Source: Paracoccaceae bacterium (GTDB lineage: Bacteria > Pseudomonadota > Alphaproteobacteria > Rhodobacterales > Rhodobacteraceae). From it: a DNA stretch of 64,000 nt. The stretch covers positions 372,001 to 436,000 of the forward strand of contig JAAFAB010000002.1 in the NCBI GenBank assembly GCA_018222585.1, read 5' to 3'. This document shows, piece after piece, positions 1 to 64,000 of this stretch; positions within the stretch are counted from its first letter, which is position 1; every line of letters starts with the position of its first letter. The notes below the pieces were generated by a model, which did no database searches, was not told the DNA's origin, and saw only the letters and a list, made by a program, of their open reading frames with translations. The position numbers and the translations under genes are program-made.

Positions 1-854
1 TTGGCGGCGATATCGAGCATCTCGTCCAGCGGGCCGGTGACCGGGCCGAAGGCGAAGTCGGCGCGGACGTCCCAGTAGGCCTGCGCCAGCTCGGTGGCGA
101 CGGCCTCGGCCTCGGTCCTGTCAGTGGCGGTGACCACGGCGCAGGCGGTGCCGCGCGGCTCATCCGCCCAGACATAGCCGACCATCTGATCGGCGCTCCA
201 GATGCCGGGGCGGGTGTCGTGGCCGGGCAGGGCGGCGTAGAGCGCATCCGCCGGCGCATCCTCCGTCGAGGAGCGTTCGCCGGGCATCAGCACGGGGATC
301 TTGGCCCAGGTGACGAAGGGGCGTTCGCCCGTGCGCAGGCAACGCAGCAGCATGGCCCAGGCGCGCTCCATGGTCTCGCGCACGTCGATATGGGGGGCGG
401 TGCGATAGGCGGCGAACATGTCGATCTGGTCGATGATGCGCTGGCTGACATTGCCGTGCAGGTCGTAGCTGACCGAGATCGGGACATCGGGGCCGACGAC
501 CTCGCGCACCGAGGAAATCCAGTCGCCCTCGGCGTCCCACATGCCGTCGACGTGCATCGCGCCATGCATGGCGAGGTACACCCCATCCAGCGGCAGGGCG
601 GCCTTCAGGCGCGCCAGCAGGTCGGCCTTGAAACCCTCGTAGGCGGGGCGGTCGACGGGGCCGCCAGGGACGGCGCGGGCGTGCAGCAGCGGCAGGACCT
701 CGACGTCGTCTTCGGGGAGGAAGGAGAAATACTCATAGGCGGTCAGCTCATCGCCGCGCACGACGTGGAAATCCTCGGCGCGGATCAGCACCGGGTTGTA
801 GGTGGAGCATTCGGTGTGGATGCCGCCAACGGCAATGCGTTTCTTGTCGCTCAT
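1..854 (-). CDS. M81 family (MlrC-like) metallopeptidase, C-terminus cut by window edge
   Basis: The N-terminal 284 residues are visible; the gene runs off the left edge. It belongs to the M81/MlrC family (named after microcystinase C), which are zinc-dependent amide hydrolases with mostly unknown natural substrates. Visible family motifs are an N-terminal GGIHTECSTYN segment, an Asp-x-His pair in SYDLHGN and a further His in YRTAPHID, matching the expected metal ligands. There is no signal peptide, so it should be cytoplasmic. It is the last gene of a minus-strand operon after the RpiR regulator and a GH20 hexosaminidase, which suggests a role in breaking down an amino-sugar conjugate. A second M81 gene lies at 13320-14828. 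The start ATG at 854 is preceded by a GGACGA ribosome site. The family is certain; the substrate is unknown. Confidence 0.88.
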   Translation of the reverse strand, partial: MSDKKRIAVGGIHTECSTYNPVLIRAEDFHVVRGDELTAYEYFSFLPEDDVEVLPLLHARAVPGGPVDRPAYEGFKADLLARLKAALPLDGVYLAMHGAMHVDGMWDAEGDWISSVREVVGPDVPISVSYDLHGNVSQRIIDQIDMFAAYRTAPHIDVRETMERAWAMLLRCLRTGERPFVTWAKIPVLMPGERSSTEDAPADALYAALPGHDTRPGIWSADQMVGYVWADEPRGTACAVVTATDRTEAEAVATELAQAYWDVRADFAFGPVTGPLDEMLDIAA

Positions 855-890
855 CTGTTCGTCCTTTGCTGGCCCCGGGGAGGGGGCGCC

Positions 891-913
891 GGCGGACCCG
901 CGCGGGGTCCGCC
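891..913 (-). other. Intergenic stem-loop between GH20 and mlrC genes
   Basis: A perfect 9-bp inverted repeat (GGCGGACCC / GGGTCCGCC) with a 5-base loop lies in the 98-base gap between two genes of one operon. There is no T-run after it, so it is more likely an RNA-stabilising or processing hairpin than a full terminator. Confidence 0.5.
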
Positions 914-952
914 CGTTGTGGCTGGCCGGGGACTTGGCCCCGGTGCCCCGGC

Positions 953-2869
953 TCAGAACGCCGGGTGCAGTTTCACGATCGCCGCGTAGCGGTGCAGGTC
1001 CTTGCGGGCCTTGGGGGTCCAGGCGGCTTCGGCCACGCCGCAGAGGCGCGGGAAGACCAGCCGGTTGAAATAGGCACGCGAGGTGAAATGTTCGCACCAG
1101 ATGCAGGCCTGGATGCCCTTCAGGCGGCCACGCAGCTCTTCGGGGAACTCGCCCTCGGCTTCGTAGGTGTAGGAATGCACCGGGGTCGAGGTGCCGGCCC
1201 AGGCCGCGCCCGGTTCCAGCCATTCCTCGGCCTGCGCCATGTCGAGGTAATAGGCCTGGCCGGGGGTCATCACGACGTCGTAGCCCTCGCGCGCCAGCTC
1301 GATGCCGACCTCGGGCTTTTCCCAGGCCATCAGCAGCGTGCCCTCGGGATCGACGCCACCGCCATGGGCGACCTCGTTCCAGCCGGCCAGCACGCGGCCA
1401 CGCTCGGCCAGCATCTTGGCCACACGGCGCATGAAGTAGCTTTGCAATTCGAAGGTGCCCGACAGCCCCTCCTGTTCCATCAGCTTGCGTGCGTAATGCG
1501 AGTTCAACCAGGAGCCATCCGCCACCTCGTCGCCGCCGATATGCAGGTACTTCGCGGGGAACAGCTCGACCATCTCGTCGAAAAGCTTGGCAAGGAAGTC
1601 ATAGGTCTCTTCCCGCGCCGGGTTGAGGGCGTTGTTCGCAAAGCCCTGCACCGAATGGTAGCTTTCAGGCGCTTCCTGCGGGTCGGCCAGTTCCGGGATC
1701 ACGGCCAGGGCGGCGGTGCAGTGGCCGGGGATGTCGACCTCGGGCACCACGGTGATGCCAAGCGCCCCGGCATGGGCCACGACCTCGCGGATCTGGTCCT
1801 GGGTGTAGAAGCCATGCACCTCCTCCACGCCATTGCCAAGCTGCGGCGTCAGCAGGGCGTCGGGGCCACGGGTGGCACCGGCCTCGGTCAACTGGGGGTA
1901 GGCCCTGACCTCCATCCGCCAGCCCTCGTCATCGGTGAGGTGCCAGTGGAAGATGTTCATTCGGTGCCAGGCGAGGATGTCGAGGAAGCGGGTCACGTCC
2001 GCCGCGTCCCAGAACTGGCGCGAGACATCCAGGTGGCTCCCGCGCCAGCCGTAGCGCGGCGCGTCGGTGATGGTCCCGGAGGCCGGGAAGCGGAACGAGG
2101 CCGCCTCCACGGTCGCGCCGTGCAGCATCTGCGCCAGCACGATCAGGCCATGGCGGATGCCGTCATCGTCGGCGGCCTTCACGGTGATGACCTCGGCAAT
2201 CTCCAGCGCATAGGCGCCTTCCGCGAAGTCACCGCCTTTCTCGATGGCGACGGCGCGGGTGCCGGGCATGGGGACCATCGACAGGACGGTGCGCGCCTCG
2301 GGGTAGAGGCGGCGGTGCAGCGCCTCGACCTGGCTGAAGGCCACGAGGGCCTCGCGCGACGATCCCGGCGCGGGGCAAAGCGCCAGCGGCGTCTCGCCCG
2401 CCTCAAGCGCCAGCGCGGCGGGCCAGGGCAGGATGGCGTAGGGTTCAGTCAGCTTGCCCTCGGGCAGCAGCGGGCCGGGCTCCACCAGCGCACGACCCTC
2501 GGGGTAGAGGTCCGAGACCTCGACCTCGATGTGCTGCCGCGCGCCAGCAGGGTCCAGCGTCAGGATCGCCGACTTGGCGCCATCGGTGATGTGGCGCGGG
2601 TCGCGGTTGAGGTTGGTGACCTCGAAGCTCCAGCTGTCCCCCGGCGCCACCACCAGCCCGGCAGGGGGCGCATAGCGGTGATAGTTGGCATCGCGCAGCT
2701 CAAGCTCGGCGCCCGAAACGCTGAAGGGCTTCATCGCACGGGTCAGCGCGGTATAGGCCAGGCGGAAGTCGGACAGCGGTGTCTCCGACAGGTTCCACAG
2801 GGTGACTTTGAGCGTGCCATAGGGCGCCGGTTCCGGCGACCAGGTGTTTTCCAGGCGATAGAGAGACAT
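953..2869 (-). CDS. Beta-N-acetylhexosaminidase, GH20 family
   Basis: This 638-aa enzyme should remove terminal beta-linked GlcNAc or GalNAc from oligosaccharides. The N-terminal ~270 residues form the accessory region. The TIM-barrel begins near residue 272 (YGWRGSHLDVSR), contains FHWHLTDDEGWR at 307-318, and carries the catalytic Asp447-Glu448 pair in HIGGDE. This is the GH20 substrate-assisted arrangement, in which the substrate acetamido group is the nucleophile. No signal peptide is present, so it probably acts on chitobiose-like oligosaccharides after import by the nearby ABC transporter. It lies 44 bp after the RpiR gene and before an M81 gene. An AGAGG ribosome site precedes the ATG. 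The products would feed nagK and nagA at 11236-13283. The family call is firm; the exact substrate is inferred. Confidence 0.93.
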   Translation of the reverse strand: MSLYRLENTWSPEPAPYGTLKVTLWNLSETPLSDFRLAYTALTRAMKPFSVSGAELELRDANYHRYAPPAGLVVAPGDSWSFEVTNLNRDPRHITDGAKSAILTLDPAGARQHIEVEVSDLYPEGRALVEPGPLLPEGKLTEPYAILPWPAALALEAGETPLALCPAPGSSREALVAFSQVEALHRRLYPEARTVLSMVPMPGTRAVAIEKGGDFAEGAYALEIAEVITVKAADDDGIRHGLIVLAQMLHGATVEAASFRFPASGTITDAPRYGWRGSHLDVSRQFWDAADVTRFLDILAWHRMNIFHWHLTDDEGWRMEVRAYPQLTEAGATRGPDALLTPQLGNGVEEVHGFYTQDQIREVVAHAGALGITVVPEVDIPGHCTAALAVIPELADPQEAPESYHSVQGFANNALNPAREETYDFLAKLFDEMVELFPAKYLHIGGDEVADGSWLNSHYARKLMEQEGLSGTFELQSYFMRRVAKMLAERGRVLAGWNEVAHGGGVDPEGTLLMAWEKPEVGIELAREGYDVVMTPGQAYYLDMAQAEEWLEPGAAWAGTSTPVHSYTYEAEGEFPEELRGRLKGIQACIWCEHFTSRAYFNRLVFPRLCGVAEAAWTPKARKDLHRYAAIVKLHPAF

Positions 2870-2913
2870 GGAACCTCTGAGACTGTTGGGATCGTGTGTG
2901 TTGGCCTCCGGGC

Positions 2914-3777
2914 TCAGTCGCCCAGAAGCTGGCTGTCGTCACCATCACGGTGACGGATCAGGCTTTCCTTGATGCGCCGCAGGGTGGCGGCGGTGGAGGT
3001 GCGGTCCTGGTAGGCCACGAGGTTGGCCAGGATATCCAGCACGGCGAGCATGGCGTAGCGCGTCGAGGTGGGGCGGAAGATGTTCTCTCCCTCCGGCAGG
3101 TCGACGGCCAGGACGATATCGGCGGCCTCGGCCACGGGGCTGTTCGACTGGGTCAGGGCGATGGTCTTCGCGCCCTGGTCGCGTGCCAGGGCGAAGCCGC
3201 GCACCAGTTCCGCGTTGCGCCCCGAGAAGGAGCTGCCGACCAGCACGTCGCGCGGGCTGACCGCCGAGGCCTGCATCAGCTGCATCCCGTGGTCGGTCGA
3301 GGCCGTGATGCGGCAGCCCAGCCGGAACAGGCGGTTCTGCATCTCGCCGACGATCATCGAGGAATTCCCGCCCGAGCCGAAGGCATAGATCATGTCCGCG
3401 CCGCGCAGCAGCTTGGCCGCCTGTTCGACCGCGTCGAGGTCCAGCTGCTGATGCACGGTGAACAGCGCGTTCTGCGCCTTGGTCACGATATCCTCGGCCA
3501 CCTCGGGCGCGGTGGTCGAACGCGCCTCGGGTCGCAGGTAGCGCAGACCCACGTAAGATGACTTGGCCAGCGTCACCTTGAAATCCGAGAAGCTGTTGCA
3601 GCCGAGGCGGCGGCAGAAGCGGGTGACGGTGGGCGGCGAGACCTCGGCCCTTGCGGCCAGGTCGGTGATCGAGGCATTGACCGCGAAGTCGAGATCCTGC
3701 AGCACGATATCCGCAAGCCGCTGCTCGGATTGCGAGAGCTTCAGGCCCTCCTGCATCAGCGTGGCGAAGATATCCAT
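2914..3777 (-). CDS. MurR/RpiR family transcriptional regulator
   Basis: A 287-aa regulator. The N-terminal HTH_6 domain covers residues 1-77, with the recognition region near 37-60 (ITDLAARAEVSPPTVTRF). A SIS sugar-phosphate-binding domain covers about 120-260 (FGSGGNSS near 133-140). RpiR proteins typically sense phosphosugars. Given the hexosaminidase, nagA and nagK around it, GlcNAc-6-phosphate or GlcN-6-phosphate is a reasonable ligand by inference. A longer reading exists to 3906, but the ATG at 3777 has an AAGAGAG ribosome site and gives the normal family length. A perfect palindrome at 3838-3850 lies 60 bp upstream, between this gene and the divergent 3927 gene, and related palindromes lie at 11075 and 11149. 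Autoregulation plus control of the whole block is likely. Confidence 0.92.
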   Translation of the reverse strand: MDIFATLMQEGLKLSQSEQRLADIVLQDLDFAVNASITDLAARAEVSPPTVTRFCRRLGCNSFSDFKVTLAKSSYVGLRYLRPEARSTTAPEVAEDIVTKAQNALFTVHQQLDLDAVEQAAKLLRGADMIYAFGSGGNSSMIVGEMQNRLFRLGCRITASTDHGMQLMQASAVSPRDVLVGSSFSGRNAELVRGFALARDQGAKTIALTQSNSPVAEAADIVLAVDLPEGENIFRPTSTRYAMLAVLDILANLVAYQDRTSTAATLRRIKESLIRHRDGDDSQLLGD

Positions 3778-3837
3778 AAAGGGGTACTCTCTTGCTGATC
3801 CGGATCCCAGCGGCGCGGCGCGAAATCGCCCGGATCC

Positions 3838-3850
3838 GAAAATCATTTTC
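3838..3850. promoter_or_regulatory. Predicted RpiR operator, site 1
   Basis: Perfect odd palindrome GAAAAT-C-ATTTTC, extended by one matching C/G pair on each side, in the divergent region between rpiR and the 3927 gene. An ATTTTCG half-repeat follows directly. A TTGACA hexamer for the plus strand starts at 3860. Two related palindromes occur at 11075-11087 and 11149-11161. Confidence 0.65.
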
Positions 3851-3926
3851 GTATTTTCGTTGACACTCTGGCATGGCCCGCCAAGAGTGCCTAGGAAAAT
3901 CCGCAAACCATGAAAAGAATTTCACG

Positions 3927-4436
3927 ATGACAGCAGAGAGTGCCGCGCCCCTGCGCGATCCGTTCCAAAACCCCTTCCCCGAGGGCGACACCGCCCGCCG
4001 CGCCATCTGGGAGATGCTGGTGCCGCGCGATATCTCCGCCTACCTGGCCGCCGACTGGTCGATGGTCGCGGATGATTTCGTGGCCGAAAACTTCACCGGC
4101 ATGAACGGCAACCGAGACGAGAATCCGCAGAACTGGTCCCTGTCCTTTGCCTCGCTGGAGGCCTATCGCGATGAGTGGCTGCGGCAGGCGAAGGAGGGGC
4201 AGGCGACCGAATATGCCGAGGACGCCCGCGCCGCGATCTTCGCCGCCACGAAGCTGGAAGAGATCGAAATCGACGGCTCGGCGGCGCTGGTGCGCAAGAA
4301 GTTCGACGGGCGGATCAAGCGCAAGGATGGCGGCGAGGACCGGATGCTGTGGCAGACGCTCTATATCTGCCGCGAGACCGCCGAGGGCTGGAAGATCGCC
4401 GGGTTCGTCGGTTACCTGCCCTACGAGGGTCACTGA
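3927..4436 (+). CDS. NTF2/SnoaL-like small protein of unknown function
   Basis: A 169-aa soluble protein. The pattern of an N-terminal helical region, then alternating strands rich in aromatic and charged residues ending in GWKIAGFVGYLPY, resembles the NTF2/SnoaL-like cone fold. I cannot name a catalytic set. It has no signal peptide or membrane segment. The first base of the next gene's ATG (4436) is the last base of its TGA, so the two are translationally coupled. Its partner is a PLP-dependent D-amino-acid lyase-like enzyme, and it is divergent from rpiR with the operator between them. The ATG at 3927 was chosen because the upstream in-frame ATG at 3873 has no ribosome site and would overlap the promoter. 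Function is unknown; an accessory role in the same catabolic step is an inference. Confidence 0.75.
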   Translation: MTAESAAPLRDPFQNPFPEGDTARRAIWEMLVPRDISAYLAADWSMVADDFVAENFTGMNGNRDENPQNWSLSFASLEAYRDEWLRQAKEGQATEYAEDARAAIFAATKLEEIEIDGSAALVRKKFDGRIKRKDGGEDRMLWQTLYICRETAEGWKIAGFVGYLPYEGH

Positions 4437-5527
4437 TGGTGTCGGATATCTGGCCCCAGCCCGGCACGCCCCTGTCGCAGGTCATGACGCCCCTGCCGGT
4501 GATCGACGAGCGCCGTCTGGCGGCCAATATCGCGCGCGGGCAGGGCTTTCTGGACGGGCTTGGCCGGGCCTTTCGGCCCCATATCAAGACCCACAAGCTT
4601 CCGCAGGTGGCGCGGATGCAGATCGAGGCCGGGGCCTGTGGCATCAACTGCCAGAAGGTGACCGAGGCCGAGGTCTTCGCCGAAGCGGGCTTCGACGACA
4701 TCCTGATCACCTATAACATCCTCGGCCCCGCCCGGCTGGCGCGGCTGAAGGCGCTGAACGACAAGGTGGCGAGGCTGTCCGTGACCGCTGACAGCGCGGT
4801 GGTCGTTGAAGGGCTGGCGGCGACCTTCAGCGCAGACGGTCCGCTGACGGTACTGGTCGAATGCGACACCGGCGGCGCGCGCTGCGGGGTGCAGAGCCCC
4901 GAGGCGGCCTTTGCCCTGGCGCAGGTGATCGCCGCGGCGGAGGGGCTGCGGTTCGGCGGGCTGATGACCTATCCCGGTCCCGGCGGCGCGGCGCAGGTCG
5001 AAGGCTTCATGGCCGCGACCCTCGCGATGCTGGCAGAGGTGGGCATCGACTGTCCGGTGGTAACGGTGGGCGGCACGCCCGACTTCTTCAGGGCGGGCGA
5101 GATTCCGGCGGCCACCGAGCACCGGGCGGGCACCTATGTCTACAACGACCGGGCCATGGTGCGGGCCGGGCACGCGACGCTTGAGGACTGCGCCATGCAT
5201 GTGCTGGCCACGGTGGTATCCCGCCCCACGCCGGACCGGGCGGTGCTGGACACCGGATCGAAGGCGCTGACCTCGGACCTGCTGGGCTTCGACGACTTCG
5301 GCCTGATCGAAGCCTACCCGACGGCGCGGATCACCGGGCTGTCGGAAGAGCATGGCGTGGTGGACCTGAGCGCGGTGGAAGGCCGCCGTCCCGAAGTCGG
5401 CGAACAGGTGCGCATCATCCCCAACCACACCTGCGTCGTCACCAACATGTACGACCGCATGGTCTTTCATGACGGCGAGGTGGTGACACGGGTGCTTGAG
5501 GTCGCGGCGCGCGGCACGGTCTGGTAG
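4436..5527 (+). CDS. D-threonine aldolase / D-serine dehydratase-like PLP enzyme
   Basis: A 363-aa fold-type III PLP enzyme with an alanine-racemase-like N-terminal barrel and a C-terminal metal-binding domain. The RPHIKTHK motif holds the probable Schiff-base lysine Lys51. His331-x-Cys333 near the C-terminus resembles the zinc site of D-serine dehydratase and D-threo-3-hydroxyaspartate dehydratase rather than the His-x-Asp site of classical D-threonine aldolases. It would act on a D-3-hydroxy amino acid, giving either an aldehyde plus glycine or a 2-oxo acid plus ammonia. Its ATG overlaps the stop of the 3927 gene by one base. The placement next to an RpiR operator in an amino-sugar block is unusual. 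The family is well supported; lyase versus dehydratase activity is undecided. Confidence 0.85.
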   Translation: MVSDIWPQPGTPLSQVMTPLPVIDERRLAANIARGQGFLDGLGRAFRPHIKTHKLPQVARMQIEAGACGINCQKVTEAEVFAEAGFDDILITYNILGPARLARLKALNDKVARLSVTADSAVVVEGLAATFSADGPLTVLVECDTGGARCGVQSPEAAFALAQVIAAAEGLRFGGLMTYPGPGGAAQVEGFMAATLAMLAEVGIDCPVVTVGGTPDFFRAGEIPAATEHRAGTYVYNDRAMVRAGHATLEDCAMHVLATVVSRPTPDRAVLDTGSKALTSDLLGFDDFGLIEAYPTARITGLSEEHGVVDLSAVEGRRPEVGEQVRIIPNHTCVVTNMYDRMVFHDGEVVTRVLEVAARGTVW

Positions 5528-5545
5528 CCAAGGCCGGAGAGAAGG

Positions 5546-5573
5546 AAAGGGAGCGGCAGGGCCGCTCCCTTTT
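5546..5573. terminator. Bidirectional rho-independent terminator
   Basis: A perfect 12-bp stem (AAAGGGAGCGGC / GCCGCTCCCTTT) with a 3-base loop lies between the convergent genes ending at 5527 and 5599. The A-rich and T-rich stem ends provide a short U-run in both directions. Confidence 0.85.
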
Positions 5574-5598
5574 CAGTTTGCCGAAGGGGATTTCGGTC

Positions 5599-6726
5599 TC
5601 AGCCCGCGCTGGCGGTCGCGGGAATGGGCATGGCACTGTCGACCCGGCGCTCCAGCGCCTGGCCGTCCGCGTCGAAGAGGTGGCAGTCGGCGGCCGAGAA
5701 GGCCAGCGTGGCCGGCTTGCCCGGCGCCACATCGGCAGAGCCCGACAGCAGGGCCGAGACATTGCCGACGCCGTCGAGATCCGCATAGGTCACCGTGTTG
5801 ACGCCGAGGTGCTCGACCACCGTGGGCGTGATCTGCACGGTCACGTCGCCGGCGCCCTGGGTCAGATGCTCGGGGCGGATGCCCAGGGTGACAGGCTGGC
5901 CCTTCAGGTTGCCGGCGGCGGTCACGGGGACGGTGACGGTGCTGCCGGTGACCAGCTCGACGGTCGCGCCTGCGGGGCTGACCTCGGTGCAGGTGCCGGG
6001 GATGAAATTCATCTTCGGATTGCCGATGAAGCCGGCGACGAAGAGGTTTGAAGGCTTGTGGTACAGCTCGAGCGGCGCGCCGACCTGGCTGATGCTGCCA
6101 CCGTCCAGCACCACGATGCGGTCGGCCATGGTCATGGCTTCCACCTGGTCGTGGGTGACGTAGATCATCGTCGCCTTCAGCTTCTGGTGCAGCGCCGTCA
6201 GCTCGATCCGCATCTCGGCGCGCAGGGCGGCGTCGAGGTTCGACAGCGGCTCGTCGAAGAGGAAGATCGAGGGTTCGCGCACGATGGCCCGGCCGATGGC
6301 GACCCGCTGGCGCTGACCGCCGGACAGGTTGCCCGGCTTCTGGTGCAGGCGGTTTTCCAGCTGCAGCACGGCGGCGGCGCGGCCGACCCGTTCCTTGATC
6401 TCGGCTTCGGGCAGTTTCTCGACCCGCAGGGGGAAGGCGATGTTCTCGAAGACGGACATGTGGGGATAGAGCGCGTAGCTCTGGAACACCATGGCGATGC
6501 CGCGCTTGACGGGGGGCAGGTCGTTGACACGCGTGCCGTCGATGGTGCAATCGCCCTCGGTGATTTCCTCCAGGCCGCAGATCATCCGCAGCAGGGTGGA
6601 CTTGCCGCAGCCCGAGGGGCCGACGAAGACGACGAATTCGCCGTCCTTGATGTCGAGGTCGATCCCGTGGATCACCTCAAGTTTCTCGAAGCGCTTCTTG
6701 ACACCGCTCAGGGCCAGCTGTCCCAA
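5599..6726 (-). CDS. Sugar ABC transporter ATP-binding protein (UgpC/MsmX type)
   Basis: A 375-aa ATPase of the carbohydrate-importer class. Walker [10 protein letters not shown] is at 36-44, the Q-loop glutamine at 82, the LSGGQ signature at 134-138, Walker B FLFDEP at 155-160 and the H-loop His at 192. A C-terminal TOBE region starts near 235. I place the start at a TTG (6726) because an AGAAAGGAA ribosome site sits 6 bases upstream and the protein then begins MGQLALSGV, typical of the family. The ATG at 6747 has no ribosome site and would make the ribosome site coding. It is the last gene of the five-gene minus operon 11009-5599 and would energise the two permeases. The imported sugar is probably an amino-sugar oligosaccharide, judged from the neighbours. 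Confidence 0.92.
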
Positions 6727-6750
6727 GGGAAGTTCCTTTCTCATCATGGG

Positions 6751-6772
6751 GTGCGGACCCGAAGGTCCGCAC
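6751..6772 (-). other. UUCG-capped stem-loop between binding-protein and ATPase genes
   Basis: A perfect 9-bp stem GTGCGGACC / GGTCCGCAC. Read on the minus strand, the loop is TTCG closed by C-G, the very stable tetraloop. It lies just 5' of the ATPase gene and 3' of the binding-protein gene. Such hairpins commonly protect upstream mRNA and lower downstream expression. Confidence 0.6.
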
Positions 6773-6777
6773 CGAAG

Positions 6778-6799
6778 AACCCGGGGAGGGGTCCGGGTT
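6778..6799 (-). other. Second stem-loop overlapping the binding-protein stop codon
   Basis: A 7-bp inverted repeat AACCCGG / CCGGGTT with an 8-base loop begins at the stop codon of the solute-binding-protein gene. It stacks directly before the UUCG hairpin at 6751-6772 in the transcript. Confidence 0.45.
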
Positions 6800-8007
6800 T
6801 ATTCCAGCTCTTTCAGCGCCGCGTCGGCCTTGGCCAGGGCGTCGGCGGGTTCGGCGTCACCGGTGACGACCGACTGCACCATCTCGATCATGATGTTCTG
6901 GAAGGCGCGGTAGTCGGTGAACAGCGGCTCGGGGCCACCGTACTCGATGCCCTCGATGTAGGGCGCCCAGTAGGGCTTTTCCTCGACCAGCGCGTCGATG
7001 GTCGGCGAGGGACGCAGCGGGGTCAGACCGGCGTTGAGGTCGTATTCCTCCTGCGCTTCGGGCGCGGTGAGGAACTTGGCCAGGCTGATCGCCTGCTCTT
7101 CGACACCGGTGCCCGAGAAGACGGCCAGGCTGTCGGTGATCAGCAGGGTGCCGGGGCCCTTGGCTTCGGGGCCGAGGGGCAGGTTGGCGACACCCCAGTT
7201 GATGTCCGTGTCGGCCAGGCGCGAGACGGCGCCGATCGAGGCGTGCATCATCGAGACGCCACCGTCGAGGAAGATCGCGCGGACCTCGTTCTGTTCGTAG
7301 GCGGTCGGGCCTTCTTCCGAGTAGGGCACCAGGGCCTTGTAGGCTTCCAGCGCGGCCAGCACTTCGGGGCTGTCGAGGACGATGTTGCCTTCGTCATCCA
7401 CCACCAGGCCGTTGTTGGTGTAAACCCAGTGCAGGAACTGGTGCATGGTGTTGTCGAAGGTCTTGGCGACCAGGCCGAAACCGGCGGAGTCGGTGTTCTC
7501 GGTCACGGCCTTGGCGGCGGCGATCACCTCTTCCCAGGTCGCGGGCGGGGTCTCGGGGTCAAGGCCGGCCTCTTCGAACAGGTCCTTGTTCCAGTAGAAC
7601 GCCTTGGTCGAGAAGGCGACGGGCACGCCCCACTGTTCGCCCTGGTAGGTCACGGTGCCGACCACGTTCGGATAGTACGAGGCTTTCTCTTCCTCGGTCA
7701 TCGGGATCGGTTCGATCAGGCCGAACTCGGCGAATTCCTTCAGGGTGCGCGAGCCGACATAGGCGAGGCCCACGGGGGTGCCAGCGACGGCGAGGGTGGT
7801 CACCTTGTCCTGGCACTGGCCCCAGCCGACGACTTCGGGGGCGACGGTCCAGCCGTCGTTCTGGGCTTCCCACTCGGCGATGTACTTGTCGTGGATCGGA
7901 TCCATGGTGTCGCCGCAGACGATCATCGTGATCTCTTCGGCCATGGCCGGCGCGGCTACCACCAGAGCGGCAAGCGCGGCGCCGGTGCGCAGCAGGGTCT
8001 TGGTCAT
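6799..8007 (-). CDS. Sugar ABC transporter periplasmic binding protein (family 1)
   Basis: A 402-aa extracellular solute-binding protein with a clear signal peptide (MTKTLLRTG... AAPAMA, cleavage near residue 23). The body has the family-1 pattern: WKN-like segment FYWNKDLFEEAGLDPETPPATWEE near 140, and late NLPLGPEAKGPGTLLITDSLAVF. It would capture the sugar in the periplasm and pass it to the permeases encoded just upstream. The GGAGAG ribosome site before the ATG at 8007 is strong. It is unusual in coming after the permease genes, and it is flanked by stem-loops at 8065-8082 and 6751-6799, which may raise its mRNA level relative to its neighbours. The ligand is inferred, from the hexosaminidase, nagA and nagK, to be a GlcNAc-containing oligosaccharide. 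Confidence 0.92.
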   Translation of the reverse strand: MTKTLLRTGAALAALVVAAPAMAEEITMIVCGDTMDPIHDKYIAEWEAQNDGWTVAPEVVGWGQCQDKVTTLAVAGTPVGLAYVGSRTLKEFAEFGLIEPIPMTEEEKASYYPNVVGTVTYQGEQWGVPVAFSTKAFYWNKDLFEEAGLDPETPPATWEEVIAAAKAVTENTDSAGFGLVAKTFDNTMHQFLHWVYTNNGLVVDDEGNIVLDSPEVLAALEAYKALVPYSEEGPTAYEQNEVRAIFLDGGVSMMHASIGAVSRLADTDINWGVANLPLGPEAKGPGTLLITDSLAVFSGTGVEEQAISLAKFLTAPEAQEEYDLNAGLTPLRPSPTIDALVEEKPYWAPYIEGIEYGGPEPLFTDYRAFQNIMIEMVQSVVTGDAEPADALAKADAALKELE

Positions 8008-8064
8008 TGTCTTCTCTCTCCTGTTGGTGCCCTTTTCGGGCCTCTGGGCCTTCTGGCCCGGTCT

Positions 8065-8082
8065 GCGCCCCGGCAGGGGCGC
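8065..8082 (-). other. Stem-loop upstream of the binding-protein gene
   Basis: A perfect 7-bp GC-only stem GCGCCCC / GGGGCGC with a GGCA loop lies in the 97-base gap between permease and binding-protein genes. A smaller GGGCC/GGCCC repeat lies beside it. There is no T-run. Confidence 0.4.
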
Positions 8083-8104
8083 GGGTTGGTCCGCGACTGT
8101 CGGC

Positions 8105-8965
8105 TTATTGTTTCACCGCCCCGGCGGTCAGGCCGGCGACGAGATACCGTTGCAGTGCGAAGATCAGGATCATGGCGGGGGCGATGCCGACGAAGGAGGC
8201 GGCCATGAGCTCGTTCCAGATGACTTCCTGGCGGCCGAAGTAGGCAAAGAGGCCGATGGGAAGGGGCATGAATTCGGTCTTCGAGTTGAAGGTCAGCGCG
8301 AAGATGAATTGCTGGGCGTAGGCGCCGATGAAGGTGGTGATGGCGACCACGATGATGCCGGGCATGGCCAGCGGCAGGATCACCCGGCGCAGGATGTAGA
8401 AGTGCCCGGCGCCGTCGACATAGGCGGCTTCATCCAGCTCGCGCGGGATGCGCTTCATGTAGGTCGACAGCAGCCAGATCGCCGTGGGGATCAGGAAGGC
8501 CACGCCGGGCACGATCATCGACCAGTAGGTGTTCAGCAGGCCATAGCTGCGCATCAGCCGGAACAGCGGGATCAGCAGCACCGCGCCCGAGAACATGTTG
8601 ACCGCAAGGAAGCCGCCAAGCAGCGACCCCGCGCCCTTGAACTTGATCCGGGCGAAGGCATAGGAGGCCGGCACCACCAGGATCAGCACCGCCAGGGTGA
8701 TCACCGTCGAGATGAAGAACGAGTTGAAGATGTAGCGCGCAAAGCCCGGCACGCTTTCCCACATCGTCACGTAGGCCCGGAAGGAGCCGTTTTCGGGGAT
8801 GAACTTGTAGGGCGTCGAGAACAGCAGGCCGAGCGGTTTCAGCGAGACCAGGAACCCTTCGATGAAGGGCGCCAGGATGAAGAAGAGGAACAGCGCGATA
8901 CCGAGGTACAGCAGGACCACTTCCCACCAGCGGTAGCGGTCGATCATGGCGTTCTTTTTCATCAT
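8105..8965 (-). CDS. Sugar ABC transporter permease, MalG-like
   Basis: A 286-aa inner-membrane permease with six predicted membrane segments; the first is near residues 15-38. The cytoplasmic coupling helix carries the EAA motif (ELDEAAYVDGAGHFYILRRVILPL, near 195-218), which contacts the ATPase. It overlaps the upstream MalF-like gene by 4 bp (8962-8965). Together the two permeases form the channel of the importer served by the binding protein at 6799 and the ATPase at 5599. The start ATG at 8965 is set by the overlap; a second ATG is one codon later. The family is certain and the substrate comes from context only. Confidence 0.93.
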   Translation of the reverse strand: MMKKNAMIDRYRWWEVVLLYLGIALFLFFILAPFIEGFLVSLKPLGLLFSTPYKFIPENGSFRAYVTMWESVPGFARYIFNSFFISTVITLAVLILVVPASYAFARIKFKGAGSLLGGFLAVNMFSGAVLLIPLFRLMRSYGLLNTYWSMIVPGVAFLIPTAIWLLSTYMKRIPRELDEAAYVDGAGHFYILRRVILPLAMPGIIVVAITTFIGAYAQQFIFALTFNSKTEFMPLPIGLFAYFGRQEVIWNELMAASFVGIAPAMILIFALQRYLVAGLTAGAVKQ

Positions 8966-9846
8966 GTCGTCATCCTCCGGGACAGTTTGGTGACGGCCTG
9001 GAAGTAGAGGATCGCGAAGGCCGAGAGGAACAGGCAGATCACCACCGCGCGGGCCGCGCCCTCACCGAACTTCTTCGAGCCGATGGCGGTGGAATAGGTG
9101 TCGATGATCATCGTGGTGGTCGAGCCCGAGGGGCCGCCCTGGGTCAGGATCCAGATGATGTCGAAGCTGTTGAATGTCGAGATGAGCGAGATCATCGACA
9201 TGGTGATCGCCGCCGGGAAGATCATCGGCAGGGTGATCCGGCGCAGGCGGTAGAAGCGGCTGGCGCCATCGGTCCAGGCGGCCTCGTGCAGGTCGACGGG
9301 CACAGACTGGATGGCGGCCAGCATGTACATGGTCACCATGGGCACGCCGATCCAGACGTCGGTGATGATCGTCGCCCAGAACGCGGTCGAGCCATAGGCC
9401 AGGAAGGCCACCGGGCCATCCGACAGGCCGAAGCGCTGCAGCAGGCCCGAGATCATCCCGAACTGGCCGTTGTACATCCAGCCCCACATGAAGATGCCGA
9501 TGGCCATCGGCACGATCCAGGGCGGCATGGTCAGGATGCGGAAGACGGCGCGGCCGGGCAGGGCGGCGTTCAGCAGCACGGCGCCGCCGGTGCCGATGAT
9601 CATCTTCAGCGAGACCGACAGGAAGGTCCAGACGAAGGTGCGCCCGATGATCTCGGCGAACTCGGTGTCGAAGATCTTCTGGTAGTTCTTCCAGCCGACC
9701 CAGTTGGTCGTCTTGCGCAGCGAGGCATCGGTGAAGGACAGGTGGAAGGTATCGACCAGCGGATAGGCGACGATGGCCGCCACATAGAGAAGCGCCGGGA
9801 CCAGCAGGATCCAGGCGAAGAGGACGGCTGATTTCTGTCCGGGCAT
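8962..9846 (-). CDS. Sugar ABC transporter permease, MalF-like
   Basis: A 294-aa inner-membrane permease. It has an N-terminal hydrophobic segment (ILLVPALLYVAAIVAYPLV, residues 13-31) and about six membrane helices. The EAA loop (LHEAAWTDGASRFYRLRRITLPM) sits near residue 205. It is the partner of the MalG-like gene that follows with a 4-bp overlap. Its ATG overlaps the stop of the oxidoreductase gene by one base at 9846, so oxidoreductase, permeases, binding protein and ATPase form one transcript. It is closely of the carbohydrate uptake transporter 1 class. Confidence 0.93.
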   Translation of the reverse strand: MPGQKSAVLFAWILLVPALLYVAAIVAYPLVDTFHLSFTDASLRKTTNWVGWKNYQKIFDTEFAEIIGRTFVWTFLSVSLKMIIGTGGAVLLNAALPGRAVFRILTMPPWIVPMAIGIFMWGWMYNGQFGMISGLLQRFGLSDGPVAFLAYGSTAFWATIITDVWIGVPMVTMYMLAAIQSVPVDLHEAAWTDGASRFYRLRRITLPMIFPAAITMSMISLISTFNSFDIIWILTQGGPSGSTTTMIIDTYSTAIGSKKFGEGAARAVVICLFLSAFAILYFQAVTKLSRRMTT

Positions 9847-11009
9847 CAGGCCATCACCTTTCCTGAGGCAAGCGCCTCGTCATACTTGTCCCAGACCGGG
9901 GCCATGTCGATCACCCGGCGCGTGGCGCGGGCCTCGTCCATGGTGATCGCCAGCAGACCGGCCTCCAGCGCGTCCAGCACCGAAACGGGCTGCTCGGCGC
10001 CGGTCTTCACCGCCGCGATCACGCCCTTGGCCATTTCCTCGTCCGCGCCGTAGTGCTGCGACAGGGCGCTGGCCTCGTAGGTCTTGCGGATCAGCGGCTG
10101 GCTGGTGTGACTGTCGGTGACATTCAGGAAACCGCGGACGAAATCGCCCTCGGCCATGCCCTGGCTGCCGATCACCGCGAAGCGGCGGAAGTCGTCGGGC
10201 ACGTTCAGGTTGGTGTGGAAGCTCAGCGCCGCGCCATTGGCGTATTCGACGATGGCCACCTGGTAGTCGATGATCTCGGCGTCGCTGTCGAACACCTTGT
10301 CCGTCCCGTTCCAGCCCGAAGGCTTGCGGTGGTAGACTTCCATGTCGTTGATCCCGCGGTTGCCGGGGTCATTGGCGGGCACGAAGGTGCGCCGACCACC
10401 GAAAGAGCTGACCCGCTCGGGCCGCGCGCCGATGACACCGTTGTAGAGGTCGATGTCGTGGCAGCATTTCTCCAGCATGAAGCCACCGGCGTAACGGTCA
10501 TACCGCCGCCAGTCGCGCATGAAGAAGGCGCCGTGGTAGGGGGGGATATGCTCGCTGGCCTCGATCGAGACCACGTCGCCCAGCTCGCCCCGCGCCTGTG
10601 CCGCGCGCAGGTCGCGGTAAAGGGGGGCATAGCGCAGCACCAGGCCGATCAGCAGGTTTTCGCGGCCATACTTGGCCAGCAGGGCCGCCATTTTCAGCGT
10701 GTCCTCGGTGGTGGTCACCACCGGCTTCTCGGAAAAGACTTTCACGCCGGCCTCGAAGCCCGCGCGGATGTGGTCCAGGTGCATGTGGTTGGGCGAGCCG
10801 ACCATCAGCAGGTCCAGGGACTCGGCCTTCAGCAGCTCTTCGACCGTCTCATACCGGGTCCCGGCAGGGATCCCGTGCTTTTCCAGGTTCTCCATGCCCA
10901 CGGGGGCCGGATCCACGTAGCCCGCGATTTCAAATCCGGGGTCCATCTGCTTGAAGACCTGGCCCAGGTATCCAAGGCGATACCCCAGCCCGACGATGCC
11001 GACTTTCAT
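9846..11009 (-). CDS. Gfo/Idh/MocA family NAD(P)-dependent oxidoreductase
   Basis: A 387-aa protein with an N-terminal Rossmann domain (GIVGLGYRLG at residues 4-13) and the family EKP motif in VFSEKPVVTT near 94-103. A C-terminal alpha/beta substrate domain follows (roughly 130-370). Members oxidise or reduce sugars, inositols or their amino and acid derivatives. It is the first gene of the minus-strand transporter operon. The promoter region 11010-11235 is shared with nagA and holds two predicted RpiR operators. An AGGGA ribosome site precedes the ATG at 11009. It probably modifies the imported amino sugar, for example by C3 oxidation, but the precise reaction cannot be read from sequence. 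Confidence 0.9.
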   Translation of the reverse strand: MKVGIVGLGYRLGYLGQVFKQMDPGFEIAGYVDPAPVGMENLEKHGIPAGTRYETVEELLKAESLDLLMVGSPNHMHLDHIRAGFEAGVKVFSEKPVVTTTEDTLKMAALLAKYGRENLLIGLVLRYAPLYRDLRAAQARGELGDVVSIEASEHIPPYHGAFFMRDWRRYDRYAGGFMLEKCCHDIDLYNGVIGARPERVSSFGGRRTFVPANDPGNRGINDMEVYHRKPSGWNGTDKVFDSDAEIIDYQVAIVEYANGAALSFHTNLNVPDDFRRFAVIGSQGMAEGDFVRGFLNVTDSHTSQPLIRKTYEASALSQHYGADEEMAKGVIAAVKTGAEQPVSVLDALEAGLLAITMDEARATRRVIDMAPVWDKYDEALASGKVMA

Positions 11010-11071
11010 GGCAAGTCCCTGTTGCTGTCTCGGGTTTCCACAGGGTCGGACGTGCCGACTCTGCCCCGAAT

Positions 11072-11090
11072 TACGAAATTTATTTTCGTA
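11072..11090. promoter_or_regulatory. Predicted RpiR operator, site 2
   Basis: TACGAAA-TTTAT-TTTCGTA has perfect 7-bp arms; the core GAAATT-T-ATTTTC (11075-11087) matches site 1 in 12 of 13 positions outside the centre. It lies 63 bp upstream of the oxidoreductase start in the divergent nagA region. Confidence 0.65.
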
Positions 11091-11148
11091 GACTGCGGCG
11101 GAGATTCATGGCAGTCAATATAAAAATGAGAAACACAGCAGCGACGAT

Positions 11149-11161
11149 GAAATTCATTTTC
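11149..11161. promoter_or_regulatory. Predicted RpiR operator, site 3
   Basis: GAAATT-C-ATTTTC, flanked by T and A to give TGAAA...TTTCA. It lies 75 bp upstream of the nagA start and about 74 bp (seven helical turns) from site 2, a spacing that would allow looping. Confidence 0.6.
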
Positions 11162-11235
11162 AATAACTGCCCGGGCAAGAGGCAAGATGTGCAGGATCAG
11201 GCGGGCCGTCCGTCCGCGTGGACCGGGGTGGCGGC

Positions 11236-12366
11236 ATGAACACAGGTGTTTCCCCTGCCGCGCGGCGTGTCTTCGACGGCCTGTACTGGCATGAAAACGC
11301 TGCGCTGCGGATCGAGGCCGGTCGCGTCGTCGAGGTGATTCCCGCCGCCGATCCGCAGGCTGACCTGCTGGTGCCCGGCTTCGTCGATCTGCAGGTCAAC
11401 GGCGGTGGCGGGGTGCAGTTCAACGAGGCGCCCACGCCCGAGGCACTGGCGCGGATCGTCGAAGCGCATCGCGCCGGGGGCACCACCGCGCTGCTGGCCA
11501 CGCTGATCACCGACAGGCCCGACATCACCGCTGCGGCCATCGCCGCCACCCGCGCCGCACTCGCCGCCGGGCAGCAGGGGCTCGCCGGGCTGCACCTTGA
11601 GGGCCCGCATCTCGATCCGCGCCGCAAGGGCACCCATGCGCCCGGGCTGATCCGCCCGATGGAGCAGGCCGACCTCGACACCATCCTCGCCGCCGCGCCC
11701 GACTGCGGTCACCTGCTGGTGACCCTGGCGCCCGAGGCCGCGAGCGCGGAACAGATCGCGGCCCTCGTCGCGGGCGGCGTGCAGGTCAGCCTGGGCCACA
11801 CGGATTGCACCGCAGAGCAGGCCGGAGCGTGCTTCGCCGCCGGGGCCTCGATGGTCACCCATCTCTTCAACGCGATGAGCCAGCTTGGTCACCGGGCCCC
11901 GGGCCTCGTCGGGGCAGCCCTTGCGGCGCCCTCCGTGCACGCCGGGCTGATCGCCGACGGCTTCCATGTCGCCGATATCGCCATGCAGGTCGCGCTGCGC
12001 GGCAAGGCCGGGCCGGGGCGGGTGTTCCTGGTTTCCGATGCCATGGCCGCGACCGGCTCGGAGCTGACGCAGATCACGCTGAACGGGCGCACCATCCATC
12101 GCGCGGGCGGACGGCTGACCCTGGCCGACGGCACGCTTGCGGGGGCGGATATCACCCTGCTCGACGCGGTGCGCTACTGCCGCTACCAGCTGGGGCTGGC
12201 GCTGGACGAGGCGCTGCGCATGGCGGCGCTCTACCCGGCCGAGGCGGCGGGGCTGACAGGCAAGGGCCATCTCGGCAAGGGCGCGGATGCGGACTTCCTG
12301 CTGATGGACGAGGATTTGCGGCTGACCTCCCTCTGGGTGGCAGGCAAGGAAAGGTGGGCGGCATGA
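11236..12366 (+). CDS. nagA: N-acetylglucosamine-6-phosphate deacetylase
   Basis: A 376-aa amidohydrolase-superfamily enzyme that converts GlcNAc-6-phosphate to glucosamine-6-phosphate and acetate. Diagnostic segments are VPGFVDLQVNGGGG (46-59), HLEGPHLDPRRKGTH (120-134, metal ligand Glu122), SLGHTD (His188), THLFNAM (His209) and VSDAMAATG with the catalytic Asp268. The ATG at 11236 was preferred over an in-frame GTG at 11218, though neither has a strong ribosome site. It is the first gene of a plus-strand operon nagA-nagK-mlrC-SDR with ATGA overlaps. Expression probably responds to the RpiR protein through the two palindromes at 11072-11161. There is no nagB in the window, so the deaminase step must be encoded elsewhere. 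Confidence 0.95.
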   Translation: MNTGVSPAARRVFDGLYWHENAALRIEAGRVVEVIPAADPQADLLVPGFVDLQVNGGGGVQFNEAPTPEALARIVEAHRAGGTTALLATLITDRPDITAAAIAATRAALAAGQQGLAGLHLEGPHLDPRRKGTHAPGLIRPMEQADLDTILAAAPDCGHLLVTLAPEAASAEQIAALVAGGVQVSLGHTDCTAEQAGACFAAGASMVTHLFNAMSQLGHRAPGLVGAALAAPSVHAGLIADGFHVADIAMQVALRGKAGPGRVFLVSDAMAATGSELTQITLNGRTIHRAGGRLTLADGTLAGADITLLDAVRYCRYQLGLALDEALRMAALYPAEAAGLTGKGHLGKGADADFLLMDEDLRLTSLWVAGKERWAA

Positions 12367-13283
12367 TCGTCTGTTTCGATATCGGCGGTTCCGCCATCAA
12401 GGGGGCTGTCGCCAGCACCGCCAGCAATGTGCGCGCCCTGTCGCGGCGCCCGACCCCTGTGGATGACTTCGACGCCTTTGTCGCCGCCCTCAGGGAGGGT
12501 ATTGCCGAAGCGGGCGCGCGCCCCGAGGCGGTGGCGATCTCCATCGCCGGGGTGATCGAGCCGCGCGGCGGCCGTGCCATCGTCGCCAATATCCCTTGCC
12601 TCAACGGTCGTCCCATGGCCGCCGACCTCGAGGCCGCGCTTGGCCTGCCGGTGCGTATTGCCAACGACGCCGACTGCTTCGCCCTGGCCGAGGCCGTGGT
12701 GGGCGCGGGACGCGGCCACGATGTCGTTTTCGGTGCCATCATCGGCACCGGCATCGGCGGCGGTCTGGTCGCCGACGGTCGGCTGGTCGCCTCGGGCGGC
12801 GGCTATGCGGGCGAATGGGGTCACGGCCCTGTCGCGCGCCGCCTTCTCGACTGCCTGCCCGAGCCGCTGCCCGCCTTCCAGTGCGGTTGCGGGCTGAAGG
12901 GCTGCCTCGACGCGACCTGCTCGGCGCGCGGGATCGAGAGGCTCTATCGCCATATCGCCGGGGCCGAGCTGCCCTCGACCGAGGTGCTGGCGCGCTGGCA
13001 CGCGGGCGAGGGGCTGGCGGGTCAGACCGTGGCCGCCTGGCTTGAGGTGCTCTCGGGGCCGCTGGCCATGGTGATCAACATGACCGGGGCCACCGTGGTG
13101 CCGGTCGGCGGCGGGCTGTCCAACGACGTGGACCTGATGCAGGCGCTGGATGCGGCGACGCGCCCCCTGACGCTGGCGAAACAGGATGAGCCGCTGGTGG
13201 TGCGCGCCCAGTGCCAGACCGAACCGGGGCTGATCGGCGCCGCCATTCTCGCCCTGCAGGAGGGCCAGCGCAGTGCTGCCTGA
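12363..13283 (+). CDS. ROK-family N-acetylhexosamine kinase (NagK-like)
   Basis: A 306-aa ROK sugar kinase. It has the N-terminal phosphate loop DIGGSAIKGA (6-15), the catalytic Asp102 in NDADCF, the ROK Glu151-x-x-His154 pair in EWGH, and the zinc-knuckle cysteines 174, 176, 181 and 186 (CGCGLKGC...C). It would phosphorylate GlcNAc (or ManNAc) using ATP and supply GlcNAc-6-phosphate to nagA. Its ATG overlaps the nagA stop in an ATGA. The zinc knuckle marks it as an enzyme rather than a ROK repressor, since there is no N-terminal HTH. GlcNAc is the likeliest substrate from context; ManNAc is possible. Confidence 0.9.
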   Translation: MIVCFDIGGSAIKGAVASTASNVRALSRRPTPVDDFDAFVAALREGIAEAGARPEAVAISIAGVIEPRGGRAIVANIPCLNGRPMAADLEAALGLPVRIANDADCFALAEAVVGAGRGHDVVFGAIIGTGIGGGLVADGRLVASGGGYAGEWGHGPVARRLLDCLPEPLPAFQCGCGLKGCLDATCSARGIERLYRHIAGAELPSTEVLARWHAGEGLAGQTVAAWLEVLSGPLAMVINMTGATVVPVGGGLSNDVDLMQALDAATRPLTLAKQDEPLVVRAQCQTEPGLIGAAILALQEGQRSAA

Positions 13284-13319
13284 ACCCCGCGCCCGCGCAT
13301 TGCCAAGGAAGGACATGGC

Positions 13320-14828
13320 TTGAGGATCTTCACCGCTTCGCTGGCGACCGAGACCAATACCTTCTCGCCCCTGCCTACCGACCGCGCCTCCTTCGAGGCC
13401 GCTTTCTACGCCGGTCCGGGGCAACACCCCGAGACGCCGACGCTCTGTTCCTCTCCGGTGCCGATCCTGCGCCGGCGCGGGCGGGCCGAGGGGTTCACGG
13501 TGATCGAGGGCAGCGCCTCCTGGGCCGAGCCCGCCGGGCTGATCAAGCGCGAGACCTACGAAGAGCTGCGCGACGAGATCCTGGATCAGCTGCGCGCCGC
13601 GCTGCCGGTCGATGGCGTGGTGCTGGGCCTGCACGGCGCCATGGTGGCGCAGGGCTATGACGATTGCGAGGGCGACCTGCTGGAGCGTGTCCGCCAGATC
13701 GTCGGCCCCGAGGTGTTGGTCGCCGCCGAGTTCGACCCGCACAGCCATCTGACCCGCCGCCGCGTGGCGCAGCTGGATATCGCGGCCATGTTCCTCGAGT
13801 TCCCCCATACCGATTTCCAGGAGCGCGGCGAGCATGTGGTCGACCTGGCCCTGCGCGCCCTGCGCGGAGAGATCCGGCCGGTGATCTCGACCTTCGACTG
13901 CAGGATGATCGGCATCTATCCGACCAGCCAGCAGCCGATGCGCGGTTTCGTCGACCGGATGAAGGTTCTGGAAGGGCAGGGCCGGGTGCTTTCGGCTTCG
14001 GTGGTGCATGGCTTCATGGCTGGGGATGTGCCCGAGATGGGCACCAAGATCCTCGTCGTCACCGATGATGCCCCGGACGAGGGCGCGGCGCTTGCCCGTC
14101 GCCTGGGCGAAGAGCTTTACCGCCTGCGCGGGCGCACCGCGATGCCGATCCTCGACTTCGAGGCCGGGATCGACGCGGCGCTGGAAACCCGCGCCAAGGA
14201 CCCGACCCGGCCCGTCACCATCGCCGATACCTGGGACAACCCGGGCGGCGGCTGCGCGGGCGACGGCACCCATGTGCTGCTGTCGCTGATGAAGCGCGGG
14301 GTGGACCGGGTGGCCTGCGGCGCCATCTGGGACCCGATCGCGGTCAGCTTCTGCCATGCCGCGGGCGAGGGGGCGACGCTGCGCCTGCGTTTCGGCGGCA
14401 AGGCCGGCGCCGAGGCCGGCCCGCCCATCGACGCCGAGGTCATCGTGCGCCATGTCGCCGCCGAGGGCTGGCAAAGTTTCCGCGCCAGCCGCGTGACCCT
14501 GGGGCGCACGGCGGTCGTGCGCGTGGCGGGTACCGAGATCGACGTGGTGCTGATCTCCTCCCGCTCGCAGACCTACGAGCCCTCGCTGTTTTCCAACCAC
14601 GGGGTCGATTTCGCCGGCAAGGAGATCCTGCTGGTCAAGTCGACGAACCATTTCCACGCCGGCTTCGATCCTGTCTCGTCGCGGATCATCCATGTCGACA
14701 GCCCGTCGAGCTATCCGACCAACCCGGCGGCAACCCTCTATCAGAAGGCGGGCCGCGACTTCTGGCCCAAGGTCGAGGATCCGCTGGGGTTGGGCACCTG
14801 CGACACCGTAGAAGAGGACATCCGATGA
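13320..14828 (+). CDS. M81 family (MlrC-like) metallopeptidase, full length
   Basis: A 502-aa M81 protein and the second such gene of the block, only distantly similar to the one at 1-854. Motifs are ATETNTF near the N-terminus, Asp-x-His in FDPHSH, and EFPHTDFQERG, matching the expected metal ligands, plus the C-terminal MlrC region (ISSRSQTYEPSLF, KSTNHFHAGF). It has no signal peptide. The start is a TTG at 13320, set by an AGGAAGGA ribosome site 6 bases upstream; an ATG at 13315 reads straight into a stop. It lies 36 bp after nagK and overlaps the SDR gene by 4 bp, so it belongs to the nagA operon. It probably hydrolyses an amide or related bond in the amino-sugar substrate. The true reaction is unknown. 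Confidence 0.9.
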   Translation: MRIFTASLATETNTFSPLPTDRASFEAAFYAGPGQHPETPTLCSSPVPILRRRGRAEGFTVIEGSASWAEPAGLIKRETYEELRDEILDQLRAALPVDGVVLGLHGAMVAQGYDDCEGDLLERVRQIVGPEVLVAAEFDPHSHLTRRRVAQLDIAAMFLEFPHTDFQERGEHVVDLALRALRGEIRPVISTFDCRMIGIYPTSQQPMRGFVDRMKVLEGQGRVLSASVVHGFMAGDVPEMGTKILVVTDDAPDEGAALARRLGEELYRLRGRTAMPILDFEAGIDAALETRAKDPTRPVTIADTWDNPGGGCAGDGTHVLLSLMKRGVDRVACGAIWDPIAVSFCHAAGEGATLRLRFGGKAGAEAGPPIDAEVIVRHVAAEGWQSFRASRVTLGRTAVVRVAGTEIDVVLISSRSQTYEPSLFSNHGVDFAGKEILLVKSTNHFHAGFDPVSSRIIHVDSPSSYPTNPAATLYQKAGRDFWPKVEDPLGLGTCDTVEEDIR

Positions 14829-15568
14829 TCGACCTTTCGGACAAGCGCGTCGTGCTGACCGGCGCGGGCGGGGGCATCGGTTCGGCCATGATGCGGGCGC
14901 TGGCCGAGGCGGGGGCGCATATCGTCGCCTGTGACCGCGCGGGCACCGAAATCACCGGTGCCGCCGAGGTGGAGCTGTTCGACATCACCAGTGCGGATGA
15001 GGTCGCCGCCGCCGCCGCACGGATCGCCGCCCGGCCCGTCGATGTGCTGATCTCCAACGCCGGCGGCACCCGGGTCGAGACGATGGAGGCCACAGACCGC
15101 GCCGCCATCGACTTTGACCTGTCGCTCAATTTCACCGGGGCGGCGCAGTTCAGCCGCGCCCTGCTGCCCGCGATGCGCGGCGCCGGGGGAGCCATGGTCT
15201 TCGTGGCCTCGGTCAATGGGCTGGCGCATTTCGGCAACCCGGCCTATTCGGCGGCCAAGGCGGGGCTGATCGCCTGGGCGAAGGCCATCGCCACCGAGGA
15301 GGGCAAGCACGGTATCCGCGCCAACGTGGTCGCGCCGGGCTCGGTTCATACCCCCGCCTGGGACGCGCGCAAGGCGCGCCAGCCCGATATCTTCGAACAG
15401 GTCACGGCGCTCTATCCGCTGGGGCGGCTGGTGCGGCCCGAAGAGGTCGCCAGCGCGGCGCTGTTCCTGGCCTCGCCGCTGGCCAGTGGCGTGACCGGCA
15501 CCGTCTTGCCGGTGGACGCGGGGCTGACGGCGGGCAATCTGCCTTTCATCGACATCATCAGCCGCTAG
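14825..15568 (+). CDS. Short-chain dehydrogenase/reductase (SDR)
   Basis: A 247-aa classical SDR. The cofactor loop TGAGGGIGSA lies at 12-21, NAG at about 77-79, the catalytic Ser in FVASVNG near 129, and the YxxxK pair in YSAAKAG near 140-144. The C-terminal VDAGLTAGNLPF region forms the substrate lid. It should use NAD(H), since an Asp follows the second strand (VACDRAG). It overlaps the preceding M81 gene by ATGA and ends 9 bp from the convergent amidase. As the last gene of the nagA operon, it likely oxidises a sugar or hydroxy acid released by the pathway. The exact substrate is unknown. Confidence 0.92.
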   Translation: MIDLSDKRVVLTGAGGGIGSAMMRALAEAGAHIVACDRAGTEITGAAEVELFDITSADEVAAAAARIAARPVDVLISNAGGTRVETMEATDRAAIDFDLSLNFTGAAQFSRALLPAMRGAGGAMVFVASVNGLAHFGNPAYSAAKAGLIAWAKAIATEEGKHGIRANVVAPGSVHTPAWDARKARQPDIFEQVTALYPLGRLVRPEEVASAALFLASPLASGVTGTVLPVDAGLTAGNLPFIDIISR

Positions 15569-15576
15569 GCCGGGCG

Positions 15577-17013
15577 TCAGACAACCGGATCGATCGGCCC
15601 GAGCGGCCCGCCCATGGCGCGCTCGACGGCGCGGGCGGCGGCCAGCAGAGCGGCCTCGCCACGCGGCTTGCCGATCAGCTGCAGCCCCACGGGCAGCCCG
15701 CGCGGACCCAGGCCGACGGGCACCGAGATCGAGGGCAGCCCGGTGACCGGCGAGAGATAGGAGAACTTCAGCCAGGAGATATAGTCCTCCAGCGGGCGGC
15801 CATCGATCTCGGCGGGGTATTCCTGTTCCACGGGGCCGGGCATCAGGCCGACCACCGGGCAGGCCAGCACGTCGAAGCCGCGCATGAACCCGGCGACGAG
15901 ATCGTAGAGTCGCGACTGCGCTTGCTGGGTGTCGTAGACATCGGTGATGGTCAGCATTCGCCCGTATTCGATGTTCTCGCGCAGGGTTTCCTTGAAATGC
16001 CTCTGCACCTTGGGATCGGCGCGCCCGGGGCCTGCGGCCCAGAGCATCGCGCGAAGCACCCGGTAGGTGCCATCGAGCTCGGGCAGGGGCGGGCAGGTTT
16101 CCTCGACCACCGCGCCGGCCCGCTCGACACGCCCGAGCGCCATGCGCAGGTGCTCCTCGACCTCGCGTGCCACGGGGGCGAAGCCGCCGAGATCGACCGA
16201 GAAGGCGATGCGGGGGCTGTCTCCGGCCTCGGTGACGGCGTGCTGGTAGGGGCTGTCGGGCGCCGGGTGGGACAGGGGTTCTGCCGGGTCGCTGCCGGCC
16301 ATGGCGTCGAGGAACAGCGCGACGTCCATGACCGAGCGCGCCATCGGGCCCTGCACCGCCTCGCGGTGAAAGCGCATATGCGCCGGCGCGCCGGGCACCA
16401 GCCCGGGCGAGGGCCGCAGCCCGACCACGCCACAGAAGGCCGCCGGGGTGCGCAGCGAGCCCGCCAGGTCCGAGCCATGGGCCAGCCAGACCTCACCCGC
16501 CGCCAGCGCCGCCGCCGCGCCGCCCGAAGACCCCCCGGCGTTCAGCGCGGTATTCCAGGGGTTGCGGGTATAGCCGAAGACATCGTTGAAGGTATTGGCC
16601 CCGGCGCCGAACTCGGGCGTGTTGGTCTTGCCGATCACCACCCCGCCGCGCGCCTCGATCCGCCGCACGATGGGCGAGGAGGTCTCGGGCACATGGGCGG
16701 TCATGCCCCTGGTGCCCATGGTGGTGCGCACGCCCGCGACTTCGCTGAGGTCCTTGATCGCCACCGGCAGGCCAGCCAGCCAGCCGGGATGAGCCGTGTC
16801 ACCCGCCAGGGCTTCCGCCGCCGCCTCGGCCCGGGCGCGGCAGAGTGTCGGCATGGCGTTGATCGCCGGTTCCGCCTGGTCCAGCCGGGTGAAGGCCGCT
16901 GCGATCAGCTCTGCCGGTGAAACCTCTCCGCGACGCAGCAGGGCCAGCACCTCATGGGCCTGAAGGCGGCAGAGATCGGGGCCGGTGAAGGCGGGGCGCT
17001 GCGGGGTAATCAT
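15577..17013 (-). CDS. Amidase (amidase signature family)
   Basis: A 478-aa amidase-signature hydrolase. The Ser-cisSer-Lys triad can be seen: Lys in LPVAIKDL (near 90), the Gly/Ser-rich stretch NAGGSSGGAAAAL (near 162-174) and the nucleophile region GSDLAGSLRTP (near 185). In most family members that last motif reads GTDxGGSIR, so this is a mild variant (GSDLAGSLR) with the nucleophilic Ser retained. Family members hydrolyse small amides, carbamates or acyl-ureas in the cytoplasm. It is convergent with the amino-sugar operon, 9 bp away, and separated from the glycosyltransferase operon by the terminator at 17036-17063. It may contribute amide hydrolysis to the same catabolic block. Confidence 0.9.
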   Translation of the reverse strand: MITPQRPAFTGPDLCRLQAHEVLALLRRGEVSPAELIAAAFTRLDQAEPAINAMPTLCRARAEAAAEALAGDTAHPGWLAGLPVAIKDLSEVAGVRTTMGTRGMTAHVPETSSPIVRRIEARGGVVIGKTNTPEFGAGANTFNDVFGYTRNPWNTALNAGGSSGGAAAALAAGEVWLAHGSDLAGSLRTPAAFCGVVGLRPSPGLVPGAPAHMRFHREAVQGPMARSVMDVALFLDAMAGSDPAEPLSHPAPDSPYQHAVTEAGDSPRIAFSVDLGGFAPVAREVEEHLRMALGRVERAGAVVEETCPPLPELDGTYRVLRAMLWAAGPGRADPKVQRHFKETLRENIEYGRMLTITDVYDTQQAQSRLYDLVAGFMRGFDVLACPVVGLMPGPVEQEYPAEIDGRPLEDYISWLKFSYLSPVTGLPSISVPVGLGPRGLPVGLQLIGKPRGEAALLAAARAVERAMGGPLGPIDPVV

Positions 17014-17035
17014 GGCAAACCTTTGAACGAACGCG

Positions 17036-17063
17036 GAAACTCCCCCGCATAGAAGCGGGGGAG
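17036..17063 (-). terminator. Terminator of the glycosyltransferase operon
   Basis: A perfect 9-bp stem CTCCCCCGC / GCGGGGGAG with a 6-base loop. Read on the minus strand it is followed by TTTCC. It lies between the end of the GT4 gene (17116) and the amidase start. Confidence 0.7.
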
Positions 17064-17115
17064 GGGCCGGAAGTCAAAGGCCACGGTCCTGTCGCCCCGC
17101 TGGCCCGGGACGCGG

Positions 17116-18117
17116 TCAGCCCTGGGCCAGCGCGATCATGTCGCCCTTGGTGCAGAGATCGCTCAGCAGGTGCTGCCAGCCCGAGATCGTGGCCTGTTCC
17201 TCGATCCGCCGCACCGGCAGGGAGGTCGGCATCCGGGTCCCGGCCAGGCGCTGCATGGCGGCGGTCCAGCCTTCGACCGAGTGGTCCGAGACGCGGATCG
17301 CGCCCATCTCCAGGTGATCGGCCAGCCCGTCGACCCCGGAGACCAGCAGCAGCCGTCGCGCCGCCCGCGCCTCGGAGGCAGCGATGCCGAAGGGTTCCCA
17401 GCGGGAAGGCATTGCGATGATGTCGCATTGCGCCATGGCGCGGACCGGGTCGGGGGCGAAGCCGGCGAACTGGATCCGCACGTCACCGGCGGCGAGGGCC
17501 TCCAGCCGGGCGCGCTCGGGGCCTTCGCCGTAGAAGGTCAGCCGCAGGTCGTTGCCCGAGACATCGCGAAAGGCCTGGATCAACAGGTCGAAGCCCTTCT
17601 GGCGGTCGAAGCGACCGATGGCGCCGAAGTGGCGCAGGCGGCCCTCGGGGGCAGCCAGGGCGCGGAACTCGGACAGGTCGACGGTGGGCCGGATCACCAC
17701 CAGGGCCTCGGGCCGCACCAGCCCGCGCCGGGTCATCCAGCCCCCCTGTGCCTCGCTGACCGCGACGACCCGGTCAAACAGCGCGTAAGCGCAGCTCAGC
17801 AGGGTGAAGAAGCGGCTGCGGGCGGGGACATTGGCGGCGGTGAACCCCTCGCTGTAGCTGTGTTCGACATGTACCATGGGGGTGCTGGCGTGGCGCGCGC
17901 GCAGGGCGATCAGCCCGGGCAGGCCGCGCCAGGTCACCGCGAGATGCGAGACGATCAGGTCGCCCTGCACCTGCACCGAGGCCGGGCGGGCGCGGGGCAC
18001 CGGCACGACCTGGTGGCGCGCCAGCCGTCCCATGCCGGGGCCGCGGGCGATGAAATCGAGATACCGGCTGACACCGCCGGCGGACTGGTCGTCGACCAGG
18101 TGGACGATACGAAGCAT
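17116..18117 (-). CDS. Glycosyltransferase family 4 (GT-B fold)
   Basis: A 333-aa retaining GT-B glycosyltransferase. The C-terminal nucleotide-sugar domain starts near 190 (FGAIGRFDRQKGFDLLIQAF) and has the E-x7-E signature in EPFGIAASEARAA (near 255-267). The N-terminal domain is short, about 180 residues, and begins with a GGVSRYL-type loop. It should add a sugar to a lipid-linked repeat unit at the cytoplasmic face of the membrane. It is the last gene of the minus operon flippase-GT2-GT2-GT4, 11 bp after the preceding GT2 gene. The donor and linkage cannot be predicted. Confidence 0.9.
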   Translation of the reverse strand: MLRIVHLVDDQSAGGVSRYLDFIARGPGMGRLARHQVVPVPRARPASVQVQGDLIVSHLAVTWRGLPGLIALRARHASTPMVHVEHSYSEGFTAANVPARSRFFTLLSCAYALFDRVVAVSEAQGGWMTRRGLVRPEALVVIRPTVDLSEFRALAAPEGRLRHFGAIGRFDRQKGFDLLIQAFRDVSGNDLRLTFYGEGPERARLEALAAGDVRIQFAGFAPDPVRAMAQCDIIAMPSRWEPFGIAASEARAARRLLLVSGVDGLADHLEMGAIRVSDHSVEGWTAAMQRLAGTRMPTSLPVRRIEEQATISGWQHLLSDLCTKGDMIALAQG

Positions 18118-18127
18118 GGGTCTCTCC

Positions 18128-19132
18128 TCAGGTGCGGTGCCGGCCGACGAGGGCCATGGTGCGGGTGATGATGCCCTGACCGGCGGTCGCCAGAACGGCG
18201 GTGGCGGTCAGCGTGGTGACGGTCTTGGCGGGTTCCTCGACCAGCGGGCGCAGCGAGGCAGCCAGGCAGGCGCGGGCGCGCGCCACCGCCTCGGGGGCAT
18301 TGCCGGCGCTGATCGCGCGCCGTGCCAGATATCGGTGCTGGTAGGCGCGTGCGGCGGGGGTCTCCCGTTCGAAGAACTCCGGCGCCAGGGGGCTCAGCTT
18401 CTCGATCATCCGTTCCCAGAAGGCGAATTGCAGGTCGATCCCGGCCGAGAGCCCGCCGGGCGCGATGCGGTAGAGGGTCAGCAGGCCGGGCACCCCCTCG
18501 ATTTCCCAGTCGGTCGTCAGGGCCATGCGCAGCCAGCACTCGATATCCTCGGACTGGCGCAGGGCTTCGTCGAACCACCAATCGCGCTCGGTCTCGCCCT
18601 CGGGGCGGAAGGCAATGGCATCCAGTGCCGCGCGGCGGATCACCGGCGCCGAGCCGTTGCCGATCGGGTTGCGCTTGAAGACATGGGCGGCGGTGATCCC
18701 GGTCAGGCGCGGCTGCTGGGTCAGCCCCGTGGGCTGGCTGTCGACGTCGATCATCTCGGACCCCGAGAAGGAGATGCCGACCTCGGGCCGCACCTCGAGG
18801 TGGCGCACATGGGCGGCCAGCTTCTCGGGGCGCCAGAGGTCGTCGGCATCGCAGAAGCCGATGTAGTCGCCCCGGGCATGATGGATGCCGGTGTTGCGGG
18901 CACCGGCCAGGCCGCGGTTCAGCTGTCGCACCAGGCGCAGACGCCGGTCGGTGAAGCTGCGCGCCACCTCGGCGGTGCCGTCCGAGGAGCCGTCGTCGAC
19001 CACCAGCACCTCGAGATCCTGGAAGGTCTGTGCCAGTAGCGAGGTCAGGGTCTCGGCCAGGGTCGCGGCGACGTTGAAGGCGGGCACGACGATCGACACG
19101 CGGGGCGCGGTCGAGGAGATGAGATGCGGCAT
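18128..19132 (-). CDS. Glycosyltransferase family 2 (GT-A fold)
   Basis: A 334-aa GT2 enzyme. It opens with VSIVVPAFNVAATLAETLTSL (residues 11-31), then VDDGSSDGT near 45-53, and the metal-binding DxD-like FCDADD near 95-100. A C-terminal helical region may touch the membrane. It shares the layout of the neighbouring GT2 gene at 19172 (similar openings and the same CDADD motif), so the two look like diverged duplicates. It should transfer a sugar during assembly of the polysaccharide repeat unit. It lies 39 bp after the upstream GT2 and 10 bp before the GT4 gene. Confidence 0.92.
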   Translation of the reverse strand: MPHLISSTAPRVSIVVPAFNVAATLAETLTSLLAQTFQDLEVLVVDDGSSDGTAEVARSFTDRRLRLVRQLNRGLAGARNTGIHHARGDYIGFCDADDLWRPEKLAAHVRHLEVRPEVGISFSGSEMIDVDSQPTGLTQQPRLTGITAAHVFKRNPIGNGSAPVIRRAALDAIAFRPEGETERDWWFDEALRQSEDIECWLRMALTTDWEIEGVPGLLTLYRIAPGGLSAGIDLQFAFWERMIEKLSPLAPEFFERETPAARAYQHRYLARRAISAGNAPEAVARARACLAASLRPLVEEPAKTVTTLTATAVLATAGQGIITRTMALVGRHRT

Positions 19133-19171
19133 GGTCAGGTCTCCGGTCGGATTTGCAAAGGCGTGGCGAGG

Positions 19172-20086
19172 TCAGTTTGCAAAGAGGGACTTGCGCAGGG
19201 GCGCGGGCAACAGCGGGGCCAGCAGCGCACCGCCCAGGGTCAGCGCGCCGCGGCGGCGGTCGGAGAACCAGCCGAAGGGACTGGAGCCGAGGCCGCGCAG
19301 CGCCAGGCCGAGCGCCTGGCGGCGCGGGGCGCCGGTGCGCAGGGCGCGGCGGGTGAGGTAACGCAGGTGGATCGCCTCGTCCCGGCGCGTGGGGCGATGG
19401 TTGTAGCGGGCGGCGGTGACCAGCGCCGCCAGGCGTCCGGCAGCCATGGCGGGCAGATCGGCCGAGAGGCCGGTGACCGAGGTGCGGTAGTAGACCAGCA
19501 CCTCGTCCAGCCCGGCCAGCCGGTGCCCTTCTCCGACGAGGCGGATCAGGAATTCGAGGTCCTCGTTGTGCAGGATACGCGGATCGAGCCCGCCGAGCAG
19601 GACGAAGGCATCGCTGCGCACCGCGAGGTTGGACATGGTGCAGACCGGGTTCTCTCCCAGCAGGTCGCAGATGGACATGTCACCCGGCCGGATCCGGCTG
19701 AGGCTGCGCGGGCCGGTCTCGTCGAAGAAGGCGACCCGGGCGTAGCAGGCGGCCAGTGTCGGGTCGGCGAAGGCGGCGTCGAGCCGGGCCAGTTTCTGCG
19801 GCATCCAGATGTCATCGGCATCGCAGAAGGCGATCACGTCACCCGCGGCTTCGGCAAGGGCCATGTTGCGGGCCTCGGACGGCCCCTTGCCGCGGTTGCG
19901 CATCGGGCGGACGCGCGGATCGCGGGCGGCATAGCCTTCGGCGATGCGGCGGCTCGTGTCGGTCGAACCGTCGTCGATCACCAGCGCCTCCCAGTCCTGC
20001 AGACCCTGGGCCAGCAGGCTGTCGAGGGTCTCGGCCAGGGTGGCGGCGGCGTTGTAGCAGGGAATGACGATACTGAAGCGGGGCAT
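19172..20086 (-). CDS. Glycosyltransferase family 2 (GT-A fold)
   Basis: A 304-aa GT2 enzyme. Its opening, FSIVIPCYNAAATLAETLDSL (residues 4-24), is nearly the same as that of the next gene. IDDGSTDTS lies near 37-45 and the DxD-type motif FCDADD near 88-93. The first base of its ATG is shared with the end of the Wzx-like gene at 20086, so the two are coupled. It is part of the minus operon that also includes the flippase. It probably adds one sugar of the exopolysaccharide repeat. The sugar is not predictable. Confidence 0.92.
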   Translation of the reverse strand: MPRFSIVIPCYNAAATLAETLDSLLAQGLQDWEALVIDDGSTDTSRRIAEGYAARDPRVRPMRNRGKGPSEARNMALAEAAGDVIAFCDADDIWMPQKLARLDAAFADPTLAACYARVAFFDETGPRSLSRIRPGDMSICDLLGENPVCTMSNLAVRSDAFVLLGGLDPRILHNEDLEFLIRLVGEGHRLAGLDEVLVYYRTSVTGLSADLPAMAAGRLAALVTAARYNHRPTRRDEAIHLRYLTRRALRTGAPRRQALGLALRGLGSSPFGWFSDRRRGALTLGGALLAPLLPAPLRKSLFAN

Positions 20087-21327
20087 CAGGCAAGCTCCAT
20101 CCGGCGCGGGGCGAAGGCGGCAGGGCCAACGGTGGGCAGGGCGGCGCCCAGCTGGGTGACGATCGAGACGACGAGGTAGCCGGTGGCGATGGCGGTCAGG
20201 CCGTAGGGGGCCAGCAGGGCGGTGTTGGCCATCAGCGCGAAGGTCATCATGGCCGTGGCGAGGAATTCCGTCTGGGGCCGCTCATGGGCGCGCAGCCACT
20301 GGGCGGCGGCGGACCAGATGACCCCGGGGATCGCAGCAAGGCACAGGATCGAGACGACGTGGTCGATGCCCGTCCAGCCGTTGCCGAAGAGGATCGGCAC
20401 GTAGTAGGGCGCGGCCAGGGCCTGCAGCAGCACCACCGGCACGATGATCGCGACCGAGAGCTGCAGCGAGCGGCGCAGCGCGGCGGGGCGGTCGGGGGCG
20501 GTCACCAGGTGCGGGAACAGCACGGTCGAAAAGGCCTGGCTGAACGAGGTGGCGAGGCCGAGGCCGGCGTTGAAGGCCATGAAGTAGAGGCCCAGCACCT
20601 CGGTTCCCAGCATGGCCCCGATGATCAGCTTGTCGGCCTGCAGGCGCAGCGCCTTGACCACCTCGACCCCGAGGACCGCCCAGCCGTAGGACAGGAAGGG
20701 GCGCAGCGGCGCCGGGGCGACGGAGCGGTCGACGCTCCAGGGATGCAGGCGGCGCATGGCGATCAGCCAGAGCGGTGCCGCCAGCAGGCGGGGCAGGATC
20801 AGGGCCATCGGGCCGGGGAAGACCAGCGCCAGCACGGCGGAAGTGACATTGGCCGCGACCACCTGGCCGCCGGCGATGGCGGCGGTTTCCTTCATCTTGC
20901 CGGCGCGCATGGCCAGGGCGCATTGCACCAGCCCGCCTGGCATGAAGAGGTATTCGCCCGCCAGCACGGCGATCAGGGCAAAGATCATGGTGTCGCCGGT
21001 CATCGCCCAGATCGCGGCTCCGGCGGCGACCTGCAGGGTGAACAGGCCGAGGCACCAGGCCCAGAAGATGCGATGCGCCGTGCGGGTGGTCGCCGCCAGA
21101 TCGTCCTCGCGCGCCGCGATGATGCGCTGGCCGACGCCGTTCTCGGTCAGCGCCTTGACGATATCGGCCGAGGCCATGGCGGCGGCGGCAAGGCCGATCG
21201 CTCCGGCATCCATGGTCCGGGCCACGGCGACGACGACCAGCAGACGCGAGCCCTTGGCCGCTGCCTCGGAGAGGCAGTAGGCAAGAAGATGCGCGGCGAA
21301 GCTGCCAGGGCGGATGGCGCGAAACAT
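20086..21327 (-). CDS. Polysaccharide flippase, Wzx-like (MOP superfamily)
   Basis: A 413-aa integral membrane protein with about 12 hydrophobic segments and the polysaccharide-synthesis pattern (for example LLAAPLWLIAM and LGTEVLGLYFMAFNAGLGLATSFSQAF, where LGxYxxA-like features are typical of Wzx/RfbX). It should flip the lipid-linked repeat unit across the inner membrane. The start ATG at 21327 gives MFRAIRPG; a longer reading to 21420 runs through the promoter region and is rejected. It is the first gene of the minus operon. The upstream region to 21546 is shared with the divergent Wza-like gene and holds the first CCTATCC-N4-GGATAGG-type palindrome. Confidence 0.88.
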   Translation of the reverse strand: MFRAIRPGSFAAHLLAYCLSEAAAKGSRLLVVVAVARTMDAGAIGLAAAAMASADIVKALTENGVGQRIIAAREDDLAATTRTAHRIFWAWCLGLFTLQVAAGAAIWAMTGDTMIFALIAVLAGEYLFMPGGLVQCALAMRAGKMKETAAIAGGQVVAANVTSAVLALVFPGPMALILPRLLAAPLWLIAMRRLHPWSVDRSVAPAPLRPFLSYGWAVLGVEVVKALRLQADKLIIGAMLGTEVLGLYFMAFNAGLGLATSFSQAFSTVLFPHLVTAPDRPAALRRSLQLSVAIIVPVVLLQALAAPYYVPILFGNGWTGIDHVVSILCLAAIPGVIWSAAAQWLRAHERPQTEFLATAMMTFALMANTALLAPYGLTAIATGYLVVSIVTQLGAALPTVGPAAFAPRRMELA

Positions 21328-21431
21328 GGACTGTGTCCTTGGTGCAAGGCGGTGATGCCCCTGAATACCGCCGCGCCGGTCGCGCTGTCCCTTACGCCGA
21401 GGAAGAGGATAGGGGGGCATGGGGCGAACAG

Positions 21432-21451
21432 CCCTACCCTTTTGGATAGGG
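21432..21451. promoter_or_regulatory. Shared palindrome of the polysaccharide locus, copy A
   Basis: CCCTACCC-TTTT-GGATAGGG, seven of eight arm positions paired. It lies between the divergent Wzx-like (start 21327) and Wza-like (start 21547) genes. An extra GGATAGGG half-site lies at 21407-21414. Copies B, C and D are at 26065, 27696 and 28509. Confidence 0.65.
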
Positions 21452-21546
21452 GAGCCACCGGCGGGGCGCTGGACGGGGGATTCCCGCCCGGTATAGGGTT
21501 AAGGCAAAGCCGCCCGACCAAGCCACGAGCAGATCCGGACCAAACA

Positions 21547-22797
21547 GTGACCTTTCCCAGCCGCTCTCTCCTGCCCCGCCGCGCGCGCCTGTCCCCGGGC
21601 GCCTCCCTGGCGCTGCTGCTGGCCGCCTGTTCGGCGCCGCCCGAGGCGGCCAATATCGAGCCGGTGGCCGAAGGCACGGCCTACCAGGCCCAGTATCGCG
21701 CCTTTCAGGTGTCGCGCGCCGAGACGGCGGTGCTGCGGGCGCCGGCGATGAATGCCGCGCGCTGCCTGCCGCCTGCGGGGGATCTGGGCGAGCCGGGCTC
21801 GAAGGTCGGCGCGGCTCTGCCGCTGGCGCTGGAGGGCGAGTTGCTGAGCCGTGGCGACCTGGTGCAACTGCGGCTGCCCGAGGATGCAACCTTCAGCGGC
21901 GACTACGTGATTTCCCGCGATGGCACTCTGAAACTGCCCTACCTGGCGCCGGTCCAGGCGCAGGGGCGCAGCACCGACCAGGTGGCGCGAGAGATCCGCG
22001 CGGCGCTGGTGGCTGGCGATTTCTACGGCGCCCAACCGCAGCTTTCGTTGCTGCTGATGGACATGGCGCCGGTCCGGGTGGCCGTGCGCGGCGCGGTCTT
22101 CGAACCGCACGCGGTGGATATCGGCGGCGTGCCGGGGGACGCGGTCGACAGCCGTCGCCAGGCCGCGCTCGGCGCCTCGACCGAGGCCCGCAACCTCTCG
22201 GTGGCGCTGCGCGGCGCAGGCGGGGTGCGGCCCGATGCCGATCTCTCGGCGGTCAGAGTGACCCGGGCGGGGGTGAACTACACCCTGGACATGCGTGGCA
22301 TCGTCGAGGGCCGGGATGCCCCCGACGTGGTGCTGGTGACGGGGGACGAGGTCTTCGTGCCCTCCCGGCGATGCTTCCAGGACGCGCTGATGACCCCCAG
22401 CCCGATTTCACCGCCGGGAATTTCGCTCTACCTGTCGAACCTGACGCAACCGGCCACCGGCAATGCCCCCTCGGCCATTGGCCAGACGGTGCGGGAACTG
22501 CCCTACGGGGCGCGCTACATGCAGGCGGTGGTGGATGCCAACTGCGTCGGCGGGGCCCGCGCTTCCAGCGCCGCGCGTTCAGCGGCACTGTTCACCCGCA
22601 ATCCGATGACCGGCGTCTCGGCGGTGATCGAGCGCCCGGTCGAGGAGATGCGCCGGCGCGCGGACCGGGACGATTACGACCCCTATCTGCTGCCGGGCGA
22701 TGCCATCGCCTGCTATGACAGCGGGGTCACCAACCTGGCCGAGGTCGGCCGGGTGCTGGGAGTGATCGGCGCGGTGGCGGTGCTGGGCAGCGACTGA
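21547..22797 (+). CDS. Polysaccharide export lipoprotein (Wza/GfcE-like)
   Basis: A 416-aa outer-membrane polysaccharide export protein. The N-terminal signal ends in a lipobox LLAAC (Cys about residue 29), so it should be lipidated. A Poly_export domain follows at about 100-165 (GDLVQLRLPEDATFSGDYVISRDGTLKLPYL), then SLBB-type beta-grasp regions (MAPVRVAVRGAVFEPHAV; DVVLVTGDEVFVPSRRC). The C-terminal 130 residues are unlike E. coli Wza. The start is a GTG at 21547 that gives a normal lipoprotein signal; no strong ribosome site is seen. The gene is alone on the plus strand, divergent from the Wzx operon across palindrome A and convergent with the kinase at 22863. It would form the outer-membrane channel for the exopolysaccharide. 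Confidence 0.88.
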   Translation: MTFPSRSLLPRRARLSPGASLALLLAACSAPPEAANIEPVAEGTAYQAQYRAFQVSRAETAVLRAPAMNAARCLPPAGDLGEPGSKVGAALPLALEGELLSRGDLVQLRLPEDATFSGDYVISRDGTLKLPYLAPVQAQGRSTDQVAREIRAALVAGDFYGAQPQLSLLLMDMAPVRVAVRGAVFEPHAVDIGGVPGDAVDSRRQAALGASTEARNLSVALRGAGGVRPDADLSAVRVTRAGVNYTLDMRGIVEGRDAPDVVLVTGDEVFVPSRRCFQDALMTPSPISPPGISLYLSNLTQPATGNAPSAIGQTVRELPYGARYMQAVVDANCVGGARASSAARSAALFTRNPMTGVSAVIERPVEEMRRRADRDDYDPYLLPGDAIACYDSGVTNLAEVGRVLGVIGAVAVLGSD

Positions 22798-22862
22798 GCC
22801 GACCCGGAGGCAGGCCCTGCGCCGCCGCGTCCCCTCAGGCCCCGTCTCACAGGCCCCGTGCT

Positions 22863-25454
22863 TCAGGCGAGGGCGAGGCGCTTGTCGATGGCGCGCAGCT
22901 GGTCGAGACTGTCGCGCCACAGCGGTTCCAGCGCCGAGAGCTCTTCCTGGGTGACTTGCTGGCTGCGCTTGATCTTGGTTTCGATATCGGCAAGCGCCCG
23001 GCGCAGGGCGATCAGCCCGAAGGTGCCGCAGGTGCCGGCGCAGGCATGGGCGAGGCGGGCGATCTCCGCCCGGTCGCCGGGCCCCGAGACCAACGCGGCG
23101 ATACAGCCGTCGGTGTCGGCGGTGAAACGTTCCAGCAGCTTGCGCCCGGTCTGGACGCCGGTGCCGGCCAGCAGGGTCTCGATCTGGTCTCGGTCGATCA
23201 GCGGCGCGGCCACGTCGGCATCCTCGGCGGGTAAACCTGGCCCGGAAAGGCGTCCGGCGGCGATGTCCTCGAGGCAACTGGCGAGCACCTTGCGGTCGAT
23301 GGGCTTGGCCAGGGTGCGCAACATGCCGACGGCGCGGAAACGCTCGATTTCCTCGGGCAGGGCATGGGCGGTCAGCGCCACGATCGGCACATCCGCAGAC
23401 GCCCCGTTGCCGGCACGGATGCGGCAGGCGGCCTCGGCACCATCCATGACCGGCATGGAGATATCCATCAGGATCACGTCGAAACGCTGGGCATTGGCCC
23501 ATTCGACCCCGGCCTGTCCGTCGACGGCCTCGGTTACCTGGTGGCCCTCGCTTTCCAGCATCTCGCGGGCGATGAAACGGTTGATCTCGTTGTCCTCGAC
23601 CAGCAGCACTTCCATCGGCATCACGGCGGCGGGACGGCTTTCGGCCTCGCTCGTCTGCTCCGCTGCAGCGGCTTCCGATACGGGAATGCGCACCCAGAAC
23701 AGGCTGCCGTCCCCCGGCTCGCTCTCGGCGCCGATCTCGGCGTCCAGAACGTCGACCAGGCGACGCACGATCCCCAGGCCGAGACCGGTGCCGCCAGCCT
23801 GGCGGGCGTAGGAGCTGTCCAGGGTCTCGAAGTCGTTGAAGATCCGTTTCAGATCCTTCTCTTCGATGCCGATACCGCTGTCGATCACCCGGAACTCGAT
23901 CTGGTTGTGGTCGCTGCCCAGCATCTCGACCTCGATCTCGACGCCGCCGCCGCGGGTGAACTTGGCGGCATTGCTGACGAGGTTGAGCAGGATCTGCCGG
24001 ATCTTGCGGGAATCGCCGTTCAGCCGGTCGCTGGCAGGGCCGACCCAGGACCAGTTCAGATCGTTGCCGTTGCTGGCGGCCAGGGTCGCCGTGGTCTCGA
24101 CCACGCCGTCCATCAGCCGCGAGACCGAGAAGGGCCGGGTTTCGGCCTGCATCTTGCCGGCTTCGAACTTGGCCAGGTCCAGCACGTCGTTGACCAGTCC
24201 CAGCAGGTGATGGCCCGAGCCCTGCATCAGGTCCAGCAGTTCGCTCTGGGTCTCGTTCAGGTCATGGTCGCGCAGCAGCTGCATCGAGCCGAGGAGCCCG
24301 TTCAGCGGGGTGCGCATCTCGTGGCTCATCACCGCGAGGAATTCCGACTTCGCCCGCTCGCCGGCCAGGGCGCGGTCGCGGGCCTGGGTGATCATCTCTT
24401 CCTGGGCCTTGCGCAGCGAGATGTCGCGGATGAAGGAGACGTAGAGGTGTTCATCGTCGGCGGCGCGGTCGAAGGAAATTTCGGCCGGGAAGCGGCGCCC
24501 GAAGCGATCGACGGCGATCACTTCGTGCGGATGCAGAACCCGGTCGCCGCGCTTGCGTGCCTTCAGGACCTTATGCACCACGCGCTGCAGTTCGTTGGCC
24601 TGGTCGTCGCTGAGCAGGAGGTCGTTGATCCGGCGGCCAATGGCCTCGTCGCGACGATAGCCGAAAATGCGTTCGGCGGCGGTGTTGTAATCCCGGATGA
24701 CGCCGAGGTCGTCGGTCACCACGATGGCGTCCAGCGAGGTTTCGACGATGGTATGCATCCGCTTGGCCCGGCCCTCGGCCTGCTCGGCGTGCTCGCGTGC
24801 CTCGCGGGTGAGGCGCATCAGCACCAGGGCGATCAGCGACAGGCCGGCGATGAAGGCGAAGAGCACCGCCGCGATCAGGCTGAGCTTGCGGATCAGGCTG
24901 GCTTCGTTGGCGTCGGCGACGCGCACGAAGGCATCGAGGGCGGCCAGGGAGAAGGCGCGCACGGCGCCGCCGGTGACCGCCGCGTCGGCCTCGATCTGCG
25001 GCAGGGCGGCGGCAAGCGCGGCATCATCGGAGTCGATCAGCGGGATGGTGCGGTCGAGAAAGTCCGTCACCTCGGCCCGGGCGCGGGTCAGCGCCTGCTC
25101 GCGCTCGATCGAGTCGAACGGTTCGGCGAAATCCACGGTCTGCATACGGCTGTAGAAGACATCGAAACGCAGCCGCGTTTCCCGCAGGGTGCGCCGAAGG
25201 TCTTCCGGCGGGACCTCGGCGTCGATGGCGTCCTGTGCCGCCTCCAGTTGCAGGCGGAAGTTCAGGAACTCGACGTCGGCCTGAGACAGGCTCCATTGCA
25301 GGCCGTCGGCCTTCGAGGAGGTCAGCCGCTCGATCTCGAAGAGAACCGTCCACGCGGTTCCCGCCACCAGCGCCACGCAGAGCCCCAGCGTGATGATCGC
25401 CGCGATCGGCCTTTGCCAGAGTGCGGCGCCAGAAGATTTCAGGCTCGGGCTCAT
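22863..25454 (-). CDS. Membrane hybrid sensor histidine kinase (PAS-HisKA-HATPase-REC-HPt)
   Basis: An 863-aa phosphorelay kinase. Two membrane helices (about 17-37 and 192-214) bracket a ~150-residue helical periplasmic domain. Then come PAS (about 230-345), HisKA with His378 in MSHEMRTPLNG, HATPase_c with N-box NLVSNAAKF (491-499) and G-boxes DSGIGI and GGTGLGLGI, a receiver with Asp664 in LMDISMP, and a C-terminal HPt with His803 in LAHACAG. The HPt motif differs from the usual AHxLKG, but its His is kept. It lies 29 bp after the small molybdopterin-fold gene at 25484, probably as one operon. The response regulator at 27844 lacks a kinase of its own and is the likely output. It probably controls the surrounding polysaccharide genes. 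Confidence 0.92.
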   Translation of the reverse strand: MSPSLKSSGAALWQRPIAAIITLGLCVALVAGTAWTVLFEIERLTSSKADGLQWSLSQADVEFLNFRLQLEAAQDAIDAEVPPEDLRRTLRETRLRFDVFYSRMQTVDFAEPFDSIEREQALTRARAEVTDFLDRTIPLIDSDDAALAAALPQIEADAAVTGGAVRAFSLAALDAFVRVADANEASLIRKLSLIAAVLFAFIAGLSLIALVLMRLTREAREHAEQAEGRAKRMHTIVETSLDAIVVTDDLGVIRDYNTAAERIFGYRRDEAIGRRINDLLLSDDQANELQRVVHKVLKARKRGDRVLHPHEVIAVDRFGRRFPAEISFDRAADDEHLYVSFIRDISLRKAQEEMITQARDRALAGERAKSEFLAVMSHEMRTPLNGLLGSMQLLRDHDLNETQSELLDLMQGSGHHLLGLVNDVLDLAKFEAGKMQAETRPFSVSRLMDGVVETTATLAASNGNDLNWSWVGPASDRLNGDSRKIRQILLNLVSNAAKFTRGGGVEIEVEMLGSDHNQIEFRVIDSGIGIEEKDLKRIFNDFETLDSSYARQAGGTGLGLGIVRRLVDVLDAEIGAESEPGDGSLFWVRIPVSEAAAAEQTSEAESRPAAVMPMEVLLVEDNEINRFIAREMLESEGHQVTEAVDGQAGVEWANAQRFDVILMDISMPVMDGAEAACRIRAGNGASADVPIVALTAHALPEEIERFRAVGMLRTLAKPIDRKVLASCLEDIAAGRLSGPGLPAEDADVAAPLIDRDQIETLLAGTGVQTGRKLLERFTADTDGCIAALVSGPGDRAEIARLAHACAGTCGTFGLIALRRALADIETKIKRSQQVTQEELSALEPLWRDSLDQLRAIDKRLALA

Positions 25455-25483
25455 GCGTTGTCCCTATTGCAGAGGCCCGGCGA

Positions 25484-25993
25484 TCAGTCGATGACGCGCA
25501 GGCGGTCCAGTTGCCACACACTTCTAGAATGAATCACGTCGGTGCGATAGGCCGCTGACACGTCATAGGGGTAAACGATCCAGAGCGGGCCCTTTTCGCG
25601 GACCGACATCGTCTCTCCGTGGTTGCGATAGGCGAGGATCGGATAGTCCGCGTTCCAGCCGTCACGGGGAATGGTCACCGCGTAGTCGTTGATGGCGGTA
25701 AGGTCGAGGGCCTTGGCGTCCGGTGCGACAGCCTCGACCAGGGCCGACAGCGGTACGCCGGTGAATTCCTGCATCCCGTCGGTCCAGTTGGTCGAGGTGT
25801 CGATCTCGGCGACCGGCAGGGCCTCCAGGTCTTCCAGGGTGAATTCGGCCAGCACGGTTCCCTCGTCGTTGAGAACCGTCAGCAGGATCGGCTCGTCGGA
25901 CTGGGCCAACACGGGCAGGGCAGGTGCGGCAAGGCTGCCGGCAACGAGGACGGATGCGGCGAGGCGCCGCGCAAGGCGAGGCAGAGCAAACAT
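25484..25993 (-). CDS. Small periplasmic protein with molybdopterin-oxidoreductase-type fold
   Basis: A 169-aa secreted protein. The signal peptide ends in LPVLA before QSDE (near residue 31). The mature part resembles the sulfite-oxidase/YedY molybdopterin-binding fold in reduced form: FTLEDLEALPVAEIDT, EFTGVPLSALVEAV, INDYAVTIPRDGW, GPLWIVYPYD. No cysteine is present in the mature sequence, so the usual Mo ligand is missing and catalysis is doubtful. It lies 29 bp upstream of the hybrid kinase, which suggests that it works as a periplasmic sensor subunit. The ATG at 25993 has an AAGGA ribosome site 8 bases upstream; a longer reading to 26026 or 26053 is less likely. Palindrome B lies 72 bp upstream. 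The fold call is by pattern only. Confidence 0.75.
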   Translation of the reverse strand: MFALPRLARRLAASVLVAGSLAAPALPVLAQSDEPILLTVLNDEGTVLAEFTLEDLEALPVAEIDTSTNWTDGMQEFTGVPLSALVEAVAPDAKALDLTAINDYAVTIPRDGWNADYPILAYRNHGETMSVREKGPLWIVYPYDVSAAYRTDVIHSRSVWQLDRLRVID

Positions 25994-26064
25994 GGTGCGA
26001 ATCCTTTTTGCCCGGGAGTGTCGCATGAAACCGTAGAGTCTCCGCCGGGGCATCCGAAGACCTT

Positions 26065-26084
26065 ACCTATCCGAATGGGTAGGT
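26065..26084. promoter_or_regulatory. Shared palindrome of the polysaccharide locus, copy B
   Basis: ACCTATCC-GAAT-GGGTAGGT, seven of eight arm positions paired. It lies upstream of the molybdopterin-fold gene and its hybrid kinase. It has the same 8-4-8 layout as copy A. Confidence 0.65.
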
Positions 26085-26138
26085 TGGGTGATTTTCCCAA
26101 GACGTATCATTTACCATGCCCGGGAATGGGGCGCGGTT

Positions 26139-27530
26139 TCAATAGGCGCCTCGCCCTCCGATGACGGCGCGGGCGGTAAGAGCCAGCAGCAGTGCATCCA
26201 GCAGGACCGAACGGGACCGTACGTAGGCCAGGTCCATGTCGATCATCTTGTCGAAGCCGATCTCGGCGCGGCCCGAAACCTGCCACAGCCCGGTCAGTCC
26301 CGGCCTGACCTGCAGCCGGCCAAGCGCGCGCTCGGGGTAGGCCGCGACCTCCTGGGGCAGGGCGGGGCGGGGGCCGACCACGGACATGTCTCCTTTCAGC
26401 ACGTTCAGGATCTGCGGCAGTTCGTCGACCGACAGCCGTCGCAGGATGCGACCGACCCGGGTGATGCGGGGATCGCTCTTCGACTTGAAGCAGAGGCCGT
26501 CGCGGTCGGAACTGTGCAGCAGCGCCGCCCGGCGTGCCTCGGCGTCGCGGTACATCGAGCGGAACTTGTACATGGTGAAGGGCTTACCATCCAGGCCGAC
26601 GCGGGTCTGGCGGAACAGTACAGGGCCGCCGCTCTCCAGGCGCACCGCCAGCGCGGCGGCCAGCAGCACCGGCGCCAGAAGCAGCAGCGCGACAGAGGAG
26701 ATCGCCAGGTCGAAGGCGCGGCGCGCGGCCTCTCCGGTAGGACGCTCGGCACGGGCATCACGGCGCGCGCGCAGGAGGAACTCGGCATTGCCGATGAGGT
26801 AGCGGCGGGCCATGCGGCGCGGCTCCATCGCCAGCCGCCAGGCCCATTCGGCGCGGGCCTTGCGCACCAGCGCAGGTGCGCGCCGGACCCGGCCGGCCAG
26901 GAAGTCGAACAGGGCGCCGACACCCATCGTCAGGCGCGGCGACAGGCGCGCGGCGTTCTGCGCCAGCCAGCTGTCCTGGCGCGGCACGCCGAGGGCGACC
27001 AGCAGGATGTCGGCGCCGGAGGCATTGATCTGGGTGATCGCCTCGGCCTCGTTGCGCATCCCGCCATAGCCGTCGCGGGTGCCGGCGATCTTCAGACCGG
27101 GGATGTCGCGCTGCAACCGCAGGGCGGCGCCCTCGGCCACGCCGGGCTGACCGCCCAGCAGGAAGACCGACAGGCCCTGCCGGGCCGCCGCGGCCAGCAG
27201 GCGCGGGCAGAAGTCGGTTCCGTTCAGGTTCTCGGCAAAGCTCCGGTTGCGCATCCGGGCGGCAAGCTCGACGCCGATGCCGTCGGGCAGGATCATGTCG
27301 GCGGTCACCAGGGCATCGCGGTAGCGCGCGTCCCGGGCGGCGACATTGCCGCAATGGGCGTTGAGGAAGGCCAGCCGGCTGCGGCGCCCGGGCAGCAGCA
27401 GCCGCTCGATCACGGCCTCGGCGGGGGCGTCGACGATGTCCAGGCCGAAGAGGCGAAGGCGGGGCAGGACCGGCAGGGCCGGAACCGGACGGGTATCGTG
27501 CAGGAAGGCAAGCTGGGTCGTGGCGATCAT
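26139..27530 (-). CDS. Fusion of WecG/TagA/CpsF glycosyltransferase (GT26) with initiating sugar-phosphate transferase
   Basis: A 463-aa protein with two enzymes in one chain. Residues about 25-230 are GT26 (LNAHCGNVAARD; ADMILPDGIGVELAAR with the probable catalytic Asp83; VFLLGGQPG; LLVALGVPRQD). Residues about 270-460 are a polyprenyl-phosphate sugar-1-phosphate transferase of the ExoY/WbaP core type. That part has one membrane hairpin (278-296), then FRQTRVGLDGKPFTMYKFRSM, DELPQILNVLKGDMSVVGPRPALP and RPGLTGLWQVSGR. The second half would put the first sugar phosphate on undecaprenyl phosphate, and the first half would add the second sugar. The ATG at 27530 was chosen because the reading frame upstream to 27698 crosses the promoter region. 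It ends 54 bp before palindrome B. Confidence 0.92.
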   Translation of the reverse strand: MIATTQLAFLHDTRPVPALPVLPRLRLFGLDIVDAPAEAVIERLLLPGRRSRLAFLNAHCGNVAARDARYRDALVTADMILPDGIGVELAARMRNRSFAENLNGTDFCPRLLAAAARQGLSVFLLGGQPGVAEGAALRLQRDIPGLKIAGTRDGYGGMRNEAEAITQINASGADILLVALGVPRQDSWLAQNAARLSPRLTMGVGALFDFLAGRVRRAPALVRKARAEWAWRLAMEPRRMARRYLIGNAEFLLRARRDARAERPTGEAARRAFDLAISSVALLLLAPVLLAAALAVRLESGGPVLFRQTRVGLDGKPFTMYKFRSMYRDAEARRAALLHSSDRDGLCFKSKSDPRITRVGRILRRLSVDELPQILNVLKGDMSVVGPRPALPQEVAAYPERALGRLQVRPGLTGLWQVSGRAEIGFDKMIDMDLAYVRSRSVLLDALLLALTARAVIGGRGAY

Positions 27531-27695
27531 GGCGGGCATCCGAGGTTGCGTGGTGTCGCTTTCAGATGCCGGTATGGGGCCGCCTCGCTCAATTGCGCGG
27601 CAGGCGAGGCGGCGGGGACTTTGGAGGAGTGCACCTTCTGGTTGTGGGTGCGGGACACTTCTCGCGGGATAGCCCTTGATCCCGGGGGAGGGGGG

Positions 27696-27715
27696 CACTA
27701 TCCCTTAGAATAGAC
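27696..27715. promoter_or_regulatory. Shared palindrome of the polysaccharide locus, copy C
   Basis: CACTATCC-CTTA-GAATAGAC. The weakest copy: CTAT/ATAG and the inner C/G are paired. It lies upstream of both the fusion gene and the response regulator, with the same 8-4-8 layout as the other copies. Confidence 0.5.
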
Positions 27716-27741
27716 ACCATTCTTCTTTTGAGTTCCCCGAT

Positions 27742-27779
27742 TTGGTCACATTCTTGGTGTCTTGTTAACCAGTGACCAA
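27742..27779. promoter_or_regulatory. Inverted repeat with nested repeat upstream of the response regulator
   Basis: Perfect 8-bp arms TTGGTCAC (27742-27749) and GTGACCAA (27772-27779) are 22 bp apart. A TTGGTGTC direct copy starts 12 bp after the first arm and pairs with AACCA. It is a candidate binding site for an autoregulating dimer, 65-100 bp upstream of the regulator start. Confidence 0.5.
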
Positions 27780-27843
27780 CAGCTTGATTCGAAGTGACGG
27801 GAATTGAATAGTGATTACGGCTAGCCCCCTGCAGGAGACTTCT

Positions 27844-28482
27844 GTGCGTAATATGGCTTCTGGCGGCATGAGGGTTCTCATCGCGGATGATCATGATCTT
27901 CTGCGCGATACCCTTCAGGCTTTCCTGAATGCAGAGGGTGGTTTCGAGACCGTCACCGTCGCCTCCTTCGACGAGGCGGTCGAGCGGGTGGAACGGGACG
28001 CGGACTACGATCTGGTACTTCTCGACTACTCGATGCCCGGCATGTCCGGCATCGAAGGGCTGCAACGCATGATGGAGCAGACCGGCCACAAGCGCGTCGC
28101 CATCATCTCGGGCACCGCCAGCCGCGAGATCGCCGAAGAGGCCCTGGCCCTGGGGGCCGCCGGCTTCCTGCCCAAGACCCTTTCGGCCAAGTCGCTGATC
28201 AACGCCGTCCGCTTCATGGCCATGGGCGAGCAGTATGCGCCGCTGGAGTTCATGCGCGCCGCGGCCGATGACGCCTCGAACCCGCTGGCCGACAAGCTGT
28301 CGCACCGCGAGTTGCAGGTGCTTGAGGGGCTGACGCAGGGCAAGTCCAACAAGGAAATCGCCCGCGATCTGGATATCCGCGAGCCGACGGTGAAGCTGCA
28401 CGTCAAGACGCTCTACCGTAAGATCAACGCGTCGAACCGGACCCAGGCGGCGATGATCGCCAAGGAAGCCGGGCTGTTCTGA
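27844..28482 (+). CDS. LuxR/NarL-type response regulator
   Basis: A 212-aa two-domain regulator. The receiver domain (9-125) has the acidic pair in IADDHD, the phospho-acceptor Asp61 in LLDYSMPG, Thr91 in ISGTAS and Lys111 in LPKTL. The LuxR-type HTH (150-208) includes LSHRELQVLEGLTQGKSNKEIA and EPTVKLHVKTLYRKI. The start GTG at 27844 is set by an AGGAGAC ribosome site 6-7 bases upstream. A GTG at 27811 would make that site coding. The gene sits in the middle of the polysaccharide locus and is probably phosphorylated by the hybrid kinase at 22863 through its HPt domain. NarL-type proteins bind short inverted repeats, so the four palindromes A-D and the 27742 repeat are natural candidate targets. 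Confidence 0.92.
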   Translation: MRNMASGGMRVLIADDHDLLRDTLQAFLNAEGGFETVTVASFDEAVERVERDADYDLVLLDYSMPGMSGIEGLQRMMEQTGHKRVAIISGTASREIAEEALALGAAGFLPKTLSAKSLINAVRFMAMGEQYAPLEFMRAAADDASNPLADKLSHRELQVLEGLTQGKSNKEIARDLDIREPTVKLHVKTLYRKINASNRTQAAMIAKEAGLF

Positions 28483-28508
28483 TCTTCCCCGGGGCGCGCA
28501 GCCCCGGT

Positions 28509-28528
28509 CCCTATCCCACCGTATAGGA
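28509..28528. promoter_or_regulatory. Shared palindrome of the polysaccharide locus, copy D
   Basis: CCCTATCC-CACC-GTATAGGA. CCTAT/ATAGG and the inner C/G are paired. It lies 88 bp upstream of the Wzz-like gene and 26 bp after the response-regulator stop. Confidence 0.6.
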
Positions 28529-28616
28529 CACATGGGCTTTCGCGTGCGCGGCGTAGCCTTGGGCGCGAAGCGCGACGGGTCCCGTTCGGTGTAGACCGGG
28601 GGCAAGGAGATCCGTC

Positions 28617-30146
28617 ATGCCCCCTGCCTCGAACGACGACCAGACCCCGCGAAGCGAGATCCTGCGCGAAGCCCCGAGGGGCCGTCGCCGCCTGTTGCCC
28701 CGCCTGATGCGCAAACCGCTCGGTGCGCTGACCGCGATGCGCATCCTGCGCGGCGGGCGGGTGGCGGACGCGGGACGCTTGCCGCGTTACCTCGGCCTGT
28801 TCCTGCTGGGCGCCGGGGCGATCTGGGCGCCGATCCTGACCTATCTCGACACCGCGCCGCTGCGCTACACCTCCTCCATGTCGCTGATCCTGCCCGGCTC
28901 GGGCGCCTCGGCCTCGGTCAACCTGGCGCAGATCGGCCAGGCGTCCTCCTTCGCCAGTTCGCCCTTCAGCGGCGGGTCCGTCAGCCCGACCGAAACCTAC
29001 AAGCGCCTGCTGGCCGCCGAGCGCATCGTCGACGGCGCCGCCCGCAGCATGGAGATGGAGCTGCGCGCCTTCGGGCAGCCCCGGGTCGAGCTGGTCGACC
29101 AGACCGGCCTCATCCATATCTCGCTGACCGGCAATTCGCCCGAGGATGCCCGCGCCCGTGGGCAGGCCCTGCTGGCCGCCTTCTTCGCCGAGATCGACAA
29201 GCTGCGCTCGGACGAGATCGCCACCCGTGAGTTGGGCACCGGATCGGCCATCGCGGAATACCGCGCCTCGGTCATGGCCACCCGGGACGAGATCACCCGC
29301 CTGCAGACCGAAACCGGCCTGCTGTCGCCCGATCAGTACCAGGCGCTGATCTCGGAAACCGACGAGCTGGCGCGCAACGTGCGCGATCTTGCCGCCAAGC
29401 TGGACGAGAGCCGCCGGGCGGTGCAGACCTTGGCCCAGTCGCTGGGCACCACGCCGCGCCTTGCCGCCGCCGCGCTGCGCCTGCACGCGGACACCGAATT
29501 CGCCGCCCTCAACGAAGAGATGTCCCTGCGCGCCGCCGATCTGGCCCACGCGCGGGCCCGCTACGGCGCCGCCCACCCGACCCTGTCGGGCGCCATGGCC
29601 GGCCATGACAGCGCCCGCAGCGAGGCGCTGAACCGCGCCATCCGCCTGACCGGTCTGACCGTGCCGGAGATCGAGGCGCTGGACATGTCCCACACCGGCG
29701 CCCGCACCGGGCTGCTGAGCGAGCTGGTCACGCTGGACAGCGCCCGCGCCGGGCTGGAGGCCGAGCACGCCGCGCTGGCGCAGCGCCTTGCCGAGGCCGA
29801 GGCCCGCCGCCTGGCGCTGATCGGACCGGCGGCGCGGCTGGAGGATCTGCAACGCGACTTCTCGGTCGCCGAGGCGGTCTTTGCCTCGGCCATGGCGCGG
29901 ACCCAGACCAGCAAGGCCGACCTCTATGCCTCCTATCCGCTGGTGCAGGTGCTGGAAGATCCCTCCTACCCGATGGAACCCTCTTCGCCGCGCCGCAAGC
30001 TGGCGCTGGCGGCCGGGATCGCGGCGACCTTCATGTTCCTCCTGGGCCTCTCGCTGGGCTGGCTGCGCCGGCCGCTGATCGACCGGCTGATCGACAGCGG
30101 CAAGAACCGCTATGGCGAACCCGGCCTGACCGTGGCGGCGGAATGA
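28617..30146 (+). CDS. Polysaccharide chain-length determinant, Wzz/GumC-like
   Basis: A 509-aa inner-membrane protein. One membrane helix lies near 58-78 and another near 462-482, flanking a large periplasmic region. That region has long coiled-coil stretches (about 195-300 and 350-440), including ALRLHADTEFAALNEEMSLRAADLAHARARYG. This is the PCP/Wzz layout. There is no C-terminal Walker-type tyrosine kinase, so it is a PCP-2-type protein without its kinase half. An AAGGAG ribosome site precedes the ATG at 28617 by 7 bases. It overlaps the following polymerase gene by ATGA. It would set chain length and help couple polymerisation to the Wza-like channel. Palindrome D is in its promoter region. 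Confidence 0.88.
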   Translation: MPPASNDDQTPRSEILREAPRGRRRLLPRLMRKPLGALTAMRILRGGRVADAGRLPRYLGLFLLGAGAIWAPILTYLDTAPLRYTSSMSLILPGSGASASVNLAQIGQASSFASSPFSGGSVSPTETYKRLLAAERIVDGAARSMEMELRAFGQPRVELVDQTGLIHISLTGNSPEDARARGQALLAAFFAEIDKLRSDEIATRELGTGSAIAEYRASVMATRDEITRLQTETGLLSPDQYQALISETDELARNVRDLAAKLDESRRAVQTLAQSLGTTPRLAAAALRLHADTEFAALNEEMSLRAADLAHARARYGAAHPTLSGAMAGHDSARSEALNRAIRLTGLTVPEIEALDMSHTGARTGLLSELVTLDSARAGLEAEHAALAQRLAEAEARRLALIGPAARLEDLQRDFSVAEAVFASAMARTQTSKADLYASYPLVQVLEDPSYPMEPSSPRRKLALAAGIAATFMFLLGLSLGWLRRPLIDRLIDSGKNRYGEPGLTVAAE

Positions 30147-31489
30147 GCGCGCCCGCCCCCCGCCTCGCCCCGGCGAACCCGGCCGAGCGGATGGTCTGGG
30201 TCGCCCTGCGCTGGACATGGCCGTTCTACTTCCTCGGCGCGCTCTACGTGATCGGGCCGGTGCTGGCCTGGCTGCTGGCGGGGCTGGCGGCCTTCTGCCT
30301 CTACCTCGGTCCGGTGATGCGCCCCGAGATGCGCCCGCGCGGCGCCATCCCGCCCGTCGTCTGGGCCTGGATGCTGGGCATGTGCGTCATGCTGATAGCC
30401 CTCTGGGTCGGTCACCTGAACTGGGGCCTCGGCACCGGCAAGACCATCAAGAGCTCGATCGGCTGGGCCAAGGGCTGGGCGTTGCTGGCGCTTTTCCCGC
30501 TGGCCGGCGCGGTGCTGCCGATCCGGCGAGAGATCCTGATCCGCGCGCAATGCATCGTTGGCCTCTGGACACTGGCGCTGCTGCCGATCCTGATCGCCGC
30601 GCCCTACGTGGGCCTGCCGGAACGCATCTTCACCTCTCCGCTGAAAGCCATTGGCGGGCCGGGCCCGGAGTACTTCAGCGTCTTCTTCTTCACCTGGGAT
30701 CCGGCCAGCTGGACGCCGCGCTGGCAGTTCTATGCCCCCTGGTCGCCCTTCGCGGCGCTGCTCGGGGTGCTTCAGGTCTGCTTCGCGCTGGAGGAAAAGG
30801 ACCGCCGCTGGAAGTCCATCGGCATCGCGGCGGGCGTGGCGATGATCCTGCTGTCGAAGTCGCGCATGGGGATCGTCGGGCTGGTGGCCTGCACCCTCGG
30901 GCCGCGCCTGTTGCCGCTGGTGCTGCGGGGCTGGGCCTGGATGATGCTGGCCGCGCTGACCGCCTCGCTGGCGGTGCTGGGCAGCTGGCTGCTGCAGGGG
31001 CTGAAGGACGGCGTGGCCGCCTTCAAGGGCGCCCGCGCCGACAGCACCCGGGTGCGCGAGACCCTGCAGCGGATCGCCGGGGAACGCTGGCAGAACGAGG
31101 CCTACTGGTTCGGCCATGGCACCGTCGCCCCGGGGCCGCACCTGGTGGAGTACATGCCGATCGGCTCGCATCACACCTGGTGGGGGCTGCTCTTCGTCAA
31201 GGGCCTGGTCGGGATGCTGGCGCTGCTGGTACCGCTGGTCTGGCACACGCTGATCGTGCTGGTCGACGCGGCACGCCACCCGCGCGGGCGGCTGCCGCTC
31301 TCGGTGATCATGACCATCGTGCTGCTGTCCTTCGGCGAGAACCTGGAAATCGAAGCCTACATGCTCTGGCCCGGGCTGCTGATCCTCGGCGCCCATGCGC
31401 AGGACGTGGCGCAGGACTCCCGCAAAGGGCTCAGTCGGGCAACACACGGCCCCGCCCAAGCATCCCCGCCGGATCCAGTGCCTGCTTGA
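30143..31489 (+). CDS. O-antigen ligase/polymerase-like membrane protein (Wzy/WaaL type)
   Basis: A 448-aa membrane protein with about ten hydrophobic helices. It has a large periplasmic loop around 300-350 containing RETLQRIAGERWQNEAYWFGHGTVAPGPHLVEYMPIGSHHTW. That loop, with its GHG and SHHT motifs, is the usual sign of Wzy/WaaL enzymes. It would polymerise repeat units, or ligate the finished chain to an acceptor, in the periplasm. Its ATG overlaps the Wzz-like stop. Its last 59 bases overlap the convergent FAD-oxidase gene (31431-31489), so both C-termini are encoded on opposite strands of the same DNA. Polymerase versus ligase cannot be told apart by sequence alone. Confidence 0.82.
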   Translation: MSAPAPRLAPANPAERMVWVALRWTWPFYFLGALYVIGPVLAWLLAGLAAFCLYLGPVMRPEMRPRGAIPPVVWAWMLGMCVMLIALWVGHLNWGLGTGKTIKSSIGWAKGWALLALFPLAGAVLPIRREILIRAQCIVGLWTLALLPILIAAPYVGLPERIFTSPLKAIGGPGPEYFSVFFFTWDPASWTPRWQFYAPWSPFAALLGVLQVCFALEEKDRRWKSIGIAAGVAMILLSKSRMGIVGLVACTLGPRLLPLVLRGWAWMMLAALTASLAVLGSWLLQGLKDGVAAFKGARADSTRVRETLQRIAGERWQNEAYWFGHGTVAPGPHLVEYMPIGSHHTWWGLLFVKGLVGMLALLVPLVWHTLIVLVDAARHPRGRLPLSVIMTIVLLSFGENLEIEAYMLWPGLLILGAHAQDVAQDSRKGLSRATHGPAQASPPDPVPA

Positions 31490-32798
31490 GGGCGCGCATC
31501 AGTCCGATCTCGGCCCCGCTGCGCACCATCGTCAGGTAAGGCGCCTTGTCCTGCCCCAGCCCGTGCTCGGCGGTGACCGAGCCGCCCATGCCCGCCGCCA
31601 GCGCGTTCAGCGCCGTGCTGACCTCCGAGCGCCGCGCGGTCTGCACGATGTAGTGCAGGTTGCCGTCGCCGAGGTGGCCGTAAATCCAGGGCCGGGCCTC
31701 CGGGTCGATGCGGGTCAGCAGGGCGCGGGCCTTGTCGAGGAAGGCGGACAGGGCATGGGCGGGCAGGGACAGGTCATGCGGCACCAGGTGCCCCAGCCCG
31801 AAGGTAAATTCCACGCAGGCTTCGCGCAGAGCCCAGAGCTGGTCATGCTCGCGCCCCGACTGGGCGACGACGATGTCGCGGCAAAGTCCGGCCTCATAGG
31901 CTTCGATCAGGGCGGCCTCGAAGGCCTCTTCGCGCAGGATGCGCTGCATGCCCTGGATCTCGGCCAGAACGTATAGCCCGGCGCCACAGGGTAGGGGCGT
32001 GGTGCCAAGGCGCGCGGTGGCGCCCTCGTAGACCTCGGGCCAGATCCCCTCGTAGGCCGAGAGCAGCCCGCCGAGCCGCGCCCTCAGGTGCCGCAGCAGC
32101 GCCTGCGCCTGCGTGACATCGTCGACGGCGATCAGCGCAGTGACCTGCAGCGTCGGGGCGGGGTGCAGCCGCAGCAGGGCGCGGGTGATCACGCCGCAGG
32201 TGCCTTCGGACCCGATGAAGAGCTGATGCAGCGCGGGGCCGGCGTTGTCCTTGTCCAGCCCGCGCATCGCACTGATGACCGAGCCATCGGCCAGCACCAC
32301 CTCGAGGCCCGCGACCTGCGCGCGCATCATGCCATAGCGCAGCACCCGGATGCCGCCCGCGTTGGTCGCCACCATGCCGCCGATGGTGGCCGTGCCCCGC
32401 GCGCCGAGATCCACGCCGAAGACCAGGTCATGCTCGGCGGCGGCGGTCTGAACCGCTTGCAGAGACGCCCCGGCCCCGACCTCGATCTGCGCGGAGAGCG
32501 GATCGACCGGTCCGAGGCTCCGCATCCGCTCCAGCGACAGCACGACCTCGCCCGGGCGCACGCGGGCGCCGCCCGACAGGCCGGTCAGCCCGCCCTGCAC
32601 GACGACGGGCCGCCCCGCGGCGTGGCAGGCGGCCAGCACCGCCGAAACCCCTGCCGTGCCCGCCGGGCGAAGTACCAGCGCCGGCACGCTCTCCACCCGC
32701 CGGGTGGCATCGGTGGCAAAGCGCGCGCAGGCGTCGGGATCGCTCAGCGGGGCAAGGTCATGCCCCGCGAGGGCGACCAGCAGCGGGTCGTTAGACAT
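31431..32798 (-). CDS. FAD-binding oxidase, GlcD/D-2-hydroxyacid dehydrogenase type
   Basis: A 455-aa flavoprotein of the vanillyl-alcohol-oxidase fold. The FAD-binding PCMH domain is at about 35-215 (VVVQGGLTGLSGGARV near 64-79; VDLGARGTATIGGMVATNAGG near 130-150). The C-terminal FAD-oxidase domain ends with HLGDGNLHY and the conserved GGSVTAEHGLGQDKAPYL. Relatives oxidise D-lactate, glycolate or other 2-hydroxy acids and pass electrons to quinone or another acceptor. It overlaps the RidA gene by 8 bp and is the last gene of the long IclR-controlled minus operon. It probably oxidises a 2-hydroxy acid product of the pathway. The electron acceptor is not evident. Confidence 0.92.
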   Translation of the reverse strand: MSNDPLLVALAGHDLAPLSDPDACARFATDATRRVESVPALVLRPAGTAGVSAVLAACHAAGRPVVVQGGLTGLSGGARVRPGEVVLSLERMRSLGPVDPLSAQIEVGAGASLQAVQTAAAEHDLVFGVDLGARGTATIGGMVATNAGGIRVLRYGMMRAQVAGLEVVLADGSVISAMRGLDKDNAGPALHQLFIGSEGTCGVITRALLRLHPAPTLQVTALIAVDDVTQAQALLRHLRARLGGLLSAYEGIWPEVYEGATARLGTTPLPCGAGLYVLAEIQGMQRILREEAFEAALIEAYEAGLCRDIVVAQSGREHDQLWALREACVEFTFGLGHLVPHDLSLPAHALSAFLDKARALLTRIDPEARPWIYGHLGDGNLHYIVQTARRSEVSTALNALAAGMGGSVTAEHGLGQDKAPYLTMVRSGAEIGLMRALKQALDPAGMLGRGRVLPD

Positions 32799-33180
32799 CC
32801 GCCTTGGGCGCGCTGTCAGGGACGGTGCAGATCATGATCAGTTCGACCTTGAGGGCCGGGTTGGCCATGTTCGCCTCGAAGCAGGCGCGGGCGGGCGGGG
32901 CCACATCGGCCACCCATTCGTCCCAGACGGCGTTGAAGGCCGCGACCTCGGTGACATCCTTCAGGATGATGGCGCAGAACAGCAACTGCCCCTTGGAGGA
33001 GCCGATCTCGGCCAGCCGCGCCTCTGCCTTGGCAAAGAGCTGGCGGGCCTGTTCGGGCATCGACAGGCTGGCGTCATAGGGCGCCTCGGGCGTGACGGCG
33101 AAATAGCCGGTGCCATTGGCGACGGTGGCGATGGAGGCACGCGCAGAGGTGCCGAAACGGGTGATCATCTGGTCCAGCAT
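32791..33180 (-). CDS. RidA family protein (enamine/imine deaminase-like)
   Basis: A 129-aa YjgF/YER057c/UK114-fold protein. The conserved C-terminal block ARACFEANMANPALKVELIMI fits the family, including the carboxylate- and substrate-binding Arg, which lies in PPARACF. RidA proteins hydrolyse reactive enamines or imines released by PLP or flavin enzymes. The ATG at 33180 has a GTGAGG ribosome site; a longer frame to 33243 would overlap the ATPase gene deeply. It lies 7 bp after the ATPase gene and overlaps the oxidase by 8 bp. The placement suggests that the pathway makes an imine intermediate. Confidence 0.85.
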   Translation of the reverse strand: MLDQMITRFGTSARASIATVANGTGYFAVTPEAPYDASLSMPEQARQLFAKAEARLAEIGSSKGQLLFCAIILKDVTEVAAFNAVWDEWVADVAPPARACFEANMANPALKVELIMICTVPDSAPKADV

Positions 33181-33187
33181 GGGGGCC

Positions 33188-34258
33188 TCACTTGTCCAGG
33201 ACGAAGACCGCGTCGGCGGTCCAGCTGAAGTGACAGCTGTCACCTTCCTTCAGAATGACGACATCCGCCCCCGGCACCCTGACACGGATTTGCTGATCGC
33301 CCGCATGGCCGATCACGACGGCGTTGTCGCCATAGTTGACGATGGTCTCGATCACCATCTGCGCGTTCTGGCGGCCCTCCTTCGGCTCTCGCGAGAGCTT
33401 GAGGTGTTCGGGCCGGATGAGAAGGCTCACCGCCTGGCCATCGGTCAGCGGGGGCAGGCCCTCGGCACCGCAGGTGACCTCGCCCAGCACCGGGCTATGG
33501 GCCTTGCCGGTCGCGGCATCGGTGATGGTGGCCTCCAGCAGGTTGCTCTCGCCGATGAAGTCGGCAACGAAGCGGGTGGCGGGGCGGTGATAGATGTCCA
33601 GCGGGGCGGCGGCCTGTTCGATGGCACCGTTCGAGAAGACGACGATGCGGTCGGACATCGACATCGCCTCGGTCTGGTCGTGGGTGACGAAGATCGTGGT
33701 CACGCCAAGGCGCTTCTGGATGCGCTTGATCTCGATCTGCATCTGCTCGCGCAGGTTCTTGTCCAGCGCGCCGAGCGGTTCGTCCAGCAGCAGCAGGTCG
33801 GGCTCGAAGACCAGCGCGCGGGCAAGGGCGACACGCTGCTGCTGACCGCCCGACAGCTCTTTCGGCAGGCGGTGCGCGAAGCCCTTCAGGCCCACCAGAT
33901 CCAGCATCTCCGCGGCCTTCTTCATGCCTTCCTTCTTGCCGACCTTGCGCATCTGCAGCGGGAAGTAGACGTTTTCGGCCGCGGTCTTGTGCGGGAACAG
34001 GGCGTAGTTCTGGAAGACGATGCCGATGTTGCGTTCCTGTGGCGCGAGGTGGGCAAGCGACTGGTCGGCGACGGTGATCTCGCCCCTGGTGGCCTTCTCG
34101 AAGCCGGCGATCACCATCAGCGTGGTGGTCTTGCCCGAGCCCGACGGCCCGAGGAAGGTGACGAATTCGCCCTTCTCGACCTCGAGGTCGATATGGCCGA
34201 GGGCGGTGAAGTTGCCGAAGGTCTTGTTGACGCCGGCGAGGCGAAGATAGGCGCTCAT
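33188..34258 (-). CDS. Polyamine/amine-type ABC transporter ATP-binding protein (PotA-like)
   Basis: A 356-aa importer ATPase. Walker A GPSGSGKTT is at 37-45, the Q-loop Gln at 83, LSGGQ at 135-139, Walker B LLLLDEP at 155-161 and the H-loop His at 193. A TOBE_2 region starts near 270. The ATG at 34258 has an AAAGGAG ribosome site 5 bases upstream, which makes the frame extension to 34285 unlikely. It is the fourth component of the transporter encoded at 37114-33188. It is distinct from the sugar-type ATPases at 5599 and 47290, and has the PotA/FbpC style of N-terminus. The substrate is unknown; a polyamine, amino-acid or peptide-like compound fits the SBP class. Confidence 0.93.
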   Translation of the reverse strand: MSAYLRLAGVNKTFGNFTALGHIDLEVEKGEFVTFLGPSGSGKTTTLMVIAGFEKATRGEITVADQSLAHLAPQERNIGIVFQNYALFPHKTAAENVYFPLQMRKVGKKEGMKKAAEMLDLVGLKGFAHRLPKELSGGQQQRVALARALVFEPDLLLLDEPLGALDKNLREQMQIEIKRIQKRLGVTTIFVTHDQTEAMSMSDRIVVFSNGAIEQAAAPLDIYHRPATRFVADFIGESNLLEATITDAATGKAHSPVLGEVTCGAEGLPPLTDGQAVSLLIRPEHLKLSREPKEGRQNAQMVIETIVNYGDNAVVIGHAGDQQIRVRVPGADVVILKEGDSCHFSWTADAVFVLDK

Positions 34259-34281
34259 GTCGGCTCCTTTGGGGGTCTGGG

Positions 34282-35073
34282 TCATTTGGATGGGGTGCCT
34301 CCGGCCATGCGGCGCAGGCCCTTGATCAGCGAGGGGGCGATCAGCCCGGCGAAGACCACGGCAAAGAGCAGGGTCGAGATCACGGCGATCACCGGGTCGG
34401 CTTCTTCACGGATCGAGTCGAACATCTTGCGCGGCAGGGTCTCGGCGTCGCGGCCCGAGATGAAGATCGCCACCACGGTCTCGTCGAAGGACTGGATGAA
34501 GGCGAAGAGGGCCGAGATGGCGAGGCCGGGCTTGAGGATCGGCAGGGTGATGTGGCGGAAGACCTGCCCCGGCGTGGCGCCAAGCGAGCGGGCCGCGCGT
34601 TCCAGTGTCAGGTCGAAGCCCTTCAGGTTGGCCGAGAGGACAAGGAAGGTGATCGGCACCGACAGGCAGCTATGGGCCAGGATCACGCCCAGCTTCGAGT
34701 GCACCAGCTTCAGCTCTCCGAAGTAGGAGTAGTAGCCGACCGCCATGACGATATGGGGCACCGCCATCGGCATCATCATCATCAGGTTGGCAAAGCTCTT
34801 GCCCCAGAACTTGTGCCGGACGAGGGCGAAGGTGGCAGGCACCACCAGCGCCATGGTCAGCAGGGTGTTCATCGTCGCGATGTAGATCGAGTTCCACGCC
34901 GGCCGCAGCCAGGAGGGATCCGAGAAGAACTGCTGGTAGTAGCCCCAGGAATAGCCCGGCGGTGGGAACTGCAGCGAGGCGGCGGTCGAGAAGGACATCG
35001 GGACCACGATCACCAGCGGGGCGGCGATGAAGATCACCACGGCGATCCCGATCCAGCGCATCAGGGTATTCAT
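34282..35073 (-). CDS. ABC transporter permease, PotC-like
   Basis: A 263-aa inner-membrane permease with six hydrophobic segments; the first is near 7-29. The coupling-loop motif is LERAARSLGATPGQVFRHITLPIL (near 160-183), the EAA-like loop of the Pot/Fbp class. The start ATG at 35073 follows the upstream permease gene by 11 bp. It pairs with the PotB-like permease at 35085-35933 as the second half of the channel. The gene ends 23 bp before the ATPase start. Confidence 0.92.
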   Translation of the reverse strand: MNTLMRWIGIAVVIFIAAPLVIVVPMSFSTAASLQFPPPGYSWGYYQQFFSDPSWLRPAWNSIYIATMNTLLTMALVVPATFALVRHKFWGKSFANLMMMMPMAVPHIVMAVGYYSYFGELKLVHSKLGVILAHSCLSVPITFLVLSANLKGFDLTLERAARSLGATPGQVFRHITLPILKPGLAISALFAFIQSFDETVVAIFISGRDAETLPRKMFDSIREEADPVIAVISTLLFAVVFAGLIAPSLIKGLRRMAGGTPSK

Positions 35074-35084
35074 GATCTGCGCTC

Positions 35085-35933
35085 CTATCCGTAAAGTTTG
35101 TCGAGGCCGAAGCGGCGGTGGTAGATCCCGAGGATCACCAGCGTCACCACCAGCAGGACGATGGACATCGCGCTGCCGAGGCCGAAGGCCAGGAACTGCT
35201 CGATCTGGTTGCCGATCAGGCCGGCGGCCATCTGTTCGCGCGGGGATCCCAGCAGGACGGGCGTGACGTAGAAGCCGAGGCAGATCACGAAGACCAGGAC
35301 CGAGCCATTGGCGATGCCCGGTGCCGTCAGCGGCAGGTAGACATGGCGGAACAGCGACTTGCCGTAGGCCCCCATGCTTTCCGCCGAGCGGATCAGCGAG
35401 GGGTCGATCTTCTGCATCACCGTGTAGATGTTCATGATCATGTAGGGCGCCAGGATATGCACCATCGCCAGGGTCGAGCTGAAGCGGGTGAACAACAGCG
35501 GCGGCGGCTCGGCGATGCCGAGGGTCTGCATCAGCCAGACCACGGGGCCGTTGTTGCCCAGCAGGACCATCCAGGCATAGGTGCGCACCAGGAAGGAGGT
35601 CCAGAAGCTCATGGTGATCAGCAGCAGGATCCCCATGGCGGCGCGCTTGCTGACCGTCGACATCAGGTAGGCCAGCGGATAGCCGACCAGCAGACAGCAG
35701 AGCGTCACCAGCAGCGCGGTGCCGAAGGTGTTGAGGAAGACCTTGCGATACAGGCTGCCGGTCAGCACCTTTTCGTAATTGGCAAGGCCTGGGCGCGGTT
35801 CGGTCACCGACATGATGGCGACCTCGACCAGCGGGACGAGGAAGAACAGCGCGAGGTAGATGGTCAGCGGCGCCAGCAGAAGCCAGGGCCAGAGCGTCTT
35901 GCGCTCCGCGAGGGCTGAGAGGGACAGGCCCAT
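35085..35933 (-). CDS. ABC transporter permease, PotB-like
   Basis: A 282-aa permease with about six membrane helices (first near 16-38, LLLAPLTIYLALFFLVPLV). The coupling loop is IRSAESMGAYGKSLFRHVYLPLTAPG (near 187-212). The ATG at 35933 has a strong GGAGGAGG ribosome site 6 bases upstream; the frame extension to 36074 crosses a hairpin-rich gap. It forms the channel with the PotC-like permease. It is separated from the binding-protein gene by 125 bp containing an 11-bp stem-loop, which probably adjusts the amount of permease relative to binding protein. Confidence 0.92.
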   Translation of the reverse strand: MGLSLSALAERKTLWPWLLLAPLTIYLALFFLVPLVEVAIMSVTEPRPGLANYEKVLTGSLYRKVFLNTFGTALLVTLCCLLVGYPLAYLMSTVSKRAAMGILLLITMSFWTSFLVRTYAWMVLLGNNGPVVWLMQTLGIAEPPPLLFTRFSSTLAMVHILAPYMIMNIYTVMQKIDPSLIRSAESMGAYGKSLFRHVYLPLTAPGIANGSVLVFVICLGFYVTPVLLGSPREQMAAGLIGNQIEQFLAFGLGSAMSIVLLVVTLVILGIYHRRFGLDKLYG

Positions 35934-35987
35934 GGGAGACCTCCTCCGGGGATCGGGACATTCAGCGCCGGTCTGGCGCGGCAAAGG

Positions 35988-36020
35988 GCCGGGGCGGCGG
36001 GGGAGCGGTGCCGCCCCGGC
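35988..36020 (-). other. Strong stem-loop between binding-protein and permease genes
   Basis: A perfect 11-bp stem GCCGGGGCGGC / GCCGCCCCGGC with an 11-base loop lies after the binding-protein gene in the transcript. There is no T-run, so a role as an mRNA-stabilising or attenuating hairpin is more likely than full termination. Confidence 0.55.
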
Positions 36021-36058
36021 AGGGGCAGGGCCTGGGGAAGGCCCCGGGGTTTCGGGCC

Positions 36059-37114
36059 TTACGAGGCCAGCCACTCGTCGAAGCGCATCGCCACTTCCTG
36101 CGGATCGGCGCCGAAGTTCAGCATGTCCTGCTCGAACGTCATCTCGACATTGCCGGGGGCCGTGGGCATCCGCGGCTTGGCGCTGTCGGGGATGAACTCA
36201 TCCGCGGCGGGGTTCATCGCGCCGTAGTTGGCCTGGGCGACGAAACCGGCGAGCGGCTCGGGCGAGGTGGCGAATTCGACGAACATCTTCGCCGCTTCCA
36301 TGTTGGGCGTCTCCTTGGCGACGACCCAGTAGGCGCTGTCCAGCTCGGCCTGGTTCCAGGTGAAATCGACCGGGGCGCCGGCATCTTCCGCCTCGAAGTA
36401 GCGGCCATGCCAGATGCCGATCATGTCGACCTCGCCGTCGCGCAGGATCTGCGTCGACTGCGCGCCGCCGGTCCACCAGACGCGGATGTGGTCCTTGATC
36501 TCGTCCAGCTTGGCGAAGGCGCGGTCGATGTCCAGCGGATAGAGGTCCTCGGGCGCGACGCCATCGGCCAGCAGGGCCAGCGGCAGGACGCGGGCCGGGT
36601 AGCGCTGCAGCGAGCGGCCGCCGGGGAAGCGTTCGACATCCCAGAAATCGGCCCAGCTTTGCGGGGTCTCTTCCCAGCCCTTGTCGGTGCGCCAGGCCAT
36701 CATCGTCGCGAAGGCATGGCTGCCGACGCCGTTCTGGAACAGGCCGCCGGGATAGGGCTCTTCCAGCGGTTCCAGCAGGCCGGCGTTGTTGGCGGCCACG
36801 ATATCGCCGCCGCCCAGGGTGGTGACGTCGAATTCATAAACCCCGGTGCGCACCTGCGCGGCCAGCTTGGCGAAGGACACGGGGCTGACCGTGTTGACCT
36901 TGATGCCGGTGGCCTCGGTGAAGGGGTTGAACAGGTTCTCGGTCGCGGCTTCCAGCCAGGGACCACCCCAGGAGTTGATGTACAGCTCCTTGGACTGGGC
37001 GCGGCCGATGGAGGGCGCGGCAAGGGCAGAGGCGCCGGCCAGCGCCGCGGTGCCTTGCAGGAACAGGCGGCGATTGGGGCGGATCAGCGCGTTATGAGTC
37101 TTCTTGAGCGTCAT
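36059..37114 (-). CDS. ABC transporter substrate-binding protein, PotD-like, Tat-type signal
   Basis: A 351-aa periplasmic binding protein of the spermidine/putrescine/iron class. The N-terminus carries a twin-arginine-like signal (NRRLFLQGTAALAGASALAAP, residues 14-34, with the cleavage region near GRAQS). The body starts with ELYINSWGGPWLEA and has DVTTLGGGDIVAANNAGLLEPL. The ATG at 37114 has a GAGAGA ribosome site. An in-frame TTG at 37126 overlaps the dipeptidase stop as TTGA, and it could also serve. A Tat signal suggests folding before export. It supplies the two permeases and PotA-like ATPase next door. The ligand is unknown; the adjacent dipeptidase makes a small amide or peptide-like compound possible. 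Confidence 0.9.
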   Translation of the reverse strand: MTLKKTHNALIRPNRRLFLQGTAALAGASALAAPSIGRAQSKELYINSWGGPWLEAATENLFNPFTEATGIKVNTVSPVSFAKLAAQVRTGVYEFDVTTLGGGDIVAANNAGLLEPLEEPYPGGLFQNGVGSHAFATMMAWRTDKGWEETPQSWADFWDVERFPGGRSLQRYPARVLPLALLADGVAPEDLYPLDIDRAFAKLDEIKDHIRVWWTGGAQSTQILRDGEVDMIGIWHGRYFEAEDAGAPVDFTWNQAELDSAYWVVAKETPNMEAAKMFVEFATSPEPLAGFVAQANYGAMNPAADEFIPDSAKPRMPTAPGNVEMTFEQDMLNFGADPQEVAMRFDEWLAS

Positions 37115-37122
37115 GGGATCTC

Positions 37123-38112
37123 TCAACTGTTGGATTTGCGGAAGGTTTCGCCGTACAGGCGCAACCAGTTGCCGTGGGTAATCTTGGCGACCTCTTCTTC
37201 TGAAAAGCCCACGGAGCGGAGGCCGTTAGGGATGATCTGCATGTCTGTCAGCGACTGGAACCAGTCCGGCGGCGGGGCCTTGCCGGGACGGGCTGCCGAA
37301 GCCGCGCCGTAGTCGATGCCACGGGTCCAGCGACCCATGCGCATCCAGGCGTAGTCGGGCGCGGTGAAGTTGTGGCTGCGGTCGGTGCCGATGGCGACGC
37401 TGTCGATGCCGGCGATCTCGACGGTCTTGGCGACCATCTCGCACCAGTGCTCGATGGGGCCCGAGTAGTAGTCGCCGGTGATGTTGCGATAGGCCGCGAC
37501 GCCGATCACGCCGCCGGTGTCGCGCAGCGCGTGCAACACGTCATCGGTCTTGTTGCGCTTGTGCGCGAAGAGGCTGTCGGCATTGGCATGGGTGACGGCG
37601 ATCGGCTTTTCGCTGGCCTTGATGGCCTGCAGCGTCGAGAGGTTCCCGACATGGCTGCAATCGATGAGGATGCCGGCGCGGTTCATCTCGCGGATGACCT
37701 CGCGGCCATAGCGCGCAAGGCCCGAATCCTCGGCCTCGTAGCAGCTGCCGGCCAGTTCGTTCTGGTTGTTGTAGGTCAGCTGCACCACCCGCACGCCCAG
37801 CTCGGCCCACATCTCGACCAGCCGGATGCGGCCCTCGAAGAGGTTCGAGTTCTGGTAGCCGAGGATCGCGGCCACCTTGCCCTCGGCGGCGGCGGTCTCG
37901 ATGTCCTCGGGCGTGTAGCCAAAGGCGGCGACATCGCTGTTCTCGCGGATCAGGTCCCGCCAGCGGCCAAGGGAGTCGAGGCTTTCCAGCGTGCCTTCCC
38001 AGAAGCCGCAGGTGATGACCACGCCATGAACGCCGGCGGCCTTCAGGTTGACGAAGCTGTCGCGGTCGAAGTGGCCGCATTGCAGCCCGTCGATGATCTG
38101 GTCTGGTTTCAT
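37123..38112 (-). CDS. Membrane-dipeptidase-like protein (peptidase family M19), variant metal site
   Basis: A 329-aa TIM-barrel amidohydrolase of the renal dipeptidase family. Expected metal ligands present are His14-x-Asp16 (in CGHFD), His154 (IDCSHVG) and His175 (AVTHANA). The bridging glutamate of classical members (in GVEGG) is replaced by Gln87 (GYQNSN). This may mark a subfamily with altered metal content or substrate. There is no signal peptide, so it is cytoplasmic. It overlaps the 229-aa gene upstream by 4 bp and adjoins the binding-protein gene. It would cleave a dipeptide, D-amino-acid amide or similar substrate brought in by the transporter, but that is inference. Confidence 0.85.
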   Translation of the reverse strand: MKPDQIIDGLQCGHFDRDSFVNLKAAGVHGVVITCGFWEGTLESLDSLGRWRDLIRENSDVAAFGYTPEDIETAAAEGKVAAILGYQNSNLFEGRIRLVEMWAELGVRVVQLTYNNQNELAGSCYEAEDSGLARYGREVIREMNRAGILIDCSHVGNLSTLQAIKASEKPIAVTHANADSLFAHKRNKTDDVLHALRDTGGVIGVAAYRNITGDYYSGPIEHWCEMVAKTVEIAGIDSVAIGTDRSHNFTAPDYAWMRMGRWTRGIDYGAASAARPGKAPPPDWFQSLTDMQIIPNGLRSVGFSEEEVAKITHGNWLRLYGETFRKSNS

Positions 38113-38798
38113 TGGGTGGCTTCCTTGGTCTTCAGGCCGACCGAATTGATGAAATTCGGGTCGGTATCGTCGTCATTGTCGGTGCGGCCGATGATCTGGC
38201 CGTCCTCGGTCACGATGTTCACCCCCGCATGGCGGCGCGAGATCACCGAGTCCGGGGTCAGCGCGGTCTGGGCCAGGGCCCAGATGCGCCACCACAGCTC
38301 TGCCGGGATGCGGCAGCCGTCCTGCAGGGCGCGGTCCAGCACCGGGTCCTCGGGCGGGCAGGCGCGGGCCGAGATGACCTCTCCGCTGACCTTGACCGCC
38401 AGGCCGAGCCGCAGGCCGAAGCCCTCGGCCAGTGCCAGCTCTTCGGGATGGGTGAGGTTTTCCAGCAGGATGCGGGCGCCGTCGCGGCGCGCCGCCTCGA
38501 GCCCCAGCAGGTCCAGCACCGAGGGCAGCACGATCCAGGCATGTTGCCCGCCGCAGTCCATGCGCAGGCTGCCGTCGCGGTCCTCGGTCAGCTTCAGACG
38601 CTGCGGATCGGCGTCCTTCAGTGCCTCGATCCCGGCTTCGAGGTGGGCGAAGCCGCCCAGCCCCATGGCCTGCGAATACATCACCGTATCGGTCAGCATC
38701 AGCGCAAAGCCCTTGGGCAGCGCGGTGAGAGAGAAGATGCGTTCGCTCATCATCCGCATCTCGCGCGGCATGACTCTCAGGATTTGCCGATCACTCAT
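38109..38798 (-). CDS. Unrecognised 229-aa protein
   Basis: I do not recognise this family. It is a soluble 229-aa protein with no signal peptide or membrane segment. The middle has GGFAHLEAGIEAL, a CGGQHAWIVLPSVLDLLGLEAARR block, and ALAEGFGLRLGLAVKVSGEV. The C-terminal part has IVTEDGQIIGRTDNDDDTDPNFIN, an acidic loop that could bind metal. No catalytic pattern is clear. It overlaps both neighbours by 4 bp: the 574-aa gene upstream (38795-38798) and the M19 gene downstream (38109-38112). Such tight coupling suggests that it works with both, perhaps as a subunit of the 574-aa protein. Confidence 0.85.
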   Translation of the reverse strand: MSDRQILRVMPREMRMMSERIFSLTALPKGFALMLTDTVMYSQAMGLGGFAHLEAGIEALKDADPQRLKLTEDRDGSLRMDCGGQHAWIVLPSVLDLLGLEAARRDGARILLENLTHPEELALAEGFGLRLGLAVKVSGEVISARACPPEDPVLDRALQDGCRIPAELWWRIWALAQTALTPDSVISRRHAGVNIVTEDGQIIGRTDNDDDTDPNFINSVGLKTKEATQ

Positions 38799-40519
38799 GC
38801 GCGGGGCTCCTCGGGATAGAACCAGTCGGCGCCTTCGCCCGCGCGGATCGCCTCGCGCGTGGGGGCCCCGTGGTAAAGCACGCCGCGCAGGTTGCGTTGC
38901 AGGTAGTCGCGGGTCTTGTCGATGCCGTGCAGGGCGACGTTCATCAGCCGCACCAGGTCGATGGGCACGAAATCACCGGCGTTGATATTGGCGTGCGGGG
39001 TGTGGAAGGGCAGCCCCTCCAGGCTTTGCGCCCGGGCCACCATCAGGCGGTGATGGGGATGGGACAGCAGGAAATGCGCCATCGGCAGATCGTCAGGCAC
39101 GCCGCCAAGGTCACGGTGCAACAGCTGCACCTGGCCGGGGATGTCGAGGCCGAGGTCGCGGGCCTCGGGCACCTCGGCGCGCAGGCCGCGGCGGGGTTCC
39201 TCGGCGGTCTCGGACTTGTACCAGATGTAATCCTGGGCGTTCTCGGCACACATGTCCATCTGCAGTGCCCAGGCGTATTCGTCTTCCAGCAGGTCGATCA
39301 GCGCCCCGACGGTCATCGTCGGGTTCACCGCCAACTCGTCGGCGCCGGAAACCGTTGCCGCGAGGGCGTCGGCCTCGTCCGGGACCAGCTCCATGCAGAG
39401 CGACAGGATGCTCTCGTAGCTCTCGGGGGCCAGGGTTGCCTCGGCGCGGCGCGCCAGCAGGTCCAGCGGGAAGCGCACGGTCTGGCCGTCGATGGTGCCG
39501 CCGTCACGCAGCTCTTCCAGCGCCGGCAGCAGCGAGGACAGCTCGTCTGCAACCCGCTCGGAGGAGGTGAAGCTTTCGTACATCATCGTGTCTTCGCGGC
39601 GGAAGCGCACGGTGCGCCGGATCAGGCCGATCAGCGTCGCGATCCGCGCATCCCCTGCCGCCAGTTCCAGACCGAGGGCACTGGCCACGGCGGTCTCGCG
39701 CGCGGTCAGCCAGCTGTTCAGCAGGCGCGGGTGCTTCTGGATGAAGAAGATCAGCCCCAGGGCCGAGCCATTGCCGACGCCGAGGTAACTGCGCAGCGCC
39801 GGATCCAGCGCCACCGCCTTGTCGGACCGCAGCCGGGCCAGGTGTTCGATCAGGTCGCAGGACAGCTCGCGCATCAGGTAGGCCAGCAGAAGCTGCGCCT
39901 GCAGCATCCCGCCGAGGTCATGCTCGTCGGTATTGATCGAGGGGAAGGAACGGGTGCCGAAGGTGCCGTTGCCGTCCAGCCCGGTGTTGCGCATCAGGTA
40001 ACAGACGGTGTTCAGGTCGTCGACCGAGGGCTGGCGGCCGTCGGAAAGCGCCTCCAGCACAGTCTCGAAGACCCGCATCGAGCGGTTGGAGCGGCACCAG
40101 ACGAGGGCGTTCTCGCTGGCGCGGCCACGGTAGAGCTTCGGCAGGTCCTCGCGGGCGCGCTCGATGTCGGCCTCGGTCGCGGGGCCTTCGTTCAGGGTGC
40201 CCATCATGTCCCAGGCGCGGCCGATGATGCGCCCCGTGCGGCCCTCGCGCTTCGGGGTCAGCGAGAAGGCGATGAAGCTGAATTCCTGCCGGGGCGTGCG
40301 GATCGAGTAGACGATGGTGCCGCGCGCCTCCGCATCGACGTCGAAGCGCTGCAGCTGGATGTCCCACTTCTCGCGGATCATGCGGTTCATCATGGCGCGG
40401 GTGCCGGACAGCCGGCTGGGCTGCATCGCGGCCAGGCGCTGCGGTTTCATCAGCTCGCGCCAGTTGCGCAGGCCAGGGCGACCGTCGGGGGTCGTGGTAT
40501 GAAGTGACGACGCGGTCAC
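38795..40519 (-). CDS. Unrecognised 574-aa protein
   Basis: I do not recognise this family. It is a large, mostly helical, soluble protein without signal peptide. Notable segments are RMIREKWDIQLQRFDVDAEARGTIVYSI and QEFSFIAFS near the N-terminus. Further on are WCRSNRSMRVFETVLEAL, NTGLDGNGTFGTRSF near 185-200, and HFLLSHPHHRLMVARAQSLEG with clustered His residues near 475-495. The protein begins at a GTG (40519), set by an AAGGAGG ribosome site 6 bases upstream, and the GTGA overlaps the IclR stop. It is the second gene of the IclR-controlled operon. The order regulator, 574-aa, 229-aa, M19, transporter suggests a main pathway enzyme. No known reaction can be assigned. Confidence 0.85.
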   Translation of the reverse strand: MTASSLHTTTPDGRPGLRNWRELMKPQRLAAMQPSRLSGTRAMMNRMIREKWDIQLQRFDVDAEARGTIVYSIRTPRQEFSFIAFSLTPKREGRTGRIIGRAWDMMGTLNEGPATEADIERAREDLPKLYRGRASENALVWCRSNRSMRVFETVLEALSDGRQPSVDDLNTVCYLMRNTGLDGNGTFGTRSFPSINTDEHDLGGMLQAQLLLAYLMRELSCDLIEHLARLRSDKAVALDPALRSYLGVGNGSALGLIFFIQKHPRLLNSWLTARETAVASALGLELAAGDARIATLIGLIRRTVRFRREDTMMYESFTSSERVADELSSLLPALEELRDGGTIDGQTVRFPLDLLARRAEATLAPESYESILSLCMELVPDEADALAATVSGADELAVNPTMTVGALIDLLEDEYAWALQMDMCAENAQDYIWYKSETAEEPRRGLRAEVPEARDLGLDIPGQVQLLHRDLGGVPDDLPMAHFLLSHPHHRLMVARAQSLEGLPFHTPHANINAGDFVPIDLVRLMNVALHGIDKTRDYLQRNLRGVLYHGAPTREAIRAGEGADWFYPEEPRA

Positions 40520-41286
40520 GATGCGCCTCCTTGCAGGTGTCGGGAAAGCTCGGCTGCGGCTTCGACCAGCGGGCCGGCAAAGCGGGCCTCGTCGAAGCGG
40601 ATCTGGGGCACCACCAGCGACAGGGTCGCGCTGCAGCGGTCGGGCTGGTCGAAGACCGGCGCCGCGATGGCGATCACCCCGGTCTGGGTGTAGCCGCTGG
40701 AGAGCGCATAGCCCTTTGCGCGGATCGCGGGCAGCGTGTCCTCGGCGGGCAGGGGGTGCGGGCCACGGCGCAGGCGTTCAAGCTGCGCGGCATCGGCGTA
40801 GGCGACCAGGATCCGCCCCGAGGCAGAGCCTTCCAGCGACATCATGGTGCCCATCTTCTGTTCGGCGCGCAGCAGCGTGTCGGTCTCGACGCGGGCGACG
40901 ATGCAGGGCTGGCCCCGGTCGATGATCGACAGCGAGGCGGTTTCGCCCGTCGCTTCGGCCAGCCGGTGCAGCACCGGGTCGGCGCGGGTGCCGATATCGG
41001 CCTGGTCGAGCGCCGCCGCCGCCATGCGGGTCGCCAGCATCGACAGTCGGTAGGCGCCGCCTTCGTCCTGTTCCAGCCAGCCCGCCGCGACCAGTGTCAG
41101 CAGCCGCTGGTAGGCGGTCGCCCGGGACAGGCCCAGCCCGGTGGCGACATCCGACAGCCGCAGGGGGCGCCGCTTGTCGGAGAAGAAAGCGAGCACATCG
41201 AGCACCTTCAGCGCCGTCGAAAGGGGGCGGACGCCGCTGTCCTTGCCACTTTCATCTTGTATTCTATTTGAATATGTGCGATCCAT
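40516..41286 (-). CDS. IclR family transcriptional regulator
   Basis: A 256-aa IclR-type regulator. The N-terminal winged HTH lies at about 20-80 (ALKVLDVLAFFSDKRRPLRLSDVATGLGLSRATAYQRLLTLVAAGWLE). The C-terminal effector domain lies at 90-250 (TGETASLSIIDRGQPCIVARVE; GSASGRILVAYA; GVIAIAAPVFD). The ATG at 41286 has no ribosome site. A TTGACA at 41322-41317 (minus strand) and a CATATT at 41296-41291 would place transcription start at or next to the ATG, so the mRNA may be leaderless. A perfect 15-bp palindrome (41283-41297) covers the start codon and is the probable autoregulatory operator. It heads the operon to 31431 and is divergent from the thiamine-diphosphate enzyme. Confidence 0.9.
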   Translation of the reverse strand: MDRTYSNRIQDESGKDSGVRPLSTALKVLDVLAFFSDKRRPLRLSDVATGLGLSRATAYQRLLTLVAAGWLEQDEGGAYRLSMLATRMAAAALDQADIGTRADPVLHRLAEATGETASLSIIDRGQPCIVARVETDTLLRAEQKMGTMMSLEGSASGRILVAYADAAQLERLRRGPHPLPAEDTLPAIRAKGYALSSGYTQTGVIAIAAPVFDQPDRCSATLSLVVPQIRFDEARFAGPLVEAAAELSRHLQGGAS

Positions 41287-41297
41287 ATTGAATATGG
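41283..41297. promoter_or_regulatory. Predicted IclR operator over the iclR start codon
   Basis: Perfect palindrome CCATATT-G-AATATGG. The half GATCCATATT is repeated at 41518-41527, and a TTGAATATG half lies at 41268-41276 just inside the gene. The size fits IclR-family sites. Confidence 0.6.
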
Positions 41298-41706
41298 TGC
41301 GGTCGGATTTGATCTGTGTCAAAGAAAATCCGGCCCGGTTCAGGGCCGGGTTTCGCGCTGAACGTCCCAAGTTGTTGAAATTCGTAATAGAAATTCATCA
41401 TTTCTCGTGCGTGAATTTTTGAGCATCTGCGGCCTGCCGGTCGGTCTCTTGCCTAGAAAGGTTCAGGGGCGGCGCGGCGGCTCACGAATCAAGCGCGGTC
41501 AAGCTTGCGCCGGTTTGGATCCATATTCCGCTGAATCAGGCCCGTTCTGACACTGGGTGGCGTCGGCCCTCCCCTCGCCCGGGGAGGAGTCCTCCTCGGG
41601 TAGAGAGCAAACTCCTGCTGAAACATGCTCATTATTATTGACACTCTGCCGAGGGTCGGGAAGGAGTCGCTGCAAAGGCATGTCCGCAGTGAAGGAGAGT
41701 CAGCCC
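41287..41706. other. 420-base divergent control region without a gene
   Basis: It contains the IclR palindrome at its left end and an FNR-like TTGAT-N4-GTCAA at 41309-41322. An AT-rich stretch follows (41370-41420), then the half-operator GATCCATATT at 41518-41527, a 9-bp stem-loop at 41578-41600 and TTGACA at 41638-41643 ahead of the thiamine-diphosphate gene. Reading frames inside it show no plausible protein. Confidence 0.65.
41578..41600 (+). other. Stem-loop in the leader of the thiamine-diphosphate gene
   Basis: CCCGGGGAG / CTCCTCGGG, 9 bp with one G-T pair and a 5-base loop, lies about 110 bases before the start codon. It has no T-run. It could be an attenuating structure or an upstream boundary. 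Confidence 0.4.
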
Positions 41707-43245
41707 ATGGAACAGAACGGCGCCGATCTTGTGGTCCGCACACTGGTGACGAACGGGGTGAAGATGTGTTTCGCCAATCCGGGCACCACCGAGATGCACA
41801 TGCTGGCGGCGCTTGGCCGGACCGAGGGGATGGCGCTGTCGCTTTGCCTCTTCGAGGGCGTGGCGACCGGCGCGGCGGATGGCTATGCGCGGATGACGGG
41901 CACGCCGGCGGCGGTGCTGCTGCACCTCGGGCCGGGTTTCGCCAATGGCATGGCCAACCTGCATAACGCCCGCAAGGCCGAGACGCCGCTGTTCAATATC
42001 GTGGGGGAACATGCCACCTACCACCTGGCCTACGACGCGCCGCTCAGCGCCGATATCGAAGGCATGGCGGCGACCGTCAGCGCCGCCGTTGCCACGCCTC
42101 AGGGGCCGGAAGAGGTCTCCGGCGCGACGGCGCATCTTCTGTCCGAGGTCTCGACCGGCGGGGTCGCGACGCTGATCGTGCCCAATGATGTCGCCTGGCT
42201 GCCGGCCGAGGGTGCGCCGGTCACGGCGCTGCCCAAAGCGCGACCGACCCATGACGAGGCGATGGTGGCCGACGCCCTGGCGGCGCTGAGCGCCCCCGGC
42301 GGAGCCCTGGTCATCGGGGCGCCCTGCATCACCCGGCGCATGGCCGAACTGGCCGACGCCATCGCCCGCAAGACGGGCGCGAAGGTACTGGCCGAGGCCG
42401 CCGTGGCGCGGATGCAGCGGGGCGGGGGTACGCCGCCGCTGGCGCGCATCCCCTTCCATGTCGACCCCGCCACCGAGGCGCTGAAAGATGTGCGCGCCGC
42501 CGTTCTCTGCGGCGCCCGCGAACCCGTCGCCTTCTTTGCCTACCCGGGCCGCCCCTCGAAGCTGTTGCCCGAGGGCGCGGCGGTCCTGCCGCTCTGCGCG
42601 CCGGGCGGAGAGGTCGAGGCGACGCTGGAGGCGCTGGCCGCGGCCCTCGGGGCGGATGTCACTCCTTATACACAGTCCACGGTGGATGCCGCGGACCCCG
42701 AGGCGGTGATCGACGCCGAGGTGCTGGGCCGCTGTGTCGCCAACACCCTGCCGACGGGGGCCATCGTGGTCGATGAATCGATCACCAACGGCGGCCATAT
42801 GTTCCCGATGTGCGCCGAGGCACCCTCGCATGACTGGATCAACAACCGGGGCGGCTCGATCGGCTATTCGATGCCCGTGGCGCATGGTGCGTCGACGGCC
42901 TGCCCGGACCGCAAGGTGCTCTGTGTCACTGGCGACGGCTCGGCCTTCTACACGCTGCAGGCACTGTGGAGCATGGCGCGCGACAAGCGCGACGTGACGG
43001 TGCTGGTGCTGGCCAACCGGTCCTACCGGATCCTGGCCAACGAGACCTCCAAGATCGGCGCCGGCGCGCCCATTGACGAGACCCAGCCGCTGATGTCGCT
43101 GGAGGATCCCGCGCCCGACTGGGTGAAGCTGGCCGAGGGACAGGGTGTCGCCGCCGAGCGGGTCGCCACGGCGGGGGCCCTGCAGGCGGCGTTGGAACAG
43201 GCCATGGCCACCCCCGGCCCGCGCCTGATCGAGGTCGCGATGTAA
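41707..43245 (+). CDS. Thiamine-diphosphate-dependent enzyme (acetolactate-synthase / 2-oxoacid-decarboxylase family)
   Basis: A 512-aa three-domain ThDP enzyme. The catalytic glutamate that activates the cofactor is Glu50 (CLFEGVATGAADGYAR). The central domain lies at about 190-320. The ThDP/Mg motif starts at Gly409-Asp-Gly411 and ends at Asn437 (LANRSY). There is no clear FAD signature, so it is more like benzoylformate or guanidino-oxoacid decarboxylase than true acetolactate synthase. The ATG at 41707 has an AAGGAGAG ribosome site; an ATG at 41680 is an alternative. It is divergent from the IclR operon and probably co-regulated. It may decarboxylate or carboligate a 2-oxo acid from the pathway. 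The substrate is unknown. Confidence 0.88.
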   Translation: MEQNGADLVVRTLVTNGVKMCFANPGTTEMHMLAALGRTEGMALSLCLFEGVATGAADGYARMTGTPAAVLLHLGPGFANGMANLHNARKAETPLFNIVGEHATYHLAYDAPLSADIEGMAATVSAAVATPQGPEEVSGATAHLLSEVSTGGVATLIVPNDVAWLPAEGAPVTALPKARPTHDEAMVADALAALSAPGGALVIGAPCITRRMAELADAIARKTGAKVLAEAAVARMQRGGGTPPLARIPFHVDPATEALKDVRAAVLCGAREPVAFFAYPGRPSKLLPEGAAVLPLCAPGGEVEATLEALAAALGADVTPYTQSTVDAADPEAVIDAEVLGRCVANTLPTGAIVVDESITNGGHMFPMCAEAPSHDWINNRGGSIGYSMPVAHGASTACPDRKVLCVTGDGSAFYTLQALWSMARDKRDVTVLVLANRSYRILANETSKIGAGAPIDETQPLMSLEDPAPDWVKLAEGQGVAAERVATAGALQAALEQAMATPGPRLIEVAM

Positions 43246-43316
43246 CCCGGCGGCGAGACTGGCAAAGCCCGCAAAAGCAGGCTAGTTTTCGACACTTGCA
43301 GGTGAGGAGAGGCGTC

Positions 43317-43904
43317 ATGACCGACGCGGCATTCGATATCGGGGCGCGGCTGCTGGCCATGCGCAAGGCGGCGCAGCTCTCGCAGCGACAGCTGGCCGAG
43401 CGCGCGGGCGTGCCCCATGCCCAGATCTCGATCATCGAAAAGAACAAGTCCTCGCCCTCCATCGCCACGCTGCGCAAGATCCTCTCGGGGCTCGGCATGA
43501 CCATGGCCGATTTCTTCGACAGCGAGCGCACCGCCCCCGAGGGCCCCTTCTTCGGGCCCGACGACCTGCTCGACCTGACCTCGAAGCTGCCGGTGACCGG
43601 CGCGGCGGGGGTGGTGGGGCAAGTGGCCTTCCGCCAGATCGGGGACGCGCGGCGGCACAACCTGCAAATCCTGCATGAGGTTTACGAACCGGGCGCCGAT
43701 ACCGGCGAGACCATGCTGGAACATTTCTCCAATGAAGGCGGCTACGTCATCGAGGGAGAGCTGGAGCTGACCGTGGGCGATGAGGTGCGCATCCTGCGCC
43801 CAGGCGACAGCTACCTGTTCGACAGCCGCGTCCCGCACCGCTTCCGCAATACCGGCGAAACGCGCACCGTGGTCATCTCGGCCTGCACGCCGCCCTACCT
43901 CTGA
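43317..43904 (+). CDS. XRE-family regulator with C-terminal cupin domain (PuuR-like)
   Basis: A 195-aa regulator. The HTH_3 domain is at about 8-62 (LLAMRKAAQLSQRQLAERAGVPHAQISIIEKNKSSPSIATLRKIL). The cupin domain is at about 115-190 (HFSNEGGYVIEGELELTVGDEVRILRPGDSYLFDSRVPHRFRNTG). This layout is shared by PuuR and other regulators of amine or amino-acid catabolism, with the cupin sensing a small ligand. The ATG at 43317 has a GAGGAGAG ribosome site. It follows the ThDP gene by 71 bp on the same strand. Together with IclR it gives this block two local regulators. Confidence 0.9.
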   Translation: MTDAAFDIGARLLAMRKAAQLSQRQLAERAGVPHAQISIIEKNKSSPSIATLRKILSGLGMTMADFFDSERTAPEGPFFGPDDLLDLTSKLPVTGAAGVVGQVAFRQIGDARRHNLQILHEVYEPGADTGETMLEHFSNEGGYVIEGELELTVGDEVRILRPGDSYLFDSRVPHRFRNTGETRTVVISACTPPYL

Positions 43905-44080
43905 TCCTGCAACCACGCCTCGGGCAATGATCCGTCCTGCCACTCAGCGGCGGGCGGTTCTTCGTGTTTGAACGCCTGATTTCGCTCAGGATGCTCATTC
44001 GCGCAGACTGTGCGCCCGTACCTGCTTCGATGGGCAGGTTCACAGGTTTGAAAGAGCAAAATTACCTGAACTTCATCGTG

Positions 44081-44098
44081 GTGAAGCAAAACTGTCAC
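44081..44098 (+). promoter_or_regulatory. Possible Pho box upstream of ugpB
   Basis: The 3' half AAAACTGTCAC fits the PhoB consensus exactly, but the 5' 7-mer matches at only two of seven positions. It lies 52 bp upstream of the ugpB ATG. Pho control of ugp operons is well known in proteobacteria. Confidence 0.35.
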
Positions 44099-44149
44099 CT
44101 CGGCGGCCTAGCACGTCTGCATTCCCTTCTGCTTCCTATGGAGTTTCCA

Positions 44150-45472
44150 ATGCAGCGTTCCCTGATTGCAGGCCTCGCTCTGACCAGCGCCCTCGTGGCC
44201 CCGCTGGCAGCTTCCGCCCAGACCGACATCACCTGGTGGCACGCCATGGGCGGCCGTCTCGGCGAGAAGGTCGACGAGATCGCGGCCAACTACAACGCCA
44301 GCCAGGACAAGTATCACCTGACCGCCGTCTACAAGGGTGGCTACACCGAGACCATGACCGCCGCCATCGCCGCCTTCCGCGCCGGTGAGCAGCCCGATAT
44401 CGTGCAGGTCTTCGAGGTCGGCACCGGCACCATGATGGCCGCCGAGGGCGCCGTCTACCCGGTCTACGAACTGATGGAAGATCACGGCCAGAACTTCGAT
44501 CCCTCCGACTACCTGACCGCCGTGGCCGGCTACTACACCAACACCGACGGCAAGATGCTGTCGATGCCCTTCAACTCGTCGACGCCGATCCTCTACTACA
44601 ACAAGGACGCTTTCGCGGCCGCCGGCCTGGATCCCGACGTGGCCCCCGCCACCTGGGCCGATGTCGAGGCAGCATCGCGCGCCGTGGTCGACAGCGGCGC
44701 GGCCACCTGCGGTTTCACGACCGGCTGGATCTCCTGGGTGCAGCTCGAGAACCTCTCGGCCTGGCACAACCAGCAGATCGGCACCAACGAGAACGGTTTC
44801 GGCTCGATCGACAGCCAGATGACCGTCAACGGCCCGCTGCAGGTCCGTCACTGGGAAAACCTGGCCAAGTGGCAGTCCGAGGGACTGTTCAAGTACGGTG
44901 GCCCCGCTGGTGGCGCCGACGCGGCCCCGGCCTTCTACTCGGGTGAATGCGCCATCTACATGAACTCCTCCGCCTCGCGCGCCGGCGTTCTGTCCAGCAT
45001 CGACTTCGACCTGGGCCTGGGGATGCTGCCCTACTACGCCGACGTCGAAGGCGCCCCGCAGAACTCGATCATCGGCGGCGCGACCCTCTGGGTCCTGGCC
45101 GGTCAACCGGACGCCGAATACGAAGGCGTGGCCGACTTCCTGACCTACCTGTCCTCCGCCGAAGTCCAGGCCGACTGGCACCAGTTCACCGGCTACCTGC
45201 CGATCACCAACGCAGCCTACGAGCTGAGCAAGGAACAGGGGTACTACGACGAGAACCCCGGCGCCGACATCGCGATCAAGCAGATCACGCTGAACGAGCC
45301 GACCCCGAACTCCAAGGGCCTGCGCTTCGGCAACTACGTGCAGATCCGCGGCGTGATCGACGAGGAATTCGAGGCGCTGCTGTCCGGCTCCAAGTCCGCC
45401 CAGGACGCCCTGGATGACCTGGTCGAGCGCGGCAACAGCCTGATCGCCGAATTCGTCGAAGCCAACGGCTGA
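44150..45472 (+). CDS. ugpB: sn-glycerol-3-phosphate ABC transporter binding protein
   Basis: A 440-aa periplasmic binding protein. The signal peptide ends at AASA before QTDI (near residue 23). UgpB hallmarks are ITWWHAMGGRLGEKVDEIAANYN, the GGYTETMTAAIAAFRAGEQPDIVQVFEVGTGTMMAA block, FNSSTPILYYNKDAF, and AAPAFYSGECAIYMNSSASRAG. It should bind sn-glycerol-3-phosphate or glycerophosphodiesters. The ATG at 44150 has GGAG 6 bases upstream; the in-frame sequence before it is not protein-like. It is the first gene of ugpBAEC, and a strong stem-loop at 45489-45516 separates it from ugpA. Expression is probably raised under phosphate limitation (possible Pho box). Confidence 0.94.
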   Translation: MQRSLIAGLALTSALVAPLAASAQTDITWWHAMGGRLGEKVDEIAANYNASQDKYHLTAVYKGGYTETMTAAIAAFRAGEQPDIVQVFEVGTGTMMAAEGAVYPVYELMEDHGQNFDPSDYLTAVAGYYTNTDGKMLSMPFNSSTPILYYNKDAFAAAGLDPDVAPATWADVEAASRAVVDSGAATCGFTTGWISWVQLENLSAWHNQQIGTNENGFGSIDSQMTVNGPLQVRHWENLAKWQSEGLFKYGGPAGGADAAPAFYSGECAIYMNSSASRAGVLSSIDFDLGLGMLPYYADVEGAPQNSIIGGATLWVLAGQPDAEYEGVADFLTYLSSAEVQADWHQFTGYLPITNAAYELSKEQGYYDENPGADIAIKQITLNEPTPNSKGLRFGNYVQIRGVIDEEFEALLSGSKSAQDALDDLVERGNSLIAEFVEANG

Positions 45473-45488
45473 GCGATCTGACCCAAAG

Positions 45489-45516
45489 ACAGGCCCGTGC
45501 CACGGCGCGGGCCTGT
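45489..45516 (+). other. Stem-loop between ugpB and ugpA
   Basis: A perfect 9-bp stem ACAGGCCCG / CGGGCCTGT with a 10-base loop, followed by TTCCCTTT. It may partly terminate transcription or protect the ugpB message. Confidence 0.6.
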
Positions 45517-45541
45517 TCCCTTTCCGGCCGCCGGGATCCCC

Positions 45542-46426
45542 ATGCAGACCAAGCGCACGACCTTCCGCAGCTACTGGCTGCCCTACCTGCTGATCGCGCC
45601 GCAACTCGCGATCACGCTGATCTTCTTCATCTGGCCCGCAGGCCAGGCCGTCCGGCAGAGCTTCCTGCAGGAAGACCCCTTCGGCCTCTCGACCAAGTTC
45701 GTCGGCCTCAGGAACTACGTGAAGCTGTTCGACAGCCCCGAGTACCTGGCCTCGTTCGAGACCACAGTGATCTTCACCGTCTGCACCGCCGCCCTGTCGA
45801 TGGGGCTGGCGCTGCTGTTCGCCGTGGCGGTGGACCGGATGATCCGCACCTCCTCGGCCTACACGACATTCATGGTCTGGCCCTATGCCGTCGCTCCGGC
45901 CATCGCCGGTGTGCTGTGGTGGTTCATGTTCAACCCCTCGGTCGGCGTGCTGACCTATGCGCTGGATGTCATGGGCTATGACTGGAACCACCGCCTGTCG
46001 GGCACCGACGCGATGATCCTGGTGGTGCTGGCGAGCAGCTGGAAGCAGATCAGCTACAACTTCCTGTTCTTCGTTGCCGGGCTGCAGTCTATCCCGCAGA
46101 GCTTGCGCGAAGCCGCCGCCATCGACGGCGCGGGGCCGGTGAAACGCTTCTTCACCGTGGTCTTCCCGCTGCTCTCGCCCACGACGTTCTTCCTGCTGGT
46201 CGTCAACATCAACTACACGATGTTCGACACCTTCTCGACCATCGACGCCTCGACCGCGGGCGGGCCAGGGCAGGCGACGACCATCCTCGTCTACAAGGTC
46301 TACGAGGACGGCTACAAGGGCCTCAACCTCGGCTCCTCGGCCGCGCAATCGGTGATCCTGATGGGGATCGTCATGGTCCTGACCTTCATCCAGTTCCGCT
46401 TCATCGAGCGGCGCGTGCAGTACTGA
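45542..46426 (+). CDS. ugpA: Glycerol-3-phosphate ABC transporter permease
   Basis: A 294-aa permease of the MalF class with about six membrane helices (first near 13-33). The EAA coupling loop is SLREAAAIDGAGPVKRFFTVVFPLL (near 196-220). It opens with KRTTFRSYWLPYLLIAPQ, as is typical for UgpA. The ATG at 45542 has only a weak GGGAT ribosome site. It is placed second in the ugpBAEC order and 12 bp before ugpE. It forms the membrane channel with UgpE. Confidence 0.93.
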   Translation: MQTKRTTFRSYWLPYLLIAPQLAITLIFFIWPAGQAVRQSFLQEDPFGLSTKFVGLRNYVKLFDSPEYLASFETTVIFTVCTAALSMGLALLFAVAVDRMIRTSSAYTTFMVWPYAVAPAIAGVLWWFMFNPSVGVLTYALDVMGYDWNHRLSGTDAMILVVLASSWKQISYNFLFFVAGLQSIPQSLREAAAIDGAGPVKRFFTVVFPLLSPTTFFLLVVNINYTMFDTFSTIDASTAGGPGQATTILVYKVYEDGYKGLNLGSSAAQSVILMGIVMVLTFIQFRFIERRVQY

Positions 46427-46438
46427 GGAGGCGCACCC

Positions 46439-47287
46439 ATGGTCGAAAATCGTCCGTTCCTGACCTTCCTGGCGCATCTGGTGCTGATCCTCGGCGTGGC
46501 CTTCGTGGCCCTGCCGGTCTGGATCGCCTTCGTCGCCTCGACACATGACCAGTCCACCTTCCTATCCGGGACCATGCCGCTCTGGCCCGGCTCGAACATG
46601 TGGGAGACCTACCGTACGATCCTCGTCGAGGGGGTGGAGAGCTCCGGGTCGCCGCCGCTGACGATGATGATGAAGAACTCGCTGGTGATGGCGCTGATCA
46701 TCACCTTCGGCAAGATCGCCATCTCGATCCTGTCAGCCTTTGCCATCGTCTACTTCCGCTTTCCGTTCCGGGTGCTGGCCTTCTGGATCATCTTCGTGAC
46801 CCTGATGCTGCCGGTGGAAGTGCGCATCATGCCGACCTTCAAGGTGGTCGCGGACCTGGGAATGCTGAACAGCTACGCCGGCCTGTCGATTCCGCTGATC
46901 GCCTCGGCCACGGCCACTTTCCTCTTCCGTCAGTTCTTCCTGACCATCCCCGAAGAGCTGGTCGAGGCCGCGCGCATCGATGGCGCCGGGCCGATGAAGT
47001 TCTTCCGCGACATGGTGCTGCCGCTCAGCCAGACCAATATCGCGGCGCTTTTCGTCATCCTCTTCATCTACGGCTGGAACCAGTACCTCTGGCCGATGCT
47101 GATCACCACGGACGAGAAGTTCTACACGGTCGTCATGGGCATCAAGCGGATGTCCGACGTGGCCGACAGCGACCCCCAATGGAATTTCGTCATGGGCTCG
47201 GCCATGCTGGCCATGCTGCCGCCCGTGCTCGTCGTCATCTTCATGCAGAGGCTTTTCGTGAAGGGTCTCGTGGAACAGGAGAAGTAG
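46439..47287 (+). CDS. ugpE: Glycerol-3-phosphate ABC transporter permease
   Basis: A 282-aa permease of the MalG class. It has the UgpE-typical opening ([28 protein letters not shown]), about six membrane helices and the EAA loop [24 protein letters not shown] (near 175-198). The late [25 protein letters not shown] segment is characteristic of the family. A GAGGAGG-like ribosome site lies at 46426-46433. It is followed after 2 bp by ugpC. Confidence 0.94.
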
Positions 47288-47289
47288 TC

Positions 47290-48345
47290 ATGGCCGGTAT
47301 CAAGCTTTCCGCCGTGAAAAAGGTCTACCCGGGCAGTGCAGAGCCTGCCGTGAAGGGCGTCGACCTCGATATCCGGGATGGCGAATTCGTCGTCCTGGTC
47401 GGTCCCTCGGGCTGTGGCAAGTCGACTCTGCTGCGGATGATTGCGGGGCTCGAGACCGTCTCGGATGGCGAGATCGCCATCGGCGACAGGGTGGTCAACC
47501 AGATGGAACCCGCCGAGCGTGACATCGCCATGGTGTTCCAGAACTACGCGCTCTATCCGCACATGTCGGTGCGTCAGAACCTGTCCTACGGGCTGAAGAA
47601 CCGCCGGATGCCGAAGGCCGAGATCGACCGCAAGATCGAGGAAACCGCCGCGATCCTGCAGATCGACGCCTATCTCGACCGCAAGCCGCGCGCCCTGTCG
47701 GGCGGACAGCGGCAACGGGTCGCCATGGGCCGCGCGATCGTGCGCGACCCGGCCGCCTTCCTCTTCGACGAGCCGCTGTCGAACCTCGATGCCAAGCTGC
47801 GCCTGCATATGCGCGGCGAGATCAAGCAACTGCACCAGCGCCTCGGCACCACCTCGGTCTACGTGACACATGACCAGCTCGAGGCGATGACGCTGGCCGA
47901 CCGGCTGGTGGTGCTGAACCATGGCCGGATCGAACAGGTGGGCCGCCCGCTGGATCTTTACCGCGAACCGGCCTCGACCTTCGTGGCGGGCTTCCTTGGT
48001 GCCCCGGCGATGAACCTGATCGAGGCCGAGGTAAGTGGCGGGGCGCTGATGCTGGACGGCGCTTCGCTGGCGTCGGGCCTGGCGGCGGCGCCGGGCCGTA
48101 TCACCGCCGGCATCCGGCCCGAGGCGATCCGCCTGCGCGCCGGACCGGGCAACTTCCGGCTGGACTATGTCGAGGAACTGGGCGGCTCGCGCATCATCCA
48201 CGGACATATAGGCGCGCAGCGGATGATCGCCCAGGCCGATCTGGCCACCGAGCTGGCCGAGGAGATGGTCGCCGATCTGCCGGTGCAGGAGTTGCACCTT
48301 TTCCACGCCGAGACCGGCGAGCGCCTGCCCGTCGCCGGGCGCTGA
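47290..48345 (+). CDS. ugpC: Glycerol-3-phosphate ABC transporter ATP-binding protein
   Basis: A 351-aa ATPase. Walker [10 protein letters not shown] is at 38-46, the Q-loop Gln at 84, LSGGQ at 136-140, Walker B FLFDEP at 157-162 and the H-loop His at 194. A C-terminal OB/TOBE domain from about 235 ends in [15 protein letters not shown]. It energises UgpAE. The ATG at 47290 follows the ugpE stop by 2 bp. It is related to the ATPase at 5599 but clearly a separate gene. It is the last gene of the operon; no clear terminator follows. Confidence 0.94.
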
Positions 48346-48684
48346 CACCGGCTGCTGAAACCGGGCCCCGGATCGTGTCGCAAATGTGGCGCGCTCCGGG
48401 CAACCCGACCGCGTGACCGGGTTTCCCGCAGAGCGGCGAAAACGATTCGCCCTGCATGGCAATCCCGTGGGTGCACATCCGACTTGTGGCGAAAATCGAC
48501 CAATTCGCGTCAAAATTGTGGCGTCTCCCGATTTTTGCAACGGTGGTCTTGTCGGAAATTCGGCCTCTCAAAGCGGTTTCAAAGGCAGCTGTACCGATAC
48601 GTATGCTTCTCAGCTGTGGAATCGCTTGCTAGTCTGATGGGGACGAAAGTCGTGTGTGTCGTAATTTAATTAGTGGGGTGCTCC
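48346..48684. other. 339-base gene-free region with repeated TGTGGCG motif
   Basis: Three same-strand copies of WTGTGGCG occur at 48384, 48484 and 48516; the last two are 32 bp apart (three helical turns). CAGCTGT is also repeated at about 48588 and 48613. GC is markedly lower from 48500 to 48690 than in the flanks. It is the promoter region of the 48685 gene. I see no gene in it. Confidence 0.55.
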
Positions 48685-50244
48685 ATGGAGCTGGTGTGTG
48701 TTCTGTGCCTTATTGTGTTCCTGTCTCTTGCCGCTGCGGGACAGGGTTTCGGGTTAAAGCCTGCCACGGCGATGGCAGGAAGCGGACTTCAATCCATTCG
48801 CAACATGCAACGTAAACGTGCGTGGGATCGGGCCACGGCGCGTCCTCGTCCGCTCTGCCGTCAGGGCAGCGCCGGGAGGGATGCGCCCGTGGCAGCTTCC
48901 GCCGGGGGCTCCCGCCCGGCGGAGGCGCCGAACATGAAGCTGGTGGTCGACGGGCTCTGCCTCGAGACGCTGCGCTTTCCGGCGGCCCTGGGCGATGGCC
49001 CGGCCGAGACCGAGGGGCGCGACTGGCTGGACATCACCCGCCTGCGTCGCAGCGATGACGGCGCGCCGCGCCTCGGCGAGGAACTGCTGGTGGCGCTGGA
49101 CTGGGCGCGGGATCCGGAAGGCACCGGGGGCTCGGCGCAGAAGCTGACGCTGGTGATCCCGGTCCGGCACGTGCCGCTGGCCCGCTTCGCGGCCCATGCC
49201 CGCCAGATCGAGCTCTTCGCCGCGCTGGTGCTGCGCACCGCCGGTGACGCGGTGCTGGCCTTCGAGATCGGCAACGAGGACTGGAACGAGGAGGGGGCGG
49301 GCGATTATGCCGCCAAGGCGCGCATGGTGATCGCCGCGCTGGAAGCCGCGATGGACGCCCTGGACCTGCGCGAGGCCGAGCGCCCGCAGATCATGGTGCA
49401 GTTCGCGCTGCCGCCGCGTCCGCCCTTCGCCCGCGACGATGCGCCCTCGGCCGAGCGGCTGATCGGCCGGGGTCTTCAGGCGCGCAAGGCCGAGATCCTC
49501 GGCGGCGCCCGGGCGATCGAGACCAGCTACACCGTCGAGGATGGCGCGGTCGAGATCACCGCCTACGAGGACGCGGGCCGCGTGGTGGCCTATGTCCGCT
49601 CGCGGCTGGATGCGCCGCTCTCGCTGGATGTCGACTTCAAGGGCCTTGTGCCCGCGTGGCAGATGGTCACCGCTCGCCGCATCGGCCTGGCCGAGCGGGC
49701 GCCGGTGATGCGGCGCGGCAACCTGCTGCGCCTCGCCGTGCCGGTCGAGGAGGCCGAGGGCTGGGCGCTGAGCCCGGTGCGCATGGAGGACGGTCTGCTG
49801 GATGTCGACCTGGCGCCGCATGAGGCGATCGAGGTGATTTTCCATCTCTCGACCGAGATCGGGCAAGCCGCCAGTCGCGCGCCGATGCGGCTGGTTGACG
49901 GCGGCAACCGGGGTGGTCCCGCCCCGCGTCGCACCCCCGCCACATCGCACCGGTCCGAGCGTCTCGCGGGCACTCCCCAGCCCGACGAGATGATCGGCTG
50001 GATCGGCGAGGATGTCTTCATCTTCGGCGCGCGCTGCGACGAGACCGGCCCCGTGGTTCGCGATTTCACCCCGGGCCGCGACGTGATCGACCTCGTGCTG
50101 CCGGGCCTCAGCGCTGCCGACCTGCGCCTGCGCGATCACGCCGGGGGCGTGCTGGTCGAAGCCGGGCCGGATGCGCGCTTCCTGCTGGGCGGCGCCTTCA
50201 GCGCGGCGCAGATCGACGTGACGCGGGACATCCGCATCCTGTGA
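48685..50244 (+). CDS. Secreted protein with glycosidase-like core and serralysin-type C-terminus
   Basis: A 519-aa protein of unclear function. The N-terminus has one hydrophobic segment (ELVCVLCLIVFLSLAAAG, residues 2-19), then a basic low-complexity linker to about residue 83. The middle has VVDGLCLETLRF and FEIGNEDWNEEGAGDYAAKARMVIAAL, which recalls the EIGNE region of GH39/GH51-type glycosidases, followed by a beta-rich part. The last ~80 residues (DVFIFGARCDETGPVVRDFTPGRDVIDLVLPG) resemble the M10 serralysin C-terminal domain used in type I secretion. No GGxGxDxxx calcium nonapeptides are left. It may be a shortened member of the Rhodobacterales RTX-linked family. An alternative start is the ATG at 48934, which has a GGAGG site 8 bases upstream and would remove the hydrophobic segment. 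Confidence 0.7.
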   Translation: MELVCVLCLIVFLSLAAAGQGFGLKPATAMAGSGLQSIRNMQRKRAWDRATARPRPLCRQGSAGRDAPVAASAGGSRPAEAPNMKLVVDGLCLETLRFPAALGDGPAETEGRDWLDITRLRRSDDGAPRLGEELLVALDWARDPEGTGGSAQKLTLVIPVRHVPLARFAAHARQIELFAALVLRTAGDAVLAFEIGNEDWNEEGAGDYAAKARMVIAALEAAMDALDLREAERPQIMVQFALPPRPPFARDDAPSAERLIGRGLQARKAEILGGARAIETSYTVEDGAVEITAYEDAGRVVAYVRSRLDAPLSLDVDFKGLVPAWQMVTARRIGLAERAPVMRRGNLLRLAVPVEEAEGWALSPVRMEDGLLDVDLAPHEAIEVIFHLSTEIGQAASRAPMRLVDGGNRGGPAPRRTPATSHRSERLAGTPQPDEMIGWIGEDVFIFGARCDETGPVVRDFTPGRDVIDLVLPGLSAADLRLRDHAGGVLVEAGPDARFLLGGAFSAAQIDVTRDIRIL

Positions 50245-50269
50245 ACCTTCAGGAAAAGCCAGTGCAGTG

Positions 50270-50300
50270 CAGGGCCCCGCTTCGGCGGGGTCCTGTCGTT
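50270..50300. terminator. Rho-independent terminator between convergent genes
   Basis: An 11-bp stem CAGGGCCCCGC / GCGGGGTCCTG (one G-T pair) is capped by a TTCG tetraloop and followed by TCGTTT. It lies between genes ending at 50244 (plus) and 50309 (minus). Confidence 0.8.
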
Positions 50301-50308
50301 TGCGGCGC

Positions 50309-50662
50309 TCAGATGCGGCGGAAGGCGCCGCGATAGCGCCACAGGTGACTGCCGAGGCAGAGTGCGCCCAGCCAGCAGGCCAGGGCGATCAGCAGGTAGA
50401 TCATCTGCGCCAGCCCCCAGAGCGGCACCGCAAACCCGAGCGCCACGACACCACCGCCCAGCCCGGCCAGGAACCCCAGCCATGCCAGGACCCTGACACG
50501 GCGCAGCAGCGCGGTGGCCAGGGCCGCCCAGAAGGCGGCGGCGACGACCAGTGCCAGCAGGGGCACCGACTGACCCAGCACCGCGACGGCCAGGTGCATC
50601 AGCGCCGCGACATAGTAGCAGGCGGCGGCAAGGAAGAATCCATCCGAAAGGTTTCTGTTCAT
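50309..50662 (-). CDS. Small integral membrane protein of unknown function
   Basis: A 117-aa protein made almost wholly of four hydrophobic helices (about 8-30, 34-52, 58-79 and 82-104), with a basic C-terminus. No conserved catalytic or metal residue is seen apart from one His between helices 1 and 2. I do not recognise a named family. It follows the cytochrome c gene by 18 bp and is the last gene of the aldehyde-oxidase operon. It might anchor the dehydrogenase or carry its electrons, but nothing in the sequence proves this. Confidence 0.75.
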   Translation of the reverse strand: MNRNLSDGFFLAAACYYVAALMHLAVAVLGQSVPLLALVVAAAFWAALATALLRRVRVLAWLGFLAGLGGGVVALGFAVPLWGLAQMIYLLIALACWLGALCLGSHLWRYRGAFRRI

Positions 50663-50680
50663 CTTGGCGTCCTTTCAGGC

Positions 50681-51346
50681 TCACTCGGCGGGGCAGGGCT
50701 GGCCAGCCGCGCCCCAGGTCAGGATATCCTGCACATGGGTTTCCAGGGAATAGGGGGCCGGTTCGCGCGCGCCGCCCGGGTTCCAGCCCCAGAGCACGAA
50801 GCCCCGGTGGCCCGCGTCCTCGGTCAGGTGCTCGGCCAGGGCCACCCAGTCGCGCCCGCCGGTACGCCCGGGATCGGAAAGCTGGGCGCAGATCTCGGCG
50901 GCGCTGCGGTCGAACCACTGGAACTCGACCGGCGCCAGGCGCCAGTCCAGTCCGGCGCGCGGCGGCGCATGGGGATCGGTGTCGAAATCGCCGTTGGTCC
51001 TGTGGCAGGTAGAGCAGAGCAGCGTCTCGGCGCCGATCCGGCTTTCGCCGCCGGTGATGTTCATCCCGTGCGGACGCGCCTGTCCGTAGGACGGGCCGGA
51101 CCACATCGGCCGGTTGTCCTCGCCGACGTGGCAGTTGGCACAGCGCGGGTGACTGACCACCTCGTAGATCCGTCCGAAGGCGGCGGCGCCCTCTTCGGCA
51201 CTGACCGAGCCCTCTTCGGGCACCTCGAAGGCGATCTGTGGCCCGGTATCGGCACGCGCGGGCGGCAGGACCACGGCCAGCGGGCCGAGGCTGGCCAGCA
51301 GCGCGGCGAGGCCGAGGCCCGCGCGTCGTGTGAAGGCTTGCGACAT
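50681..51346 (-). CDS. Dihaem c-type cytochrome of the aldehyde-oxidase operon
   Basis: A 221-aa periplasmic cytochrome. The signal peptide (MSQAFTRRAGLGLAALLASLG... ARA) ends near residue 32. Two haem-binding motifs are present: Cys69-x-x-Cys72-His73 (CANCH) and Cys111-x-x-Cys114-His115 (CSTCH). Possible axial Met residues lie at 81 and 95. It should accept electrons from the molybdenum enzyme encoded upstream and pass them to the respiratory chain. It has a GAGGAG ribosome site and lies 10 bp after the large-subunit gene. Such cytochromes regularly accompany IorAB-type oxidoreductases. Confidence 0.88.
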   Translation of the reverse strand: MSQAFTRRAGLGLAALLASLGPLAVVLPPARADTGPQIAFEVPEEGSVSAEEGAAAFGRIYEVVSHPRCANCHVGEDNRPMWSGPSYGQARPHGMNITGGESRIGAETLLCSTCHRTNGDFDTDPHAPPRAGLDWRLAPVEFQWFDRSAAEICAQLSDPGRTGGRDWVALAEHLTEDAGHRGFVLWGWNPGGAREPAPYSLETHVQDILTWGAAGQPCPAE

Positions 51347-51356
51347 GGCTGGCTCC

Positions 51357-53585
51357 TCAGGCGAAGGTGACGAATTTGTCGAAGGGCATTTCCCGCAGCC
51401 GCTGGCCGGTGGCGGCGAAGATCGCATTGGCGAGCGCGGGTGCGGCGGGGGGCACGGGGGGCTCTCCGATGCCGCGCACCTTGGGGCCGGTCTCCAGCGC
51501 GCGGACCTCGATCGGCGGGCACTGGTAGAGCCGCATCCCGGCATGGGCGTGGAAATTGGTCTGCTCGGCCATGCCGTCGGCATAGGTGATCTGGCAGTTC
51601 ATCGCGTGCCCCAGCCCGAAGACCACGCCGCCCTGGATCAGGTTCTCGATGTTCACCGGGTCCAGCACGCGGCCCACGTCGGCAGCGACCCAGGCGCCGG
51701 TCAGGCGCAGGCCGGAGGGCGTGTCCTCGACCTCGATCACCTCGGCGACCGGGGTGCCGAAGGACATCACCATGGCGACACCGCGCCCGCGTCCCGGCGG
51801 CAAGGGGGTGCCCCAGCCCGACATCTCGCCGACCGCCTCCAGGCAGGCCCGCGCCGGGCCGTAGGTGCACAGGCGGATGCGTTCCGCAAGCGGATCGGCG
51901 CCCGCCTCGTGGATCAGCTCGTCCAGCGCGCCTTCGGCGAAGAACCCGGCATGGGAGGCCCCGACCGAGCGCCAGGAACTGATCGGCGCCAGCTCGGCCG
52001 CGCGATGGCCCGCGACGCGCAGGTCGGGGATCGCGTAGGGCATCGACCAGGCGGCGGAGACGATCTGGCTGTCGGGTCCTGCCGCGCCGTAGCCGAGGCG
52101 GGCGAACTGCGAGGCCATGACCGAGGGCGCGGCGATGGCGAGGTCCAGCGCCTGCACCTGCCCCTCGACGACCCGGCCACGGGCCCGGCCCATGGCGATC
52201 TGGCGCGGGAAGTCATGGGCCATGTCCTCTTCGCGCGAATAGGTCAGCTTGACCGGCGTGCCGCGCAGGGCGATGCCGATCTCGGCGGCGCGGGTGACGT
52301 TCTCGAATTCCAGCCGGTGCCCGAAGGAGCCGCCCGCATACTGGTTGTGCAGGTGCACGGCCTCGCGGGGCAGGCCGGTGATCTCGGCCACCTTCTGCAC
52401 CGCCATGCCGGGGAACTGATGGGCCACCCAGATGTCGCAGCGGTCTTCCGTCACATGGATCAGCGCACTGATGGGCTCCAGCGGCGCATGGGCCAGGTAG
52501 GGCGCGCGGTATTCCATCGTCTCGCCCGCCGGTATCGCCTCACCCTCCTCGCGCCAGACCTTTTCGGGCGCGGCGTCGAGCGCCTCGCCCAGGGCCTGCC
52601 AGTGGGCGGCCTGTTCGGCAGGGAAGGGGGTGGGACCCCAGGTGCAGTCCAGCGCCCCGGCGCCCTGGAAGGCGGTCCAGGTGTCCCCGGCCACGACGGC
52701 CAGGCCCCCGGTGACGGGCAGCACCTGCCGCACGCCCGGCACGGCCAGCGCGGCGCTGTCGTCATGCCCCTCCAGCGTGCCGCCGGGGCGCGGGTTCAGC
52801 TTCACGGTCGCGTGCACCATGTCCGGCAGGACGAGGTCGATGCCATAGGTCAGGGTGCCGGTGGATTTCGCCAGCATGTCGACGCGCTGCACGGGCTTGC
52901 CGAGAAGGCGCCAGTCCTGCGGATCGCGCAGTGCCACCTCGTGCAGAGGGCTCACCCCGGCCGCGGCGGCAGCGAGGTCGACATAGGGCAGGGTGGTGCC
53001 GTCGGGCAGCAGCACCGCGCCGCGCTCTGTGCGCAGGTCGCGCGCGTCGTGTCCGGTCTGCCGCGCCGCCGCCAGCTTCAGGGTCTCGCGCGCCATCGCG
53101 CCCGCCTGGCGCAGCTTCTCGTAGCTGTCGGGCACGGAGGAGGAGCCCCCGGTGCCCTGCAGCCCGAGCGCGCCCAGAAGCCGCCCGGCGACATCGCGGG
53201 AGATCTCGGCCATGGGCGTCATGTCCTGGGTCATGAAGGGCAGGGCCTCCTCGGCCATGGCGCGGTTGGCATAGGCGGCGGCGGGCGGGCCGGTCTCGAT
53301 CACCAGCTCGGGCTGGTCGAGATCCACGTCCAGCTCCTCGGCGATCAGCGCCGCCTGCATGTGGCGGATGCCCTGCCCAAGGTCGGTATGCGGGGCGATC
53401 AGGGTGATCTTGCCATCGGCGATGCGGATCCAGGGATTGAAGCTGACATCCCCCGGGCCGAGGTCGGCGGCGAGCGGGTTCTCGGGCGCGCGGTTCAGCA
53501 TGTAGACGCCGAAGGCCACGCCGCCGGTGACGGTGACGGAGCCGAGGATGAAGGCGCGGCGGGTCAGGCGGGTCAGACGCGACAT
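51357..53585 (-). CDS. iorB: Aldehyde/isoquinoline oxidoreductase molybdenum subunit (IorB-like)
   Basis: A 742-aa molybdopterin-binding large subunit of the xanthine-oxidase family. It starts with a Tat-like signal (LTRRAFILGSVTVTGGVAFG), so the enzyme should work in the periplasm. Cofactor motifs are GQGIRHMQAALIAEEL near 66-81, QYAGGSFGHRLE near 418-430, and WRSVGASHAGFFAEGALDEL near 540. The C-terminal catalytic glutamate region is GIGEPPVPPAAPALANAIFAATG. It oxidises aldehydes or N-heterocycles by adding oxygen from water. It lies 3 bp after the small-subunit gene and is followed by the cytochrome gene. The substrate cannot be predicted; aldehydes are most usual. Confidence 0.92.
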   Translation of the reverse strand: MSRLTRLTRRAFILGSVTVTGGVAFGVYMLNRAPENPLAADLGPGDVSFNPWIRIADGKITLIAPHTDLGQGIRHMQAALIAEELDVDLDQPELVIETGPPAAAYANRAMAEEALPFMTQDMTPMAEISRDVAGRLLGALGLQGTGGSSSVPDSYEKLRQAGAMARETLKLAAARQTGHDARDLRTERGAVLLPDGTTLPYVDLAAAAAGVSPLHEVALRDPQDWRLLGKPVQRVDMLAKSTGTLTYGIDLVLPDMVHATVKLNPRPGGTLEGHDDSAALAVPGVRQVLPVTGGLAVVAGDTWTAFQGAGALDCTWGPTPFPAEQAAHWQALGEALDAAPEKVWREEGEAIPAGETMEYRAPYLAHAPLEPISALIHVTEDRCDIWVAHQFPGMAVQKVAEITGLPREAVHLHNQYAGGSFGHRLEFENVTRAAEIGIALRGTPVKLTYSREEDMAHDFPRQIAMGRARGRVVEGQVQALDLAIAAPSVMASQFARLGYGAAGPDSQIVSAAWSMPYAIPDLRVAGHRAAELAPISSWRSVGASHAGFFAEGALDELIHEAGADPLAERIRLCTYGPARACLEAVGEMSGWGTPLPPGRGRGVAMVMSFGTPVAEVIEVEDTPSGLRLTGAWVAADVGRVLDPVNIENLIQGGVVFGLGHAMNCQITYADGMAEQTNFHAHAGMRLYQCPPIEVRALETGPKVRGIGEPPVPPAAPALANAIFAATGQRLREMPFDKFVTFA

Positions 53586-53588
53586 GGC

Positions 53589-54053
53589 TCAGCCCTCCAG
53601 CTTCTGCGCGGCCGCATGGACGGCGGCGCGGATGCGGGGATAGGTGCCGCAGCGGCAGAGATTGCCGGACATGGCGGCGTCGATTTCGCTGTCCGAGGGG
53701 GCGGGGTTGGTCTGCAGCAGTGCGGCGGCCTGCATGATCTGGCCGGATTGGCAGTAGCCGCATTGCGCGACCTGCTGTTCGACCCAGGCGGCCTGGACGG
53801 CGTGCAGCGTCGCGGGGGTGCCCAGACCTTCGATGGTCTGCACCTCGGCGCCCTGCAGTTCCTGCGCCTGCACCTGGCAGGAGCGCACCGCCTGCCCGTC
53901 CAGGTGCACCGTGCAGGCGCCGCACTGGGCGATACCGCAACCGTACTTGGTGCCGGTCAGCCCCAGCCGGTCCCTGAGGACCCAGAGCAGGGGCATCTCC
54001 GCGGCCACGTCGACGCTTTGCGCCTGTCCATTCACGGTGAAGTCTATCTTCAT
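53589..54053 (-). CDS. iorA: Aldehyde/isoquinoline oxidoreductase 2Fe-2S subunit (IorA-like)
   Basis: A 154-aa small subunit with two iron-sulfur clusters. The plant-type cluster uses Cys39, Cys44, Cys47 and Cys59 ([10 protein letters not shown] ... RSC). The second cluster uses Cys98, Cys101, Cys133 and Cys135 (CGYCQSG ... NLCRC). It passes electrons from the Mo cofactor of IorB to the cytochrome. There is no signal peptide; it is probably carried out with IorB through Tat. The ATG at 54053 has a GAGGA ribosome site 6 bases upstream; the frame extension to 54188 crosses the promoter. It is the first gene of the four-gene operon and divergent from the AraC gene. Confidence 0.94.
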
Positions 54054-54260
54054 CACTCGTCCTCGCTGCCTGCGTTGCAGGGGTGGCTGGTTGTTCAGGA
54101 CAAACTTAGTCCTCGACCGCCACGAAACACTCGCCAATGGTGCCAAACGACAAACCGATGCCGCCATGCCGCTTGCGAAGCGTGGCACATCCGACCGGCC
54201 GGCGGCACGTTGAACCGCAGAGGCCCCGTGCCCAGATTAGCGAAAAAGAAAGGCAATTTC

Positions 54261-55280
54261 ATGAGCCATGTCCGCAAGTACCCGGTCCGGGCCTCGATCC
54301 GTCAGGCCTGTGCGCTGCTGAAGCTGTCGGAAGCGCGGGTGCTGACCCGGGCCGGGCTGTCGGCGGACTTCTTCCAGGGCCCGGAAGAGCTGATCGACAT
54401 CCGTGGGTACTTTCGCCTGTGGAACGCGGTCGAGGCCGAGGCCGACAGCGTCGAGACCATGCTGCTGGCCGCGCGAGAGGCGGCGCGGGGGCCCTTCAAC
54501 CCGGCGCTGCTGGCGTTCTCCTGCTCGCCCAACATCCATGTCGGGCTTGAGCGTATCGCGCTGTTCAAGCCGCTGATCGGGCCCTTCAAGCTGGACAGCA
54601 GCCTGGCGGGCGGGCGTCTGACCGTGGTCTGCCGCTCCAGCGTGCCGGGGCTTGTGCTGCCGGGCACCCTGGCCGCGATGGAGGCCGTTTTCATGGTTTC
54701 CTGGGCGCGGACCTTCACCGGCGCCGAGGTCATCCCGCTGGATATCGCCGTCTCCGAGCCCGAGCATTTCACCCCGGCCATCGTCGACTACTTCGGCTGT
54801 ACCCCGCGGCGCGCGCTCGGCACCACCGTGGTCTTCTCGGAGGAGGACGCGCTCCGGCCCCTGATCTCGGAGGACACGGCCTTTTGGCGGCTGGTCCAGG
54901 GCGAGCTGCACGCCCGCCTGGCCATCGACAAGGCGCGCCATGAGGTCCCGTCGACCGCCGAGCGGCTGCGCGATGTGCTGGTGGACATGCTGCCGGGCGG
55001 ACAGGTGTCCGTCGCAGGCGCGGCAAGCCGGCTGGGGCTGTCAGAGCGGTCGTTGCAGCGGCGGCTGAAGTCCGAGGAAACCTCCTTCCAGGGCGAGCTG
55101 GATGGCGTGCGGGCGGAACTGGCCCGCACCTACCTGGCGCGGGGCGACATGACGACCGAGGAGATTTCCTACCTGCTGGCCTACCGTGATCCGAATTCCT
55201 TCTACCGCGCCTTCCAGTCCTGGACCGGCATGACCCCCTCGCAGGCGCGCGAGTCTCTGCTTGGCGGTGCTGTCGGATAG
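54261..55280 (+). CDS. AraC family transcriptional regulator
   Basis: A 339-aa regulator. The N-terminal part (about 15-195) fits the arabinose-binding-like domain of the OruR/ArgR2 type of AraC protein. The C-terminal two-HTH domain lies at about 235-330 (GQVSVAGAASRLGLSERSLQRRLKSEETSF; LARGDMTTEEISYLLAYRDPNSFYRAFQSWTGMTPSQAR). The ATG at 54261 has an AAAGG ribosome site 7 bases upstream. It is divergent from iorAB across 207 bp, and probably activates that operon in response to its substrate. The 207-bp gap shows no clear long repeat. Confidence 0.93.
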   Translation: MSHVRKYPVRASIRQACALLKLSEARVLTRAGLSADFFQGPEELIDIRGYFRLWNAVEAEADSVETMLLAAREAARGPFNPALLAFSCSPNIHVGLERIALFKPLIGPFKLDSSLAGGRLTVVCRSSVPGLVLPGTLAAMEAVFMVSWARTFTGAEVIPLDIAVSEPEHFTPAIVDYFGCTPRRALGTTVVFSEEDALRPLISEDTAFWRLVQGELHARLAIDKARHEVPSTAERLRDVLVDMLPGGQVSVAGAASRLGLSERSLQRRLKSEETSFQGELDGVRAELARTYLARGDMTTEEISYLLAYRDPNSFYRAFQSWTGMTPSQARESLLGGAVG

Positions 55281-55339
55281 GCTGGAAAAACCGCGCCGAG
55301 CCTGTACCTTGGGGTGGAAATCAGGGGCAAGAGGGTGCG

Positions 55340-56017
55340 ATGGCGGTCACTACGACGGATTGGATCGAGAAGTTCGAAGGGCTGAACCAGCTGCCCGAAG
55401 ACCTGAAGGACGAGCTGATCGCGGGCTCCGGCATCGTGGAGATGAAGGCCGGTGACGTGGTCTTTTCGCCCGGCCAGTCGGCGGACAACCTGTTGCTGCT
55501 GCTGAAAGGCACCGTCCGGGTGCAACAGAAGTCCGAGACCGGTCGCGAGGTCTTCCTCTACCGGGTCCATGCGGGGGACAGCTGCGTGCTGACCACCGCC
55601 TGCATGTTGGCCTTCGAGGATTATGCCGCCGACGGCATCGCCGAAAGCGATATCCGCGCCGTCGCCATTCCCCGACGCACCTTCGACGACCTTGTCGGGC
55701 GCTCTGCCCTGTTCCGCCAGTTCGTCTTCCGCGCCTATTCGCGGCGGCTGACGGACCTGTTCACCCTGATCGACGACATCGTCTTTCAGCGCATGGATGT
55801 GCGCCTGGCCGCGCGCCTGCTGGATCTGGCCGACGGCGACATCGTCCATGCCACCCATCAGCATCTCGCCAATGAGCTGGGTACGGCACGCGAGGTGATC
55901 TCGCGCACCCTGGCCGAGTTCCAGCGCCGTGGCTGGGTCGAACTGGCCCGCGGAGAGGTCCGCCTGACCGGGCGGGCGGGCCTGGAACGGCTGGCGCGAT
56001 CGGCGGGGGCGGGCTGA
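55340..56017 (+). CDS. Crp/Fnr family regulator with a cysteine pair, sulfur-gene associated
   Basis: A 225-aa regulator. The cyclic-nucleotide-binding-like domain lies at about 15-125 and a winged HTH at about 150-215 (LANELGTAREVISRTLAEFQRRGWVEL). The effector domain has Cys82 and Cys88 in GDSCVLTTACML. Key cAMP-binding residues of Crp are missing, and the N-terminal FNR cluster cysteines are absent, so it is neither. A thiol switch that senses persulfide or redox state through Cys82/Cys88 is a reasonable inference, because the genes downstream handle sulfur. A GTGAC-CAT-GTCAC palindrome at 56073-56091 in front of those genes is its likely site. Confidence 0.9.
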   Translation: MAVTTTDWIEKFEGLNQLPEDLKDELIAGSGIVEMKAGDVVFSPGQSADNLLLLLKGTVRVQQKSETGREVFLYRVHAGDSCVLTTACMLAFEDYAADGIAESDIRAVAIPRRTFDDLVGRSALFRQFVFRAYSRRLTDLFTLIDDIVFQRMDVRLAARLLDLADGDIVHATHQHLANELGTAREVISRTLAEFQRRGWVELARGEVRLTGRAGLERLARSAGAG

Positions 56018-56072
56018 TAATTATTCCTTTTTCGCAAGGGCTTGCCTTCCAGAGTCGAGGAAACTACGCCGC

Positions 56073-56091
56073 TTTGTGACCATGTCACCAA
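56073..56091 (+). promoter_or_regulatory. Predicted Crp/Fnr-type operator for the sulfur operon
   Basis: TTTGTGAC-CAT-GTCACCAA: perfect 5-bp GTGAC/GTCAC core plus outer TT/AA. A CATAAG -10-like hexamer at 56112 places the site near -41, the usual class II activator position. Confidence 0.6.
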
Positions 56092-56178
56092 GTTCGGAAA
56101 GGGGGACGTGGCATAAGGGGTGCAGATGATTCTTCCCGGGCCCTCCCCGGGATCCGCCCTCAGACGACCGGAGCGACC

Positions 56179-56226
56179 ATGACCCTTGCTGCCTTGGCTC
56201 TTCCCGACCGGGAGACGCGCCGATGA
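56179..56226 (+). CDS. Possible 15-codon leader peptide before the YeeE/YedE genes
   Basis: A short frame (MTLAALALPDRETRR) starts at an ATG with GGAG 5 bases upstream. It ends in a TGA that overlaps the next ATG as ATGA. Its product has no signal or known motif. It may couple translation of the transporter gene to ribosome entry here. It could also be chance. Confidence 0.4.
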   Translation: MTLAALALPDRETRR

Positions 56227-56654
56227 TCACCGAGTTCACCCCGCTGACCTCCGCCCTCGGCGGCATGTTGGTCGGCCTTGCCGCGACCCTGCTGATGGCC
56301 CTGCATGGCCGCATCTTCGGCGCCACCGGCATCGTCGGCGGCCTGCTGCGCCCCGGTGATCGCAACGACTGGACGCTGCGCGCCGCCCTGCTGGCGGGCA
56401 TGGTCGCCGCGCCGACGCTTCTGCTGGTCCTGACCGGGCAGATGCCGCAGATCCAGGTGCCGGTTTCGACCCCTGCGATCCTGATCGGCGGCGCCGTGGT
56501 CGGCTTCGGCGTCTTCTTCGGCGGTGGCTGCACCTCGGGGCACGGGATCTGCGGCAACGCCCGCTTCTCGCGCCGCTCGATCACCGCCACCCTGACCTTC
56601 ATGGCGGGCGCCTTCCTCAGCGTCTACGTCATGCGCCACCTGATCGGAGCCTGA
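56223..56654 (+). CDS. YeeE/YedE family sulfur-transport half-protein (PmpA-like)
   Basis: A 143-aa membrane protein with four hydrophobic segments. The family motif FFGGGCTSGHGICG holds Cys103 and Cys110. YeeE/YedE proteins (TsuA, PmpA/B) move thiosulfate or a reactive sulfur species through cysteine chemistry. This is one half of a two-gene pair; the other half is at 56658. It is the first long gene after the predicted Crp-type operator. The ATG at 56223 is embedded in the leader frame's ATGA. It probably works with the metallo-beta-lactamase at 57113 in persulfide handling. Confidence 0.88.
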   Translation: MITEFTPLTSALGGMLVGLAATLLMALHGRIFGATGIVGGLLRPGDRNDWTLRAALLAGMVAAPTLLLVLTGQMPQIQVPVSTPAILIGGAVVGFGVFFGGGCTSGHGICGNARFSRRSITATLTFMAGAFLSVYVMRHLIGA

Positions 56655-56657
56655 GCC

Positions 56658-57092
56658 ATGCGCCTTCTGTCCGCCTTCCTCATCGGTCTGCTGTTCGGCA
56701 CCGGCATCCTGATCGCCGGCATGGCCAATCCCGCCAAGGTTTTGAACTTCTTCGACATCGCGGGCACATGGGATCCCTCGCTGGCCTTCGTCATGGGCGG
56801 TGCCCTGCTGGTCGCCGTGCCGGGCTACCGCCTGGTGCTGGGCCGTCCAAAACCGCTGTTCGAGCACGGCTTCCAGCTGCCCGACACGCAGCGCATCGAC
56901 CGTCCTCTGGTGCTGGGCTCGCTTACCTTCGGACTGGGCTGGGGCGTCGCGGGCTTCTGCCCCGGTGGCGCGCTGCCCGCCCTTGGCACCGGCCGCACCG
57001 AGGTCGTGATGTTCGTCGCCGCCTTCGTCGCCGGCCTGCTGCTGGCCCGTTTCACCCGCTCCCTCGTGCAGACCCGTCTGCAAGCTGCCTGA
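56658..57092 (+). CDS. YeeE/YedE family sulfur-transport half-protein (PmpB-like)
   Basis: A 144-aa membrane protein with about four hydrophobic segments. It opens with LLSAFLIGLLFGTGILIAGMANPAKVLNFFDI, characteristic of this DUF6691-type half, and has Cys101 in GFCPGGALPALG, the family's reactive cysteine. It follows the first half by 3 bp. The two together form the full YeeE-like transporter found fused in some bacteria. It lies 20 bp before the metallo-beta-lactamase gene, which has an AAGGAGAGG ribosome site. Confidence 0.88.
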   Translation: MRLLSAFLIGLLFGTGILIAGMANPAKVLNFFDIAGTWDPSLAFVMGGALLVAVPGYRLVLGRPKPLFEHGFQLPDTQRIDRPLVLGSLTFGLGWGVAGFCPGGALPALGTGRTEVVMFVAAFVAGLLLARFTRSLVQTRLQAA

Positions 57093-57112
57093 CAACCCGA
57101 AAGGAGAGGACA

Positions 57113-57997
57113 ATGACCTACACGACCCACCCCGAGGTGATCCCCCAGGTCACCGGCTTCTTCGATGAGGCCACCAACACGATTTCCTACGTGGTCAAGG
57201 ACCCGAACTCGCAAAGCTGCGCCATCGTCGACAGCGTCATGGACATCGACTATGCCGCCGGCCGGATTTCCTACCATGCCGCGGATGAGCTGATCGGCTT
57301 CGTCAAGGGCAACGGCCTGACGCTGGAATGGCTGATCGAGACCCATGTCCATGCCGACCACCTCTCGGCCGCGCCCTATATCCAGGGCAAGCTGGGCGGC
57401 AAGCTGGGCATCGGGCGCAACATCACCGTGGTGCAGGAAACCTTCGGCAAGATCTTCAACGAGGGCACCGAATTTCAGCGCGACGGCAGCCAGTTCGACC
57501 GGCTCTTCGACGATGGCGACACCTACCGGGTGGGCGGCATGGAGTGCCTGGCGATCCACACCCCCGGCCACACCCCCGCCTGCATGACGCATGTGATGGG
57601 CGACGCGGCCTTCGTAGGCGACACGCTGTTCATGCCCGACGGCGGCTCGGCCCGGGCCGACTTCCCGGGTGGCGATGCCGGTGTGCTCTACGACAGCATC
57701 CAGAAGGTGCTGGCCCTGCCGGACGAGACGCGCCTGTTCATGTGCCACGACTACGGCCCGAACGGCCGCGAGATCCGCTGGGAAACCACCGTGGCCGAGG
57801 AGAAGGCGCACAACATCCACGTCGGCGCGGGCAAGACCAAGGAGGAATTCGTCAAGTTCCGCACCGAACGCGACGCCCAGCTGGACATGCCGAAGCTGAT
57901 CATCCCCTCGCTGCAGGTGAACATGCGCGGTGGTGAGCTGCCGCCGAAGGACGAGGACGGCAAGACCTTCCTGAAAGTGCCCGTCAACGGTCTGTGA
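57113..57997 (+). CDS. Metallo-beta-lactamase fold persulfide-dioxygenase-like protein (Blh/ETHE1 type)
   Basis: A 294-aa MBL-fold protein. Metal-binding residues are His78-x-His80-x-Asp82-His83 (THVHADH), then HTPGHTPACMTHV, and GDTLFMPDGGSARADFPGG, which is a strong marker of the Blh/ETHE1 group. ETHE1-type members oxidise glutathione persulfide to sulfite with one iron, using His and Asp ligands. The C-terminal part has LPDETRLFMCHDYGPNGREIRWETT. It would remove persulfides made during sulfide exposure, matching the YeeE/YedE genes upstream and the SulP gene downstream. It lacks a rhodanese domain. Confidence 0.9.
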   Translation: MTYTTHPEVIPQVTGFFDEATNTISYVVKDPNSQSCAIVDSVMDIDYAAGRISYHAADELIGFVKGNGLTLEWLIETHVHADHLSAAPYIQGKLGGKLGIGRNITVVQETFGKIFNEGTEFQRDGSQFDRLFDDGDTYRVGGMECLAIHTPGHTPACMTHVMGDAAFVGDTLFMPDGGSARADFPGGDAGVLYDSIQKVLALPDETRLFMCHDYGPNGREIRWETTVAEEKAHNIHVGAGKTKEEFVKFRTERDAQLDMPKLIIPSLQVNMRGGELPPKDEDGKTFLKVPVNGL

Positions 57998-58001
57998 GCG
58001 C

Positions 58002-58039
58002 CGGGCCGGTCACCCGACCATGACGGGTGGCCCGCTTTT
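58002..58039 (+). terminator. Terminator after the persulfide-dioxygenase gene
   Basis: CACCCG / CGGGTG stem with a 7-base loop, extended by CGGGC / GCCCG across a 4-base bulge, then CTTTT. Confidence 0.65.
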
Positions 58040-58064
58040 GCCAGTGGCCCGGAGGGCCGGGCCT

Positions 58065-58094
58065 GATCCCGGAAGGGGCAGGACCTCCGGGATC
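58065..58094. other. 9-bp stem-loop in the SulP leader region
   Basis: Perfect GATCCCGGA / TCCGGGATC with a 12-base loop. No T-run follows. Confidence 0.5.
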
Positions 58095-58246
58095 ATTGTG
58101 ACTTCTGCCCGAACCATCTGCCCGGCATCGCCAACGGGCCGCCGAAGGGCCCTGCGGCGGGGGCCGAAAGAATATCCCCTCCGGGGAGTGGCACCAGCCT
58201 GCCGCCCCCGGGATGTTGCGGCCAGCCTGTCCCGCTGGCTGCGGCG

Positions 58247-58277
58247 GGCAGGCGGGAGGTCCCATCTCCCGCCTGCC
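58247..58277. other. 12-bp perfect stem-loop in the SulP leader region
   Basis: GGCAGGCGGGAG / CTCCCGCCTGCC with a 7-base loop, 74 bases before the SulP ATG. No T-run follows. It is one of the longest perfect stems noted in the window. Confidence 0.55.
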
Positions 58278-58350
58278 ATCCCGCAAGACCCTGGGGGCGG
58301 GCGCGCTCCGCGCCGCCTGTTCGAACGCGCCTGACGGAAAGTTGAGAGCC

Positions 58351-60108
58351 ATGTTGCAGAGCCTTCGCCACTCCATGCCGATCCTCGACTGGGGCCGCAG
58401 CTACAGCCGCAGCCAGATGTCCAACGACCTGGTGGCGGCGGTGATCGTGACGATCATGCTGATCCCGCAGTCGCTGGCCTATGCGTTGCTGGCAGGCCTG
58501 CCGGCCGAGGCGGGGATCTATGCCTCGATCGTGCCGATCCTGCTTTACACCGTCTTCGGCACCTCGCGCTCGCTGGCCGTGGGGCCGGTGGCGGTGGTCT
58601 CCTTGCTGACGGCGGCGGCGATCTCGGACGTGGCGCAGCAGGGGAGCATGGGCTACGCCACCGCCGCGCTGTCGCTGGCCTTCCTGTCGGGGGGGATGCT
58701 GCTGGTCATGGGGCTGTTCCGGCTGGGCTTCCTGGCGAACTTCCTGTCGCATCCGGTGATTGCCGGCTTCATCACCGCCTCGGGCCTGCTGATCGCCGCC
58801 AGCCAGCTGCGCCACATCTTCGGCGTCGAGGCGGGGGGCGACACGCTGATCGAGTTGCTGGAGACGCTGCTGCCGCAACTGACCGCGACCAACCTGGTGA
58901 CCCTGGCCATCGGCCTGCCGGCGGTCGGCTTCCTGTTCTGGGTGCGCAGGGGGCTGAAGCCCGCACTGCGCCGTGCCGGCCTCGGCCCGCGCCTGTCGGA
59001 TGTCATCGCCAAGGCCGGCCCCGTCGCCGCCGTGATCGTCACCACCCTGCTGACCTGGGGCCTCGGGCTGCAGGAGCGTGGCGTCGCCATCGTTGGAGAG
59101 GTGCCCCGCGCGCTGCCGCCCTTCACGCTGCCCGATTTCTCGCCGGCGCTGCTCAGCCAGCTCTTCGTGCCGGCGCTGCTGATCTCGATCATCGGCTTCG
59201 TCGAAAGCATCTCGGTCGCCCAGACCCTCGCGGCGCGCAAGGGTCAGCGCATCAATCCCGACCAGGAGCTGATCGGCCTCGGCGCGGCCAACCTCGGCGC
59301 CGCCTTCACCGGCGGTTACCCGGTCACCGGCGGCTTCGCCCGCTCGGTCGTCAACGACGATGCGGGGGCCGAGACCCCGGCGGCGGGCGCCTTCACCGCG
59401 CTCGGCCTGGCCTTCGCCGCCGCCTTCCTGACGCCGCTGGTGCATTTCCTGCCGAAGGCCACCCTGGCGGCGACCATCATCGTCGCCGTCCTCGGGCTGG
59501 TCGACTTCTCGATCCTGCGCCGCACCTGGGCCTATTCGCGCGGCGACTTCTGGGCCGTGGCGGTGACCATCGCCCTGACCCTGGGCTTCGGCGTGGAAAC
59601 AGGCGTCTCGGCGGGGGTGCTGATCTCGATCCTGCTGCACCTGCTGAAGACCTCGCGGCCGCATGTGGCCGAGGTCGGCCTGGTGCCGGGCACCCATCAT
59701 TTCCGCAATGTCGACCGCCACGCTGTGCAGACCGACCCCGGCGTGCTCAGCCTGCGGGTCGACGAGAGCCTCTATTTCGTCAATGCCCGCTTCCTGGAGG
59801 ACTGCGTGATGAACCGGCTGACCGAGGGCACCCCGGTACGCGACGTGGTGCTGGTGTTCTCGGCGGTGAACGCGGTGGACTACTCGGCGCTGGAAAGCCT
59901 CGAGTCGCTGAACGAGATCCTGCGCAAGCGCGGCATCCGCCTGCACCTGAGCGAAGTGAAGGGGCCTGTCATGGATCGCCTGAAGGGAACCCATTTCCTC
60001 GACCACCTCGGCGGAGAGGTCTTCCTGTCGCAATATGATGCGTGGTGCCGTCTGGCGCCGGAGGCGGCCGGACAGGGGGCGACCCTGGTCCCGGGGGCTG
60101 CCGAGTAG
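58351..60108 (+). CDS. SulP family anion transporter with STAS domain
   Basis: A 585-aa transporter. The membrane domain (about 25-435) opens with the SulP signature DLVAAVIVTIMLIPQSLAYALLAGLPAEAGIYASIVP and has about 11-14 helices. The cytoplasmic STAS domain lies at about 470-570 (GVLSLRVDESLYFVNARFLED; VVLVFSAVNAVDYSALESLESL). SulP proteins carry sulfate, bicarbonate or related anions. After the persulfide dioxygenase, whose product is sulfite, a role in sulfate or sulfite movement is plausible. The ATG at 58351 has a weak GAGAG site and lies 353 bp after the preceding gene, behind a structured leader. Confidence 0.9.
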   Translation: MLQSLRHSMPILDWGRSYSRSQMSNDLVAAVIVTIMLIPQSLAYALLAGLPAEAGIYASIVPILLYTVFGTSRSLAVGPVAVVSLLTAAAISDVAQQGSMGYATAALSLAFLSGGMLLVMGLFRLGFLANFLSHPVIAGFITASGLLIAASQLRHIFGVEAGGDTLIELLETLLPQLTATNLVTLAIGLPAVGFLFWVRRGLKPALRRAGLGPRLSDVIAKAGPVAAVIVTTLLTWGLGLQERGVAIVGEVPRALPPFTLPDFSPALLSQLFVPALLISIIGFVESISVAQTLAARKGQRINPDQELIGLGAANLGAAFTGGYPVTGGFARSVVNDDAGAETPAAGAFTALGLAFAAAFLTPLVHFLPKATLAATIIVAVLGLVDFSILRRTWAYSRGDFWAVAVTIALTLGFGVETGVSAGVLISILLHLLKTSRPHVAEVGLVPGTHHFRNVDRHAVQTDPGVLSLRVDESLYFVNARFLEDCVMNRLTEGTPVRDVVLVFSAVNAVDYSALESLESLNEILRKRGIRLHLSEVKGPVMDRLKGTHFLDHLGGEVFLSQYDAWCRLAPEAAGQGATLVPGAAE

Positions 60109-60183
60109 GTCAGCCCCCCGCGGCTTGCACGATGGGTCGGGGCCGATATGATCCATGTCGAAGTTATCTTTTCGGCGTGTCCA

Positions 60184-60609
60184 ATGGCCCTGATCCTGCT
60201 CCTGGAAGACGAATTCGACCAGGCTGTCCTGTTCCAGGAGTATCTGGTTCGGGCCGGTCACGAGGTGCGCATCAGCACCGGCGCCCGCGAGGCGATGGAG
60301 TACCTCCGGGCCGAGGCGCATGACTTGATCATCACTGACCTGTTCGTGCGGGACCGCGACCAGGTCCTGCCCGACGGGGGGCTGCGCCTGATCGGCTCGA
60401 TCCGCAGGCTCTGGAAACCCGAAGGCTGTGCCACCCCCGCCGATGTGCCGATCCTGGTGGTCACGGGGGCGTTGAACGGGCCGAGCAAGGAATATTTCAT
60501 GGATCAGGCCGTGGCCATCGGGGCCGACCTGGCCTTGCAGAAGCCCGTCAGCCCCGAGGAACTTGCCGGCGCGCTTTCCCGGCTGCTGCCCGACGTGGCC
60601 AGGGAGTGA
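60184..60609 (+). CDS. Single-domain response regulator
   Basis: A 141-aa lone receiver domain. Acidic residues are in LLEDEFD at 5-11, the phospho-acceptor Asp in LIITDLFVRD near 49, Thr in LVVTGAL near 94 and Lys in LALQKPVS near 122. It has an insertion after the acceptor (DRDQVLPDGG), as seen in Rcp1-like receivers. It has no output domain and may pass phosphate to another protein. The ATG at 60184 starts directly at the receiver fold; an ATG at 60148 would add 12 residues and has no better ribosome site. It is convergent with the hybrid kinase, whose stop lies 10 bp away. Confidence 0.85.
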   Translation: MALILLLEDEFDQAVLFQEYLVRAGHEVRISTGAREAMEYLRAEAHDLIITDLFVRDRDQVLPDGGLRLIGSIRRLWKPEGCATPADVPILVVTGALNGPSKEYFMDQAVAIGADLALQKPVSPEELAGALSRLLPDVARE

Positions 60610-60618
60610 CGGCGCGGA

Positions 60619-62652
60619 TCAGTCCTCGATCGACTGCGGCAGGGCGGCGGCGAGGGTGCGCAGCAGCATGTCCGGCGGGCAGGGCTTGCGCAGCATGGGA
60701 CCTTCGACATCCAGGTGACGACCGCTGTCCGCGTGCCCCGCGTAGCCGGTCAGGTAGACCACGGGAAGGTCAGAGCGCAGATCGCGCGCGGCGCGGGCGA
60801 AGGCGAAGCCATCAAGGCCGGGCATCGAGATATCGGTGAGAATGAGGTCCACGGCGTCGGGGTCCGCCTTCAGCAGGGTCAGCGCGCGGGCGCCGTCCTC
60901 GGCCCCCAGCACGTCGTAGCCGGCACCGGACAGGGTAGCCATCAGCAGGGTTCGCAGCGGCGCCTCGTCCTCGGCCAGCAGGATGGTCGCCTTGCTGCCC
61001 GGCGTCACCGGCATGGGCGGCGGCGCCGTCGGGTCATGCGGGTCAGGGCGGTCGCCGCCGTCGGGCGAGGTCGGGGAGCGACGGGGGACGGGCGCGGAAG
61101 CTGTGCCGTCCTGCCCGGTCGGGCCTGTCCGCTGGGCCTGCGACACCCGTGCACCTTTCCGGGCGGGTGCGGAGGGTCGCGAGGGACGGGGCACTGCCGC
61201 GTCGCTGTTTTGGCCGCGCGGCAGGATGATGTGGATGATCGTCCCGGCCCCGGGGGTGGAGTCGATGCGCAGATCGCCCTCGGCGCCGGTGGCGAAGGAA
61301 TGGACCATCGACAGTCCCAACCCGTTGCCGGACTTGCCAGGCTTGGTCGTGAAGAAGGGTTCGAGCGCGCGGGCGAGGACTTCGGGGGGCATTCCGGGGC
61401 CATTGTCGGCGACGGTGATTTCCAGGTAGCGGCGTTCCGGGTCGAGGCTGGCAGAGCCGGGCGCCGCGGCCCGCGTCAGCATGGCGCGGGCGCCGTGCCG
61501 AAATTCGGCCGCGGTGATGGCGCGGGCCCGGATCTCGATCCGGTCTCCGACGCCGGCGTCGCGCATCGCATCGCGCGCATTCAGCACCAGGTTCAGCAGC
61601 GAATCCTCCAACATGCCCCGGTCGCAGAGGGCGGCCAGCCCGGGCTGATCGAGATCCAGGATCAGCTCCACGTTGCTCTCGGCAAGCTGCGGGCGGGCGA
61701 GGGCCTCGATGTCGGGGAAGATATCTGCCAGTTGCAGCACCTCCGGCGCGCCGCGCCGCGGACGTGTCGAGGACAGCAGCCGCCCGGTCAGGGCCTGGCC
61801 GCGCTCCACCGCCTTGCGGGCGCTGGTCAGGAAGCTGCGGGTCTTCTCGGGCAGGTCCTCGGACATGGACAGGTCGAGAGCGTAGAAGATCGTGGCCAGC
61901 AGGTTGTTGACGTCATGGGCGATGCCCGAGGTCACCTCGCTGAGGGTGGCCATTCGGGTATGCAGCTCTTCTGCCCGCCGGCGCCGCTCTCCGTCAGCCG
62001 AGCGTGAGGTCAGCTGGAAGAACACGATGATCGCCGCCAGGGTCAGCAGCAGGGCCGACAGGAGGATGGCCTCGAACTGCTGGCGCCGTGCCTCGGCCTG
62101 CTGCCAGCGTGTGATCGCATGGCGTACCTCCTGGTGCAGATACGCCATGTCCAGCAGCGCCTCCTCGTCCGGCAACCGGACAAGTGCGTCGACCTCCTGG
62201 ATGCTGAGCCCTTGCGTCTGGGCCTCACGCATCACCTCCAGCTTGTCGCGGTAGGCCAGCAGAGTCTCGCGCAGCCGGCCCACATCGACCGGGCGATCGA
62301 TCTGCCGCGCCAGCCTTTGCAGCCGCAGCAGCGCCCGCTGCGCCGCTTCGAAGCTGCCCAGGGCCGCCTCGTAGTAGCCCGGTTCCTGGGGCCGCAGCAC
62401 AGCGTTCTTGAAATGGTGAATGAAGCCGCCGTATCCTATCGAACGTTCAAGTTCCTGCAATGCCGAGGGCATGGCGCTGGCGGCCACTTCTCCGTCAGTC
62501 GAGCGATTGCGGTCCAGAAGGGTCAGGGACGGGACCGCCAGCACCGCGACGACGGCGACCACCCAGAGAAAGCCGCGCACGCCGGGCCGGTTCAGCTGCA
62601 GGTAGAGCCTTTCCCAGGGTTTCAGCGGACGTTGCAGGTTTCGGAATGGCAA
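60619..62652 (-). CDS. Membrane hybrid sensor histidine kinase with C-terminal receiver
   Basis: A 677-aa kinase. Two membrane helices (about 27-46 and 195-213) enclose a helical periplasmic domain of ~145 residues. HisKA has His246 in TSGIAHDVNNLLA. HATPase_c has NLVLNARDAM, ADNGPGMP and GNGLGLSMV. A Pro/Arg-rich linker (about 475-550) precedes the C-terminal receiver with the acceptor Asp in LILTDISMPG and Lys in MLRKPCPP. HDVNN kinases of this kind often feed a separate receiver, and the single-domain regulator at 60184 is a likely partner although it is convergent. There is no downstream gene on this strand in the operon. Confidence 0.92.
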   Translation of the reverse strand: MPFRNLQRPLKPWERLYLQLNRPGVRGFLWVVAVVAVLAVPSLTLLDRNRSTDGEVAASAMPSALQELERSIGYGGFIHHFKNAVLRPQEPGYYEAALGSFEAAQRALLRLQRLARQIDRPVDVGRLRETLLAYRDKLEVMREAQTQGLSIQEVDALVRLPDEEALLDMAYLHQEVRHAITRWQQAEARRQQFEAILLSALLLTLAAIIVFFQLTSRSADGERRRRAEELHTRMATLSEVTSGIAHDVNNLLATIFYALDLSMSEDLPEKTRSFLTSARKAVERGQALTGRLLSSTRPRRGAPEVLQLADIFPDIEALARPQLAESNVELILDLDQPGLAALCDRGMLEDSLLNLVLNARDAMRDAGVGDRIEIRARAITAAEFRHGARAMLTRAAAPGSASLDPERRYLEITVADNGPGMPPEVLARALEPFFTTKPGKSGNGLGLSMVHSFATGAEGDLRIDSTPGAGTIIHIILPRGQNSDAAVPRPSRPSAPARKGARVSQAQRTGPTGQDGTASAPVPRRSPTSPDGGDRPDPHDPTAPPPMPVTPGSKATILLAEDEAPLRTLLMATLSGAGYDVLGAEDGARALTLLKADPDAVDLILTDISMPGLDGFAFARAARDLRSDLPVVYLTGYAGHADSGRHLDVEGPMLRKPCPPDMLLRTLAAALPQSIED

Positions 62653-63266
62653 CCGGACATCTCCTGACGCGACCGGCGCAAGACGGGCGCGGGACCCGAA
62701 CCGGACCCCACTTCGATAGCACGGAGACTCGGCAAGGCAAACGGATTTGCAAAAGCCCCTTGCAATTTCCGTCGCTTAGGGCGCGGTGCGATGGTTTCCC
62801 AGGGCAGTGCGGTCACGCGGTGACGGGCTGGGGGCGCAAGGACTCCAGTCGTCGGCCGACCTTCCCGGGCCTGCGGGAACCCGACGCCCGTGCGGCGTCC
62901 CTCCATGCGCGGCCCACAACGGCCCGGCACCGTGGAGCAGACGGCTGTCGCCGTCTGGTTGCCGGCGGTATGCTGCCTCTGGCCCGGTGTCCGGTGGACT
63001 TCGACCGGCCCCCTTCCGGTGGGTAGGGGGGGCGCAGTGCAGGAAAATGCGCCGGAGTGTCCTCCTCCCCCTTCCGGCAGGGCTTTCCGTGACTACATGC
63101 CCCGGGCGGATTTCATCCAATATGAAGACTTCGATGCTCTGCTGCCCGCAATTGCGGCAGATGGCGGATCAGGCGGCTCTGTCTTATAAATGACACGAGT
63201 GTCATGTTGACATTTGTGTCATTATGCAAGATCATCCCGGCAAAGAGCGCGAGTCAGGAGGCCGGT
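62653..63266. other. 614-base region without a convincing gene
   Basis: It lies between the kinase start and the efflux adaptor start. It holds a perfect 8-bp stem-loop CAGACGGC / GCCGTCTG (62938-62957) and tandem TGACA/TGTCA palindromes (63190-63221). A short frame up to 63189 ends with a protein-like stretch (DFIQYEDFDALLPA) but has no good start. Base use before 63060 is not clearly coding on either strand. Confidence 0.55.
63190..63221. promoter_or_regulatory. Tandem palindromes upstream of the efflux adaptor gene
   Basis: ATGACAC-GA-GTGTCAT (63190-63205) is perfect. TGACA-TTTG-TGTCA (63208-63221) follows 2 bases later, with its TTGACA usable as a -35. The pattern is typical of TetR-type repressor sites before RND pump genes. 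No tetR gene is visible in the window. Confidence 0.65.
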
Positions 63267-64000
63267 ATGGCAATGACAGCATTCATCAGGGGGGTGGCTG
63301 TGGCCGCACTGGCATCCGCCGGTTGCCTCGCCATGCCGGCCACCCTTGTCGCGGAACAGATTCCCTTGCCGGTCGAGGTGGTGACGACACGGACCGTCGC
63401 GCCCGAGCGCAGTTATCGCCTGACCGGCACCATCGAGGCGCTGGAGAGTTACCCGGCGGGCTTTCGTGATGGCGGTCGGGTGATTTCTGTCGCTGTCGAC
63501 GTGGGCGATGTGCTGCACGAGGGCGACGAGATCGCCCGCGTTGACCCGGCCCGTATCGAGGCCGGCCTGCGGTCCGCCGAAGCCTCTCTGGATGCGGCGG
63601 AGGCGGCGCTGGACCAGGCCGAGCAGGCCCAGACGCGGGCGCGCAGCCTGCTTGAGCGCGGCTCGGGCACCCGGGCCGAGCTGGACCAGGCGCGCGAAAG
63701 CTTCCTGACCGCCCGTGCTACCCGTGACCAGGCTGCGGCGCAACTGGACACCGCCCGGCGCGCGGTCGAGGACACGGTGCTGACCGCCACCCACGACGGG
63801 ATCGTGACCGAGCGCAGCGCCGAAGCCGGGCAGGTGGTGGGCGCCGGTCAGCCCATTGTCACCCTGGCGTCCCTGGAGGGCCGCGAAGCCGTCTTCCTGA
63901 CCCCGGACGACCCGCGCCTGGCCGATGCCCTGGGCTCTGACGTGGTGGTCCGGCTGCTGGAGGGCACGACCCGGACCGTGGTTCCCGTCACCGAGGTTTC
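63267..64000 (+). CDS. RND efflux periplasmic adaptor (membrane fusion protein), 3' end cut by window edge
   Basis: The first 244 codons are visible. An N-terminal signal (VAVAALASAGCLAMPATLVA) could be a lipoprotein signal with Cys20 or an ordinary one. The MFP barrel and lipoyl half follow (YRLTGTIEALESYPAGFRDGGRVISVAVDVGDVLHEGDEIARVD), then a coiled-coil hairpin (about 95-150) and VLTATHDGIVTERSAEAGQVVGAGQPIVTLA. This is the HlyD/AcrA family, which links an inner-membrane RND pump to an outer-membrane channel. The ATG at 63267 has a CAGGAG ribosome site 6 bases upstream. It is probably under control of a TetR-type repressor at 63190-63221. The pump gene should follow beyond the window. Confidence 0.92.
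   Translation, partial: MAMTAFIRGVAVAALASAGCLAMPATLVAEQIPLPVEVVTTRTVAPERSYRLTGTIEALESYPAGFRDGGRVISVAVDVGDVLHEGDEIARVDPARIEAGLRSAEASLDAAEAALDQAEQAQTRARSLLERGSGTRAELDQARESFLTARATRDQAAAQLDTARRAVEDTVLTATHDGIVTERSAEAGQVVGAGQPIVTLASLEGREAVFLTPDDPRLADALGSDVVVRLLEGTTRTVVPVTEV

Follow-up and report, generated by a model that had tools for sequence, protein, structure and literature searches.

A conserved inverted repeat as the probable operator of a PruR-linked NarL/FixJ-type regulator at an exopolysaccharide locus of Rhodobacteraceae

Four copies of an inverted repeat, CCTATCC-N4-GGATAGG, are spread across an exopolysaccharide locus in a stretch of 64,000 nucleotides of DNA, here called the window. 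From the comparison of sequences, this repeat is probably the operator of the NarL/FixJ-type response regulator encoded in the same locus (the 27844 regulator), which would be the output of a PruR-DTB phosphorelay and would control its own gene, the exopolysaccharide genes and a small regulon of envelope functions. Conservation of the operator and of the regulon, co-occurrence of the repeat with the regulator, the identity of the PruR homologue (from its sequence and predicted fold) and the WX7E motif of the kinase were each computed directly. The genes of the locus and the copies of the repeat are given in Table 1.

Table 1. Genes of the exopolysaccharide locus and copies of the inverted repeat, in window coordinates
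Feature	Positions	Strand or placement	Basis, domains or mismatches to CCTATCC-N4-GGATAGG
wzx-type flippase	20086-21328	-	Polysacc_synt_3
wza-type export lipoprotein	21547-22797	+	Poly_export
Hybrid histidine kinase, PruR-DTB kind	22863-25454	-	WX7E, PAS, HisKA, HATPase, REC, Hpt
PruR-type periplasmic pterin-binding protein (predicted), 169 aa	25484-25993	-	fold and profile searches
WecG/TagA-type glycosyltransferase fused to bacterial sugar transferase (GT fusion)	26139-27530	-	Pfam
NarL/FixJ-type response regulator, proposed binder	27844-28482	+	Response_reg and GerE domains (Pfam)
wzz-like chain-length protein	28617-30146	+	weak NCBIfam chain-length match, far below cut-off; no Pfam match
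Gene overlapping wzz	30143-31489	+	position only; no Pfam or NCBIfam family match
Copy S1	21433-21450	between wzx (minus) and wza (plus)	1 mismatch
Copy S2	26066-26083	73 bp before pruR start, minus strand	1 mismatch
Copy S3, weak	27697-27714	between GT fusion gene (minus) and regulator gene (plus)	3 mismatches
Copy S4	28510-28527	28 bp after regulator stop, 90 bp before wzz start	1 mismatch

An earlier note on this DNA had described the four copies as an 8-4-8 repeat; their location is real but the description was too neat, as none of the four is perfect (1, 1, 3 and 1 mismatches) and the unit that they have in common is a 7-4-7 inverted repeat, the outer letters (C/G, A/T, C/C and C/A) forming an eighth pair in the first two copies only. 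The same note had placed every copy in a gene-free region, and this is borne out with the probable true starts of the neighbouring genes (wzx at ~21328, wza at 21547, pruR at 25993 and the GT fusion at 27530), all four being intergenic. An additional half-site, GGATAGG, is found at 21407, near S1. The gene of Sulfitobacter faviae that takes the same place as the gene overlapping wzz is annotated as an O-antigen ligase domain protein.

Under a dinucleotide Markov model no match with up to one mismatch was found in 60 simulated windows, against three in the window itself, whilst matches with three mismatches number three in the window against 1.7 expected per window; three of the copies are therefore highly significant and the copy at 27697 alone is not. 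That copy is backed by its position, since among 45 named exopolysaccharide loci 23 have a copy of up to two mismatches at 40-350 bp upstream of the regulator, and its variant is also kept by Pseudooceanicola antarcticus, there with two mismatches. The source genome (5.15 Mb) contains three perfect and five one-mismatch sites, eight in all, against none for the reversed pattern at up to one mismatch, and the random occurrence elsewhere in the genome that the earlier note had named as fatal to its idea was thus not found; at up to two mismatches there are 17 sites against 6 for the reversed pattern. All eight strong sites are placed between genes on a reading of the gene maps, and the one site that falls inside a longest-ORF call (L018) lies ahead of the DedA-type portion of that ORF.

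Matches to the regulator at E<=1e-30 are present in 101 of 198 genomes of the family, the source genome included, and a first set of loci was made up of 60 regulator matches, mostly the best-scoring, with up to 9.5 kb of flank on each side. When exact 6-bp inverted repeats with spacers of 0-10 were counted de novo in these 60 loci, the palindrome richest in copies was CTATCC-N4-GGATAG, with 31 exact copies in 19 loci and none in three shuffles. A second palindrome, CATGCC-N1-GGCATG, occurs once each in 21 loci and was set aside, as on reading it probably belongs to receiver-domain coding sequence (SMPGM). At up to one mismatch the 60 loci contain 56 sites, whereas 37 permuted palindromes averaged 0.08, and a site is found in 27 of the 60 loci at this threshold and in 38 at up to two mismatches. 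The 33 loci without a site at up to one mismatch are mostly the more distant ones, and around two regulator copies that are 75% identical (L089 and L152) there is no site at up to two mismatches in the flanks examined.

Many of the sites form four classes by position relative to the regulator, and these match the layout of the window: a wzx/wza class at about -5.8 to -7.5 kb, a pruR-kinase class at -1.1 to -2.8 kb, a class between the regulator and the GT fusion mostly at -76 to -341 bp, and a wzz class mostly +4 to +57 bp past the regulator stop. A second set, made up of 80 named loci and sharing at least 8 with the first, has a site in 64 loci and 130 sites altogether. Among the 45 named exopolysaccharide loci, all four classes are filled at up to two mismatches in 14, three in 20, two in 7, one in 3 and none in 1, so that 34 of the 45 keep three or four of the positions; by class, a copy is present in 33 (S1), 43 (S2), 23 (S3) and 34 (S4) of the 45 loci, and a control with one shuffle per locus gave none. 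The nearest named relatives by identity of the regulator are Oceanicola sp. S124 (97%) and Pseudooceanicola antarcticus (92%), and the window probably belongs to this group. The earlier note had named a lack of conservation at orthologous promoters as a refutation of its idea; instead, the arrangement recurs at the same four positions of orthologous loci across the Rhodobacteraceae.

The earlier note had also asked whether motif and regulator occur together, and across the family they do, with at least one site in 60 of 82 genomes that have the regulator (E<=1e-55) against 25 of 116 that do not (p 3e-13; kinship among the 198 genomes was handled only by taking roughly one genome per genus). 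When the genomes are split on rounded exponents, which counts two genomes at 2.1e-55 and 8.8e-55 as having the regulator (62 of 84 against 23 of 114), the mean number of sites per genome is 1.64 with the regulator and 0.25 without it. The reversed pattern occurs 44 times in the 198 genomes, or 0.22 per genome, with no association with the regulator (p 0.71), and genomes that lack the regulator are therefore near background. Four genomes with a close regulator (G039, G089, G123 and G190) have no site at up to one mismatch.

The regulator itself has its phospho-acceptor, by position, at D61, and its matches in the PDB include NarL and further full-length members of the family; among the NCBIfam matches listed for it, which cover 25 of 102 families, no equivalog scored above its cut-off. 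What the earlier note had called a molybdopterin-fold protein accompanied by a kinase does have a SUOX-like fold and is paired with a kinase, but on its sequence and predicted structure it is a homologue of PruR, of the pterin-binding type. The predicted structure has a mean pLDDT of 85 and a fold search with it gave Agrobacterium PruR (7kos) as the best match (E 4.7e-12), along with Klebsiella PruR with neopterin (7rkb) and Vibrio PruR, with sulfite dehydrogenase far worse (2.5e-5 at best). A profile built from 38 orthologues matched solved PruR chains with E values down to 3.3e-51. None of 66 orthologues has a cysteine after residue 35, and the molybdenum-ligand cysteine is thus absent. The secretion signal was judged by eye from the N-terminus. 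Residues N102, Y104 and W160 are invariant in the 38 orthologues and, in the alignment with solved PruR, fall in its NDY and SRSxW stretches; in PruR the equivalents of Y104 and W160 have been linked to pterin binding and that of N102 perhaps to specificity (PMC13259868). In public databases these pruR genes are annotated as "molybdopterin-dependent oxidoreductase".

The kinase gene follows pruR on the same strand, the two genes being ~30 bp apart in a two-gene operon. Its WX7E motif is at residue 54, with the tryptophan present in 64 of 64 aligned kinases and the glutamate in 58 of 64, and its best NCBIfam match is TorS (E 3.6e-115; 386 bits, below the equivalog cut-off of 676.5). Pairs of PruR with a TorS-like WX7E kinase have been described as "PruR-DTB systems", with Ruegeria pomeroyi DSS-3 as the example in Figure 5 of the review concerned (PMC13259868), and the pair in the window shares with such systems a PruR-type protein, the pterin-linked residues, an operon with a kinase that has a periplasmic WX7E motif and a kinase domain of the TorS/BaeS-like kind. 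The pairing of a PruR-type protein with a kinase of this kind suggests the nature of the signal.

In many of the more distant relatives the regulator adjoins pruR and the kinase gene, divergently, with no polysaccharide genes alongside. Matches to both kinase and PruR are found in 41 of the 60 loci of the first set, in 25 of them as an adjacent divergent stand-alone unit, and 15 of the 60 have at least three of the four exopolysaccharide genes. With an identity of no more than 22-24%, some of the kinase matches in relatives may represent other kinases. Loci of the named set that match both the kinase and PruR have a site in 60 of 66 cases, the others in 4 of 14, although some of these contigs are short. 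Of the 25 stand-alone units, 9 have a site of up to two mismatches in the interval that separates pruR from the regulator, against 0.02 in shuffles. A further set of 60 genomes, 55 of which have a readable recognition helix, gave a site in 24 of 55 upstream regions against 0.3 in shuffles (positions 6 and 13 free, up to two mismatches). One genome contains a 10-kb stretch (L257) with wzx, wza, the GT fusion and wzz but no match to the regulator, PruR or the kinase; it keeps sites upstream of wzz and in the wza-wzx interval, and the regulator matches retrieved from that genome are on two other contigs, as would be expected of control in trans. The proposal of the earlier note that one regulator serves the whole locus, with the NarL-type protein at 27844 as the candidate, is well supported by the recurrence of the four positions, by the co-occurrence and by the sites at the regulator's own promoter in stand-alone modules.

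At the pruR-kinase promoters there is often a third half-site, CTATCC, which at up to one mismatch follows the palindrome by 3 bp in 21 of 49 sequences and by 4 bp in 6 more, other offsets accounting for 0-3 sequences each, and ~40-46 bp after it is a -10-like consensus, TGGCAnA. The pruR-kinase copy in the window has no clear third half-site. Read from the consensus, the inferred start is ~60 bp downstream of the centre of the palindrome. Activators typically bind at such a place, and the layout suggests activation, with positive feedback. TTAA-N7-TTAA, which we take to be a CtrA-like motif, was also looked for upstream of the regulator and rejected as weak, with 22 of 137 regions having it against a shuffled mean of 11.1 and maximum of 17, and none in the window.

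We infer from these observations the binding by the 27844 regulator, the phosphorelay, its ligand and the direction of control. The three genes would form a module of a periplasmic PruR-type protein, a membrane hybrid kinase and a NarL-type regulator as the transcriptional output. Ligand-bound PruR would act on the kinase at its periplasmic WX7E region, phosphate would pass from HisKA to REC to Hpt and on to D61 of the regulator, and a dimer of the phosphorylated regulator would bind the two inverted 7-bp half-sites four bases apart. Its targets would be wzx, wza, the sugar-transferase fusion and wzz, together with, in Pseudooceanicola, outlying genes for DedA-DsbB, DUF6153-YcnI/PCuAC-Sco1, small membrane proteins and a protein encoded beside glnA.

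Other explanations of the repeat have to be set against this. That it is a chance repeat, or a small mobile repeat element, is hardly credible and can be taken as refuted in the main: two-mismatch matches in the genome are near background (8 of 9 are inside predicted genes) and S3 is not significant alone, but the Markov, reversed, shuffled and permuted-palindrome controls and the conservation of position rule it out, and in 18 orthologous pairs the site letters are 94.8% identical against 58.2% in the flanks, a comparison biased by the choice of pairs that have a site. An RNA hairpin, acting as terminator or attenuator in place of a DNA operator, would be in keeping with a 7-bp stem and 4-base loop and with the location of S4 after a stop codon. 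It is nonetheless very improbable and largely refuted, because mismatches are uncompensated across the dyad, with 98 one-mismatch sites and pairing kept in 5 of 69 two-mismatch sites, and because T-runs are rare, with 17 of 238 sites having one nearby; in addition, there are sites in the intervals between divergent genes.

The repeat could instead be a true operator that another protein binds, for example a different NarL-type regulator that co-regulates the module. Binding by the 27844 regulator is deduced from sequence, regulators of this family are many (58 first-look candidates in the source genome), and a post hoc hint that recognition helix and operator vary together (p 0.009) did not recur in new data, where it had been set as a test beforehand (3 of 12 arms in the first group against 11 of 36, p 1.0), so that regulator and operator are tied by co-occurrence and position only. 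We nevertheless regard another binder as improbable, since genomes that lack a regulator of the 27844 type have about as many sites as matches to the reversed pattern, sites are found at the regulator's own promoter in stand-alone modules, and no other regulator is seen in the three-gene unit. Somewhat less improbable, though still unlikely, is that the operator does belong to the 27844 regulator and is used for repression, or with both signs at different promoters. The distances from site to start codon differ between promoters (73-167 bp in the window, with the transcription starts inferred) and S4 lies shortly after the regulator gene ends, as repression might have it, whereas at the pruR-kinase promoters the palindrome is upstream of the core promoter and the third half-site is on the promoter side. 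Of all of these, the repeat as the operator of the 27844 regulator is the reading that we prefer.

Sites outside the locus suggest, from their sequence and placement, that the regulon of the 27844 regulator may extend beyond the exopolysaccharide genes to a small envelope set. Three of the eight strong sites of the source genome are those of the exopolysaccharide locus in the window, and the outlying strong sites are found at a DUF6153-YcnI/PCuAC-Sco1 run with CoxG on the other side, at a DedA-DsbB pair, at an ORF of 379 aa downstream of glnA and at two tandem small membrane proteins. Genome-wide, 21 of the 22 sites in five named relatives are at the regulator/exopolysaccharide locus or at the same outlying promoters (Oceanicola sp. 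S124 8 of 8, P. antarcticus 6 of 6, P. marinus 3 of 3, Pseudooceanicola sp. HF7 2 of 3 and P. spongiae 2 of 2). A reading of the ORFs at outlying sites in four more distant genomes (L258-L264) revealed no common target.

The architecture of the repeat is similar to that of the ComA box of Bacillus subtilis, TTGCGG-N4-CCGCAA, which is also an inverted pair of half-sites four bases apart and is bound by a GerE-type response regulator, the type of protein proposed as binder here; the half-site sequence, organism, signal and targets are different. As in the PruR-DTB systems, a PruR-type protein without the molybdenum-ligand cysteine is encoded in an operon with a TorS-like WX7E kinase; the main text of the review, in which the term "response regulator" is absent, gives no response regulator, operator or targets for such systems, whereas our proposal includes a divergent NarL-type regulator together with an operator and a regulon (PMC13259868). 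The PruR-DcpA-PruA pathway of Agrobacterium tumefaciens likewise has PruR as a periplasmic pterin sensor and surface polysaccharide as an output, but there the effect is on c-di-GMP turnover via DcpA (PMC13259868), whereas here the partner is a histidine kinase and direct control of genes is proposed. CenKR of Rhodobacter sphaeroides is a two-component system that controls cell-envelope genes in the same family, and its regulator is of the OmpR type and recognises a TGA-N8-TGA direct repeat (PMC9275681); an inverted repeat of another sequence with a GerE-type regulator rules out that the sites belong to the CenR regulon. Among the titles and openings of abstracts surveyed, in a library with few subscription papers, none described the motif or a response regulator linked to PruR.

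PruR-DTB kinases have been reported as widespread, and no downstream regulator or target genes are named for them in the main text of the review (PMC13259868). The findings described here make it reasonably likely that the proposed route is the transcriptional output that has been missing for these systems in Rhodobacteraceae, in which pterin sensing by PruR would pass through a phosphorelay to a NarL-type regulator at CCTATCC-N4-GGATAGG, switching exopolysaccharide export and a small envelope regulon directly and not via c-di-GMP. The operator sequence, its proposed regulator and a short list of conserved targets would allow this output to be measured by a simple promoter reporter in marine bacteria that can be grown in culture and for which surface attachment and slime matter, and the operator would provide a genome-wide handle on the targets in other genera that carry the module.

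A plasmid of Sulfitobacter faviae (unnamed02, typed as mobilizable) bears the exopolysaccharide locus together with the genes for the regulator, for PruR, the predicted periplasmic pterin-binding protein, and for the hybrid histidine kinase paired with it, the PruR there being annotated as a molybdopterin-dependent oxidoreductase. Salipiger bermudensis has a copy of the regulator (loci L089 and L152, 75% identical) with no PruR, kinase or operator nearby, and a second copy in the same genome (G088) where all four operator positions are filled. In two further exopolysaccharide loci, L138 and L120 (genomes G185 and G004 respectively), the regulator adjoins a kinase of just 23-24% identity and no match to PruR was found, the operator nonetheless being present after the regulator, an arrangement that is possibly a sensor swap.

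Upstream of the regulator the CtrA-like motif TTAA-N7-TTAA, allowing at most one mismatch, occurs in 22 of 137 regions (27566-27865 of the window and its homologous regions) against a shuffled mean of 11.1, and at that threshold is absent from the window's own region.

Features beside outlying operators in the window's own genome
Feature	Locus	Position	Strand	Contig
Small protein, tandem duplicate	L017	8664-8822 and 9317-9475	minus	C54
379-aa ORF adjoining glnA	L019	7218-8357	minus	

The tandem small proteins (41-52 aa each) are probably membrane proteins, and each copy is preceded by an operator, ~114 bp before the point where its longest ORF begins; Oceanicola sp. S124 has three copies, which are dispersed and again have operators. 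Searching NCBIfam families gave no match for the ORF beside glnA, where the operator lies ~300 bp upstream and is retained in S124, Pseudooceanicola antarcticus and P. marinus; the intervening space may conceal a small gene or RNA.
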